Below, in pieces: positions 1 to 39,433 of a stretch of DNA of 39,433 nt. Source of the stretch: a virus; the IMG/VR virus record IMGVR_UViG_3300031999_000084, positions 1-39,433 of that record; one strand, 5' to 3'. How positions within the stretch are numbered: position 1 is the stretch's first letter; the number at the start of each line of letters is the position of its first letter. The notes below the pieces were generated by a model. The model did no database searches. It worked only from the letters and a program-made list of their open reading frames with translations, and was not told the origin of the DNA. A program made the position numbers and the translations under genes.

Positions 1-1
1 C

Positions 2-127
2 TTCCTCGGTTCTGGCACTACAGCAGTCGCCGCGAAGCAACTCAAACGTAACTTTATCGGCATTGAAATTTCCCCTACCTACTGTAAAATTGCCGAGGAT
101 AGATTGCGCCAAAACATTTTGCTCTAA
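2..127 (+). CDS. DNA methyltransferase, C-terminal part (start lies at right end of window)
   Basis: This open frame enters from the left edge and encodes the last 41 residues of a DNA methyltransferase. It begins with FLGSGTTAVAA, the AdoMet-binding FxGxG motif I, and continues NFIGIEISPTYCKIAEDRL, the usual C-terminal end of beta-class N6-adenine/N4-cytosine methyltransferases. The N-terminal part with the DPPY catalytic motif is at 38927-39433. In related enzymes the gap between HPTQKP...IIVNYS at the right end and FLGSG here is filled by about nine residues (roughly N-x-G-D-x-V-L-D-P). The two ends joined directly are out of frame, so about 26 bases are probably missing. The next gene starts 3 nt after this stop, which fits one operon running across the junction. 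Enzyme class is confident; target sequence unknown. Confidence 0.9.
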   Translation, partial: FLGSGTTAVAAKQLKRNFIGIEISPTYCKIAEDRLRQNILL

Positions 128-130
128 TCT

Positions 131-829
131 ATGGCACGACAACAAAAACTTATAAAGGAAATACCCACTCTTTGGAGGCCAGAGTTTATTCCTTACTATC
201 CGGTAGAGAGGGATATGTATAGATTGAGTTATCGAGAGGCGTTGCTTTACGGGTTTATAAGGCATTTTTTGAAGAATTGCTCGGGGCGGTTTTTCTTTAC
301 CAATGAGCAGTTGAGATATGTGCTTGGCGGGAAGCGGAATACAACCGCATCCGAAACGGTGTCGAAATTGGTTGAGAAATGCCCAGAGGTGTCAGTAAGC
401 TATATAATCAAGAAAGATGGAGGGAAAATCCGCTATATTGGGTATGTTAATGCGAATCCCGACTTACGGAAAAGCGGAAGTCCGACTTACGGAAAAGCGG
501 AAGTAATAGAGAGTACTATAAAGAATACTATAAGAATAAGAGAGAACTTTGATAAAAACATAGAAATTAAGAGGGAAAATCAGAATTACACTCTTTTGGC
601 GGGTGAACGGGCGAAGTTTATTGATTACTGGACCGAGAAATCCCCTAATGGAAAGAAGGAACGCTGGGAGTTTGAAAAAGTGTTTGACATCAAGCGCCGG
701 TGGGGAACATGGTTGCGGAACGTGGAGCGCCGGATGCAACCAACTCCCTTTGTAAAGGAAACGGATCGGGGGTCAAGGGGCGGCGGGATGCAGAAAATTG
801 CCATAATTCACCCAATTTCAAAAGGGTAG
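131..829 (+). CDS. replication-organiser / DnaD-like DNA-binding protein (candidate replication initiator)
   Basis: The 232-residue protein has an N-terminal part (about residues 25-105) that reads as a winged helix (YREALLYGFIRHF, LRYVLGGKRNTTASETVSKL). After a variable low-complexity linker comes a C-terminal segment with FIDYWTEKSPNGKKERWEFE and FDIKRRWGTWLRN. That W-rich C-terminal signature recurs in phage replisome organisers and DnaD-like initiators. It starts 3 nt after the methyltransferase stop with no Shine-Dalgarno site (TAATCTATGG). The linker is encoded by an exact 23-bp tandem repeat followed by an AT-rich stretch, the arrangement seen when a phage origin lies inside its initiator gene (lambda O is the classic case). 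No helicase or primase was found. The function is inferred from domain layout and position. Confidence 0.6.
   Translation: MARQQKLIKEIPTLWRPEFIPYYPVERDMYRLSYREALLYGFIRHFLKNCSGRFFFTNEQLRYVLGGKRNTTASETVSKLVEKCPEVSVSYIIKKDGGKIRYIGYVNANPDLRKSGSPTYGKAEVIESTIKNTIRIRENFDKNIEIKRENQNYTLLAGERAKFIDYWTEKSPNGKKERWEFEKVFDIKRRWGTWLRNVERRMQPTPFVKETDRGSRGGGMQKIAIIHPISKG
459..504 (+). repeat. exact 23-bp tandem duplication (iteron-like) inside the replication gene
   Basis: Bases 459-481 and 482-504 are identical (core CGACTTACGGAAAAGCGG). Because 23 is not a multiple of three, the two copies are read in different frames, giving DLRKSG then TYGKAE, so DNA rather than protein sequence appears to be conserved. 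An AT-rich stretch with a second short direct repeat (TACTATAA, about 515-535) follows. This is compatible with iterons plus an unwinding element, but there are only two copies. Confidence 0.6.
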
Positions 830-872
830 CAATCCGAGCGTGTATTTATGCCACTTATTTATCCCCTTTTGT

Positions 873-900
873 TTGACATCGCCTTGCGTTTCGTTATAAA
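873..900 (+). promoter_or_regulatory. sigma-70-type promoter for the sigma region 4 gene
   Basis: A perfect -35 box TTGACA (873-878) lies 16 bp from TATAAA (895-900). The start codon of the next gene is 11 nt after the -10 box, leaving little room for a leader. No Shine-Dalgarno sequence is visible. Confidence 0.65.
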
Positions 901-910
901 CTTATAGCAT

Positions 911-1159
911 ATGGAAAACATCGTAGACGTAATCCGGGCGATGCACAAGACATTACCATTGTTGCTTCCCCGCGAACGTGCGGTTATCGAGATGCGGTTC
1001 GGGATAAAACTTGACCGCCCCTCGACACTTGAGGAAGTCGGCAGGCATTTTGGAGTTACGCGCGAGCGCATCCGGCAGATTGAGGCGAAGGTTCTCGAAG
1101 AAGTGTTGGGTAAAATGTCGCAGCAATCATTAAAGAATGGGTCATTGTGTAAAATATGA
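911..1159 (+). CDS. stand-alone sigma-70 region 4-like protein
   Basis: The 82-residue protein is essentially only the C-terminal domain of a primary sigma factor. It contains [17 protein letters not shown], then [23 protein letters not shown] (about residues 39-60), which is the region 4.2 helix-turn-helix that reads the -35 box and contacts the RNA polymerase beta flap. Regions 1 to 3 are absent and the reading frame leaves no room for them. It has its own good promoter (TTGACA/TATAAA), and its stop overlaps the next start (ATGA). It could compete with the host sigma factor for the beta flap, act as an activator tethered at -35, or work with a split sigma. Family assignment is confident; role is inference. 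Confidence 0.85.
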
Positions 1160-1287
1160 AAAACTTACTCCTCGCTCCGATTCTTTGGTTGATTGACTCC
1201 ATCCTTGAAAATCAAAGGGCGTTAAAATTAAGCGGCTGGTTCGATAACGACAATCGGTGCCACGAAATAACCAATGTGTATCTATGA
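1156..1287 (+). CDS. small hydrophobic-start protein, unknown
   Basis: This 43-residue open frame starts [17 protein letters not shown], a short hydrophobic stretch, and ends [20 protein letters not shown]. It overlaps both neighbours by 4 nt (ATGA at 1156 with the sigma-like gene, ATGA at 1284 with the next gene). That double overlap is the main reason for believing it is translated. I do not recognise a family. Confidence 0.5.
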
Positions 1288-1763
1288 CCAAACCAAAGTT
1301 CTACTGGCATATCCACCACGATGTTCTCCTTGAACCCCTGACCGAACCCATCAAAAACAGGATTAAGTTCATTAAGGAGAACAAAGACGAAATAGAATTG
1401 CGCTTAAAACTGATGAAACCAGTCAAAGGAGAGTTGCCGAAGGAACTCAAGGAACTCCTTGAGGCGGGGAAGGAGCGGGATGAGGCGGGGAAGAAGTTGG
1501 ATGAGGCGTGGAAGAAGCGGGATGAGGCGTGGAAGGAGTGGGATGAGGTGGGGAAGAAGCGGGATGAGGTGGGGAAGGAGCGGGATGAGGCGGGGAAGAA
1601 GTTGGATGAGGCGTGGAAGAAGTGGGATGAGGCGGGGAAGGAGCGGGATGAGGCGGGGGAGAAATACCGCAAACAAATCCTCGCCCTCCACAAAAGAGAA
1701 TGTCCCAACTGTCCTTGGTCTGAAAAAGAACAGACGATATTTCCCAAAAGCCACCAAAAGTAA
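1284..1763 (+). CDS. heptad-repeat coiled-coil protein with CxxC-PW tail
   Basis: The 159-residue protein has an N-terminal head ([19 protein letters not shown]), about ten consecutive 7-residue repeats of the type EAGKKRD / EAWKKLD (residues 60-129) and a tail ALHKRECPNCPW..TIFP. The heptads predict a long, highly charged helical rod, and the CPNC motif could bind zinc. I recall similar proteins with different repeat units but the same Cys-Pro-Trp tail from other phage and metagenome sequences; their function is unknown to me. A longer GTG start at 1257 exists, but ATG 1284 overlaps the previous stop (ATGA), the common junction here. The stop lies in a 23-bp segment that recurs exactly at 5676-5698. 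Confidence 0.75.
   Translation: MTKPKFYWHIHHDVLLEPLTEPIKNRIKFIKENKDEIELRLKLMKPVKGELPKELKELLEAGKERDEAGKKLDEAWKKRDEAWKEWDEVGKKRDEVGKERDEAGKKLDEAWKKWDEAGKERDEAGEKYRKQILALHKRECPNCPWSEKEQTIFPKSHQK
1461..1670 (+). repeat. 21-bp minisatellite, about 10 units
   Basis: Ten in-frame 21-bp units (consensus core GATGAGGCGGGGAAGAAG) encode the heptads of the coiled-coil protein. Units differ by single bases that change Gly/Trp, Lys/Glu and Arg/Leu/Trp at fixed positions. Copy number is likely to vary between relatives by slippage or recombination. Confidence 0.9.
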
Positions 1764-1772
1764 AATAACTCT

Positions 1773-2498
1773 ATGAAAAAGAAAAACAAAGGAAAGACGG
1801 TGCAGAAAACAAGACTTGTGGTTAGAAACGCATATAGCATCAACAATCCATCTCAGATGTCCGCGATGGCCATAATACTCAAGCAGCACATTCTTAAGAA
1901 CAATCTGTATACCAACATCGCGGGCAAAAACTATGTTCACGTCGAGGGGTGGCAGTTCGCCGGAGGGCTTCTTGGAACGTTGCCGCGAGTAAAAAGTGTT
2001 GAAAATATATCAACCGAGCAAGAGGTGAAGTGGAAAGCCGAGGTCGAGATAGTGAATGTCGCAACCGGCAACATCATAAGCACGGGCTTTGCTGTGTGTT
2101 CAAACAAAGAAGCCAAGAAGAAATCTTTCGACGAGTATGCCATCCTCTCGATGGCGCAGACGCGGGCGATAGGAAAGGCGTACCGGAATGTTATCGGGTG
2201 GGTAATCAAACTCGCCGGATATGAGGCAACACCGTCCGAGGAAATGGTGAAGATAGGAATGACTCAAGATGTAACGCAAGCGTTGGTCCCCACAGCACAG
2301 TCAGCGAATGGTGGGCAGATTACCGAGAAAGAAGCGGAGGAACTTTTGAGGGTTGCAATTAGTAAGGGGTTTACCTCAAAGGCGAAGTTTATTGCCGGAG
2401 TTAGCCGCCTCTTAAAAATCAAAATCAAAAATCTAACCTCCCTCACCAAGAGTCAAGCGAATACGGTGCTGGTTGAATTATTAAGGAAGGGAAAATAA
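1773..2498 (+). CDS. putative single-strand annealing / recombination protein
   Basis: The 241-residue protein has a conserved middle: GKNYVHVEGWQFAGGLLG, a beta-rich section (VKWKAEVEIVNVATGNIIS), then SFDEYAILSMAQTRAIGKAYR (about residues 118-138) and a GWVIKLAGYEATP segment. The C-terminal 60 residues look like a separate small helical domain. The 'AQTRAIGKA.RN.lGW' pattern is like the helical core of phage single-strand annealing proteins. The next gene, 1 nt downstream, is a PD-(D/E)XK exonuclease, the normal partner in Red-type recombination pairs. No signature proves the biochemistry; the assignment rests on this pairing and general resemblance. Confidence 0.55.
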   Translation: MKKKNKGKTVQKTRLVVRNAYSINNPSQMSAMAIILKQHILKNNLYTNIAGKNYVHVEGWQFAGGLLGTLPRVKSVENISTEQEVKWKAEVEIVNVATGNIISTGFAVCSNKEAKKKSFDEYAILSMAQTRAIGKAYRNVIGWVIKLAGYEATPSEEMVKIGMTQDVTQALVPTAQSANGGQITEKEAEELLRVAISKGFTSKAKFIAGVSRLLKIKIKNLTSLTKSQANTVLVELLRKGK

Positions 2499-2499
2499 T

Positions 2500-3219
2500 A
2501 TGGCGAAAATTGCCACTCCATATAAAGGAATAACGATAGAGTTCGACGAGGAGAAGCATCGCTATACCATCAATGGCAGGATTATTGTCTTTGTTACTCA
2601 GGTTACAGGGATTATAGACAAATCGGGTCCGCTTATCGGTTGGGCGGTCAAATTGTTCCGCGAGTTCTTATTAAAAAAACTCAACGCTGGCGAGCCGATA
2701 ACCGAGGAGGCAATCCACGAAGGGTCAAGACAGCACGCCATCAAGAAACAGGAAGCGGCAGATATCGGCACTCAAATCCACGAGTGGGTCAACCAATACA
2801 TCACCGGGAAGAAGCCCCCCATACCGGAAATTGAGCAAGTCAAAAATGGCGTGCTGGCGTTCCTGAAATGGATTGACGAGAACAAGGTTAAATTCCTCGC
2901 CTCGGAGGAGATTGTCTATAGCAAGAAGCACGACTTTGCCGGAATCCTTGATGCGGAAGCGATAGTAAACAAAGAGCGTTGTATTGTGGACTTCAAATCC
3001 TCAAATGGAATTTATAATGAGATGTTCTACCAAGTTGCCGCCTACCAATGTGCCAAAGAGGAGATGACCAAGAAGAAGTATGACACTCGGTGGATTATCC
3101 AGTTTGGAAAGGACACTGGAGAGTTCATTGCCCATAGAATTGACGATTACAAACGCGATCTGTCGGCTTTCTTGGGTGCGCTCGCAATTAAACGCAGGGA
3201 AATAGAGTTAAAAATGTGA
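2500..3219 (+). CDS. PD-(D/E)XK nuclease, RecB/Cas4-like exonuclease
   Basis: The 239-residue protein shows the motifs of the RecB/Cas4-type PD-(D/E)XK fold in order: GTQIHEWVN with H94, SEEIVY near residue 137, FAGILDAEA with D151, CIVDFKSS with D164 and K166, and the YQVAAYQ motif (Q178, Y182). This set of metal- and DNA-binding residues defines phage recombination exonucleases that resect double-strand ends. It follows the putative annealing protein after a 1-nt gap (TAATATGG), so the two form a likely Red-like module. No Cas4-type iron-sulphur cysteines are present. Confident for the fold; substrate polarity is not visible. Confidence 0.88.
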   Translation: MAKIATPYKGITIEFDEEKHRYTINGRIIVFVTQVTGIIDKSGPLIGWAVKLFREFLLKKLNAGEPITEEAIHEGSRQHAIKKQEAADIGTQIHEWVNQYITGKKPPIPEIEQVKNGVLAFLKWIDENKVKFLASEEIVYSKKHDFAGILDAEAIVNKERCIVDFKSSNGIYNEMFYQVAAYQCAKEEMTKKKYDTRWIIQFGKDTGEFIAHRIDDYKRDLSAFLGALAIKRREIELKM

Positions 3220-3323
3220 TGAGGGCTGAAAGCATTAAAGGGAAAGCTGGGTTGAGCGGAGGCGGGGTTCGCCGCAGCCGATATAATGGCAAATGGTTAG
3301 CCTTGCCTCCCTCGACTTGGTGA
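3219..3323 (+). CDS. small basic open frame, unknown
   Basis: The 34-residue frame MRAESIKGKAGLSGGGVRRS...WLALPPSTW starts in a TGATG overlap with the exonuclease stop and ends 6 nt before the next gene. It contains a GC-rich hairpin and a TATAAT (3282-3287) without a properly spaced -35, so this stretch may instead be a regulatory spacer. Position is the only support. Confidence 0.3.
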   Translation: MRAESIKGKAGLSGGGVRRSRYNGKWLALPPSTW

Positions 3324-3329
3324 AAGATT

Positions 3330-3599
3330 ATGTCGAGCCTTAAGGTGATACTGTACAACAAAATAAGGGGTGCATATCCCATTCCTATTCACGGAGGAGC
3401 GATAGAAAAGATGAGCATAGATTATGGGTACAAAGCAAGCAATGGAAGCCGCCGGTGCCGGGAACTCGTGAACATGGGATTGATTGAGCCGATATACGAG
3501 AAGGGTTTCGTGCTGTATAAGTGGATACCGCCCAAAGAGAAAACTTTTGAGGAGTTGGAAGCGGAACGTCAGGGGTTATTGATACGGGCAATACAATGA
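3330..3599 (+). CDS. small winged-helix DNA-binding protein
   Basis: The 89-residue protein has the pattern of a compact winged helix. A recognition-helix-like stretch (IDYGYKASNGSRRCRELVNMG) is followed by a beta wing (LIEPIYEKGFVLYKW) and an acidic helix (KTFEELEAERQGLL). Similar short proteins are common next to phage recombination genes, probably as transcription or DNA-replication accessories. Its stop overlaps the start of the HNH gene by 4 nt (ATGA). The specific role is unknown. Confidence 0.6.
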   Translation: MSSLKVILYNKIRGAYPIPIHGGAIEKMSIDYGYKASNGSRRCRELVNMGLIEPIYEKGFVLYKWIPPKEKTFEELEAERQGLLIRAIQ

Positions 3600-3979
3600 G
3601 AAAGATAAAAATAAGCGGGCTGGACCATCTCTTCGGGGTTGCAGTGAAATGCCGTGACAAGTGGCAGTGTCAACGGTGTAAGGCGAGATTTGCTCCGTTT
3701 GAACTATATAGTTGTAGGGCATTACATTGTTCTCATTATATTGGGCGGGCGAACAAGAAGACACGGTATAATTTTGCGAATTGTACCGCTCTCTGTTATG
3801 GATGCCACCAATATTTTGAAACGCACAAGGGAACTGATTATAGGGACTTTATGATAAAACGGTTAGGGCAAGAGGGTTACGATGAATTTATAAAAGAGTC
3901 GCGGGAGAAAGTGCTGTTTGACGATAAGGCAAAGAAGGACGTAGCGGAAATGCTTAAAAGGGTAATGAGGGAAATATGA
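3596..3979 (+). CDS. NinG/Rap-like HNH endonuclease-type recombination protein
   Basis: The 127-residue protein has a zinc-finger pair CQRC (C25, C28) and CYGCH (C67, C70, H71). Between them LHCSHYIGRANKKTRYNFANC carries the HNH His and Asn. It ends with YFETHKGTDYRDFMIKRLG, matching the C-terminal pattern of lambda NinG (Rap), which cleaves Holliday junctions and other branched DNA in recombination. It sits directly downstream of the exonuclease/annealing pair, consistent with that role. It overlaps the next gene by 4 nt. The HNH family is confident, NinG-type function likely. Confidence 0.8.
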   Translation: MRKIKISGLDHLFGVAVKCRDKWQCQRCKARFAPFELYSCRALHCSHYIGRANKKTRYNFANCTALCYGCHQYFETHKGTDYRDFMIKRLGQEGYDEFIKESREKVLFDDKAKKDVAEMLKRVMREI

Positions 3980-4341
3980 AAGATCCGCAAGCAACTGACT
4001 CATACTACGTGAAACTCTCCGGGAAGGCATCTCTCCCCGAACCACTTGAGATTGGGTCAAATTATCATATCTCAATCGAGGGGGCGATAACCGGAAAGGA
4101 TGAAGATGACAATGACGATGGAACACACTCTCACTCATTCAAGTTTAAGCCGGTGATTGTGGAAATCTTGACTCCCAAAGGAAAGACCATTAAAGCCCGC
4201 GATGTCCGCAAAAGGTCGCAACAGCTCCACTCGGCAATTTGGAAAGAGTGGACGGTAGCGGGTGACAATAGTGACCAAGAGGGGTACTACGACAAGCGGA
4301 TGGTCGGCATTATTCAAGGCGTAATCAACGGCACGATATGA
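3976..4341 (+). CDS. conserved phage hypothetical protein
   Basis: The 121-residue acidic protein opens with YYVKLSGKASLPEPLEIG and a beta-rich segment (YHISIEGAITGKDEDDND..HSHSFKFKPVIVEIL), followed by a helical tail containing RKRSQQLHSAIWKEW and MVGIIQGVI. I recall this layout from hypothetical proteins in other phages, always among recombination and replication genes, but no function is known to me. It overlaps its neighbours by 4 nt on each side. Confidence 0.6.
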   Translation: MKDPQATDSYYVKLSGKASLPEPLEIGSNYHISIEGAITGKDEDDNDDGTHSHSFKFKPVIVEILTPKGKTIKARDVRKRSQQLHSAIWKEWTVAGDNSDQEGYYDKRMVGIIQGVINGTI

Positions 4342-4433
4342 CCCGTGAACTCTTACTCTTGCTTATCGGGTGTGGTATAATGGTCGCAAGCGTACTCTAT
4401 ATCGCACTTTGTTTCGCGGGGATTATCAATTGA
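4338..4433 (+). CDS. 31-residue single-span membrane peptide
   Basis: The frame MTRELLLLLIGCGIMVASVLYIALCFAGIIN is one continuous hydrophobic helix and starts in an ATGA overlap with the preceding gene, ending 4 nt before the next. Such tiny membrane peptides are frequent in phage early regions. A promoter-like extended -10 (4371-4381) lies inside it. Whether it is translated is unproven. Confidence 0.45.
   Translation: MTRELLLLLIGCGIMVASVLYIALCFAGIIN
4371..4381 (+). promoter_or_regulatory. extended -10 promoter TGTGGTATAAT
   Basis: TGTGGTATAAT matches the TGTGnTATAmT form found at four other places in the window. Transcription would start near 4388 and give a leader of about 50 nt before the beta-helix repeat gene. 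No -35 box is evident. Confidence 0.45.
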
Positions 4434-4437
4434 AATC

Positions 4438-5478
4438 ATGAAAACAATAATCGTCAAGAACCAAAAAGAGTTCGATAAAATAAAAGATACCTTTGAGGGT
4501 AGAATAGAGATTGTCGGTGCGTTGGAAAGGATAAATCGCTGTATCCCGAAGGCGGAGATTTGTGTCTTCGGCTTCGCCACCATCAAGTACGTCTACGGCT
4601 CCGCCACCATCAAGTCCGTCTTCGACTTCGCCACCATCGAGTCCGTCTCCGACTCCGCCACCATCGAGTCCGTCTACGACTTCGCCACCATCAAGTCCGT
4701 CTACGGCTCCGCCACCATCGAGTCCGTCTCCGACTCCGCCACCATCGAGTCCGTCTCCGACTCCGCCACCATCAAGTCCGTCTTCGGCTCCGCCACCATC
4801 GAGTCCGTCTACGACTTCGCCACCATCAAGTACGTCTTCGGCTCCGCCACCATCAAGTACGTCTACGGCTCCACCACCATCAAGTCCGTCTCCGACTCCG
4901 CCACCATCAAGTCCGTCTTCGGCTCCGCCACCATCAAGTACGTCTTCGGCTCCGCCACCATCGGACTCATGTTCGGCTTGGCGGTAGTATTATTTGTGTC
5001 GGGAACCGCGAAAGTAACTACCAAGGGAAGAAATATTGTTAGGCACTACAAATCAGAAAGAAATATCACGCTCTCTCTGTCGAAAGAAACCACCCATATT
5101 ATAATGCCCAAAATTGAGATGAACTTGAGAGAGTACCAAATCCAATATCCGCACGAAACAAAAGGAAGCAAATTAATACTCTATAAGAGCGTTCACAAGA
5201 AGGATGGGCGATATTCCTCCGAAAATACAAGGGACTTCGAGTATAAAATCGGGGAAACTTACACGGAGAAAGTCGTTAAAAACGGCGAAAGTTGCGGGCA
5301 AGGATTACACGTGGCACATAAGAAATGGGCGATTGACTTTGGGAAGGGGTGGGAAGACGAAGCGTTGCTGGAGTGCGAGGTTGACAAGAAAGGTATATAT
5401 GTCGCACCTGATTGCGATGGGAAAATCAGAGCACCGAAAATCAAAATAGTAAGAGAAGTTCCAAAAGAGGAATGGTGA
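4438..5478 (+). CDS. nonapeptide-repeat (beta-helix-like) protein with conserved C-terminal domain
   Basis: The 346-residue protein has a short head (MKTIIVKNQKEFDKIKDTF), about 15 tandem 9-residue repeats of the form SATIKSVYG / FATIESVSD (residues 46-180), then a globular C-terminal domain. Alternating Ile/Val and small residues in each repeat suggest a regular solenoid such as a parallel beta-helix. The C-terminal part (LILYKSVHKKDG.., YKIGETYTEK, CGQGLHVAHKKWAIDF, ALLECEV, KIKIVREVP) resembles a domain I know as DUF7666, found in many phage proteins behind short repeats. Function is unknown. The repeats are GC-rich against an AT-richer C-terminus. A promoter-like box precedes the gene. 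Confidence 0.75.
   Translation: MKTIIVKNQKEFDKIKDTFEGRIEIVGALERINRCIPKAEICVFGFATIKYVYGSATIKSVFDFATIESVSDSATIESVYDFATIKSVYGSATIESVSDSATIESVSDSATIKSVFGSATIESVYDFATIKYVFGSATIKYVYGSTTIKSVSDSATIKSVFGSATIKYVFGSATIGLMFGLAVVLFVSGTAKVTTKGRNIVRHYKSERNITLSLSKETTHIIMPKIEMNLREYQIQYPHETKGSKLILYKSVHKKDGRYSSENTRDFEYKIGETYTEKVVKNGESCGQGLHVAHKKWAIDFGKGWEDEALLECEVDKKGIYVAPDCDGKIRAPKIKIVREVPKEEW
4573..4977 (+). repeat. 27-bp minisatellite, about 15 units
   Basis: Units of 27 bp (each beginning TCC/TTC GCCACCATC) run head to tail. The last one or two are degenerate (GLMFG, AVVLFVSG). Variation is confined to a few codons: AAG/GAG, TCC/TAC, TCC/TAC/TTC and GAC/GGC. The other two forward frames stay open through the array, so longer overlapping frames here are artefacts of the repeat. 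Confidence 0.92.
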
Positions 5479-5510
5479 AATAGTAATTCGGTGCACCCCG
5501 AAATAACGAT

Positions 5511-5690
5511 ATGAGGAAACTCTATGCAGTGAAAATAACAAAGAAAAAACTTGCCTTTCTTTTGACTGCTTTTGATATCGTTGAGGATAAGCACGAACGG
5601 GCGCGGTTGATGGCAAGGATTTTGAGTAGATTATCAGCTATGGGATTCTGGGGATATAAGAAAGATAATCGGCAACCAAAAGTAAAATAA
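5511..5690 (+). CDS. small basic protein, unknown
   Basis: The 59-residue frame MRKLYAVKITKKKLAFLLTAF...RARLMARILSRLSAMGFWG ends within the 23-bp segment shared with 1754-1776. It is helical and basic, with no motif I recognise. It fills the gap between the repeat protein and the YopX gene and starts 32 nt after the previous stop at GATATG. Length, helix-forming composition and placement support it moderately. Confidence 0.5.
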   Translation: MRKLYAVKITKKKLAFLLTAFDIVEDKHERARLMARILSRLSAMGFWGYKKDNRQPKVK

Positions 5691-5694
5691 CTCT

Positions 5695-6048
5695 ATGAGA
5701 GAAATAAAGTTTCGGGCGTGGGATAGCATAGCAAAGACAATGTGGCAAAATGTTCATTTTGACTACGCTCACATTTATTCTGATAAGTGGAACGAGAAAA
5801 CTGAAACTTGGTTGGGTAGCTTGCCGATGCCATTGGGGATTCTTATGCAATTCACTGGCCTCAAAGACAAGAACGGAAAGGAGATTTATGAGGGGGATAT
5901 AGTAATTTTTGACTATCCAATGGAGGTTATTTGGGATATGGGAAGTTGGACGGTTAAAACTCAAAAAGGGAGTTCGCTTCTTTATGGATATATTACGGAT
6001 GGAGAAGTCATTGGCAACATCTACGAAAACCCCGAACTATTAAAATAA
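5695..6048 (+). CDS. YopX-family protein
   Basis: The 117-residue protein is a clear YopX domain: it starts MREIKFRAWDSIAKTMW and carries LMQFTGLKDKNGKEIYEGDIV in the middle, with VIGNIYENPELL at the end. YopX proteins are very common in phages of Gram-positive and other bacteria, but their biochemical role is not known. The start follows the preceding stop by 4 nt in the recurring TAACTCTATG context. Length is normal for the family. Confidence 0.93.
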   Translation: MREIKFRAWDSIAKTMWQNVHFDYAHIYSDKWNEKTETWLGSLPMPLGILMQFTGLKDKNGKEIYEGDIVIFDYPMEVIWDMGSWTVKTQKGSSLLYGYITDGEVIGNIYENPELLK

Positions 6049-6052
6049 CTCT

Positions 6053-6127
6053 ATGACCATAGAACAACTGATTTATCCGAGAACTATCAAGGTCGGCAAC
6101 CGAAATAACATAGAGATATGTACATAA
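6053..6127 (+). CDS. 24-residue open frame, doubtful
   Basis: The frame MTIEQLIYPRTIKVGNRNN.. follows the YopX stop by 4 nt in the same TAACTCTATG context and overlaps the next start by 10 nt. The start context is the only support; it may be the remnant of a gene or a coupling peptide. Confidence 0.25.
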   Translation: MTIEQLIYPRTIKVGNRNNIEICT

Positions 6128-6492
6128 CCAAACGGGGCAAAAATCTAATAGTATCCATACCCTTAAGGCAGGAGAGCTATAACGCTCTCGGCGAGCGCAT
6201 AGGCATCGTTCCGAATGTAGTCGGGGTGATAGTAAAAGGCAAGGATGACAGTGGGATGTTTGAGCAGGGGATCTATCGTCTCAATGAGTTGGGATACAAA
6301 AACGACATCCAGCTTGGTATGCCAATCGTAATGACGTGTATGGAAGATGATGAGTTTGTAGTGCTCTGTAAGAAGTTGGGTATAGATGTTTGGGAATACC
6401 GAAAATGCGCGAAGTGTGGTAATACTTTGTTTGGGACACACACAATAAATAACAATGGCGAACTTGTGTGTCGTGGTTGTGAGGATGAATAG
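6118..6492 (+). CDS. hypothetical protein with C-terminal zinc ribbon
   Basis: The 124-residue protein has a beta-rich N-terminal part (MYITKRGKNLIVSIPLRQ.., VVGVIVKGKDDSG) and a C-terminal zinc-ribbon-like pair, KCAKCGNTLFGTH and CRGCEDE (two CxxC about 20 residues apart). A link to nucleic acids is suggested only by the ribbon. It is the last gene before the structured RNA locus: its stop lies at the first boxA-like element, so one transcript may carry both. Confidence 0.6.
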   Translation: MYITKRGKNLIVSIPLRQESYNALGERIGIVPNVVGVIVKGKDDSGMFEQGIYRLNELGYKNDIQLGMPIVMTCMEDDEFVVLCKKLGIDVWEYRKCAKCGNTLFGTHTINNNGELVCRGCEDE

Positions 6493-6680
6493 CTCTTTGA
6501 GAATTGCGTATTGAGTGTCGGGGTCGGCGGGAAAGAAAGCCGCATAGCGTCAGCGATGCCTTGGGCAAGTAAGTGAGAATCCTGATGGCTAGCCTAAAGT
6601 GCGAGGTGACTCACTCCACAAATCATCTACTTATAGGAGAGATGGTAGACAAATCCTCGCCCCCGACATCCAGTACACAA
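6492..6680 (+). ncRNA. boxA-led structured RNA 1 with long closing stem
   Basis: GCTCTTTGAGAATTG at 6492-6506 resembles boxA antitermination elements of rRNA leaders. Bases 6504-6523 pair with 6661-6680 over 20 positions (18 pairs including two G-U; mismatches C6507/A6677 and A6514/C6670). Inside are further helices: GCGAGG (6600-6605) with CCTCGC (6655-6660), AGTGAG (about 6573) with CTCACT (about 6610), GCAT/ATGC around 6542-6558 and ATCATCT/AGATGGT. There is no credible open frame. The layout is that of a rRNA precursor with a processing stem, but the enclosed about 137 nt match no RNA I recognise. It shares its opening 25 nt and its 3' CCAGTACACAA with RNA 2. Confidence 0.6.
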
Positions 6681-6833
6681 CAAAAGAGTGCGTTTGGTAA
6701 ATTAGCACTTTCCGCTACATTGCCGAATCGCACCGAAACAGTACCTTTACAGATTGCGCGGTGCGGGTAGGAAAGCGACCTCAAAACGAGACCCCCGCCC
6801 CTATTCTCACCGCCCAGTCCATAAAGGACTGTT
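6681..6833 (+). other. structured spacer between the two boxA RNAs
   Basis: This 153-nt stretch holds no convincing gene. It contains a hairpin AGTGC/GCACT (6687-6691 with 6705-6709), a two-part helix GCGGTG (6758-6763) with CACCGC (6808-6813) around CGGG/CCCG (6764-6767 with 6794-6797), and CAGTCC-ATAAA-GGACTG (6815-6831) directly before the second boxA. It may be a third processed RNA. Confidence 0.4.
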
Positions 6834-7001
6834 GCTCTTTGAAAATTGTGTATTGAAGTGGAGGTTTGTGTGGGGTAAGAATTCAGACCCTATTACCGCC
6901 AGTGCGCACGGAAGCGGGGAAATGCGTTGACCGTTAGGACAATGGCGCCCCGTGATAACTCTACGAAGCGGAAAACACAAACCCCCTCTCCAGTACACAA
7001 T
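6834..7001 (+). ncRNA. boxA-led structured RNA 2 with 27-position closing stem
   Basis: GCTCTTTGAAAATTG (6834-6848) repeats the boxA-like element. Bases 6845-6871 face 6975-7001 across 27 positions with only three mismatches (A6856/C6990, T6859/T6987, A6862/C6984). The A/C mismatch six pairs after TTGYGTA is also present in RNA 1, so it may be a recognition feature. Internal helices include GGGT/ACCC (about 6873-6890), CACG..GGGG with CCCCGTG (about 6907-6953) and the small hairpin TTGACCGTTAGGACAA (about 6927-6942). The 3' strand can alternatively form GTACACA/TGTGTAC (6993-6999 with 7005-7011). Confidence 0.6.
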
Positions 7002-7014
7002 TCCTGTGTACCGT

Positions 7015-7030
7015 AGCTCTTTGACAACCC
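7015..7030 (+). promoter_or_regulatory. third boxA-like element upstream of the island operon
   Basis: GCTCTTTGACAACC repeats the core GCTCTTTGA of the two RNA loci and lies 20-35 nt before the first island gene, ahead of its AAAGGAGG ribosome binding site. It could load NusB/S10-type antitermination factors for the operon. An alternative reading as a -35 box (TTGACA at 7021) lacks a matching -10. Confidence 0.45.
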
Positions 7031-7049
7031 AGACAGAAAGGAGGAAATA

Positions 7050-7220
7050 ATGAAAGAAACGGCTGACGTGAAAAGGGAAGTCTATGTCGTCTGCTGGTAC
7101 TGCGGCTGGACGGTGATTATTCCGAACTGTCCGGTGACGGTGGATTTTCTCCCTGTGCGCTACCGCATCTGCGGCGTGTGCAAACTGAAAGGAGGGGAAG
7201 ATGAGAAAGCGCAGAAATAA
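7050..7220 (+). CDS. small zinc-ribbon protein
   Basis: The 56-residue protein contains CWYCGW and CGVCK, two CxxC pairs about 30 residues apart around a beta-rich core (VYVVCWYCGWTVIIPNCPV), the shape of a zinc ribbon. It has a strong ribosome binding site (AAAGGAGG 7 nt before ATG), in contrast to most of the genome. Its last 20 nt overlap the next gene, whose own ribosome binding site lies inside this reading frame. It is the first gene of the GC-richer island. Partner unknown. Confidence 0.65.
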   Translation: MKETADVKREVYVVCWYCGWTVIIPNCPVTVDFLPVRYRICGVCKLKGGEDEKAQK

Positions 7221-8256
7221 CGTCGGGCGGCGGATACCCACGAAAGAGGCGATCAGTGAGGTGATGGCGAGATTGATGCAAGCCGCCAAGCATCTCAATC
7301 CTCTCAAGAGGATACCCCATCCGCGCATCACAAACGGAGGAAGGTTTGACGAGGAGCATTTCGTACTCGTTCTCTCCGACCTCCAAACGGGGCTTCTGAC
7401 CCCGACCTACGACATGGCGGTGCTGAAAGCGAGGATGGAGTACCTTGTGGAGAAGGTACTCAAGATCGTCGCGATGCACCGCAAGTCGCACCCCGTCAGG
7501 AAGTTGTCTATTTTCCTGATAGGGGATGTCGTTCACGGCGAGAGAGTGGGCTTTATGATTGACCTTGACCATTTGGAGCGCGTTGTGCGCGACCAGATGT
7601 TCAACGGCGCAATCCCCGTTCTCTCCTACGCCATCGCGGCGTTCGCGCAGGTGTTTGAGACCGTTGACGTGTTCTGTGTCAAGGGAAACCACGGGAAGAA
7701 CGGAAAGTTCGCCGGGACGACCACGAACTTTGACCTGTTCTCCTACATCTACCTTCAGCAGTTCTTCTCCTCCACCAAGCACGTTACGTTCCATATCTCC
7801 GACACGTTCCATTCCATCGCGGACGTTTCAGGGTTCAAGTTCTTTCTCGTACACGGCGACAACATCCCGATGCACCTGACCCTTCCCTGGTACGGTCTCA
7901 CGACGCGGATGATGCGGTGGAGCGGCTCGGTGGGCGACTTCAACTATCTGGTGTGCGGACACTTCCACGCTCTTTCGTGGATGTTCTGGAACGACAAGCA
8001 GATATTCACCAACGGCACGTTCATCACCGATGATGAGTGGAGCATCGAAAACATCGGGTTGTCCGGCACCTGCGGGCAACTCCTGCTCTCGGTGCATCCT
8101 AAAGTCGGCGTGTCGTTCGTCCGCGCCATCCAGATGCAGAGGGCAATTCCTACCTGCCCTCGCCACCTCGACTACAAGGGTCTCCACAAGCCCCGCACGG
8201 TGTGTGACACCTGCCTCCGTCTCTGGCGTATCCGCCAGAAAGGGGGTGAGCGATGA
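7201..8256 (+). CDS. calcineurin-like metallophosphoesterase
   Basis: The 351-residue protein carries the metallophosphoesterase motifs in order: LSDLQTG (D60, Q62 where D-x-H is usual), IGDVVHGE (G108-D109), KGNHGKN (N163-H164), LVHGDN (H218, D220) and CGHFHA (H254, H256). These bind two metal ions in nucleases and phosphatases of the SbcD/Mre11 and related families. The last 40 residues contain CPRHLDYKG and CDTCLRLW, a possible zinc knuckle. Spacing resembles phage DNA-repair-exonuclease-type members, but the substrate cannot be read. Gln in the first motif is a notable replacement. Strong ribosome binding site (AAAGGAGG); its stop overlaps the next start by 4 nt. Confidence 0.85.
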   Translation: MRKRRNNVGRRIPTKEAISEVMARLMQAAKHLNPLKRIPHPRITNGGRFDEEHFVLVLSDLQTGLLTPTYDMAVLKARMEYLVEKVLKIVAMHRKSHPVRKLSIFLIGDVVHGERVGFMIDLDHLERVVRDQMFNGAIPVLSYAIAAFAQVFETVDVFCVKGNHGKNGKFAGTTTNFDLFSYIYLQQFFSSTKHVTFHISDTFHSIADVSGFKFFLVHGDNIPMHLTLPWYGLTTRMMRWSGSVGDFNYLVCGHFHALSWMFWNDKQIFTNGTFITDDEWSIENIGLSGTCGQLLLSVHPKVGVSFVRAIQMQRAIPTCPRHLDYKGLHKPRTVCDTCLRLWRIRQKGGER

Positions 8257-8522
8257 GAACCTACCCTATCATCCTCGTGGAATGGCTCGACGTTGATGAG
8301 CCGGGCGCAAGCTGGCAGTCGGAAGCGGAAGTCAAAAAGTTCTGCGCCCTCTACCAGCCCGTCACTTCGGTGGGGTATCTGTTCGGGAAGACCAAGCATT
8401 TCCTCATCATCTTCGGCGATAGGAATATCATCGAGGACGAGGAGATGTACGGGCGTATCCAGAAGATACCCCTCTCCATCGTCAAGAAGGTCAGGTACCT
8501 TCGGAAAGGAGGTGCCAAGTGA
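8253..8522 (+). CDS. hypothetical island protein
   Basis: The 89-residue protein (MRTYPIILVEWLDVDEPGASW..) has an alternating beta/alpha pattern with SVGYLFGKTKHFLIIFGDR in the middle and a basic C-terminus (VKKVRYLRKGG). I do not recognise a family. Ribosome binding site AAGGGGGTGA precedes the ATG, and both ends overlap the neighbours by 4 nt, so it is a tight part of the island operon. Confidence 0.6.
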   Translation: MRTYPIILVEWLDVDEPGASWQSEAEVKKFCALYQPVTSVGYLFGKTKHFLIIFGDRNIIEDEEMYGRIQKIPLSIVKKVRYLRKGGAK

Positions 8523-8851
8523 AGAAGTCCGAAATCGTCCGTAAGGCGTTCGGCTTCACTCTGCCTTGCGATGAATGCAAGACAGAGGTGGACATCGAGT
8601 TCTTTTCGTTCTTCGCCGCCTATGTCGTCTACCACAACGCTCTGCCCAACGGCGCGCCGCTCCTTCGGGAGCACGGCATCGCCCTCTACGGCATCTGTGG
8701 AGATTGCGGGCGGTTCAAGTCGTTCCCGGTGGACTACCGCGACCTCGGCGAGGCACTCGGAAGCGATCCTGAAAAGAACTTCAAAGCGTTCGTCCACAAG
8801 AAGTGCGAGGAGTACGGCAAGAAACTCCTGCCGAAAGTGAGGGTGAACTGA
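8519..8851 (+). CDS. zinc-ribbon-containing hypothetical protein (GTG start)
   Basis: The 110-residue protein has two CxxC motifs (CDEC near residue 17 and CGDC near 62) flanking a helix FFSFFAAYVVYHN, then a helical C-terminus rich in Lys. It begins at GTG 8519, overlapping the previous stop by 4 nt and following the ribosome binding site AAAGGAGG. This start is well fixed. Metal binding is likely; the function is not known. Confidence 0.6.
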   Translation: MKKSEIVRKAFGFTLPCDECKTEVDIEFFSFFAAYVVYHNALPNGAPLLREHGIALYGICGDCGRFKSFPVDYRDLGEALGSDPEKNFKAFVHKKCEEYGKKLLPKVRVN

Positions 8852-9411
8852 TGGAAAAGAAAGACCTCAACTGGGGAGGGTTTATCCTCCTACTGTTGTT
8901 TCTGGTCTGTGTCGGTTTCTGCGGGTGCGAGGTGAAAGCCGAGAGTGCTCTCGCCCAGCACCGCAGGCACAACCCGCAATGCGGCGAGGCGTACTTCGCC
9001 CAGTTCCCCACCGATGACCAGAAGATGCTGTTCTGGCTCCTCATCCCAGACAACAGATTCTTGGAAATCTGGGAAAACCACGTCTTCGTGGTCACCAGCA
9101 CTTCCATCTACCCTCCCTGTGACGTTCTTACCGAGTTCGCCCCGCGCGTCTTCAAGCGAAACTACGCGGGGGTCACCTATCACGGCGACATCCTGCTGGA
9201 CAAAAAATGGATGGGCGGGTTCATCGCCGCGATACACTACGGGAAACTGGAAAGCGGGGAACGCTTCCTTGAGGTGGGGGAACTGCCTTATGAGGTGTGG
9301 CTACGCACAAGCCCCAAGTCCCAAGCCGAAGTGATGAAGCTCCTCATTTGGAAGCGCGTGTGGCTGGGCGAACCGCGCAACAAACCACCACCGCTAACCG
9401 CAACCAACTAA
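8851..9411 (+). CDS. exported or membrane-anchored island protein
   Basis: The 186-residue protein starts MEKKDLNWGGFILLLLFLVCVGFCGC, a charged N-terminus followed by a 16-residue hydrophobic helix. ESALA before QHRR could be a signal peptidase I site; the cysteines do not form a clear lipobox. The rest is a beta/alpha domain (YFAQFPTDDQKMLFWLLIPD, NHVFVVTST) that I do not recognise. A longer frame begins at 8803, but ATG 8851 shares one base with the previous stop (TGATG) and follows GAGGGTGA. Last gene of the island, followed by a hairpin. Confidence 0.6.
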   Translation: MEKKDLNWGGFILLLLFLVCVGFCGCEVKAESALAQHRRHNPQCGEAYFAQFPTDDQKMLFWLLIPDNRFLEIWENHVFVVTSTSIYPPCDVLTEFAPRVFKRNYAGVTYHGDILLDKKWMGGFIAAIHYGKLESGERFLEVGELPYEVWLRTSPKSQAEVMKLLIWKRVWLGEPRNKPPPLTATN

Positions 9412-9432
9412 CGTCTGGGTATCGTACACATA

Positions 9433-9461
9433 GGGGGCGAGAACCTTTTACCCTCGCCCCC
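9433..9461 (+). terminator. GC-rich hairpin ending the island operon
   Basis: GGGGGCGAG (9433-9441) pairs perfectly with CTCGCCCCC (9453-9461) around an 11-nt loop. What follows is AT-rich but has no run of T, so it is either a weak intrinsic terminator or an mRNA-stabilising stem. It marks the sharp composition change at the right edge of the island. Confidence 0.5.
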
Positions 9462-9471
9462 AATCATTAAA

Positions 9472-9495
9472 AAGTAATTAAGATAAAGAGATGAA
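9472..9495 (+). repeat. gene-junction repeat family B, copy 1
   Basis: These 24 bp, ending in the ATGAA start of the next gene, are identical to 10431-10454; their last 20 bp recur at 9852-9871. With the flanking TCATTA the match to the 10431 copy extends further with a single mismatch. Confidence 0.85.
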
Positions 9496-9862
9496 GTATT
9501 TAGCTGAAACACTACACGAAATAAATAAAGAGAAGCGCAAAGATTGCGCTAAATATCCCGCTTGCCCTAAATGTGGCAATGCTATGGTGTGGACTTTCGC
9601 TTTTAGGGGTTGTGAGTGGGCTTGTTTGCCTTGTGATATAGCAAAGCCGATGTTTTTTGATTGTAAAGAGGTGTGGCGGAACATAAAAGCAATGGATGCT
9701 AAAAAACGAAAGTGGCAAGAGGAACTATCTATTATTTCTCGAAGATTTGGTGGAGGCAAATGTGTTGTTGAGGGTTGCGAGAATGGTAGTTGCGATTGGT
9801 GTAAAAGAGCCGCCGATAAAAATTGTCAATTTAAGTTTTGGAAAAGCAACCAATTAAGATAA
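9491..9862 (+). CDS. cysteine-rich zinc-binding protein
   Basis: The 123-residue protein has CPKCGNAMVW and a following C..LPC, a zinc-ribbon pair at residues about 25-55. A second cysteine cluster near the C-terminus reads CVVEGCENGSCDWCKR. It is clearly AT-richer than the island before it. It starts at the ATG embedded in the junction repeat. Two metal sites suggest nucleic-acid or protein binding; no family recognised. Confidence 0.6.
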   Translation: MKYLAETLHEINKEKRKDCAKYPACPKCGNAMVWTFAFRGCEWACLPCDIAKPMFFDCKEVWRNIKAMDAKKRKWQEELSIISRRFGGGKCVVEGCENGSCDWCKRAADKNCQFKFWKSNQLR

Positions 9863-9871
9863 AGAGATGAA
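9852..9871 (+). repeat. gene-junction repeat family B, copy 2
   Basis: AATTAAGATAAAGAGATGAA is identical to the 3' part of the copies at 9472-9495 and 10431-10454. Here the upstream gene stops at the internal AGATAA, whereas at 10431 the upstream gene stops at the earlier GTAA, so the DNA is kept while the frame differs. Confidence 0.85.
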
Positions 9872-10436
9872 AAGTAAGGAAAATAAAATATGGATAGCCA
9901 GTAACGAAGCCCCTGCTCTTAATACCGGAGAATTGGGTTTTGTTTTTAATCGGGTTTGGGCAATGCCGGATAAGTGGACATTTAAGATACACCCTATTAA
10001 AAATCTATTAACAAAATATGGGGCTGGAAAAGACGGAAAATGGGCAGACCCCTTTTGTGGGATATTAAGTCCTGCAAATGTTACGAATGATATTAACCCC
10101 GAAATAAGAGCAACATATAACACAGACGCACTGAACTTTCTAAAAAATCTTGAAGATAATTATTTTACAGGAATTTTGTATGACCCCCCATATTCGATTA
10201 CACAAGCAAGGGCTTATGGGAGAAAAGAGTTTGCCTCTATGAAGTATTGGGCAGATTGTAAAAACGAAATCGCAAGAGCGATAAAACCCGGTGGATATGC
10301 GATTTGTTTTGGCTGGAATAGTAATGGAATGGGAAAGAACAGGGGATTTTTCTTAAAGGAAATTCTACTTATAGCTCACGGAGGTTCAAAAAACGATACA
10401 ATTTGCACAGTAGAAGAAAAGGTCATTAGAAAGTAA
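9867..10436 (+). CDS. second DNA methyltransferase (DPPY type)
   Basis: The 189-residue protein has WADPFCG (residues 59-65), an AdoMet-binding motif I of the DPFxG kind, and GILYDPPYS (102-110), the catalytic motif of amino-methyltransferases of adenine-N6 or cytosine-N4. A HPIK motif at 42-45 precedes motif I. It is short for the family and lacks an obvious large target-recognition domain, like compact phage methyltransferases. Together with the enzyme spanning the window ends, the phage has two methyltransferases and no visible restriction partner, so protection from host restriction is a likely purpose. It is flanked on both sides by family B repeats. Confidence 0.8.
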   Translation: MKSKENKIWIASNEAPALNTGELGFVFNRVWAMPDKWTFKIHPIKNLLTKYGAGKDGKWADPFCGILSPANVTNDINPEIRATYNTDALNFLKNLEDNYFTGILYDPPYSITQARAYGRKEFASMKYWADCKNEIARAIKPGGYAICFGWNSNGMGKNRGFFLKEILLIAHGGSKNDTICTVEEKVIRK

Positions 10437-10454
10437 TTAAGATAAAGAGATGAA
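10431..10454 (+). repeat. gene-junction repeat family B, copy 3 (orphan start)
   Basis: An exact copy of 9472-9495. Its embedded ATG opens a frame of only five codons (MKLKP), so the gene that once followed this junction seems to be missing or replaced. Confidence 0.85.
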
Positions 10455-10463
10455 ATTAAAACC

Positions 10464-10526
10464 ATGAGAAAAGAAAATTACAATCTCTTGCTCCCCCGCT
10501 ATTTAAGGAGTAGAATAAAAGTATGA
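10464..10526 (+). CDS. 20-residue leader peptide candidate
   Basis: The frame MRKENYNLLLPRYLRSRIKV overlaps the next start (GTATGA). Its C-terminal half is encoded by a segment repeated at 10857-10890, where the same frame would read PRYLRNRIKI. The differences are silent or conservative (Ser/Asn, Val/Ile), as expected for translated sequence. It may couple translation to the metallopeptidase-like gene. Confidence 0.4.
   Translation: MRKENYNLLLPRYLRSRIKV
10493..10509 (+). repeat. gene-junction repeat family C, copy 1
   Basis: CCCCCGCTATTTAAGGA is exactly repeated at 10857-10873. The similarity continues with substitutions through AATAGGATAAA to the start codon of the downstream gene in both places. 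Confidence 0.85.
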
Positions 10527-10834
10527 AGCTACCTAAAAAACTTCGGCTACTGGGATACGATTGGAAAGTGATATGCACGAAAGACGACAGCAAAGATGCG
10601 AGTGGAAACTTCTCTTGGAAGAAGAAGAAGATAACAATAAACGATAAATATGGAGAGGCGCAGGCTATTCTGTTGCATGAAATCGTAGAAGCAGTTATGG
10701 TGAAGAACTTGGCTCGGTATTATGGCAACGAGGGAAACTCCGAGTTTCGGTTCATTTTCAACCACACAGAGTTTACAAAAATTGTGAACGATATTTTTGT
10801 GGCGTTGGCGGATAATGATTTATTAAAACTTTAA
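10523..10834 (+). CDS. HExxxE-type metallopeptidase-like small protein
   Basis: The 103-residue protein has ILLHEIVEAVM near residues 50-60 and, further on, FRFIFNHTEFTKIVND. The first His-Glu pair and the later His-x-x-x-Phe helix resemble a minimal zincin active site as seen in short phage proteins of the ImmA/SprT kind, but the canonical HExxH is not present. N-terminally a beta strand pair (LRLLGYDWKVICTK, KKKKITINDK) is typical of such folds. Catalytic activity is uncertain. It starts at ATG 10523, directly after family C repeat 1. Confidence 0.5.
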   Translation: MKLPKKLRLLGYDWKVICTKDDSKDASGNFSWKKKKITINDKYGEAQAILLHEIVEAVMVKNLARYYGNEGNSEFRFIFNHTEFTKIVNDIFVALADNDLLKL

Positions 10835-10856
10835 ATAAAAGAGACAGAAACTTGAT

Positions 10857-10873
10857 CCCCCGCTATTTAAGGA
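10857..10873 (+). repeat. gene-junction repeat family C, copy 2
   Basis: An exact match to 10493-10509, lying 14 bp before ATG 10887 exactly as copy 1 lies before ATG 10523. Confidence 0.85.
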
Positions 10874-10886
10874 ATAGGATAAAGAT

Positions 10887-10988
10887 ATGAAAAAAATTCT
10901 TATTGGGCAAATCAGGTTTTTGCAACTGCCGTCTAGGGGATCAAGTAAGAGAATTACTAATCATAGCCCTAGCGTAGACGGCGGTTGA
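10887..10988 (+). CDS. 33-residue open frame in structured region, doubtful
   Basis: The frame MKKILIGQIRFLQLPSRGSS... follows family C repeat 2 at the same distance as the real gene at 10523. Much of it is covered by inverted repeats, so the DNA may act as RNA structure instead. No similarity recognised. Confidence 0.3.
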   Translation: MKKILIGQIRFLQLPSRGSSKRITNHSPSVDGG

Positions 10989-11050
10989 ACATTTCCGTTC
11001 CTGCCCCCGTACCATTGAAACCGGGCGGGGGCGGGGCGGGCTACAAAACT

Positions 11051-11152
11051 ATGATAATTCGAACATGGATCCACCTGGCGCTGATACTTCTCGCTATCGG
11101 TTTAATTATCATGTGGATACTTTCTGACCTTGAAGAGATGGGGATACTGTAA
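11051..11152 (+). CDS. 33-residue single-span membrane peptide
   Basis: The frame MIIRTWIHLALILLAIGLIIMWILSDLEEMGIL is a single hydrophobic helix with a positive N-terminus and acidic C-terminus. It ends 13 nt before the terminase promoter box. It starts in the CTATG context used by many genes here. Function unknown. Confidence 0.45.
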   Translation: MIIRTWIHLALILLAIGLIIMWILSDLEEMGIL

Positions 11153-11165
11153 TTTATAAGTAAAA

Positions 11166-11176
11166 TGTGCTATAAT
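11166..11176 (+). promoter_or_regulatory. extended -10 promoter of the packaging/structural operon
   Basis: TGTGCTATAAT at 11166-11176 is followed by the ATG of the terminase small subunit with seven bases between. Transcription would begin at or beside the start codon, giving a leaderless or nearly leaderless mRNA. No -35 box is evident. Confidence 0.7.
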
Positions 11177-11183
11177 TAAGATT

Positions 11184-11618
11184 ATGCCAAAACACCTTCC
11201 TGACGGCAGACCGACAAAACTCACCCAAAGGTTCAAGGAAGTGCTTGGAAGTATTTTGAAAGATGGCACAAAAGCCTTGCTCACCGATGAGACGCTTCTC
11301 TTTCTCGTAAATCAGGAGTTGTCAAAGGAGGAGCAAGTGAGCAACGGAACGTTTGAACGATGGAAGTCTGCTGGCACAAAAGACAGCAGAGGTCAAGAGT
11401 TTCGAGTACTTATAAAAAAGGCGTTGACCCTCGAACAGACAAATCTTCTCAATGAAATCCGTAAAGGAAAGAATAACTGGCAGAGTAGGGCGTGGATACT
11501 TGAGCGCAAGTTTGACGAATGGAACTTGAGGCACAAGAGCGAGATGAAGGCCGGGGTGATACTTACTCCCTCGCCCGAACGGCAGGAAGCAATCAATAAA
11601 CTTTTGGAAAAGGAATAG
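11184..11618 (+). CDS. terminase small subunit
   Basis: The 144-residue protein begins HLPDGRPTKLTQRFKEVLGS, the usual opening of phage small terminases. It continues with a helix-turn-helix region (EEQVSNGTFERWKSAG) and a helical section EFRVLIKKALTLEQTNLLNEI. It ends with NWQSRAWILERKFDEWNLRH, matching the family's NWQAAAWFLERRFP signature. It recognises the packaging site and regulates the large subunit, which follows after three small genes. It has its own extended -10 promoter and no Shine-Dalgarno site. Confidence 0.88.
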   Translation: MPKHLPDGRPTKLTQRFKEVLGSILKDGTKALLTDETLLFLVNQELSKEEQVSNGTFERWKSAGTKDSRGQEFRVLIKKALTLEQTNLLNEIRKGKNNWQSRAWILERKFDEWNLRHKSEMKAGVILTPSPERQEAINKLLEKE

Positions 11619-11620
11619 AC

Positions 11621-11833
11621 ATGACAAAAAAGTTTGTGACTATGGTTGTTGCCGAGAAACCGGATGCTTTTGATATTGTAGCCCGTACGAACGTGAGGGT
11701 GGCGGCGGGGGAGATTGAGATTGTCAAAACCTCTGAGGAAATCAAAAACCCATTTAAACAGAGGTTGCTTAAGGGGGGCGTGAATGGCTATCTTGATTGG
11801 GTCGAACGCCAATTAAAAGGACTAGATGAATAA
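11621..11833 (+). CDS. small hypothetical protein in packaging operon
   Basis: The 70-residue protein (MTKKFVTMVVAEKPDAFDIV..) has a beta-rich N-terminal half and a helical C-terminus (FKQRLLKGGVNGYLDWVERQLKG). It begins 2 nt after the terminase small subunit stop and overlaps the next gene by 8 nt. No family recognised. Confidence 0.55.
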   Translation: MTKKFVTMVVAEKPDAFDIVARTNVRVAAGEIEIVKTSEEIKNPFKQRLLKGGVNGYLDWVERQLKGLDE

Positions 11834-12698
11834 GGAAGAGTACGATAAGAGATATTTTCAGATTATAAAAGAACGGGGGTTCATCGTTCCGGTGCTTGGC
11901 GTATTCTCGGAGCTGGTTCCCAACGAGTCGCACATTGAGGAGCAGAAAGTAGAGAGTCCCAATGGATTTCTTACGAAGTTTATCGGGTGCGACTATCGGT
12001 ACAAGGTAAACACGAATAGGGAGTTGCACTTTGACGCAACGGCGCTGAAGGGGGCGTATATGGAGTCGCTCAAGTTTGTTCTCAAGCATAAAATCCTTAT
12101 CCCGTTTCTCTATCTCTGGCGGTGGGATGTTATCAAATGGGCGTACTGGCTGTATCACAAGAGAATGGAGAACACCACGCCTTTAATAACCCACTTCAGC
12201 CCGATGTGCAGGGAGCTGATACGCGCGGGCAAGAAGCTGGCGGAAAGGATACCTCTTGTCGGGACTCGTGTTATTATGCAAAGGCGATTCTGGGTAGAGA
12301 GTTTAATAACGGCGTTCGTTGCCTTTATCCAATCCAGCTCGACCTATTACGTTCACGCGCAGGATATGCTCTGCAATCTTCACGGGGGCGATGCGAGGAA
12401 GGAATGGGTGAGGGTGTTGGAGCTGGGGCTTACACGGTCCCACAGCGCAAAGGATAGGATTGAAAGCATTGTTAAAGCGGTTCGGCTTGCGATGATGTTT
12501 CCGGCGATCCGAAGAATTGCGCAGGATTTTCTCGATGAACTTGATATGAGCCAATTCAACTACGACGAGGAGGATTTATACTTTGCCTATCGGAAAGAAC
12601 ACTACGATACCGGCGGACTTCCCTACAATGAGCGCAGGGAATATGTACAAAGGGCGGATAAAGAACATAACCACTGTATTCTTTATGAAATGCTTTAA
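11826..12698 (+). CDS. hypothetical protein, 290 aa, between terminase subunits
   Basis: This mostly helical protein starts MNKEEYDKRYFQIIKERGFIVPVLGVFSEL and has an aromatic-rich centre (LKHKILIPFLYLWRWDVIKWAYWLYHKRM). Later helices include RAGKKLAERIPLVGTRVIMQRRFW and DRIESIVKAVRLAMMFPAIRRIAQDFLDEL. No nuclease or ATPase motif is visible and I do not recognise the family. Its place between the terminase subunits suggests a packaging or head role. The overlaps with both neighbours support the chosen start. Confidence 0.55.
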   Translation: MNKEEYDKRYFQIIKERGFIVPVLGVFSELVPNESHIEEQKVESPNGFLTKFIGCDYRYKVNTNRELHFDATALKGAYMESLKFVLKHKILIPFLYLWRWDVIKWAYWLYHKRMENTTPLITHFSPMCRELIRAGKKLAERIPLVGTRVIMQRRFWVESLITAFVAFIQSSSTYYVHAQDMLCNLHGGDARKEWVRVLELGLTRSHSAKDRIESIVKAVRLAMMFPAIRRIAQDFLDELDMSQFNYDEEDLYFAYRKEHYDTGGLPYNERREYVQRADKEHNHCILYEML

Positions 12699-12924
12699 TT
12701 GTAACGGGGCGGAGTTCCGGGAAGTTCCCTCTACCAGCATGGGGTCGTTGCTTGAATGCGTGAAGTGCGGGTTGAGGACGGCTTATGGGGCTTCCGGCCA
12801 AGACGTGTCGGGACACCCGAAGCCAATCTCAATGACTGAAGCGCTCAAAGAGGCGAAAGAAGTGGCGCAGACGAAAGCGGAAAAAGAGGCGGAAAAAGCG
12901 AAGGAAGATGCAAAAGGAGATTAA
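12685..12924 (+). CDS. small zinc-finger protein with charged tail
   Basis: The 79-residue protein starts MKCFNCNGAEFREVP and has a second pair CVKCGLRTAYG, together one zinc ribbon. The tail is a charged helix rich in Lys, Glu and Ala. A longer frame opens at 12583, but ATG 12685 places the first CxxC at the N-terminus, as in zinc-ribbon families, with a 14-nt overlap. It overlaps the large terminase start by 17 nt, so the two are probably made together. Confidence 0.6.
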   Translation: MKCFNCNGAEFREVPSTSMGSLLECVKCGLRTAYGASGQDVSGHPKPISMTEALKEAKEVAQTKAEKEAEKAKEDAKGD

Positions 12925-14539
12925 GGACATTCTTGCGAGCGGTTCTCCCTCTGAGAAGCGCGGGGTATTTGCGTTCGACCTGCGGACGCGCGTTGACGTT
13001 ATTCTTAAGAAGTTCCGTGTCTGGTCAAAATACTTCTTCCCCGAGTATTTCTTGGATGAGTTGGGTGGAGTGGTTGAGGACGCGCCGTTTCACACAACGA
13101 TGCTGCAGGGGTACTTAATGGCGTATCTGGGGCGGGAAGACCACTTCCTCAACGTCTCGGGGAGAGGACTGTCAAAAACCTCTCTTGTGAAACTCTTTAT
13201 GGCGTTCTGCGTCGCCAACGACACGACTCACTTCAGGAAGTTCTTTAAGATACTGTCGAAAGAGGCCGACAACGCCCGGCAGATTACAACCGATGTGTAC
13301 AATATGCTGATTGCGGTACGACCCCTGTATCCCGAAATCTTTGCCAAGACAGAAGCGAAGCGCGAGGAGAGAATGGAAAGCTTCACGACGGCTACCGGGA
13401 TAAAGATGGCCGCCGATACCGTTGGGACTGGACAGCGAGGGGACATTCAGGAATATGCGCGACCCGACTTCATCTGCGTTGACGACTTCGAGGACAGGAA
13501 CTCGATTATGTCCGCCGTCATTACAAAAAGGATTTGGAACAACTTGCAGGAGGCGAAGACGGGACTTTCAAAAGAGGGCGCGATTGTATATTTGTGCAAC
13601 TATATTTCCGAAAGGGGAAACGTGTATAAACTTATAAAACTTTGCACGCATAAATTGATTGTGCCGATTGCGATAAAGGGGAAAGACGGCAAATGGATTT
13701 CAACGTGGAACAGGTTTACGCCGGATGATGTTGAGAGATTGGAGAAGGAGGAGGACTTTGAGGGCGAGTACCTTTGCAATCCTTCCGCCTCGGCTGATGT
13801 GTTCTTTGACAGGGACAGCTTGGAGAAACAAGTTGCGCGTAATCCCATTGACATGATTGCGGGGCTGAAAATCTTTCACAAATATAATCCGATGCACCGG
13901 ATAGGATCGGGTCACGATGTCGGCGGCGGTGTGGGGCTAGACCACTCAACGTCCGTGTTCATAGATTTTGACGTGCTTCCCGCGCAGGTTGTTGCGACGT
14001 ATAAGAGCAATGAAATTCGTCCCGATGCGTTTGGATATGAGATAGCCCGACAATGCAAAATCTTCGGTGAGAATTATTGTGCGCCTGAAAGAAATTACGG
14101 AAGCACGTTGGATATTCTCAAGACCGTCTATCCAATACAGAAGATTCATCTGATGGTGAGAGACAACCAATCCACGAAACTGAACGAGCCGAAAGATTAC
14201 GGGTGGGACACGAACGCTGTCACGAAGCCGAAGATGCTCATAGACCTTGCGCGCGCGGTTGAGAATGGAATCATTGACCTAAACGATCAAGACCTGATTG
14301 ACGAGGCGCTGACCTATACAAGAGACGACTTTATGGAAAAGAGCATTGACCCTCGCCTGACTACGCGCCACTTTGATTTATTGACCGCTTGCGCAATAGC
14401 GTTTCAGATGAAGGATTTTGTGCCGAAGCCTGTGGTGAAAAGGGAACAGGAATACTGGATGCCCGACAATCCGGTGTTGAAAGTAATAGACGCATCGGGG
14501 CGAGGAAAAAAGAGTGAGAACGTGAACCCTGCCGCGTGA
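12908..14539 (+). CDS. terminase large subunit (ATPase and nuclease)
   Basis: The 543-residue protein is the packaging motor. The ATPase domain has a Walker A at NVSGRGLSKTSL (residues 82-93; note GRGLSKT, Ser before the Lys where Gly is usual) and Walker B FICVDDFED (D192, D193, E195). The RNase H-like nuclease domain has SGHDVGGGVGLDHS (D337), CAPERNYGSTLDIL (E394) and HFDLLTACAIA (D490), the three expected acidic positions. Domain order and length fit phage TerL. It cuts concatemers and pumps DNA through the portal. It overlaps the zinc-finger gene upstream. Confidence 0.93.
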   Translation: MQKEIKDILASGSPSEKRGVFAFDLRTRVDVILKKFRVWSKYFFPEYFLDELGGVVEDAPFHTTMLQGYLMAYLGREDHFLNVSGRGLSKTSLVKLFMAFCVANDTTHFRKFFKILSKEADNARQITTDVYNMLIAVRPLYPEIFAKTEAKREERMESFTTATGIKMAADTVGTGQRGDIQEYARPDFICVDDFEDRNSIMSAVITKRIWNNLQEAKTGLSKEGAIVYLCNYISERGNVYKLIKLCTHKLIVPIAIKGKDGKWISTWNRFTPDDVERLEKEEDFEGEYLCNPSASADVFFDRDSLEKQVARNPIDMIAGLKIFHKYNPMHRIGSGHDVGGGVGLDHSTSVFIDFDVLPAQVVATYKSNEIRPDAFGYEIARQCKIFGENYCAPERNYGSTLDILKTVYPIQKIHLMVRDNQSTKLNEPKDYGWDTNAVTKPKMLIDLARAVENGIIDLNDQDLIDEALTYTRDDFMEKSIDPRLTTRHFDLLTACAIAFQMKDFVPKPVVKREQEYWMPDNPVLKVIDASGRGKKSENVNPAA

Positions 14540-14571
14540 TGTGTGTAAAACTCTTTATTTTTCCGTAAAAG

Positions 14572-14582
14572 TGTGCTATACT
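14572..14582 (+). promoter_or_regulatory. extended -10 promoter TGTGCTATACT
   Basis: TGTGCTATACT lies six bases before the ATG at 14589, predicting a leaderless mRNA. The 16 bp ending here (AAAAGTGTGCTATACT) are identical to those at 37862-37877. Confidence 0.7.
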
Positions 14583-14588
14583 TAACGT

Positions 14589-14837
14589 ATGTTCAAGATA
14601 AAGCTCACCCATGGTGAGGCGGTTTACGGTGGTAAGGGAAAGACGGTAGAGGAAGCATTGGCAGAGTTGAAGTTCGATTACTTTACGATAAAGACGAAAT
14701 GCCTTCTTGCAATATCGGACGGAAACGCCGAAAAGGTTATTACTCTCTATCCCCACCAAGTAAAGCGCATTGCGAGAAATAAATTATTCCGTGAGATTTT
14801 GGCCGGTAAATTATTAACATTATTGGGCAAAAAATAA
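14589..14837 (+). CDS. hypothetical 82-aa protein, leaderless
   Basis: The protein (MFKIKLTHGEAVYGGKGKTVEEALAELKF..) has an alpha/beta pattern with GKTVEEALAELK, a helix found in many small domains, followed by TKCLLAISDGNAEKVITLYP. It starts a new transcription unit after the large terminase and is followed after 1 nt by the next gene. I cannot name the family. Confidence 0.6.
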   Translation: MFKIKLTHGEAVYGGKGKTVEEALAELKFDYFTIKTKCLLAISDGNAEKVITLYPHQVKRIARNKLFREILAGKLLTLLGKK

Positions 14838-14838
14838 T

Positions 14839-15198
14839 ATGCAATTAGACGAACTCCTTGTGCCGCGCAGCAATTTTAACGACGTATTGGACGAGTACGA
14901 GCGCAAAAAGCTTGAGAGTGTTGCCAGTGATGACGTTGTAATGAACGCCCTGAAGAAGATTTTGCTCTATACGATTTACTCCGCCGGTTCGTTGCATAAA
15001 GGGAAAAAGCCCTATAACCCTACGGAGAATGTTCTACTCTCGTTCGGTGCCAATATGAACCTGACACACGAAGAGAAGGGACGCATCGCGGAATCGATGG
15101 TCACGGGAGTCACGATTGTCGAGCAGGGATTCAGGGCGCTGGAGATGTTCAAGAAACTTCCCGATTCCCCCAAACAAGAAGCAAATCCACAAAAGTAA
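14839..15198 (+). CDS. hypothetical helical protein in head region
   Basis: The 119-residue helical protein (MQLDELLVPRSNFNDVLDEYERKKLESV..) includes NALKKILLYTIYSAGSLHKG and LTHEEKGRIAESMVTGVTIVEQGFRALEMF. I recall similar proteins of this size close to the terminase in other phage genomes, but no role is known. It starts 1 nt after the previous stop in the AATAATATG context. Confidence 0.55.
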   Translation: MQLDELLVPRSNFNDVLDEYERKKLESVASDDVVMNALKKILLYTIYSAGSLHKGKKPYNPTENVLLSFGANMNLTHEEKGRIAESMVTGVTIVEQGFRALEMFKKLPDSPKQEANPQK

Positions 15199-15226
15199 AG
15201 GTCGTGAGAAGATTGAGAGATACACT

Positions 15227-15637
15227 ATGACTGAACCAATTAAAGTGGTTGACAAGTATCAGCCGTGGAAGGTGGGGCTGATTATTGTGTTCGGAGTTGC
15301 GATTCTGGCGCTTGGGTACGGAATCTTCAACCAGGGCGAGCAGAAGCTCGGTGATTTTCTCGTAGGTCCGAAGATGGGTACGAACTCTACCGTTGTTGTT
15401 ACTTCAACTGCCAAGTTGCTCTTTACCGTTCCGAGCGGTGCGGAGTTTTGGTCGGTATCCAACGTTGGGCCAACCGATGTGTATTTGTCGGGAACATCTA
15501 CCGCGCTTGCGGCAAATTATGGCCTCTGGCTGAAAGCGTCAAGCACGCAGATATTCTCCGGCGGATCGCTTTGGAAAGGACCAGTATGGGGTATCGGGAC
15601 AACGGTTACCACGACCCTATCGGTGCTGATATTCTAG
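15227..15637 (+). CDS. membrane-anchored virion-like protein
   Basis: The 136-residue protein has a single N-terminal hydrophobic segment (WKVGLIIVFGVAILALGYGIF, about residues 17-37) followed by a beta-rich domain: TSTAKLLFTVPSGAEFWSVS and a DVYLSGTSTAL strand. The layout of inner-membrane anchor plus Thr/Ser-rich beta domain resembles an external or decoration domain. A longer upstream frame exists, but ATG 15227 (ACACTATGAC) places the membrane helix normally and avoids overlap. A similar anchor occurs in the protein at 15928. Confidence 0.55.
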   Translation: MTEPIKVVDKYQPWKVGLIIVFGVAILALGYGIFNQGEQKLGDFLVGPKMGTNSTVVVTSTAKLLFTVPSGAEFWSVSNVGPTDVYLSGTSTALAANYGLWLKASSTQIFSGGSLWKGPVWGIGTTVTTTLSVLIF

Positions 15638-15656
15638 TCGCAAATTGACAATCGGT

Positions 15657-15769
15657 AAAACCTTGTGATGGTTGGTGTCGCCTCCGGTTAACCACGGTAG
15701 GCCGAACATTTTACTCACAAGGTTTTTTGTTCGGTTAACCGGAGACGGCATCAATCACGATGCCGTCTC
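15657..15769 (+). terminator. pseudoknot-capable hairpin cluster / terminator
   Basis: Four inverted repeats interlock. AAAACCTTGTG (15657-15667) pairs with CACAAGGTTTT (15716-15726, followed by TT), an intrinsic-terminator form. CTCCGGTTAACC (15682-15693) pairs with GGTTAACCGGAG (15733-15744) in the order of an H-type pseudoknot. CCGAACA (15702-15708) pairs with TGTTCGG (15728-15734). GAGACGGCATC (15742-15752) pairs with GATGCCGTCTC (15759-15769) and precedes an AT-rich tract. All are perfect. The third helix excludes the second, and the fourth overlaps its last bases, so alternative folds are possible. Confidence 0.75.
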
Positions 15770-15789
15770 TTATTAATCAATAAAAATCT

Positions 15790-15924
15790 ATGTCGCTTAC
15801 AACATACAAAAGAGCGGGACTGAAAGGGAAACTGCTCGCCCAAGAGACAGAGGAGCGGAAAGGCGAAAAAGCTATATACGGTAAGTCCAAAGTCAAGGTC
15901 GAAAAAAAGAAAAGAAAGAAATAA
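15790..15924 (+). CDS. small basic protein, 44 aa
   Basis: The frame MSLTTYKRAGLKGKLLAQET... ends in a run of lysines and arginines (KVEKKKRKK). Its start has the AATCTATG context and its stop is 3 nt before the next start (TAATCTATG). The strongly basic tail suggests DNA or RNA binding, for instance in the head. No family recognised. Confidence 0.5.
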   Translation: MSLTTYKRAGLKGKLLAQETEERKGEKAIYGKSKVKVEKKKRKK

Positions 15925-15927
15925 TCT

Positions 15928-16482
15928 ATGTTAAAAAACATTATTATTGCAGTGCTGGCCGTTGCGGTCATTATTCTCGGCTTTCTGTACATCGGGAAGT
16001 CGGCCAACTTGGGCGGATTTACCGATGAGTACAACGCAAAAGTGTTCAAAAACACGGTGTCAATAGAGGGGACCTTTGGTGCGACAAGCGATGTCCGCGT
16101 GAAGAAACCTGTGACTACTGGCGCGTCAACAACTCTCACGTCTGGAGCGACTGTATCTATTACCGCTGCTCAAGTGTGTGATAATTCGTTGATTAACTTC
16201 AATCCTGCGACTCCAGCGGTGGGGACGACAACTCTCCCGACTGGCATAACGCTGGCGGCTGATTGTCTTACGACAAACGGGGATTCTGTGGAAGTATTGT
16301 TCCGAAATCTCTCTGCCGCAACGACGACCCAACTAAAAGCTGCTGACGCAAGCACAACCCTTATAGGCGAGGCGGCTACCGATGATGTGGTGGCTGCGGC
16401 TGGATGGGAGTTGTTAAAGTTTGTTCGTTTGACTGCGACGACGATGGCGGTGTATATCACCACATTTGTTGACGCTGACTGA
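15928..16482 (+). CDS. membrane-anchored, Thr/Ala-rich virion-like protein
   Basis: The 184-residue protein begins MLKNIIIAVLAVAVIILGFLY, one membrane helix. The rest is Thr/Ser/Ala-rich beta structure (TTGASTTLTSGATVSITAAQ, TTTLPTGITLAADC) ending with LTATTMAVYITTFVDAD. The anchor plus beta domain copies the design of the gene at 15227. Composition is like phage decoration or fibre domains and like secreted proteins of Patescibacteria. It lies just before the scaffold and capsid genes. Role unproven. Confidence 0.55.
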   Translation: MLKNIIIAVLAVAVIILGFLYIGKSANLGGFTDEYNAKVFKNTVSIEGTFGATSDVRVKKPVTTGASTTLTSGATVSITAAQVCDNSLINFNPATPAVGTTTLPTGITLAADCLTTNGDSVEVLFRNLSAATTTQLKAADASTTLIGEAATDDVVAAAGWELLKFVRLTATTMAVYITTFVDAD

Positions 16483-16514
16483 GTAATTGGTTCTCACTTA
16501 TCCTCTAAAAGTGC

Positions 16515-16546
16515 CCCGTTTTCAGTCATCGAAAAACTGCGACGGG
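16515..16546 (+). promoter_or_regulatory. hairpin upstream of scaffold gene
   Basis: CCCGT (16515-16519) pairs with ACGGG (16542-16546) and an inner CAG pairs with CTG, within the 99-nt gap before the scaffold gene. There is no T-run, so it is a weak terminator, an attenuator or a processing site. Confidence 0.35.
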
Positions 16547-16581
16547 TATGATTCACCTTAAAATCACTACTTTTCTCAATT

Positions 16582-17148
16582 ATGGAACAAATTGACAAAG
16601 ACCTCGGTCTTGAGAATCTTCCACCGGAAGACGACAGCGAGGTTGACTGGAAGGCAGAGGCGACGAAGTTTCATGGGATAGCCACAAGGAACCTCACGAA
16701 ACTTCAGAGGGCGCAGAAGGAATTTGACGAATATAAAACTCAGAATCCTTTGAAGCCTGAGCCGGTTAAGCCCGAATCTGCCCGCACAGAAGAGAAACAG
16801 GGCTTTGACCACGGAGAGCTTGCATATTTGATTGCGAACGGTGTCAACGAACGGCACCACGAGCGATTATTCAAGCTAGCGAAAGAGATGGGAACTGAAC
16901 TGAAAGACCTTCTCTCTCGGAATTGGGTTAAAAACGAGATAAAGGAACTCGACGAAAAAGCCACCACGCAGGGCGCTACGCCGGAAGGCGGAAAGCCCGC
17001 CGCGTCGAAAGACGAGGGAAGCGTGGAATACTGGCTGGCTCGCGAGGAATATCCCGAAAACAACCCCGAGCTTGCTCGAAAAGTGCATAAGGCACGCGGA
17101 GAGCAAGAAAAGAAGCAAAACAAGTTTACGAAACAACCCATCGTCTAG
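16582..17148 (+). CDS. capsid scaffolding protein (probable)
   Basis: The 188-residue protein is highly charged and almost entirely helical: ATRNLTKLQRAQKEFDEYKTQ, a Pro/Glu/Lys linker (PLKPEPVKPESARTEEKQG), a second helical block (RHHERLFKLAKEMGTELKDLL) and a Lys-rich C-terminus. Composition, size and position immediately before the major capsid gene are those of phage scaffolding proteins, which template procapsid assembly and then leave. No protease domain is visible. The basic C-terminus would be the capsid-binding end, as known from the P22 and phi29 types. Confidence 0.75.
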   Translation: MEQIDKDLGLENLPPEDDSEVDWKAEATKFHGIATRNLTKLQRAQKEFDEYKTQNPLKPEPVKPESARTEEKQGFDHGELAYLIANGVNERHHERLFKLAKEMGTELKDLLSRNWVKNEIKELDEKATTQGATPEGGKPAASKDEGSVEYWLAREEYPENNPELARKVHKARGEQEKKQNKFTKQPIV

Positions 17149-17157
17149 TGTCGCCGT

Positions 17158-17186
17158 GGCCATAACTCTCGTGTAAAATTATGGCC
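17158..17186 (+). promoter_or_regulatory. hairpin sequestering the capsid gene start codon
   Basis: GGCCATAA (17158-17165) is perfectly complementary to TTATGGCC (17179-17186), with a 13-nt loop. The start codon of the major capsid gene (17181-17183) lies in the 3' strand. Translation would need the hairpin opened, for example by ribosomes finishing the scaffold gene 33 nt upstream. Confidence 0.6.
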
Positions 17187-18065
17187 TGGGAAAGAGGAAA
17201 TACGATCTTACACCCTGTAGCGTGGTCGCTTGAACTTCAAGCCGAGCTTGATGAACCGAATAAATACGAGGATATTTGTGAGGTAATCTACACAAAGGAT
17301 TACACCATTACTAACCCGTACGGGACGGACCCGACGGTTCAAACAATCACTCGAAACTGCGCGTACGACAACAACCAGATTGTCATTACTACCTCGACCG
17401 TATCGGTTACTGGCGTTGCGCTTATCGCGGAAGTCATTGACCGTGCGGACTTGGCACAATCTCGGTATGTTGACCTCATGGGACGCGCGAGACGACAGGC
17501 GGTTCTTCTCAAAGAAGCCCTGGAGTCTGCTGTCTACGGAGACCACTCGGCGCGTACTACGGAGATTGGACTTGCCGACCTCACGACTCTTGAAAGTGGG
17601 GACGCAACTACGATTACCGTTTCTGGCACCAACATTGATGACATCATCCGAACCGTCTACGGGACTATCCTTGTAAAGGGTGGTGCCGGATTGCTGGAGA
17701 GGAATGGTGGATTCTTCGTGTGGCGGCCTTCGGACTTCATGTACCTGCTTGCATTCATGCAGGCGAATGGATTTGCCGTTGCTGATACCGCTTTGCGCGG
17801 ACAGCAAGGGAACCCGTCGCTTGGCGGAGTGGAGTACATGGGCTTTACTCACTACACTTCAAACCTGCTTACCGCTAATCACGTTATTGCCGGTGTGAAG
17901 AAAGCGTACAAGCTCTACATTCTCCCCGATACGTACGGGCAGATCATGATTAACGACAAAGACCCCGGACAAGTGTCTGGCGTGTCCGTCGTTTCTCGTG
18001 TGGACTTCATCGAGAAGCTGTGGAACAAGGTTCTGACAGTCGTGTACGACGTGAACGTTGCATAA
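17181..18065 (+). CDS. major capsid protein (HK97 fold, probable)
   Basis: The 294-residue protein starts MAWERGNTILHPVAWSLELQ and has the features of HK97-type capsid proteins of podoviruses: a central helix (SRYVDLMGRARRQAVLLKEALESAVYG, spine-helix-like), an insertion with TTITVSGTNIDDIIRTVYG, the NGGFFVWRPSDFMYLLAFM segment, and a C-terminal beta part (GQIMINDKDPGQVSGVSVV..LTVVYDVNVA). There is no N-terminal scaffold-protease region. It follows the scaffold gene and precedes the portal. Assignment is from position, size and pattern; no short invariant signature exists. Confidence 0.82.
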   Translation: MAWERGNTILHPVAWSLELQAELDEPNKYEDICEVIYTKDYTITNPYGTDPTVQTITRNCAYDNNQIVITTSTVSVTGVALIAEVIDRADLAQSRYVDLMGRARRQAVLLKEALESAVYGDHSARTTEIGLADLTTLESGDATTITVSGTNIDDIIRTVYGTILVKGGAGLLERNGGFFVWRPSDFMYLLAFMQANGFAVADTALRGQQGNPSLGGVEYMGFTHYTSNLLTANHVIAGVKKAYKLYILPDTYGQIMINDKDPGQVSGVSVVSRVDFIEKLWNKVLTVVYDVNVA

Positions 18066-18070
18066 CGTTC

Positions 18071-18092
18071 GCCCTATCCTTGCGGGTAGGGC
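18071..18092 (+). terminator. hairpin directly after capsid gene
   Basis: GCCCTATCC and GGGTAGGGC form a stem with a four-base loop six bases after the capsid stop. Without a T-run it is likely a partial terminator or RNA-stabilising stem that lets capsid mRNA exceed portal mRNA. Confidence 0.5.
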
Positions 18093-18134
18093 AGAGGGAT
18101 GCGCCCTTCTGCTCTGTCCACAAGACAGAAAGAA

Positions 18135-19934
18135 ATGGAATACAAAGACGTGCATGAAATGGTGAAGAGCGAGACGGCGAAGTTCAGGACTTCCAAGATT
18201 TCGCTGATGGATGGGTACGACTGGGGTTTTTACGACCACGTCAGAAAGACGCTTTTGTACCTATCCTCCCGCTATACCGAGAGCAACGATGACCGCCCGT
18301 TTAAGAACATCGTGCGCCCGCTTCTCAACCTCCAGCACCGCGCCGAGGGGTTTGATGTGAAAGACATCGTTATCTATGCGGACGAGCAAAAATCCTTCTT
18401 CAAGTCCTTCCTTATAAAGAAACGGCACGAGAAGTGGGCATTGGAAAGCGACATAGACGACTTTATTGACGAAATGGTTGAGTCGTACTGCGACTATGGC
18501 GGCGCATTGCTGAAATATATCGGGAAGGAGAAGCCGGAAGTCGTGCCTCTTACCTCTATTGCGTTCTGCGACCAGACCGACCTGACGGGAGGGCCGCTTG
18601 CGATACGGCACTTCTTCTCGCCGACTAATCTTCTTAAAATGGGCAGCAAGGGGTGGGGAGGCGCAACCGCCACGATGAGCCTGAAAGAACTTATCACGCT
18701 CTCGGAGGATTATTACAAGAAACAAGGCGGCGGCGAACAAGTATCCGAAACGCCCGGCAAGCAGATTGAGGTATACGAGGTTCACGGTGACCTTCCGAAG
18801 AAGTGGCTCGACAAAGATTATCGGGAGGAAGGCACATATGAGGGTGACTATGCGTACCAGATGCACGTCGTTACTTTTTATAACAACGATAAGGGCGAGA
18901 AGAACTACCAGACGCTTTACAAGGGTAAAGAGGAAAGTCCATTCGAGGTTATCCTGAGAGACCCGATTCCGGGGCGGGCACTGGGCATGGGCGGAGTGGA
19001 AGAATTATTCCATCCTCAAATGTGGGTGAACCTCTCCGCAATCAGGATGAGGGAAATCCTGGATCATGTTGCGAAGATTATTTACAAGACAACGGACGAT
19101 GAACTTGCGAAGCGGCAGAACACCAAGAATATGCCGATGGGTCAGATATTGCACCTGAAACAAGGAACGGACATCGCCCAGCTCGATAACACACCCGTCA
19201 ACCTCGAAGCGTTTGAGAGTTCGATCCGTCAATGGGAGGAATCTGGGAAGATTACCGCCTCCGCGAACGAAAATATCTTGGGAGAACAGCCCCCTGCCGG
19301 TACGCCGTTCGCGCTACAGCAACTGGTGACTGCGGAGAGCCATTCGCTCCATGACTACCGGAGGGGGAAGATAGCTTCTTTCTTGGGGAGAGTATATCGG
19401 AAGTGGATTATCCCGATGCTCTCGCGTGAATTGAGAAACGAGATAAGTTTTCTCGCGGAACTAGACATGGACGAGGTTCAGGGTGTTGCCGATGCGTTGG
19501 TGGAGAATAGGAAGAACAAGTTTGTGCTGGAGCTTATCCTTCGGGGGCAGACCGTTACCCAAGAAGACGTTGATGCGCTTGAGCAGAAGGTGCGCGACGA
19601 GTTCATGAAGCGCGGCAACAAACTCTTTATTGAGACGTTTAAGGACGAATTCAAGGGCGTTCCTCTCGGCGTGAAGGTGAATATTGCAGGGAAGCAGAAG
19701 AACCTACTGTCTATGGTTGATAAACTGACGAATATCTTTAGGCAGATTATGGCTTCGGTTGATCCGCAAACGGGGGCAAGCGTCTTGGACGACCCGCGGA
19801 TGGCTAAGATATTTAACCAGATACTTGAATACTCGGGTTTCAGCCCGATTGATTTCTATCGGAATCCTCAACAAAAGCAACCCCAGATTCCCGTTCAGCA
19901 AGTAAAACAGCAAGTAGCGCAACCTATCGCATGA
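18135..19934 (+). CDS. portal protein
   Basis: The 599-residue protein has the features of podovirus-type portals: a beta/alpha clip and stem region, FSPTNLLKMGSKGWGG, and GGVEELFHPQMWVNLSAIRMREILDHVAKIIYKT, the helix seen in many portals (stem and wing). It also has QLDNTPVNLEAFESSIRQWEES and a long helical C-terminus ending in a Gln-rich tail. It forms the dodecameric DNA channel at one vertex and docks the terminase. An upstream ATG at 18099 would add 12 residues overlapping the hairpin; ATG 18135 follows AGAAAGAA and is preferred. Lying after the capsid gene is unusual. Confidence 0.82.
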   Translation: MEYKDVHEMVKSETAKFRTSKISLMDGYDWGFYDHVRKTLLYLSSRYTESNDDRPFKNIVRPLLNLQHRAEGFDVKDIVIYADEQKSFFKSFLIKKRHEKWALESDIDDFIDEMVESYCDYGGALLKYIGKEKPEVVPLTSIAFCDQTDLTGGPLAIRHFFSPTNLLKMGSKGWGGATATMSLKELITLSEDYYKKQGGGEQVSETPGKQIEVYEVHGDLPKKWLDKDYREEGTYEGDYAYQMHVVTFYNNDKGEKNYQTLYKGKEESPFEVILRDPIPGRALGMGGVEELFHPQMWVNLSAIRMREILDHVAKIIYKTTDDELAKRQNTKNMPMGQILHLKQGTDIAQLDNTPVNLEAFESSIRQWEESGKITASANENILGEQPPAGTPFALQQLVTAESHSLHDYRRGKIASFLGRVYRKWIIPMLSRELRNEISFLAELDMDEVQGVADALVENRKNKFVLELILRGQTVTQEDVDALEQKVRDEFMKRGNKLFIETFKDEFKGVPLGVKVNIAGKQKNLLSMVDKLTNIFRQIMASVDPQTGASVLDDPRMAKIFNQILEYSGFSPIDFYRNPQQKQPQIPVQQVKQQVAQPIA

Positions 19935-20068
19935 AGCTATCGAACAACCGCCTCAAACTAAGTTCTGGCAAGATAGTGCATTTTAAGTCCGCGGCGAAAA
20001 GGGCGAGGTTTGAGAGGTTCGCGCAAGCGTATAAGCACGGATTCAGACCAACTAGGAAACTAAAATAA
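19931..20068 (+). CDS. small basic head-region protein, 45 aa
   Basis: The frame MKLSNNRLKLSSGKIVHFKSAAKRARFERFAQAYKHG... overlaps the portal stop by 4 nt (ATGA) and ends 1 nt before the next gene. The FERFAQAYKHGF pattern recurs in short proteins after portal genes of other podoviruses, to my knowledge without a function. Basic throughout. Confidence 0.6.
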   Translation: MKLSNNRLKLSSGKIVHFKSAAKRARFERFAQAYKHGFRPTRKLK

Positions 20069-20069
20069 T

Positions 20070-20774
20070 ATGGCGACAGTGACAAATCTAAATTTGGAAG
20101 CACGGTCTCTGTGCGACGCGGATACAAACTCCTATCAGGACGCGGCGTTGCTTCGCGCCATCAATATGGCGTACGAGCGTGTTGTGGGCTGGCTTATCCA
20201 GGCTTCCGGCGACTGGCAGTTTGACGATACGAATTTTACCGACCTTCCAATCGGGCTTGCCACGATGGTGGATGGGCAATATGACTATTCGTTTGCCTCG
20301 AGACATTTGGAGATTCGGCGGGTTGCGGTGAAGCATACGGACGGAAAATTCTATTTCCTCGACCCGGTTGACGCATTGAGCATGTCAGACCCCATTGAGA
20401 CGCTGTATCCAACATCGGGTATTCCAACGGAGTACGACAAGCAGGGCGGCTCTTTATTCCTTCTCCCGGCTCCGGCATCGGGAAGCGTTACGCTCGCAAG
20501 CGGGTTGAAAGTTTATTTTGCGAGAACGGCTGACATATTTACATCCACAGAAGTTTCGAGTCCAGGTACGAAAGAACCCGGCTTCGCCTCTCCGTGGCAC
20601 TACATCCTCTCCTACATGGCCGCTATCCCTTACTGCATGAAGTATCACAAAGACAGAGTTGCCCTTTACAACCTTGAGATTGAGAGAATGAAGCAGGAGT
20701 TGATAGCCCATTACACGCGGCGGGAAAGGGATACGGTGCAATATATTTCAACGGGCGGCGTAAGTTTCAAATGA
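20070..20774 (+). CDS. head-tail connector (adaptor) protein
   Basis: The 234-residue protein starts with helical repeats (NLEARSLCDADTNSYQDAALLRAINMAYERVVGWL) and has the beta insertion DYSFASRHLEIRRVAVKHTDG..FYFLDPVD. A Phe/Pro-rich loop follows (YPTSGIPTEYDKQGGSLFLLPAP), then helices HYILSYMAAIPYC and LYNLEIERMKQEL. This is the layout of podovirus adaptors such as P22 gp4 or T7 gp11, which attach below the portal. Position between portal and nozzle genes fits. Confidence 0.75.
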   Translation: MATVTNLNLEARSLCDADTNSYQDAALLRAINMAYERVVGWLIQASGDWQFDDTNFTDLPIGLATMVDGQYDYSFASRHLEIRRVAVKHTDGKFYFLDPVDALSMSDPIETLYPTSGIPTEYDKQGGSLFLLPAPASGSVTLASGLKVYFARTADIFTSTEVSSPGTKEPGFASPWHYILSYMAAIPYCMKYHKDRVALYNLEIERMKQELIAHYTRRERDTVQYISTGGVSFK

Positions 20775-20775
20775 T

Positions 20776-20997
20776 ATGAGCTTCACAAACCAAACCAAAA
20801 ACACGTCCACGTTCAAAAACCTTCTTACGCACGGGAAGGCGACCATCCTGCAGGAGATTGCGGATTTTACCTTTACGGATGTCGTGTTCGCGGACGGCAC
20901 ACAGCTCAAGGACGTTACGTTTTCTGAACTTGTAGACCAAGTGTGGGCCAACCAAACAAAAAATTCGGTAAATTATGTAAACCAAACAAAGAACTAA
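20776..20997 (+). CDS. small virion-associated protein, 73 aa
   Basis: The protein starts MSFTNQTKNTSTFKNLLTHG, contains ADFTFTDVVFADGTQLKDVTFSEL and ends WANQTKNSVNYVNQTKN. The motif NQTKN occurs three times, at the start and twice at the end, which suggests a short linear binding motif. Similar small proteins occur beside connector genes in other phages. It lies 1 nt after the adaptor gene. Function unknown. Confidence 0.6.
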   Translation: MSFTNQTKNTSTFKNLLTHGKATILQEIADFTFTDVVFADGTQLKDVTFSELVDQVWANQTKNSVNYVNQTKN

Positions 20998-21000
20998 TCT

Positions 21001-22056
21001 ATGAGCATACTTCTAAAACTTGCAACTGATTTTATCGCGGGACTCCTTGTGGTCGCGGGCTTGTTCGTGCCTCAACTGGCTGACTACGGGCAGAACTTCG
21101 GCGCGACTATCGCCACCACGAGCTTGTCTAACACCATCAACGAGTTTCGCATCAACGTGAACTCTTCAACGGAAGCCATAAATACGGAACTCTTGAATGT
21201 TTCTACCACGATACACGCCTACGGAACTATCGTATCCGAGAACGTTCCTCTTGTTGTTGGAAAGGGAGGGACGGGAATTACAACCGTTGCGTCAAGCGGG
21301 CAGATGTTTATCGGGAACGGCTCGGGGTGGTCTATAGGAACCATTACGGCTTCGGGAACGAACACGCATATTTATACGGGCGCGGGGACTCTCAAGATTT
21401 CCGCTGACCCTACCGATGTATCTGATATCTATTCGTGGACGGGTCCGCACACATTCTCAAACGCCGTGATTGTAACTGGGACAACCACGCTCGCAAGCAC
21501 GACAATTTCCACCACCACGATTACGAGCAAGATAACCGTACCGACACCTACTGCTTCAACCGATGCGACTACGAAAACCTATGTGGATACGGGTGATGCT
21601 ACTTCCGGGTGGTGGATGCAAGCATCTTCAACCATTCCTGCGGGACCGATAGCGTCTTCATCTCTTTCGGGATTTACCGCGACTGGAATGCTCCAAATCT
21701 TTTTAGGATATGGTCTTTCAAACGGCGCTTCGCAGGCTGGGATTCAGTTTAACGGGGACACGGCTGCGAAGTATGGAAGCACAGTTGCTGGGGGAACGTC
21801 GTGTGCGCTTGCCGCCGCTGGAAGTGGTACATTCCACGTTTCGGGGATGATAAACAACAAATCAAATGTTGAAAAGGTTGGGGAGTTTCTTGTGACAAAA
21901 TATAGCGGTACTTCTACCATCGCCATTACAAGCGTTGCGTGTGAATGGTCAAACACATCGGACAACATAACGTCTATCAACGTGGTGGACTTTGGTGCCG
22001 CCTCGCTCTTTGGAAGTAGTGGGGGCGGGTTTATAAAAGTATTTGGGAGAAACTGA
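21001..22056 (+). CDS. exported/anchored tail fibre-like protein 1
   Basis: The 351-residue protein opens with a hydrophobic segment (SILLKLATDFIAGLLVVAGLFV, residues 2-23) like a signal peptide or anchor. A stalk rich in Ser, Thr and Gly follows (NFGATIATTSLSNTINEF, GKGGTGITTVASSGQMFIG, TTTLASTTISTTTITSK), then a C-terminal beta domain with FGAASLFGSSGGGFIKVFGRN. GKGGTG..T and GQMFIGNGSGW are typical of phage fibre repeats. Thr/Ser-rich stalk and C-terminal globule suggest receptor binding. The signal-like N-terminus is unusual for a virion protein. Confidence 0.7.
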   Translation: MSILLKLATDFIAGLLVVAGLFVPQLADYGQNFGATIATTSLSNTINEFRINVNSSTEAINTELLNVSTTIHAYGTIVSENVPLVVGKGGTGITTVASSGQMFIGNGSGWSIGTITASGTNTHIYTGAGTLKISADPTDVSDIYSWTGPHTFSNAVIVTGTTTLASTTISTTTITSKITVPTPTASTDATTKTYVDTGDATSGWWMQASSTIPAGPIASSSLSGFTATGMLQIFLGYGLSNGASQAGIQFNGDTAAKYGSTVAGGTSCALAAAGSGTFHVSGMINNKSNVEKVGEFLVTKYSGTSTIAITSVACEWSNTSDNITSINVVDFGAASLFGSSGGGFIKVFGRN

Positions 22057-22057
22057 T

Positions 22058-23581
22058 ATGGGAAAAACGTACAACGTAATAATCAATCGTTTCAATGGTG
22101 GAATGTCCGAGGACAAGAGGGTTCAGGACTTTTCCAAGTTCTCGCTGACGAAACATTCCGATGCCTTTACTTATCCTCACAAACTGGTTCCCCACGTCAA
22201 AACAGAACCCGCCTTGGGGTTTTACGACTTTGATGAAATGGATATTGCAAACTTCGTATATGCCCCCTATGGGTCTGGCACTGGATTTCAATTATATGGA
22301 TATGGCAAGACGAGGGGCGCTAATGTCTATCCGAAGGTGTGGTCTTTGGATATTGACGCAGGAACTCTTGACGATACTCTTTGGGGAGAGCCAGAAAAAG
22401 GAGAAGCCAATACGGGACTTCGTGAAGAGGAGGTGTTCTTCTACTACAAGGGATTTATCTATATGTGGGCGAGTGGGAAGCTCATGAGGTACGATACCCT
22501 TTCTGGGTCGGGAGGTCAGGTCGACTTTAATAACGCATATCAAACTATCGCATTCACGACCGTTGCTCAACCCATTCATCACCCTGCGGATGACTGCGCC
22601 TACTTCTTTGCCGACAACAACGTACACCGCTTGAATGGAACAGTTTTTGATGCTGGCGGTACGACACCGGTTCTTGTTCTTCCTACGAATTTAAGAATAG
22701 TGGCGGCGTGTGCTTATGGCAACTTTCTAGCCATTGGATGCGTAACCCTTGGAATCGCAGATGCACGTTCCATTGTATATCTTTGGGATAGAGACAGTTC
22801 GCTTGTTACGGTCACTGAAAAAATAGATTTCGGGAGTGGAACGTTGCGGCATCTCGCGAATCTTAATAATAAGTTGATTGGGATTGTCAATTTCTATACC
22901 GATAGTGCATATAGCTTAAATAAAGGAAGTGTCGTTATCCGTCAGGGAAGTGGGAATTTCGCGACAACGCTGAATGTTCTAACAACCGACTCTACGGTAT
23001 CTGCCAATATTAGTTTGCCGAAGTCAAGGATAGTAAAAGATAATAAGCTTTATTTTCCAATGGAACTGACGCTGAACGGCGATGCGAGGCGGGGAATATG
23101 GGTTGTTGACGAGAATGGGAAAGCGACTCTTGCCGTTGAGCAGGAGGGCGCATTATCTATTCAGGCTGTCTGTGTTACTGGGAATATATGGTGGATTGTT
23201 CATAACGGAGATGGGACTATAAGTCGTTCTGATGACGATGGGGTATATTCAACAACCCTTCCTTCGGTCTATGAAAGTTTAATTATCGGGGGTGATCCTG
23301 CAACTCAAAAAAAACTTGTCGGAGTGACGGTATCTACCGAGCCGCTTCCATCGGCGGGACAAGTAGTCCTTAAATACCGGATGAACGAGGAAACGAGTTG
23401 GACGACTATATTTACGAATGCGGTAGATAATTCCATCAAACATTCGGCTGTCAATATCGAAAGTTCGGGGGTGGCGCTTCCTACCTTCAGAGAACTCCAG
23501 TTGCGGGTGGAATCAACTGGCGGGGCGGTTATAACGGGAATAAAGGCAAGGTACGAGGATTTGGAAGACGATATTTACTGA
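22058..23581 (+). CDS. tail nozzle / tubular protein B-like beta-propeller
   Basis: The 507-residue protein begins KTYNVIINRFNGGMSEDKRVQD and is made of repeated beta blades (AYGNFLAIGCVTLG, IVYLWDRDSSLVTVTEKIDFG, GNIWWIVHNGDGTISRSDDDG). A C-terminal beta domain (KLVGVTVSTEPLPSAGQVVL) ends GVALPTFRELQLRVESTGGA. 'NFNGGMS-D' openings and propeller blades are known from podovirus tail nozzle proteins (T7 gp12, P22 gp10 type). It follows the adaptor in the order expected for a short tail. ATG 22058 is preferred to 22043, since the preceding gene stops at 22056. Confidence 0.7.
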   Translation: MGKTYNVIINRFNGGMSEDKRVQDFSKFSLTKHSDAFTYPHKLVPHVKTEPALGFYDFDEMDIANFVYAPYGSGTGFQLYGYGKTRGANVYPKVWSLDIDAGTLDDTLWGEPEKGEANTGLREEEVFFYYKGFIYMWASGKLMRYDTLSGSGGQVDFNNAYQTIAFTTVAQPIHHPADDCAYFFADNNVHRLNGTVFDAGGTTPVLVLPTNLRIVAACAYGNFLAIGCVTLGIADARSIVYLWDRDSSLVTVTEKIDFGSGTLRHLANLNNKLIGIVNFYTDSAYSLNKGSVVIRQGSGNFATTLNVLTTDSTVSANISLPKSRIVKDNKLYFPMELTLNGDARRGIWVVDENGKATLAVEQEGALSIQAVCVTGNIWWIVHNGDGTISRSDDDGVYSTTLPSVYESLIIGGDPATQKKLVGVTVSTEPLPSAGQVVLKYRMNEETSWTTIFTNAVDNSIKHSAVNIESSGVALPTFRELQLRVESTGGAVITGIKARYEDLEDDIY

Positions 23582-23582
23582 T

Positions 23583-23885
23583 ATGGACGAGGCACAAGTA
23601 AGACAAATCATACGGGAGGAATTGAGAAACCTGTTTTTCAGCGACAGGGTGTTGTTCGAGAAGCACCTTCAAATTATGGACGGAAGAAATGTGCAGGTTG
23701 GGAAGACCACCGGAACCAAGATAGGCACGGAATCAACGCAGAAGCTCGGATTCTATGGGGTGACACCGGTAGACAAGCCCGATACCATCTCTGACCCGTC
23801 TGGCGGCACTACGCAAGACACACAGGCGCGAACGGCGATAAATGCGCTTATAGACAGGTTGCAGGAATTAGGACTACTTACATAA
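23583..23885 (+). CDS. small fibre-associated phage protein
   Basis: The 100-residue protein starts MDEAQVRQIIREELRNLFF and has GKTTGTKIGTESTQKLGFYGVTPVDKP, then NALIDRLQELGLLT. The phrase GTKIGT.TTQKLGFYG.TPV is widespread at the ends of phage fibre and neck proteins and probably forms a small beta domain. It begins 1 nt after the nozzle stop. Confidence 0.75.
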   Translation: MDEAQVRQIIREELRNLFFSDRVLFEKHLQIMDGRNVQVGKTTGTKIGTESTQKLGFYGVTPVDKPDTISDPSGGTTQDTQARTAINALIDRLQELGLLT

Positions 23886-23888
23886 CCT

Positions 23889-25262
23889 ATGGACGACGAA
23901 AAGAAAAAAGACATATCGGAATTGACGCAGGAGGCGCTTACGGCGGCGAACTCCCCGCTTTCTTTGGACAATCTCTCGCCCACAAGAGGGGTAGCTTTCA
24001 ATTCGCCCCAGCCGTCTCCTGTTCCGTCGGTAACGATACTCGATTCCTCCACTCCCGAACTGAAACCGACCGCTTCTGATCTAAAGATAAGTGATCTGAT
24101 AGACCAAATAAGCAAACTCAACGAATCGACGGTAGGGGAGTCGGCTTTCAAGGCTGAACAGGAAACTGCGGCTGGGATTCCCGAGTTGAAAAAGACACAG
24201 GCCGACCTCTCGGCACGGCTTAAACTTTTGCAAAACGAGGCGCTGGCGATTCCCCTCCAACTTCAGCAGGAGTTCGCGGGAAGGGGTGCTACGGCTGGAG
24301 GGGTAAAACCCTTTGAGGATGCCGCACTCCGCAGAAACGCGATACAAGCCCTTTCCGTGTCGGCTTTCCTAGAGGCATCCAAAGGAAACCTAACCCTTGC
24401 AAATGATTTGGTAGAGCAGGCAGTTGCGGCAGAGTACGAACCTCGCAAGGAGAAACTTAGAGTGGAGACAGCGAACCTTGAGCTGTTTCTGAAAGACCCC
24501 CTTCGTACTCTAGATGAAAAGAATCGGGCGCAGGCACAACTGGATGCAAAGGCGAAGAAGGACGAGAAGATAAAGCAAGAAGAAGCCGAACAGAAAAACA
24601 TCTATAATCTTGCGATGAAAGCCGCCGAGAACGGGGCGGACGCGGTGACACTTCAGAGGATTCAGAGTTCTACGACGACAACGGATGCGATAATCAATGC
24701 GGGTACGTTCCTGCGGGGCAAACCAAGCACCTCGATTATCGAAGCGGGGGGGAGGAAACTGCTTATCAATGCGGAAACCGGAGAAACGATTAAGGATTTG
24801 GGCGGCGTATCCATCAAAGGCGCGGGCAGTCCTGTTTATCAGTCGGAATTTGACTCTGCGGTTGCGTATGTAGAAACGTATGGAGGACAATATAGCGATA
24901 ACGAATTGCGGCTAGCGTTAAAACGAGATGCGACAAAATTGACTGATGCCGATATTGATGACATTATAGCGGGTCGCCCAAAGACGATTAAAATAAGCCA
25001 GATAAAGTCTGCGCTGATGCAAGACCCCAAGACGGTCAGGGAATACTTGCTGAAAAAATACACGACGGACGAGCTTAAAAAGAAAGCCAAGGCCGCTGGG
25101 TATACCGCTGGTGGATTTTTGGGCTTTGGTGTCGGGCAGGCGGGCATAGATCAATTCTTGGCGTCGGATAAGGCAATCAATTTGATTAATGAGGCAGTCA
25201 ATTTGGCCGTTGAAGACTACAAGAAATCTTACGAGCTTGCTGGTTATAAGATAATTGAATAA
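23889..25262 (+). CDS. internal virion (ejection) protein candidate 1
   Basis: The 457-residue protein has a disordered N-terminus rich in Ser/Pro, a long coiled coil (KKTQADLSARLKLLQNEALAI, LDAKAKKDEKIKQEEAEQKN), a short beta section and helical repeats to the end. No enzymatic motif is visible. Length, coiled-coil content and position between tail and the 1380-aa protein match T7-like internal core proteins that are ejected with the DNA. Function is inferred from position. Confidence 0.55.
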   Translation: MDDEKKKDISELTQEALTAANSPLSLDNLSPTRGVAFNSPQPSPVPSVTILDSSTPELKPTASDLKISDLIDQISKLNESTVGESAFKAEQETAAGIPELKKTQADLSARLKLLQNEALAIPLQLQQEFAGRGATAGGVKPFEDAALRRNAIQALSVSAFLEASKGNLTLANDLVEQAVAAEYEPRKEKLRVETANLELFLKDPLRTLDEKNRAQAQLDAKAKKDEKIKQEEAEQKNIYNLAMKAAENGADAVTLQRIQSSTTTTDAIINAGTFLRGKPSTSIIEAGGRKLLINAETGETIKDLGGVSIKGAGSPVYQSEFDSAVAYVETYGGQYSDNELRLALKRDATKLTDADIDDIIAGRPKTIKISQIKSALMQDPKTVREYLLKKYTTDELKKKAKAAGYTAGGFLGFGVGQAGIDQFLASDKAINLINEAVNLAVEDYKKSYELAGYKIIE

Positions 25263-25265
25263 ACC

Positions 25266-28200
25266 ATGCCCCTGCCAAGATTCTCGCAATTTACGAGGGG
25301 AGCGAGCGTTGCAAAAAGGAATCTTCCATCCCTGTCCTCGCTATCCCTCAGTCAGCCGCTTATCGGGACAAGCGCATCCACTCCAGTTACGATTGCTCCA
25401 GGTCCAACGGTGGTTGAGCGCCTTGCGAAGTTTCAATCTACTATCGGAGCAACCGGTGAGACTATCCCCTTGAGGATTCAAGGAATTGCGGAAAAGACCT
25501 TTGGGGGATTGACCCGTTACATCACAAGATTCCCTAGTACGGTTGTAAGAACCGCTCTCCAACTTGATCCGGAAGAGAAGACTTTTGTGGGCGGATTTCT
25601 GGCGGATATTGGCAAGAACATAGAATCTATCAACCAGAAACCAAGCAAGACATTCACCGAGATAGGTGAAGAGTTTAAGCAATCGCTCCCGAAGGTTGGA
25701 TTTTTCAAGGATATGGACCCGACGGCGGCGGGGATAGCCCTGACCGTCATTGACGGCTGGATTGCCGCAGACCTCGTTAAACTCTCAAAGGACTCTCTTT
25801 TGCTTGGTGCGCGACAGATTGCCCAAAAGCTTCCAAGAGAATTTTTGTACCAACTGGAGAAATCAAACCTGCCAGCGAAAGACGTTCTCGCGGCGCTTCG
25901 CGGCACGGGCAGTTCGCCGGAAGCGCAGAGATTTGTTGCAAGCCTCAATGTTGAAGACGTGCGGCTTACCAAAGAATTATTTACGAGCGCCCGTACCGCA
26001 GAACGGCTGGGGGTTGGTATTCAAACCGAAAAAGCAGTCGGGAGAACTGCGATAGGGAAGTTTGCCGGGGTTGAGGAAGCTCCGTCATTCAAAGATTTTA
26101 CCCGTATGGCTCCCGAGCAACAGCTTCCCGGAATGGCGAATATCGGAAAACCCCAACCGAAGTTTGGGCTTTCTATACAACCGGTAAGGCGCGTTGGCGG
26201 GTTGCCAGAAATCCCCAAGAAGTCTGTCTTTCTTGGGAAGGAAGCATATGAGGAGGGACGCGGATTGGCAAAAATATCTCCCCAAAGAGAGACCGAACTA
26301 AAAGCGATTGGAGAAAGGGTGAAAAATGCCATCCCCAAAGAACTTGAACCCCTCGCCCAAGAAGCAAGGAAGTATAAGAGTGCGGAGGAGTTTGTGAAAC
26401 AATTTGAATATCACGGAGGGGCGGCAAAATTAGAGGGTAGAAAATTATCAATTAAGTTTGATAAAAGTGGTGGGATTTTTACTACCCCAAACGAAACAAC
26501 GGCAGAAACTTGGCGGGCATTAAGAAGTGGAAAAACTTATCAAGTATATCTTGGGGATAGAAAGTTGATTGATTTGACCGAACTAAAAACTGTTGAAAAA
26601 ATTAAAGGACTTATCGGAACAAAATATACAGTTGATGGCGAAACAGTAGTCTTTACCAAAAATGATTACGATTTTCTATTTCCAGACGGCAAGGCAGATT
26701 GGGCAACATTTTCAAATTATATTCCGATGTTTGAAAAAATGGGATATGAGGGGGCAAGAATCAGGGAGGGTTTTAATATAAATACTGCTCTGTGGAAAGA
26801 TATTGAACCCCTAAAAGGTATAATGACCAAATCCCAACTCACTGACTTCTTTACCCAAGCCACTAAAGGAATAAAAGAAATAGACATTACAGCTTCCATC
26901 TCCCAAGCCAAAGCCTCTGGTCAGTCTTTTGATGAGATAGCTATAGAGATGTATAAAAAGGGGTTCAGTGGGAAAGAGATTGGAAAGGAATTACGGGTCG
27001 GATTAAAAGCTGAAATTAAGGCAACTAAGAAAGAAATAAAGAATGCCGAAATTGCCGCCGATAAAGCCGCAAAACTTGAAATTAAACAGCAAAAGATTAG
27101 GCAAGAGGCAATAGAGAATATCCAACGGCACACGAGGGGAAACACCGACAATTCTATCGCCCAACTAAAGGCGAGAAATCTGTCAGAAGAAGATATAGCC
27201 AATATAGTTTTAGAGGACGGCACTAAACTTGTTGATACCGTGAAAGTGAAGAGAACGGCAGACGGCACTTTGTCGGCTGTTATCAAGAAATCCGAAATAG
27301 AAAACATCGCCAAGAATTATACCGATGAACTTCCGAAGCAGAAATGGGAAAAGCGGTCTATGTTGGTTGAGGGCGTAGAAGTTCCGATTAAGGCGGCGAG
27401 ATCCATAGAACTGCCTTATGTATATTTTGAGCGCAAGGGGCTTAGCCAGATTTACGATCCGATTATCCAGTCGGGCAGAGATGCTGAAACGATGAAGAGT
27501 TTATTTCTCAAGAGGTTCAAAGATGCAGGACTTTTCAAGGAGGGTGGATGGTTTACGGCTGATAGATTTAACCTTCCAAAATCAGAGGCAGAAGGAGTGG
27601 CCAATTATTATCTCGGCAGGCAGGGAAGGAGAGATCCTGTTGCATTGGGCGAATTAAGCGAAAAGAGCAGAAAGTTCGTTGAGATTTTTGACGGCATAAT
27701 CAAAGAAACAGAAGACAGGTTTTTTGAGGTAGCCAAGAAAATGGGAAAAACGCCCAGTAGGGTCGCTGATTACGCTCCCATAATGACCTCAAAGGACATA
27801 AAATTAGTCGATCAAGGCGGAGCAATGGACTGGTTGTTCAGAAATCACCCGGCGTTCTTCTCGTTGAAAGAGAGGGTTAAAATAGTCCCGATAGAGTTAT
27901 ATGAGCTTGATTACAGGGAAGTGGCGGCGAGATGGCTTGACGGCATTACCCAATTCTTAAATTACGGCGAAACCGCGAATAGATTAAAATATCTTATAAA
28001 CAGCGACCAGTTTAAGGGAATGGTCAAAGAAAATGACTGGCAATTCATTTCCAATTGGCTTAGGGAAGTCACTACTCCCGAATTGCCGACATCGGTCGGC
28101 GGACAAGCAGCAAACTCTCTATCCCGCCTATTAAGGAAGGGCGTGGCTATGGGTTCTCTCGGCTTAAACTACGCATCGGTGGCGAAGCAGGCGCTTACCC

Positions 28201-29408
28201 AAATACCGATACTTGTTATTGAAAAAGCCCTACCGAAATTAAAGAGCCAATACGCAAAAGCATTTGGGGTAGATGTTTCACAACTACCAAGCATTACCAA
28301 GAGGCGCGGGGACATAGCCATTCAAGATTTGCAGGGAAAGATCGGCAGGGTATTTACGGGAGCTTTGACGCAGTTTGACAAGAAGAACGCCCAACTTTCG
28401 TTGAACGCCTTGCTTGATAAGGAGTATGGAAAGTTTCTTAAAGGGGGCGCGGAGATAACGCCAGAGATACAAAAAGTTATAGAGAAGCGGGCACAGGATG
28501 CCATTGATATGTGGTATGGCGGATTCTTCAAGGGACAAAGACCGGAAGCGTTTAGGAAGGAGCTTGGAAACTTTATCCTGATGTTCTTGTACCCCCTGAC
28601 CTCTCAATTAAACGGGTTTTTCAGACATATTCTTATTGCACAGGGATGGAGCAAGGCAAGGGCGGCGGCCGAAGTATTGGCGGCGGCTGTTGCAATAGCT
28701 TATGCGGAACAGGTCATAGAAAACCTGTCTCCGCAGTGGAGCGATGAAGTCGGGATGACAAAAGACACATTGGTATCTTTGTCGGGAAATATACCCTTGT
28801 TGTCACAGATAGTATGGGCGGTGGCGACAGAGCAGGATTTGCAGATTTCGCCGGTTATTGGAAACATAAACAATATAGTAAGAAATATCGGCAAGGGTGA
28901 GGGCGAAAAAGTCGCATGGGGAATTGCCGAAACGTTTGGAACCCCAAAACAAATCAGAAGAATAAAGGAAGGCCTTGAGATTATGGAAGAAGGCGGAATT
29001 ACCGATAACGAAGGGAAAATGCTTGCCCCGGTTCAAGATGCTGTGGAATTGACCCGTTCGTTTTTAAGGGGCAAATACGGCTCAATCGCTTCACAGGACT
29101 GGTTAAGGAATATCGGCGAGAAATCGGAAGACCGCAGATGGTTCGTCCCGCAGGTTGAATTCTTGCAGAATGGGGATTATGAAAGGAAAGCGGAATTGTA
29201 TCTGCAGTTTAGCCCAGACGAGCAAGAGGAATTAAGAGATTTTTTGAGTGAAAATCAGCAAAAGAAATTGGATAGCGCATTGAGGGGTGGATTGCCAGCG
29301 CTGAGGAATCTTCCACAGTTGCCGGGATTGCACGTGTTGCCAAGCAACGAATTGCCAACTCTTCCGTCCACTAAATTACCGGCACTGCCCGGACTGCCGA
29401 AACTATAG
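25266..29408 (+). CDS. giant internal virion / DNA-ejection protein with ART-like insert
   Basis: The 1380-residue protein is the largest gene. An N-terminal Ser/Thr/Pro region precedes helical domains. Residues about 375-535 form a beta-rich insert starting EEFVKQFEYHGG and ending GYEGARIREGFNINTALW..IEPLKGI, which resembles ADP-ribosyltransferase-like domains of phage polyvalent proteins. A Lys-rich coiled coil follows (KKEIKNAEIAADKAAKLEIK), then large helical domains with MDWLFRNHPAFFSL. A C-terminal amphipathic zone (NFILMFLYPLTSQLNGFF, AAAEVLAAAVAIAYAEQVIENL) could insert in membrane. It ends in LP repeats. The role as ejection protein is inferred from size and context. About 26390-27340 is AT-richer than its surroundings. 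Confidence 0.65.
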   Translation: MPLPRFSQFTRGASVAKRNLPSLSSLSLSQPLIGTSASTPVTIAPGPTVVERLAKFQSTIGATGETIPLRIQGIAEKTFGGLTRYITRFPSTVVRTALQLDPEEKTFVGGFLADIGKNIESINQKPSKTFTEIGEEFKQSLPKVGFFKDMDPTAAGIALTVIDGWIAADLVKLSKDSLLLGARQIAQKLPREFLYQLEKSNLPAKDVLAALRGTGSSPEAQRFVASLNVEDVRLTKELFTSARTAERLGVGIQTEKAVGRTAIGKFAGVEEAPSFKDFTRMAPEQQLPGMANIGKPQPKFGLSIQPVRRVGGLPEIPKKSVFLGKEAYEEGRGLAKISPQRETELKAIGERVKNAIPKELEPLAQEARKYKSAEEFVKQFEYHGGAAKLEGRKLSIKFDKSGGIFTTPNETTAETWRALRSGKTYQVYLGDRKLIDLTELKTVEKIKGLIGTKYTVDGETVVFTKNDYDFLFPDGKADWATFSNYIPMFEKMGYEGARIREGFNINTALWKDIEPLKGIMTKSQLTDFFTQATKGIKEIDITASISQAKASGQSFDEIAIEMYKKGFSGKEIGKELRVGLKAEIKATKKEIKNAEIAADKAAKLEIKQQKIRQEAIENIQRHTRGNTDNSIAQLKARNLSEEDIANIVLEDGTKLVDTVKVKRTADGTLSAVIKKSEIENIAKNYTDELPKQKWEKRSMLVEGVEVPIKAARSIELPYVYFERKGLSQIYDPIIQSGRDAETMKSLFLKRFKDAGLFKEGGWFTADRFNLPKSEAEGVANYYLGRQGRRDPVALGELSEKSRKFVEIFDGIIKETEDRFFEVAKKMGKTPSRVADYAPIMTSKDIKLVDQGGAMDWLFRNHPAFFSLKERVKIVPIELYELDYREVAARWLDGITQFLNYGETANRLKYLINSDQFKGMVKENDWQFISNWLREVTTPELPTSVGGQAANSLSRLLRKGVAMGSLGLNYASVAKQALTQIPILVIEKALPKLKSQYAKAFGVDVSQLPSITKRRGDIAIQDLQGKIGRVFTGALTQFDKKNAQLSLNALLDKEYGKFLKGGAEITPEIQKVIEKRAQDAIDMWYGGFFKGQRPEAFRKELGNFILMFLYPLTSQLNGFFRHILIAQGWSKARAAAEVLAAAVAIAYAEQVIENLSPQWSDEVGMTKDTLVSLSGNIPLLSQIVWAVATEQDLQISPVIGNINNIVRNIGKGEGEKVAWGIAETFGTPKQIRRIKEGLEIMEEGGITDNEGKMLAPVQDAVELTRSFLRGKYGSIASQDWLRNIGEKSEDRRWFVPQVEFLQNGDYERKAELYLQFSPDEQEELRDFLSENQQKKLDSALRGGLPALRNLPQLPGLHVLPSNELPTLPSTKLPALPGLPKL

Positions 29409-29423
29409 AAAAATCGCTTATTT

Positions 29424-29434
29424 TGTGCTATAAT
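29424..29434 (+). promoter_or_regulatory. extended -10 promoter of the adsorption/lysis operon
   Basis: TGTGCTATAAT lies 8 bases before ATG 29443, again predicting a very short or absent leader. It is placed after the assembly operon and before the fibre genes. Confidence 0.7.
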
Positions 29435-29442
29435 TATCTCTT

Positions 29443-30210
29443 ATGGCTGACGCAAAGTTTGAAAAACTCCAACAGATATTGAACCTCTTGAACGAAGGGC
29501 TGACTAAGGCTGATTTCTTAAAAGCCTTTGAGGGCATCTTGAATTACGTCAAGAAAATCCACGAACGCAACGACCTTGAACTTCAGCGATTGCGTGAAAC
29601 TTACGACGGGCTTTCGGGTGACCTCAAGAAAGAGTTTGCTTCTGCTATAAAAAAGATTGAGGCGAGAATGGACAACGAAAGTATAACGTTGCGGGCACTT
29701 TCCGAGGCGGTGGTTGAGAAGATGAACTCTATGCGCGACGGAAAGGATGGGGTGTCTATCCAGGGTCCTGCCGGTAGAGATGGGAAAGACGGGAAGGATG
29801 CCGATGAAGAAAAGATTGCAAAGAATGCCGCTCGTGAAATTCTTAACTCTGGCGAGGAAATCCGCAAGTCGCTCGAGCGATTAGAGAGCGATGATCGCTT
29901 GGACAAGTCGGCCATCAAGGGACTCGATGAGTGGATGCGGTCTATTGCCGGTGGCAGGAGGTTTGCTATACTTGGCGGGGGGAGAAACGCGGTTGAATAT
30001 ACCGACCTTTCTTCTCTCTTGGATGGCGTTACAAAAACATTTAGCGTCCCCAAGAGACGCTTTGTCGCCCTCATATATTCAAGTTCCCCATTTATTTACC
30101 GCCCTACCGTTGATTATACGGGGGACGGGACTGGAACGCTTGCGTTGACGAGCGAGGTCAGCGCCCCCGAGACAGGTCAGTCGCTTATCTTATTCCATTC
30201 ACGGCTATGA
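29443..30210 (+). CDS. tail fibre protein with coiled coil and collagen-like segment
   Basis: The 255-residue protein has an N-terminal helical part and coiled coil (LQQILNLLNEGLTKADFLKAF, LKKEFASAIKKIEARMDNES). A collagen-like Gly-X-Y segment (GKDGVSIQGPAGRDGKDGKD, about residues 98-117) is followed by another coiled coil (REILNSGEEIRKSLERLESD) and a C-terminal beta domain (LDGVTKTFSVPKRRFVALI). Collagen-like triplets trimerise phage fibres. The final domain resembles a receptor-binding or tip-attachment module. It overlaps the next gene by 4 nt. Confidence 0.78.
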   Translation: MADAKFEKLQQILNLLNEGLTKADFLKAFEGILNYVKKIHERNDLELQRLRETYDGLSGDLKKEFASAIKKIEARMDNESITLRALSEAVVEKMNSMRDGKDGVSIQGPAGRDGKDGKDADEEKIAKNAAREILNSGEEIRKSLERLESDDRLDKSAIKGLDEWMRSIAGGRRFAILGGGRNAVEYTDLSSLLDGVTKTFSVPKRRFVALIYSSSPFIYRPTVDYTGDGTGTLALTSEVSAPETGQSLILFHSRL

Positions 30211-33200
30211 ATAAATTATTAACGCTGGTTTTTGTCGGGCTGTTTCTGGTAGTGCCGTTCGTGTTTGCCGCACCGACAAGCACCACAGTACAAAATCTTT
30301 ATATCACGGCGCTGAAGTCGGCTGGTAATCCGTGCTTGGTTATCGGAGCAACGGGGCTTATTGCGACATCAACCTGCGGCACCGGAGGAGTCGGTGGCAC
30401 TACAACCACGATTGCCGGACTCCAGCCCGCGACAGATATCTTTTTACTCTCTATGGGAGACGGATTGACGATTGCCACTTCCGCTCCGGGGACGATTACG
30501 CTTACAAATAATGGCGTTCTTTCTCTCGTGGCGGGAGGCGGGGTGACGGTGAATAACGCAACGGGGACGGTTACGCTTGGAACTTCAGGGCTTCAGGGAA
30601 CAATTTCGTTTCCTCTCTCCTACGCCTCAACCACTCATATTTCATTCCCTATCCCCTACGCTTCTACGACGGGAATACAAGATACATTGTCATTTCCGTT
30701 GGCATACGGTTCAACTACACATATCTCGTTTCCAATTCCTTACGCTTCTACAACTGGTGTTCAAAACACTCTCTCGTGGCCGTTGCCGTCTGGTTCTACT
30801 ACGGAAGCTGACCCGATATATTCCGCGAACTCGTATGCGGTTGGGATGGACCAAGGCGTTGCCACCTCCGACTCTCCGTCGTTTGCGACAAGCCTTACGG
30901 TGAGCGGAGCATCCCCATCCATTATTAGTGGTAATGGTGGCGAGAACTCCTTTGGGGGCTCATCTGCCATTTTCTACAACGTTGCGGGCGTGGCAATCCA
31001 GTTTGCGGATGATGCGGTGGGTACCAATCCATTCGGATACTTGCGGGGCGATACGGAGAACGGCGTTGCCCTTACCGGCGGAGACAATGACGTTTTGAGT
31101 ATCTGGGTTGCTTCTACGTCGGGAGTTGTATCGTTGAGCAAGGACAACGGGATAACGAATGCGATTTTGGACATCAGTAATATAAACGAGAGCAGGACAT
31201 TTTCGTTCCCCGACAATACTGGATACTTGATTGCCGTTACCGGAACCGCTACTGGAACTGACAATCAAATCGTCAAGATGGCCGGAGGTGTTCCAGTGTG
31301 GGGAACCGATGACAATACGGGGGGTGGAGGAGCGACAACAACCATCAACACAGTAGACGGCCCAACATTTCTCTTCAAGACAGGCGCAAATGACACAAAC
31401 ATCGGACTTGCCCTTGCATCATCTTCCAATCTTTTCACATGGACACCGAGTTGGATAGGTACGCTTGCTGATGCTCGGATAACCTCCGCCGCGAACTGGA
31501 ACTCGAAAGCGACTTCCTCCATAACGATTTCTGCGGGGTTGGGTCTTTCTGGCGGTGGCGACCTTACGGCGAACCGGACGCTCACGCTGAATATGGCGGG
31601 TATCACCTGCGGCGGGACGGACAAGGTATCTTCAATCTCCGCGACGGGGACGGCTATTTGTACAACAGACCAGACGGGTGGCGGTTCAGGCGGCGGACTG
31701 ACTTCTTCGACTCCATTCTCGATCGGATATGTTCCATACGCGACGACCGTGAACTCTCTTACGAACTCCGCGATATTTCAATCGAACGGCTCGGTCGGCA
31801 TCGGAACGACGACGCCGGTTCTCAAACTTGGTATTGAGGGGGGTATCTATGCGAACGAGGCATGGGGAAGTGGGGCTTCATTACCTACTGACCTATATAG
31901 TTCTGGCGATAGAGCGATTATGTTCTGGTATCCAAAGTTAGCGGCATTTGGGGCATTCGAAAGAGACACCGGTTCACAACTTGAATCTTCTATTGGAGGA
32001 GCATCGGCTCTCTTTGGTTATAACAATACTGCAAGTGGATATGCTTCATTTGTCGGGGGCTATAACAACAAAGTGATTGGGGACTATACTGTTTCATTCG
32101 GAAGTGAAAATACGGTAGACGGTGATTATAATTCTATTTTTGGCTATAATAATGTGACAACTGGGACTGCTAGATTCGCCTCTATACTAGGCAACAGGAA
32201 TAGAGTTGGCGGTGGAGGTTCAACAAATGCGGAAGAAGGATTTGCTATTGGATTCAATAATGTCGTTGAAGGAAACAATGCTGGTGCGTTGGGAGAGGGT
32301 AACCAGGTACTCGTTGACCCATTCAGTCAATCCCCACAAGATTCGATTGCTATTGGTGATAGTAATGTTATTAGTACAGTAGAGGGAATTGCGATTGGTG
32401 CTGGAAACAAGGTAAGTGATGATGTCTATGGTATTGGAAGTGGTGTTGCAATAGGGAATACGAATATATCGAGCGGTACTCAGGCGATGTCTTATGGAAA
32501 GTGGGTCAGCACGGTAGCAAAAAATGCACTGACATTTGGGATCGGTGTCAATGCGAGCAAATCACTTTTAAACACTACAAATAATAGTATTTACTTTGGT
32601 TCAAGTTCTACCGTTCCAACATTGGTTATTACGGGTAATATAACTAATAGTTTAACTGGTACTGGGAATGTCGGCATCGCCACCACCAACCCCTCCTCAA
32701 CTCTCCATGTCCTGGGTAACGCCATCGTCAGCGGCATCACTACTACCACCAATCTCTCCATTGGCGCTCTCTCCGGAATTCTCAAAGGAACCGGAGGAGT
32801 GGTCTCAACCGCAACCCAAGGCACTGACTACGGCATCATCAACCAGTTGGGAGGTGTCTCTACCTCAACGATTGCTCTGGTTGCCGGAACCAACATCTCC
32901 ATCGCTACCACCTCAAACTCCATCACCATCAATTCAACCGGAGGTGGCAGCTTCACCACTACAACCATCAATGGCCTCTCCACTACTGCGTACATATTCA
33001 ATTCAAGCTCAACTCCGCTTGTCATTGCTACTTCTGCGCCCGGAACAGTCCAGTGGGGCGTTGCTGGTGGATATGAGATACCGACTACTGCTTCTACAAG
33101 CGCGTGGAATACTGACAATGTGGGAGCTGGCGGTACGACAACTACCATCAATGGTGTTAACGGTCCCGCGTTTGTATTCCTTCAAGGAACAAACGATACC

Positions 33201-34007
33201 AATATCACGCTTGCCTTAGCTTCCTCCACTAATGAGTTCACATGGACGGTTGACTGGACTGGGACTTTGGCGGATGATCGGATTGCTTCTGCGGCAACGT
33301 GGAACGGGATGACTCCCTCCTCAACGCAGGTGATTGCGGGGACAGGGATGGTGGGCGGAGGAGCGTTGACGGGGAATGTGACGCTTACAAATAACGGGGT
33401 GCTGAGTTTGACCGGCGGCGGTGGTGTGACGGTGAGCAGTGCCACCGGCACCGTGACGCTTGGCACTTCTGGGTTGCAAACCACTCTCTCATTCCCGCTT
33501 GCGTACGGTTCCACTACGCACATCTCGTTCCCTATTCCCCTTGCTTCTACCACAGGGATCCAAGGTACGATTTCATTCCCACTCGGCGTTGCTTCAACCT
33601 CGTTGACTGCTGGGCGCAGTCTTACGCTTACAACAAACGACATCGCTATTGATTCCGAAGTCTTCACGCCGATGCTTGCGGGGGTTCTCACGAATGTCTC
33701 CACGACCGATAGCGGAGTAATTAGGTGGAAGCGACCGTTAGCGTTTACCATCACGAGGATTTCCTGCGACACAAGCGTTGGCACAACAACCATCCAGCTG
33801 GATGAGCGGGCAGAAGCAACCCCGAACACCGCAGGGACAGACGTAATGACCGGCGGATTGATTTGCGATACCAACACCGAAGCCACAACCACGTTTGCTA
33901 ACGCCACGATAGCCGCCAATGCTCTGTTGAACCTTGACGTGGACGGCATCAGCAATTATACGACCACAACGCTTCACATCTATGCAGAGTACACCATAGA
34001 CGATTGA
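30207..34007 (+). CDS. large secreted-type tail fibre/adhesin with YadA-like head repeats
   Basis: The 1266-residue protein starts with a classical Sec signal peptide (MNKLLTLVFVGLFLVVPFVFA, then APTS). The body is Ser/Thr/Gly-rich fibre with several copies of THISFPIPYASTTGIQ and a duplicated block (TTTIN..GP.F.F..G.NDTNI.LALASS) near 31330 and 33135. Residues about 600-790 are YadA-like head repeats (FGYNNTASGYASFVGGYNNK, IAIGDSNVISTVEGIAIGAG) that form a trimeric left-handed beta-roll. It includes GNVGIATTNPSSTLHVLG, a motif of fibre and endosialidase-chaperone proteins, but no chaperone is visible at the end. It is either a virion fibre with an export signal or a surface adhesin made for the infected cell. 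Confidence 0.78.
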   Translation: MNKLLTLVFVGLFLVVPFVFAAPTSTTVQNLYITALKSAGNPCLVIGATGLIATSTCGTGGVGGTTTTIAGLQPATDIFLLSMGDGLTIATSAPGTITLTNNGVLSLVAGGGVTVNNATGTVTLGTSGLQGTISFPLSYASTTHISFPIPYASTTGIQDTLSFPLAYGSTTHISFPIPYASTTGVQNTLSWPLPSGSTTEADPIYSANSYAVGMDQGVATSDSPSFATSLTVSGASPSIISGNGGENSFGGSSAIFYNVAGVAIQFADDAVGTNPFGYLRGDTENGVALTGGDNDVLSIWVASTSGVVSLSKDNGITNAILDISNINESRTFSFPDNTGYLIAVTGTATGTDNQIVKMAGGVPVWGTDDNTGGGGATTTINTVDGPTFLFKTGANDTNIGLALASSSNLFTWTPSWIGTLADARITSAANWNSKATSSITISAGLGLSGGGDLTANRTLTLNMAGITCGGTDKVSSISATGTAICTTDQTGGGSGGGLTSSTPFSIGYVPYATTVNSLTNSAIFQSNGSVGIGTTTPVLKLGIEGGIYANEAWGSGASLPTDLYSSGDRAIMFWYPKLAAFGAFERDTGSQLESSIGGASALFGYNNTASGYASFVGGYNNKVIGDYTVSFGSENTVDGDYNSIFGYNNVTTGTARFASILGNRNRVGGGGSTNAEEGFAIGFNNVVEGNNAGALGEGNQVLVDPFSQSPQDSIAIGDSNVISTVEGIAIGAGNKVSDDVYGIGSGVAIGNTNISSGTQAMSYGKWVSTVAKNALTFGIGVNASKSLLNTTNNSIYFGSSSTVPTLVITGNITNSLTGTGNVGIATTNPSSTLHVLGNAIVSGITTTTNLSIGALSGILKGTGGVVSTATQGTDYGIINQLGGVSTSTIALVAGTNISIATTSNSITINSTGGGSFTTTTINGLSTTAYIFNSSSTPLVIATSAPGTVQWGVAGGYEIPTTASTSAWNTDNVGAGGTTTTINGVNGPAFVFLQGTNDTNITLALASSTNEFTWTVDWTGTLADDRIASAATWNGMTPSSTQVIAGTGMVGGGALTGNVTLTNNGVLSLTGGGGVTVSSATGTVTLGTSGLQTTLSFPLAYGSTTHISFPIPLASTTGIQGTISFPLGVASTSLTAGRSLTLTTNDIAIDSEVFTPMLAGVLTNVSTTDSGVIRWKRPLAFTITRISCDTSVGTTTIQLDERAEATPNTAGTDVMTGGLICDTNTEATTTFANATIAANALLNLDVDGISNYTTTTLHIYAEYTIDD

Positions 34008-35728
34008 TGAGTATGAAGAAAAGAATAGCAACAATCTTGATTTTTACGGTCGCTTCTTTGGGCATTTATTTCTTTCCGCTACAAAATGAAAGCCTAAAGG
34101 TTGCATTTGCCTCAACCGCTTCTTCAACAACCTACTCAACCGCAGGAAACTTCACGTGGACTGCGCCACTTGGGGTTAGCACTGCGACAGTAGAAGCGTG
34201 GGGGGGTGGGGGAGGTGGGGGAATCGTAAATAATAGTGGAGGTGGCGGAGGTGGGGGAGGAGCGTATGCCGCTTCTTCAAGTGTCACCTTAGGCGCGACA
34301 ACTACTTTTGCAATTACTGTAGGTATTGCGGGTACGGCGGATAATGCTGTTGCGGCGACTAACTCAACCTTTGCTACCACAACTATCGTTGCGAATGCAG
34401 GACTTGGAACATCGGACATAAATCCCGCCAAGGGCGGATTCGCCGCGAGTTCGACTGCCGCGGGGGGAGTACGTTATTCGGGAGGCGATGGTGCGATAGG
34501 AAACGAAACGAGCGACAGCGGAGGCGGAGGAGGAGGAGCCGCAGGGCCCGCTGGTGTAGGACTTCCGGGAACGCATACAACCACTACGATAGGAGGATTG
34601 GGCGGTTATGGAAACAATGGAAGCGGTGGTGCAGGGGGCGCAGGTGGAGACGGAGGAAACGGAAGCGCGGGTGCCGCAAATGCTACTGGCGGTGGTGGAG
34701 GAGGAGGCGGTGACGATGGTGCTTACGGAGGCGGAGGCGGCGCACCGGGCGGAGGTGGCGGAGGTTCTGATAAGACGGGAGGAAATGTCGGCGGAGTGGG
34801 ACAAGTGAAAATTTCTTATGTTATCCCTAGCCCACCTACCGTTGTTCTTAATTCTCCCGACGCTACTTCTTCGGTTGCGGACACGACCCCCACACTCAAC
34901 TTTACGGGTACGGCAGAGTCCGGTCAGAAAGTGGAATATGAGGTGCAGGTGGCGACGAATATTGGCTTCACCGATGGAAGAACAGAGGATAGTGATACTA
35001 ATGTAGGAGGAAATTCAAATAATCTCAAACTATATCGTGGTCAGTCTTTCACCGCATCGGTGGGAGGTAAAATTTCTCAAGCAGTATTTTATCTACTAAG
35101 TACTGATGGAACTACTGGAAATATATATGCCAAACTTTATAATCTTACTGGAACTTATGGAACAGATAGCAAGCCAACGGGTTCTGCGTTAGCGACTTCT
35201 GATGCTTATGACGCAAGTGGACTCACTGGTAGTCGTCAAGCAATAACTTTCAATTTTACTGGAGAAAACCAGTATCAATTAATTCAGGCAACTACTTATA
35301 TTATTGTAGTTGATTTTAGTGGACTATCGCTCAAGAACGTCAACATAGGTGGGTTTGCTACCACTGACCATTCGGGGAATACTTCTTGTTCAGTTGATGG
35401 TTCAACTTGGACAGCCCCTGACTCCCAAGCTGATTTGATGTTTCAAGTTATAAATTCTAAAACTCCTCTCCTTGACATCCTCTCCTCCTCCACCGATGCG
35501 GGCGATTTCACCGCTGGACATCCATTTGATTCAGGTACTGCCATTAACTACACCGTGAGTAGCACGAATGCCTTAGATGTTGGAATCACATATTATTGGC
35601 GTGTGCGGGCGAAAGACCCTACGGGAACCAATACTTATGGCGACTGGAGCGAAACGAGGAGTTTTACGGTTACGTCGGGAGCTGCGGTCGCGCCCCCACA
35701 AAAAAGGTGGATAATCTTGGATTATTAA
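34007..35728 (+). CDS. polyglycine adhesin with fibronectin-like domain and nested insert
   Basis: The 573-residue protein begins MSMKKRIATILIFTVASLGIYF, a signal-peptide-like segment. A polyglycine domain (about residues 60-265, GGGGGGG runs, GGAGGAGGDGGNGSAGAA) resembles phage adhesins with polyglycine type II bundles. Then follows an Ig/fibronectin-like domain (PPTVVLNSPDATSSVADTTP..EYEVQVATN) that resumes at TPLLDILSSSTDAGDFTAG and ends TYYWRVRAKDPTGTNTYGDW. An AT-rich jelly-roll-like block (about 34985-35460) is nested between. ATG 34007 overlaps the preceding stop by one base; TTG 34004 and ATG 34013 are alternatives. Surface binding is likely. Confidence 0.7.
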   Translation: MSMKKRIATILIFTVASLGIYFFPLQNESLKVAFASTASSTTYSTAGNFTWTAPLGVSTATVEAWGGGGGGGIVNNSGGGGGGGGAYAASSSVTLGATTTFAITVGIAGTADNAVAATNSTFATTTIVANAGLGTSDINPAKGGFAASSTAAGGVRYSGGDGAIGNETSDSGGGGGGAAGPAGVGLPGTHTTTTIGGLGGYGNNGSGGAGGAGGDGGNGSAGAANATGGGGGGGGDDGAYGGGGGAPGGGGGGSDKTGGNVGGVGQVKISYVIPSPPTVVLNSPDATSSVADTTPTLNFTGTAESGQKVEYEVQVATNIGFTDGRTEDSDTNVGGNSNNLKLYRGQSFTASVGGKISQAVFYLLSTDGTTGNIYAKLYNLTGTYGTDSKPTGSALATSDAYDASGLTGSRQAITFNFTGENQYQLIQATTYIIVVDFSGLSLKNVNIGGFATTDHSGNTSCSVDGSTWTAPDSQADLMFQVINSKTPLLDILSSSTDAGDFTAGHPFDSGTAINYTVSSTNALDVGITYYWRVRAKDPTGTNTYGDWSETRSFTVTSGAAVAPPQKRWIILDY

Positions 35729-35737
35729 ATAGTCATT

Positions 35738-35974
35738 ATGAACGAGCAAAAAAAGCGGATGATAGCGGTGTTTATGGGCATTATTGTTCTCTTGGCGTTC
35801 GGGCTTCTCGCGTGGGACAACTCGCAAATGCACGCAAAGATAGACGAGCTTTCCAAGAAGGTCGCCCTAGAGGGAACGCTGGGGGATAGGGTTACGGCTA
35901 CCGAGCAAAACATCCAAACCATCGTTCAGTTTCTCAACCGGAGTATTCAAGCGTCACAGCCGAAACCAAAATGA
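35738..35974 (+). CDS. small membrane protein with coiled coil (holin/spanin candidate)
   Basis: The 78-residue protein has one membrane helix (MIAVFMGIIVLLAFGLLAW, residues 8-26) and a following coiled coil (HAKIDELSKKVALEG..RVTATEQNIQTIVQFLN). One-helix proteins with an external coiled coil before an endolysin act as holins, anti-holins or spanin-like factors. It overlaps the next start by 4 nt (ATGA). Confidence 0.6.
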   Translation: MNEQKKRMIAVFMGIIVLLAFGLLAWDNSQMHAKIDELSKKVALEGTLGDRVTATEQNIQTIVQFLNRSIQASQPKPK

Positions 35975-36198
35975 ATGAACTCCTGAACATAGTTAATGAG
36001 TTTGACGCATTTGCGGTCATAGGGCTGGCACTTGTTGTTGTTTTGATTGTGTTGAGAAGTGGCCGCAACGTCAGAGATATAAAGGACAACCATTTAGGTG
36101 AGATTGTCTCGGCACTGAATCGCATAGAGGAAAAACTTGAGAAGATGAATGATGGTATCATTTGGATAAAGTCGAGAATGAACGGTAAGAGAAAATAA
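35971..36198 (+). CDS. small membrane protein 2 (holin-like candidate)
   Basis: The 75-residue protein has a membrane helix (FAVIGLALVVVLIVLRSG, about residues 14-31) and a charged coiled coil (HLGEIVSALNRIEEKLEKMN). It mirrors the preceding gene in design and directly precedes the endolysin (2-nt gap). The pair may work as partners at the membrane. Confidence 0.6.
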   Translation: MNELLNIVNEFDAFAVIGLALVVVLIVLRSGRNVRDIKDNHLGEIVSALNRIEEKLEKMNDGIIWIKSRMNGKRK

Positions 36199-36200
36199 CC

Positions 36201-37484
36201 ATGATTGAACGCAACGAAGTCAAGGCGCGGGGGCTGATTATTGAGCCGATTGTCCGCGAAGGCAAGAAAAGAAATTACGTGTTCAGCGGGTTTACGAAGA
36301 TTGCTGGCGAGGTTATAAACCCTACCGGCAACTGGCTCTCATACCTGCCTGTTTTTGAGAAGCAACTAATAGGAGCAGAGGACACTTGGAGTTGCACTGT
36401 GTATGGAACTCTATCTGCCCTTGAAATGATTGGGAAAAGATTGTTTGGGATTGAGACAAACTGGTCAGATAGATTTTTGGCGATTGCGGCAAAGATAAGA
36501 CCGGGCATTGGTGGATCACCGCATCAGACCGCAGAGGCGTTGAGGAAAATTGGAGATGTTATCGAGGTAGAACTCCCTGCTTCTGAAGCCAAGACCGTTG
36601 CGGAGTTTTATACCCCCTCTCCCCTGCCAACCTCTCTACTTGCGAAAGCCGAACAGCAATTCTTGGATGTCTACGATTTCGAGCACGAATATGTCTTTGA
36701 ACCCGACTACGCCCTCTCTGTAAAGCAAGTCCGCCTTATGGAAGCACTCCAGCGTTCGCCGTGTGGAATTTCCGTTGCGGCGTGGGGCGGAACCCGCAAT
36801 GGCTTATACTACAAACCCGAAGGGGTAAGCGACAATCATTGGGTGGCGTTGGTAGGGTACGAGAAGGATAAAAAATGGATTATCTTTGACTCCGACGACC
36901 CGGAGCAGAAGCTGAAAGAACTGGAGTGGAACTATCCGTTTGAAACTGCTAAGGTGTATTACTTAAGGAAGCTGACCCCTGAAGAAGTTGAAGCCCGGCG
37001 GCGTGCAAAGCTTTCTATCGTATCAAGGATTTTGGACATCATAGGAAAAATCTTAGGCATACAGGCGTTGCTGATAAAGAGGCAAGACGGTGCAGACCAA
37101 CCGCCTCTACTTCCCGAACGTCCCTTGCCTGAGCAACCGAAATATTTATGGGACACACCTGAACATACTCGGAAGTCGGTGAGGATTATCTGCGACGAGG
37201 AAGGATTGAGCGTGGCGACTAAAAATCTTATCTGTGCCGTGATACAATGCGAGAGTAACTTCAATACAAAGGCTGTTCATAAAAACGATAATGGGACGGT
37301 GGATTACGGAATTATACAGGCGAATACCAAGTGGTATATAGGAGAAGGAAAGCCCATTGCTTCCATTGACGAGGCGTTGAACAATCCTGAAAGGTGCGTG
37401 CGCGTGATAATTCAACAATCAAAAAAAGGTCGTCTTAACGATTGGGTGTGCTATCGGTCAAATAAGTATAAACAATATCTATGA
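36201..37484 (+). CDS. two-domain endolysin: papain-like cysteine peptidase plus lytic transglycosylase-type domain
   Basis: The 427-residue protein has an N-terminal papain-like domain with C65 in DTWSCTVYGTLSALE, H213 in SDNHWVALVGYE and the acidic residue of WIIFDSDDP (about 230). A linker (RAKLSIVSRILDIIGKILGI) and Pro-rich hinge (PPLLPERPLPEQP) lead to a C-terminal lysozyme-like domain with ICAVIQCESNFNTKAV (E351) and DYGIIQANTKWY. Together they would cut peptide and glycan parts of the cell wall. No signal peptide, so release needs the holin. It overlaps the holin gene by 4 nt. Confidence 0.82.
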   Translation: MIERNEVKARGLIIEPIVREGKKRNYVFSGFTKIAGEVINPTGNWLSYLPVFEKQLIGAEDTWSCTVYGTLSALEMIGKRLFGIETNWSDRFLAIAAKIRPGIGGSPHQTAEALRKIGDVIEVELPASEAKTVAEFYTPSPLPTSLLAKAEQQFLDVYDFEHEYVFEPDYALSVKQVRLMEALQRSPCGISVAAWGGTRNGLYYKPEGVSDNHWVALVGYEKDKKWIIFDSDDPEQKLKELEWNYPFETAKVYYLRKLTPEEVEARRRAKLSIVSRILDIIGKILGIQALLIKRQDGADQPPLLPERPLPEQPKYLWDTPEHTRKSVRIICDEEGLSVATKNLICAVIQCESNFNTKAVHKNDNGTVDYGIIQANTKWYIGEGKPIASIDEALNNPERCVRVIIQQSKKGRLNDWVCYRSNKYKQYL

Positions 37485-37711
37485 GCGGATTTCTTCGATT
37501 AAATCTCGGTGATCTAAGCAAGGGCTTGGTAGTTGCGGTCTTGGTGGTGGTTCTCGGTGCAATTCAACAGGCGCTTAGTGCGCATGGGCTTGATTTTGCC
37601 ACGTATGACTGGGCGGCCATTCTTGATGTTGCGTGGAAGGCGGCAGTCGCGTATCTCGGGAAAAACCTGTTGTCCAATGATGAGGGCAAGGTGTTCGGAC
37701 GGATTGGATAG
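37481..37711 (+). CDS. holin
   Basis: The 76-residue protein has a hydrophobic helix LSKGLVVAVLVVVLGAIQQAL (residues 12-32) and a second amphipathic helix (AAILDVAWKAAVAYLGKNLL) followed by NDEGKVFGRI. This matches a common phage holin pattern (two helices, 'GLDF..yDW..I', 'YL.KNLL.N.EGKV.G'). Overlap with the endolysin stop (ATGA) supports the role of releasing the endolysin. Confidence 0.78.
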   Translation: MSGFLRLNLGDLSKGLVVAVLVVVLGAIQQALSAHGLDFATYDWAAILDVAWKAAVAYLGKNLLSNDEGKVFGRIG

Positions 37712-37715
37712 AAAA

Positions 37716-37765
37716 ACCCGCCGTCCTCAAAGGATATTGCAGCGGGTCAAAAATCGTCATTTTTG
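37716..37765 (+). terminator. terminator of the lysis operon
   Basis: ACCCGC (37716-37721) pairs with GCGGGT (37742-37747), enclosing a small TCCT/AGGA hairpin. Directly after, CAAAAAT (37748-37754) and ATTTTTG (37759-37765) form a second stem with an oligo-T arm. It lies just after the holin stop. Confidence 0.6.
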
Positions 37766-37866
37766 GTTTAGCCTCGTGGCTTCATAGATTAAAACGATAG
37801 AATGGCGTGTTCGTTGCATTCTTAGTACACAACTTGTTCACAGATAGCATAACTCGCCTCGAAAAG

Positions 37867-37877
37867 TGTGCTATACT
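37867..37877 (+). promoter_or_regulatory. extended -10 promoter TGTGCTATACT
   Basis: This is identical to the box at 14572-14582, including the five preceding bases. Unlike the other boxes it is not next to a start codon. Transcription should start near 37884 and produce a leader of about 145 nt before the gene at 38029. Confidence 0.7.
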
Positions 37878-37880
37878 GGC

Positions 37881-38028
37881 ATCTTGATACGCAAGATAGG
37901 GGGCAAGGGCTACTGTAGGGCAGTTCAGGGCGGTTGTATGCATTCTGGTCGGAGGTCCGTCAGGGTAGCGCAGTGAGGGCGCTGTCCCGACGGGTTGCTG
38001 AACGGTACTGTCCGCGCAACTACCCGGT
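37881..38028 (+). ncRNA. structured 5' leader RNA
   Basis: ATCTTG/CAAGAT (37881-37886 with 37892-37897) forms a perfect hairpin at the 5' end. CGTCAGGG (37958-37965) pairs with CCCGACG (37986-37992), enclosing AGCGC/GCGCT (37967-37971 with 37979-37983), a strong arm. CAGTTCAG (37921-37928) can pair with CTGAAC (37998-38003) to close it. No known riboswitch signature is recognisable. It may control the downstream exported hydrolase or be a free RNA. Confidence 0.45.
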
Positions 38029-38472
38029 ATGCTTGTCTTTATAGGCAAACTGCTCTTCATAACGGTATCTCTTGGAGTAGGCGTGTATGCAATGCCCGCC
38101 AGAACGATTGTTTTGGCACCGGAGCCGAATCAGGGGATCGTTATCGGAGGAGGGAGCAATAAGGATGCGCTGGATATATGGATAGACCAGCTAGAGGTGA
38201 AGGAGCTGGACTTCAACCACGGGAGGGAGAAGTGTATTGTTGATGTGAACGGAAAGGAAAGTTGCTCCTGTTTAATGTTCCAGCGCCGGACATTTGATAG
38301 GTTCGCAAGTCAGTTCGGAATAAGCACCACCACAGAATCATACTTAGATTGTCTGACCCAAAAGAAAGTCGCGCGGGAAATGATTTTGGAAAATTATGGA
38401 AACTGGTCTCATTGGTACCACTCCGTCATTGTCCGAGGACTCGGCAAGCCCCCCATTGGCTTTGGGGATTAG
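38029..38472 (+). CDS. exported lysozyme-like protein (second cell-wall hydrolase candidate)
   Basis: The 147-residue protein starts MLVFIGKLLFITVSLGVGVYAMP, a signal peptide. The mature part contains DIWIDQLEVKELD, then DVNGKESCSCLMFQRRTFDRFA and TQKKVAREMILENYGNWSHWYHS..GKPP. This order (acid-containing helix, 'NGKxSxGxLxFQ..TF', 'A..MI..NYGNW.HW') resembles lysozyme-like domains of secreted Patescibacteria proteins and their phages. The usual Tyr/Gly in 'SYGCLQFQ' are changed to Cys/Ser here (SCSCLMFQ). It is unlike the cytoplasmic endolysin in having an export signal, and may act on the host envelope or on a neighbouring cell. Confidence 0.55.
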   Translation: MLVFIGKLLFITVSLGVGVYAMPARTIVLAPEPNQGIVIGGGSNKDALDIWIDQLEVKELDFNHGREKCIVDVNGKESCSCLMFQRRTFDRFASQFGISTTTESYLDCLTQKKVAREMILENYGNWSHWYHSVIVRGLGKPPIGFGD

Positions 38473-38782
38473 GCTCTTTGGGAAGCAGAAAGAAACACAG
38501 AGATGGTCGGGCGGCGAGGCTTTAGAGTTTCCCGATTGCAAGGAATGGCAGGACCCAAAGACAGAATGGCAACGGAATAACTTTAGAGCATTTGAATCCT
38601 TTGACATCTTAATGTCGGAGATAAAAAAGGTATTCGTGATAGACTTGCTTGTAAAGGCGCGGGATGTGTACAACCTTTTTAAGGGTGGAATATCGCTCGG
38701 GCAGATAGGTCTCCGCTTCAAAATATCAAAGCAACGGGTATGGATGCTCAAGAACCTGGGGAGGAAATTGGTGGATAACTAA
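38396..38782 (+). CDS. HTH protein with sigma region 4-like C-terminus
   Basis: The C-terminal part (GISLGQIGLRFKISKQRVWMLKNLGRKL) is a helix-turn-helix like sigma-70 region 4.2. The N-terminal part has no recognisable domain. The ATG at 38396 gives 128 residues but overlaps the previous gene by 77 nt; a TTG near 38456 or ATG 38612 (56 residues) are alternatives. It is the second sigma-like HTH protein besides the gene at 911 and lies before the methyltransferase operon, whose transcription it may influence. Confidence 0.5.
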   Translation: METGLIGTTPSLSEDSASPPLALGIRLFGKQKETQRWSGGEALEFPDCKEWQDPKTEWQRNNFRAFESFDILMSEIKKVFVIDLLVKARDVYNLFKGGISLGQIGLRFKISKQRVWMLKNLGRKLVDN

Positions 38783-38783
38783 T

Positions 38784-38811
38784 TTGATTATTCCGATATA
38801 GGGTGTATAAT
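38784..38811 (+). promoter_or_regulatory. promoter of methyltransferase operon
   Basis: TTGATT (38784-38789), a 16-bp spacer and TATAAT (38806-38811) form a good sigma-70-type promoter. A start codon follows six bases after the -10 (38818). Confidence 0.75.
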
Positions 38812-38817
38812 GTAGGC

Positions 38818-38934
38818 ATGGTCAAAACGGTAAGACAATTTAATACTTTTAGTCACCAGCAGTCCGCTGTTGTTTATGGGTTCTTACCGACCCTGACCGA
38901 CGACAGCGGACTTTTGGTTGCTAAGTATGTATAA
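38818..38934 (+). CDS. 38-residue leader peptide, leaderless
   Basis: The frame MVKTVRQFNTFSHQQSAVVYG... starts at the expected transcription start and ends inside the methyltransferase start region (8-nt overlap). It spans the attenuator-like hairpin, so its translation would decide whether the hairpin can form. No similarity recognised. Confidence 0.45.
   Translation: MVKTVRQFNTFSHQQSAVVYGFLPTLTDDSGLLVAKYV
38857..38916 (+). terminator. attenuator-like hairpin upstream of methyltransferase
   Basis: AGTCCGCTGT (38861-38870) is perfectly complementary to ACAGCGGACT (38903-38912), followed by TTT. ACCA/TGGT extend the stem beyond a 2-nt internal loop, and GGGT/ACCC may pair in the loop. It can act as an intrinsic terminator between promoter and methyltransferase start (38927). 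Confidence 0.65.
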
Positions 38935-39433
38935 AATAGAGGACATCATCAATAAGGTCCACTGCGCGGACTGCCTTGAGTTTATGAAGCAACTGCCCGA
39001 CAAGTGCGTGGATTTGGTGTTGACCGACCCGCCGTATGGGATAAAAATGGATAAGGGATTCGAGGGATTCGAGGGATTCGGAGGATTCGGGACTCCTATT
39101 CCACGTAAAAGATATGAAAACGATGACTGGGATGCAGATAGACCAACCGAGGAATATTTTTCTGAGATGCTTCGTTTAGGGAAAAAAATATTTATATTCG
39201 GTGGTAACTTCTTTGCGGATATTCTTCCCCGTTCAACGCATTGGATTGTATGGGATAAGTTAAACACAATGCCGTCTTTTGGTGATTGTGAACTCATATG
39301 GACGAATGTAGATAGAAAATCAGTGAAGAAAATTACCCACTTGTATAATGGTTTGATTGGAAAAGAGGATTGGCGAGCGCACCCCACCCAAAAACCGTTA
39401 GAACTTTTGAAAAAGATAATTGTGAATTATTCA
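38927..39433 (+). CDS. DNA methyltransferase, N-terminal part (continues at window start)
   Basis: The frame gives 169 residues without a stop to the window end. CLEFMKQLPDKCVDLVLTDPPYG (from about residue 16) carries the DPPY motif of N6-adenine/N4-cytosine methyltransferases. The sequence continues with a short tandem repeat GFEGFEGFGGFG, KKIFIFGGNFFADILP, IVWDKL and ends HPTQKPLELLKKIIVNYS. HPTQKP directly precedes motif I (FxGxG), which is found at base 2. The order catalytic motif then AdoMet motif is the beta class. Downstream across the junction is the replication gene. The orphan enzyme probably protects phage DNA or tunes host methylation. Confidence 0.9.
   Translation, partial: MYKIEDIINKVHCADCLEFMKQLPDKCVDLVLTDPPYGIKMDKGFEGFEGFGGFGTPIPRKRYENDDWDADRPTEEYFSEMLRLGKKIFIFGGNFFADILPRSTHWIVWDKLNTMPSFGDCELIWTNVDRKSVKKITHLYNGLIGKEDWRAHPTQKPLELLKKIIVNYS

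Follow-up and report, generated by a model that had tools for sequence, protein, structure and literature searches.

The question raised by this locus is why a phage genome carries, between its early and late genes, a long untranslated gap with three copies of boxA, and what the two RNAs enclosed there by long helices might be for.

Genome setting of the untranslated gap

The window analysed here is the whole phage record of 39,433 bases. Both ends of the record fell inside one adenine-methyltransferase-like gene (38929-39433 and 1-126), and the splitting of this gene indicates a probably circularly permuted, nearly complete phage genome. Since the gene is out of frame at the joined ends, the record apparently lacks a few bases there. 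Every assigned gene was on the plus strand, to which the features of the gap described below also belong. Early-type genes occupied positions 131-6492 and included a sigma-70 region 4 protein, an exonuclease, a NinG-like protein and YopX. The 82-aa protein encoded at 911-1159 consisted almost entirely of sigma-70 region 4 and is a possible transcription switch factor. The last early gene (6118-6492, 124 aa) encoded a zinc-ribbon-like CxxC..CxxC end, and its TAG stop codon had one base in common with the first boxA, the G of boxA1 being the final base of the stop codon. The first gene past the gap (7050-7220, 56 aa, ATG at 7050) contained two CxxC pairs and was followed by a metallophosphoesterase/exonuclease gene (phrog_284; 7201-8256) at the start of the packaging/late operon. 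TerL was located at 12908, and the genes beyond it are presumed to be structural.

The gap itself (6493-7049, 557 nt) was the longest intergenic region of the genome, the runner-up measuring 349 nt, and boxA was absent from the other untranslated gaps of 290-349 nt. A consensus scan of the plus strand around the gap, from 4451 to 7532, gave no promoter-like sites. With all assigned genes on this strand and no such site near the gap, the late genes are probably transcribed by read-through. An untranslated transcript of the gap would be open to Rho, and boxA-mediated protection would be expected here. Long hairpins were also observed in other intergenic regions (3241-3330, 10930-11045, 15650-15775 and 38837-38920); the region at 15650-15775, in the middle of the late operon, held two hairpins, one of them terminator-like with a T run after it. 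Repeated start-codon contexts, AAATAACTCTATG and AATTAAGATAAAGAGATG, were observed before early and middle genes (5685-5697, 6040-6052, 9471-9492, 9853-9870 and 10435-10453) and had no clear Shine-Dalgarno sequence, in contrast to the GGAGG at 7040.

boxA copies, long helices and the enclosed RNAs

The sequence GCTCTTTGANAA was observed with zero mismatches at exactly three sites in the 39.4 kb, all on the plus strand: boxA1 (GCTCTTTGAGAA, 6492-6503), boxA2 (GCTCTTTGAAAA, 6834-6845) and boxA3 (GCTCTTTGACAA, 7016-7027). CTCTTTGANAA likewise occurred nowhere else in the genome, against a composition expectation of 0.009 per strand, and all three exact copies matched the boxA consensus (N)GCTCTTT(G/A)A. 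The original prediction had listed three copies and placed the first two correctly, while the third begins at 7016 and not at 7015. The first two copies were parts of a 23-nt repeat (6492-6514 and 6834-6856, 91%). boxA3 had no helix after it and ended 12 nt before the GGAGG Shine-Dalgarno sequence (7040-7044) and 22 nt before the ATG. In the predicted fold boxA1 can pair with CAAAAGAG (6681-6688), which possibly masks it.

To score helices, ungapped pairing between the 38 nt that follow each boxA and the next 190 nt was compared with 300 dinucleotide shuffles. The pairing score was 40.0 for boxA1 (shuffles 21.4+-3.1) and 49.5 for boxA2 (shuffles 20.3+-3.0), with 0/300 shuffles as good in either case, and the highest score among 150 positions chosen at random in the window was 30. 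boxA3 scored 19.5 in the same shuffle test, which was not significant. The two long stems of the original prediction are therefore real, with their extents refined to 6504-6526/6658-6680 for helix 1 (20 of 23 positions paired) and 6844-6871/6975-7002 for helix 2 (25 of 28 paired). The 5' arms begin 1-3 nt past CTCTTTGA at boxA1 and boxA2, so that a leader-trailer helix of >17 bp starting after boxA was found at these two copies and not at boxA3.

An A/C mismatch, reported earlier at the same place in both stems, was recovered at 6514/6670 and 6856/6990. The two 3' arms had an exact 12-nt repeat in common, TCCAGTACACAA, which lies at the end of the helix 1 arm and is complementary to the 23-nt boxA repeat. 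The outer parts of the helices were near-identical, mutually complementary repeats, while the inner parts were unlike in sequence yet paired. Inner arms that diverge but still pair provide within-genome evidence of selection on pairing; covariation between species is another matter. At the boxB-like place, short hairpins were observed before boxA2 (CAGTCC/GGACTG, 6815-6831) and before boxA3 (GTACACA/TGTGTAC, 6993-7011), both competing as alternatives with larger predicted folds. In the second of these, GTACACA (6993-6999) belongs to the 3' arm of helix 2 and would pair instead with TGTGTAC (7005-7011), forming a hairpin just 5' of boxA3. The inner end of the helix 2 5' arm was overlapped by TTTGTGTGGG (6865-6874), which has one mismatch to the enterobacterial boxC UCUGUGUGGG; the counterpart in RNA1 was only TGTCGGGG. 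This boxC-like sequence in RNA2 was picked out post hoc and is no more than suggestive.

The helices enclose two cores, RNA1 of about 131 nt (6527-6657) and RNA2 of 103 nt (6872-6974). The length proposed earlier for RNA2 held, while the 137 nt proposed for RNA1 is reduced to about 131. Folded alone, each core had a z of -1.04, no better than shuffles, and the multibranched structure ascribed to the cores is unproven at z of about -1. With cores folding at shuffle level, what stands out is the helix and not the structure it encloses. No Rfam match for the stretch was obtained at gathering score or even at E 5, hence no match to 16S or 23S rRNA, and searches that included intron-bearing forms gave no tRNA or tmRNA, in agreement with the earlier statement that the enclosed RNAs are not recognisable as either rRNA or tRNA. 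RNA1 and RNA2 had no sequence or family in common. The cores had been described as free of open frames, but a 65-aa GTG frame (6573-6770) runs across RNA1; none of the frames crossing the stretch, this one included, had a Pfam match. The strongest-folded part of the stretch, absent from the original prediction, was the segment between the two RNAs (6681-6833, z -8.2). It comprised a hairpin at 6687-6735 (z -5.4) and a long irregular hairpin reaching from RNA1 to boxA2 (6737-6833, z -6.8), which includes the short hairpin at 6815-6831.

The same signal and layout in other genomes

Across a genome collection spanning 84,980 species, seven contigs contained the 23-mer GCTCTTTGANAATTGNNTATTGA. Five of these are from Parvularculaceae, at least three of them running on into 16S rRNA within the sequence retrieved. 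Another copy, with one mismatch to copy 1 of the phage repeat, closely preceded a Paenibacillaceae CRISPR array (L020), which like the 16S leaders is an untranslated RNA, and the remaining site, in a Bacteroidaceae genome, looks unrelated. An alphaproteobacterial signature suggested for GCTCTTTGANAATTG was rejected, as it was present in only 2/58 genomes, one of them a chance coding match.

No DNA homologues of RNA1 or RNA2 were found in phages or plasmids, no strict 23-mer was found in viral contigs, and a search for homologous loci through the metallophosphoesterase neighbour gave none. A pattern combining boxA with the 3' arm had 12 matches in viral contigs, which were unconvincing, being mostly coding or chance. 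With an 18-base motif, viral contigs yielded a boxA-like CTCTTTGAAAATTGTCTATTGAC in a phage leader (L042, L044 and L048), where the helix was not significant. In this other phage group, CTCTTTGAAAATTGTCTATTGAC lies directly past a strong terminator and 5' of a probable structural gene, and may be part of a promoter. TerL relatives with 39-50% identity (L024 and L037-L040) contained no exact CTCTTTGANAA, most of these records being fragments, and they had almost nothing else in common with the phage. A TerL-like remnant (33% identity, E 6e-28), not annotated as a terminase, was observed on a Nitrobacter hamburgensis plasmid (NC_007959.1, 125918-126850; L023).

Viral contigs were also scanned for pairs of boxA copies separated by 137-197 nt. 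This gave 40 loci, mostly coding and near background, and a helix was present in only two. The first (L089, a 42.9-kb record) had a boxA, a 27-bp helix starting 1 nt past CTCTTTGA, an RNA of ~100 nt and another boxA, followed by a phage tmRNA and tRNAs. Its helix was not equalled in any of 300 shuffles, while its core folded at shuffle level (z -0.1). In the second (L060, a 6.1-kb fragment), a 14-bp perfect helix starts 0 nt after boxA and surrounds a 24-codon frame; the second boxA has its own hairpin, and the locus is at an operon head ~2 kb before TerL. Both sequences were unrelated to the phage, with only the boxA-helix-boxA layout in common. Among 795 Bacteroidota and Pseudomonadota genomes, the double-boxA pattern had matches in 4, none of them layout-like, those from Bacteroidota being judged by sequence only. 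A small control scan on the fetched loci, in which one control motif gave 4/122 sites, was too sparse to establish a general enrichment.

Two side observations came from these records. The 42.9-kb record holds two phage tRNA genes on the minus strand (2233-2431 and 2599-2806), each with a 114-121-nt insertion at position 33; these split tRNAs adjoin the phage tmRNA (tag DKNNEYPYQVVNLLAA) and a tRNA-Pro, and the insertions are too short for ordinary group I introns. In a jumbo-phage record of 266 kb (L069), tandem hairpins of ~50-55 nt with long near-perfect stems and GGRTTACA-type loops, making up a repeat RNA, were observed at about 2400-2850.

A proposed rrn-type leader at the early/late junction

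Bacterial rrn leaders contain boxB, boxA and boxC together with the 16S leader-trailer helix, and the rrnTAC includes NusB, S10, NusA, NusG, SuhB and S4. The phage gap resembles such leaders in that boxA precedes each unit and leads straight into a long helix, whose 3' arm lies beyond the enclosed RNA, in the short hairpins 5' of boxA2 and boxA3, and perhaps in the boxC-like TTTGTGTGGG at the inner arm end of RNA2. In E. coli pre-16S the leader-trailer helix exceeds 17 bp and carries boxC in its 5' arm, and boxA suffices for formation of the rrn antitermination complex (PMC10250234). The phage locus differs in enclosing RNAs of 131 and 103 nt instead of rRNA and in its position at an early/late gene junction. 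The rRNA-precursor layout recognised in the original prediction is supported by the boxA copies with their leader-trailer-like helices, by the 23-mer in Parvularculaceae 16S leaders, by the negative searches for known RNAs inside the helices and by the layout in two unrelated phages; its suggestion of an antitermination relay fits the placement of boxA at borders between translated and untranslated RNA.

boxA sites outside rRNA are widespread (PMC5725501). They occur upstream of CRISPR arrays (Stringer et al., as cited in PMC7862264), where expression along the array is about tenfold higher with boxA (PMC7862264). As proposed for the phage, boxA there protects an untranslated transcript, and the Paenibacillaceae array has a near-identical 23-mer; unlike the phage, that array has a single boxA and no leader-trailer helix. 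The HK022 put site is likewise a structured phage leader RNA that allows read-through, and it needs no dedicated protein factor (PMC9378689), but it is an RNA of ~70 nt with two stem-loops, whereas the phage leader is 557 nt long and contains boxA.

Our preferred explanation, which we hold with moderate confidence, is that the 557-nt gap serves as a Nus antitermination leader of the rrn type, whose helices resemble the leader-trailer helix and which possibly releases two small RNAs as well. Counting against it are the failure to find homologues of RNA1 or RNA2, the potential masking of boxA1, the missing helix at boxA3, the boxA-free gaps of 290-349 nt, the TerL relatives (mostly fragments) without boxA, and the restriction of the boxC-like sequence to RNA2. 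Because no rRNA is enclosed, one defining feature of an rrn leader is missing, and the claim is that the gap works like such a leader, not that it is one. Nus binding, antitermination and RNA processing at the leader are what we infer from this arrangement, on the assumption that the host has NusB and that its boxA consensus matches. Host NusB-S10, with NusA, NusG and partners, would bind boxA1 while the ribosomes on the early genes stop at the adjoining stop codon. The complex would make RNA polymerase Rho-resistant and be reloaded at boxA2 and boxA3, allowing the polymerase to traverse the unprotected RNA into the late operon. RNA just past boxA1 and boxA2 may be kept near the polymerase exit and would pair with the 3' arm when this is transcribed, a step modelled on the proposal for the rRNA leader-trailer helix. 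The double strands of the helices are probable RNase III sites, and cleavage there would part early from late mRNA and free both RNAs.

Alternatively, the enclosed RNAs may be the main purpose, the locus producing small stable phage RNAs from an rRNA-precursor-like cassette through boxA transcription and RNase III excision, with access to the late operon secondary. We regard this as possible but clearly doubtful. boxA1 and boxA2 each head their own helix, no protein domain was found inside the stretch, and the cassette of the 42.9-kb record directly precedes tmRNA and tRNA genes, a stable-RNA operon. Against this, the cores of RNA1, RNA2 and the latter record fold at shuffle level (z -1.0, -1.0 and -0.1) and are without common sequence or family, the first helix of the 6.1-kb fragment encloses a 24-codon frame instead, and boxA3 heads no RNA. 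The context in the 42.9-kb record argues for the enclosed RNAs as products, while the chance-level core folds argue for filler. A wider proposal, that unrelated phages use a common 'miniature pre-rRNA' cassette (a leader-trailer helix between two boxA copies) to make and excise new stable RNAs under the host rRNA transcription complex, either alone at late-operon heads or leading tmRNA/tRNA clusters, is about as doubtful.

In T7, RNase III processing elements lie between early genes. The helices and the middle hairpin of the phage gap could similarly be early/late processing or mRNA-stability elements with little role for boxA, as might be suggested by the boxA-less long intergenic hairpins at 3241-3330, 15650-15775 and 38837-38920; we consider this improbable, as it leaves unexplained the three exact boxA copies (two at the borders and one in the middle) and the recurrence of the boxA-helix junction in two phages unrelated to this one. 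Nus-complex use by phages has been described chiefly for lambdoid nut sites, where a phage protein is required. The phage gap is like these in having boxA in an operon leader and in its proposed use of host Nus factors, and it differs in that long-helix arms come after boxA1 and boxA2 and no notable helix after boxA3. A lambda-like nut system, in which an N-like phage protein binds boxA and a hairpin, is very improbable even though phages can carry several nut sites (PMC11893012), since helix arms of 23-28 positions stand after boxA in place of a short boxB hairpin and no N-like arginine-rich protein was recognised among the proteins scanned, a partial set that took in part of the small proteins.

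If the rrn-type leader reading is true, copying the layout of rRNA operons would give this phage a protein-free hand-over of polymerase from early to late genes. Such leaders would also be small and movable, and could serve as model substrates for asking how leader-trailer helix formation is driven by boxA tethering; the enclosed RNAs, if excised, would represent a phage RNA of a new type.
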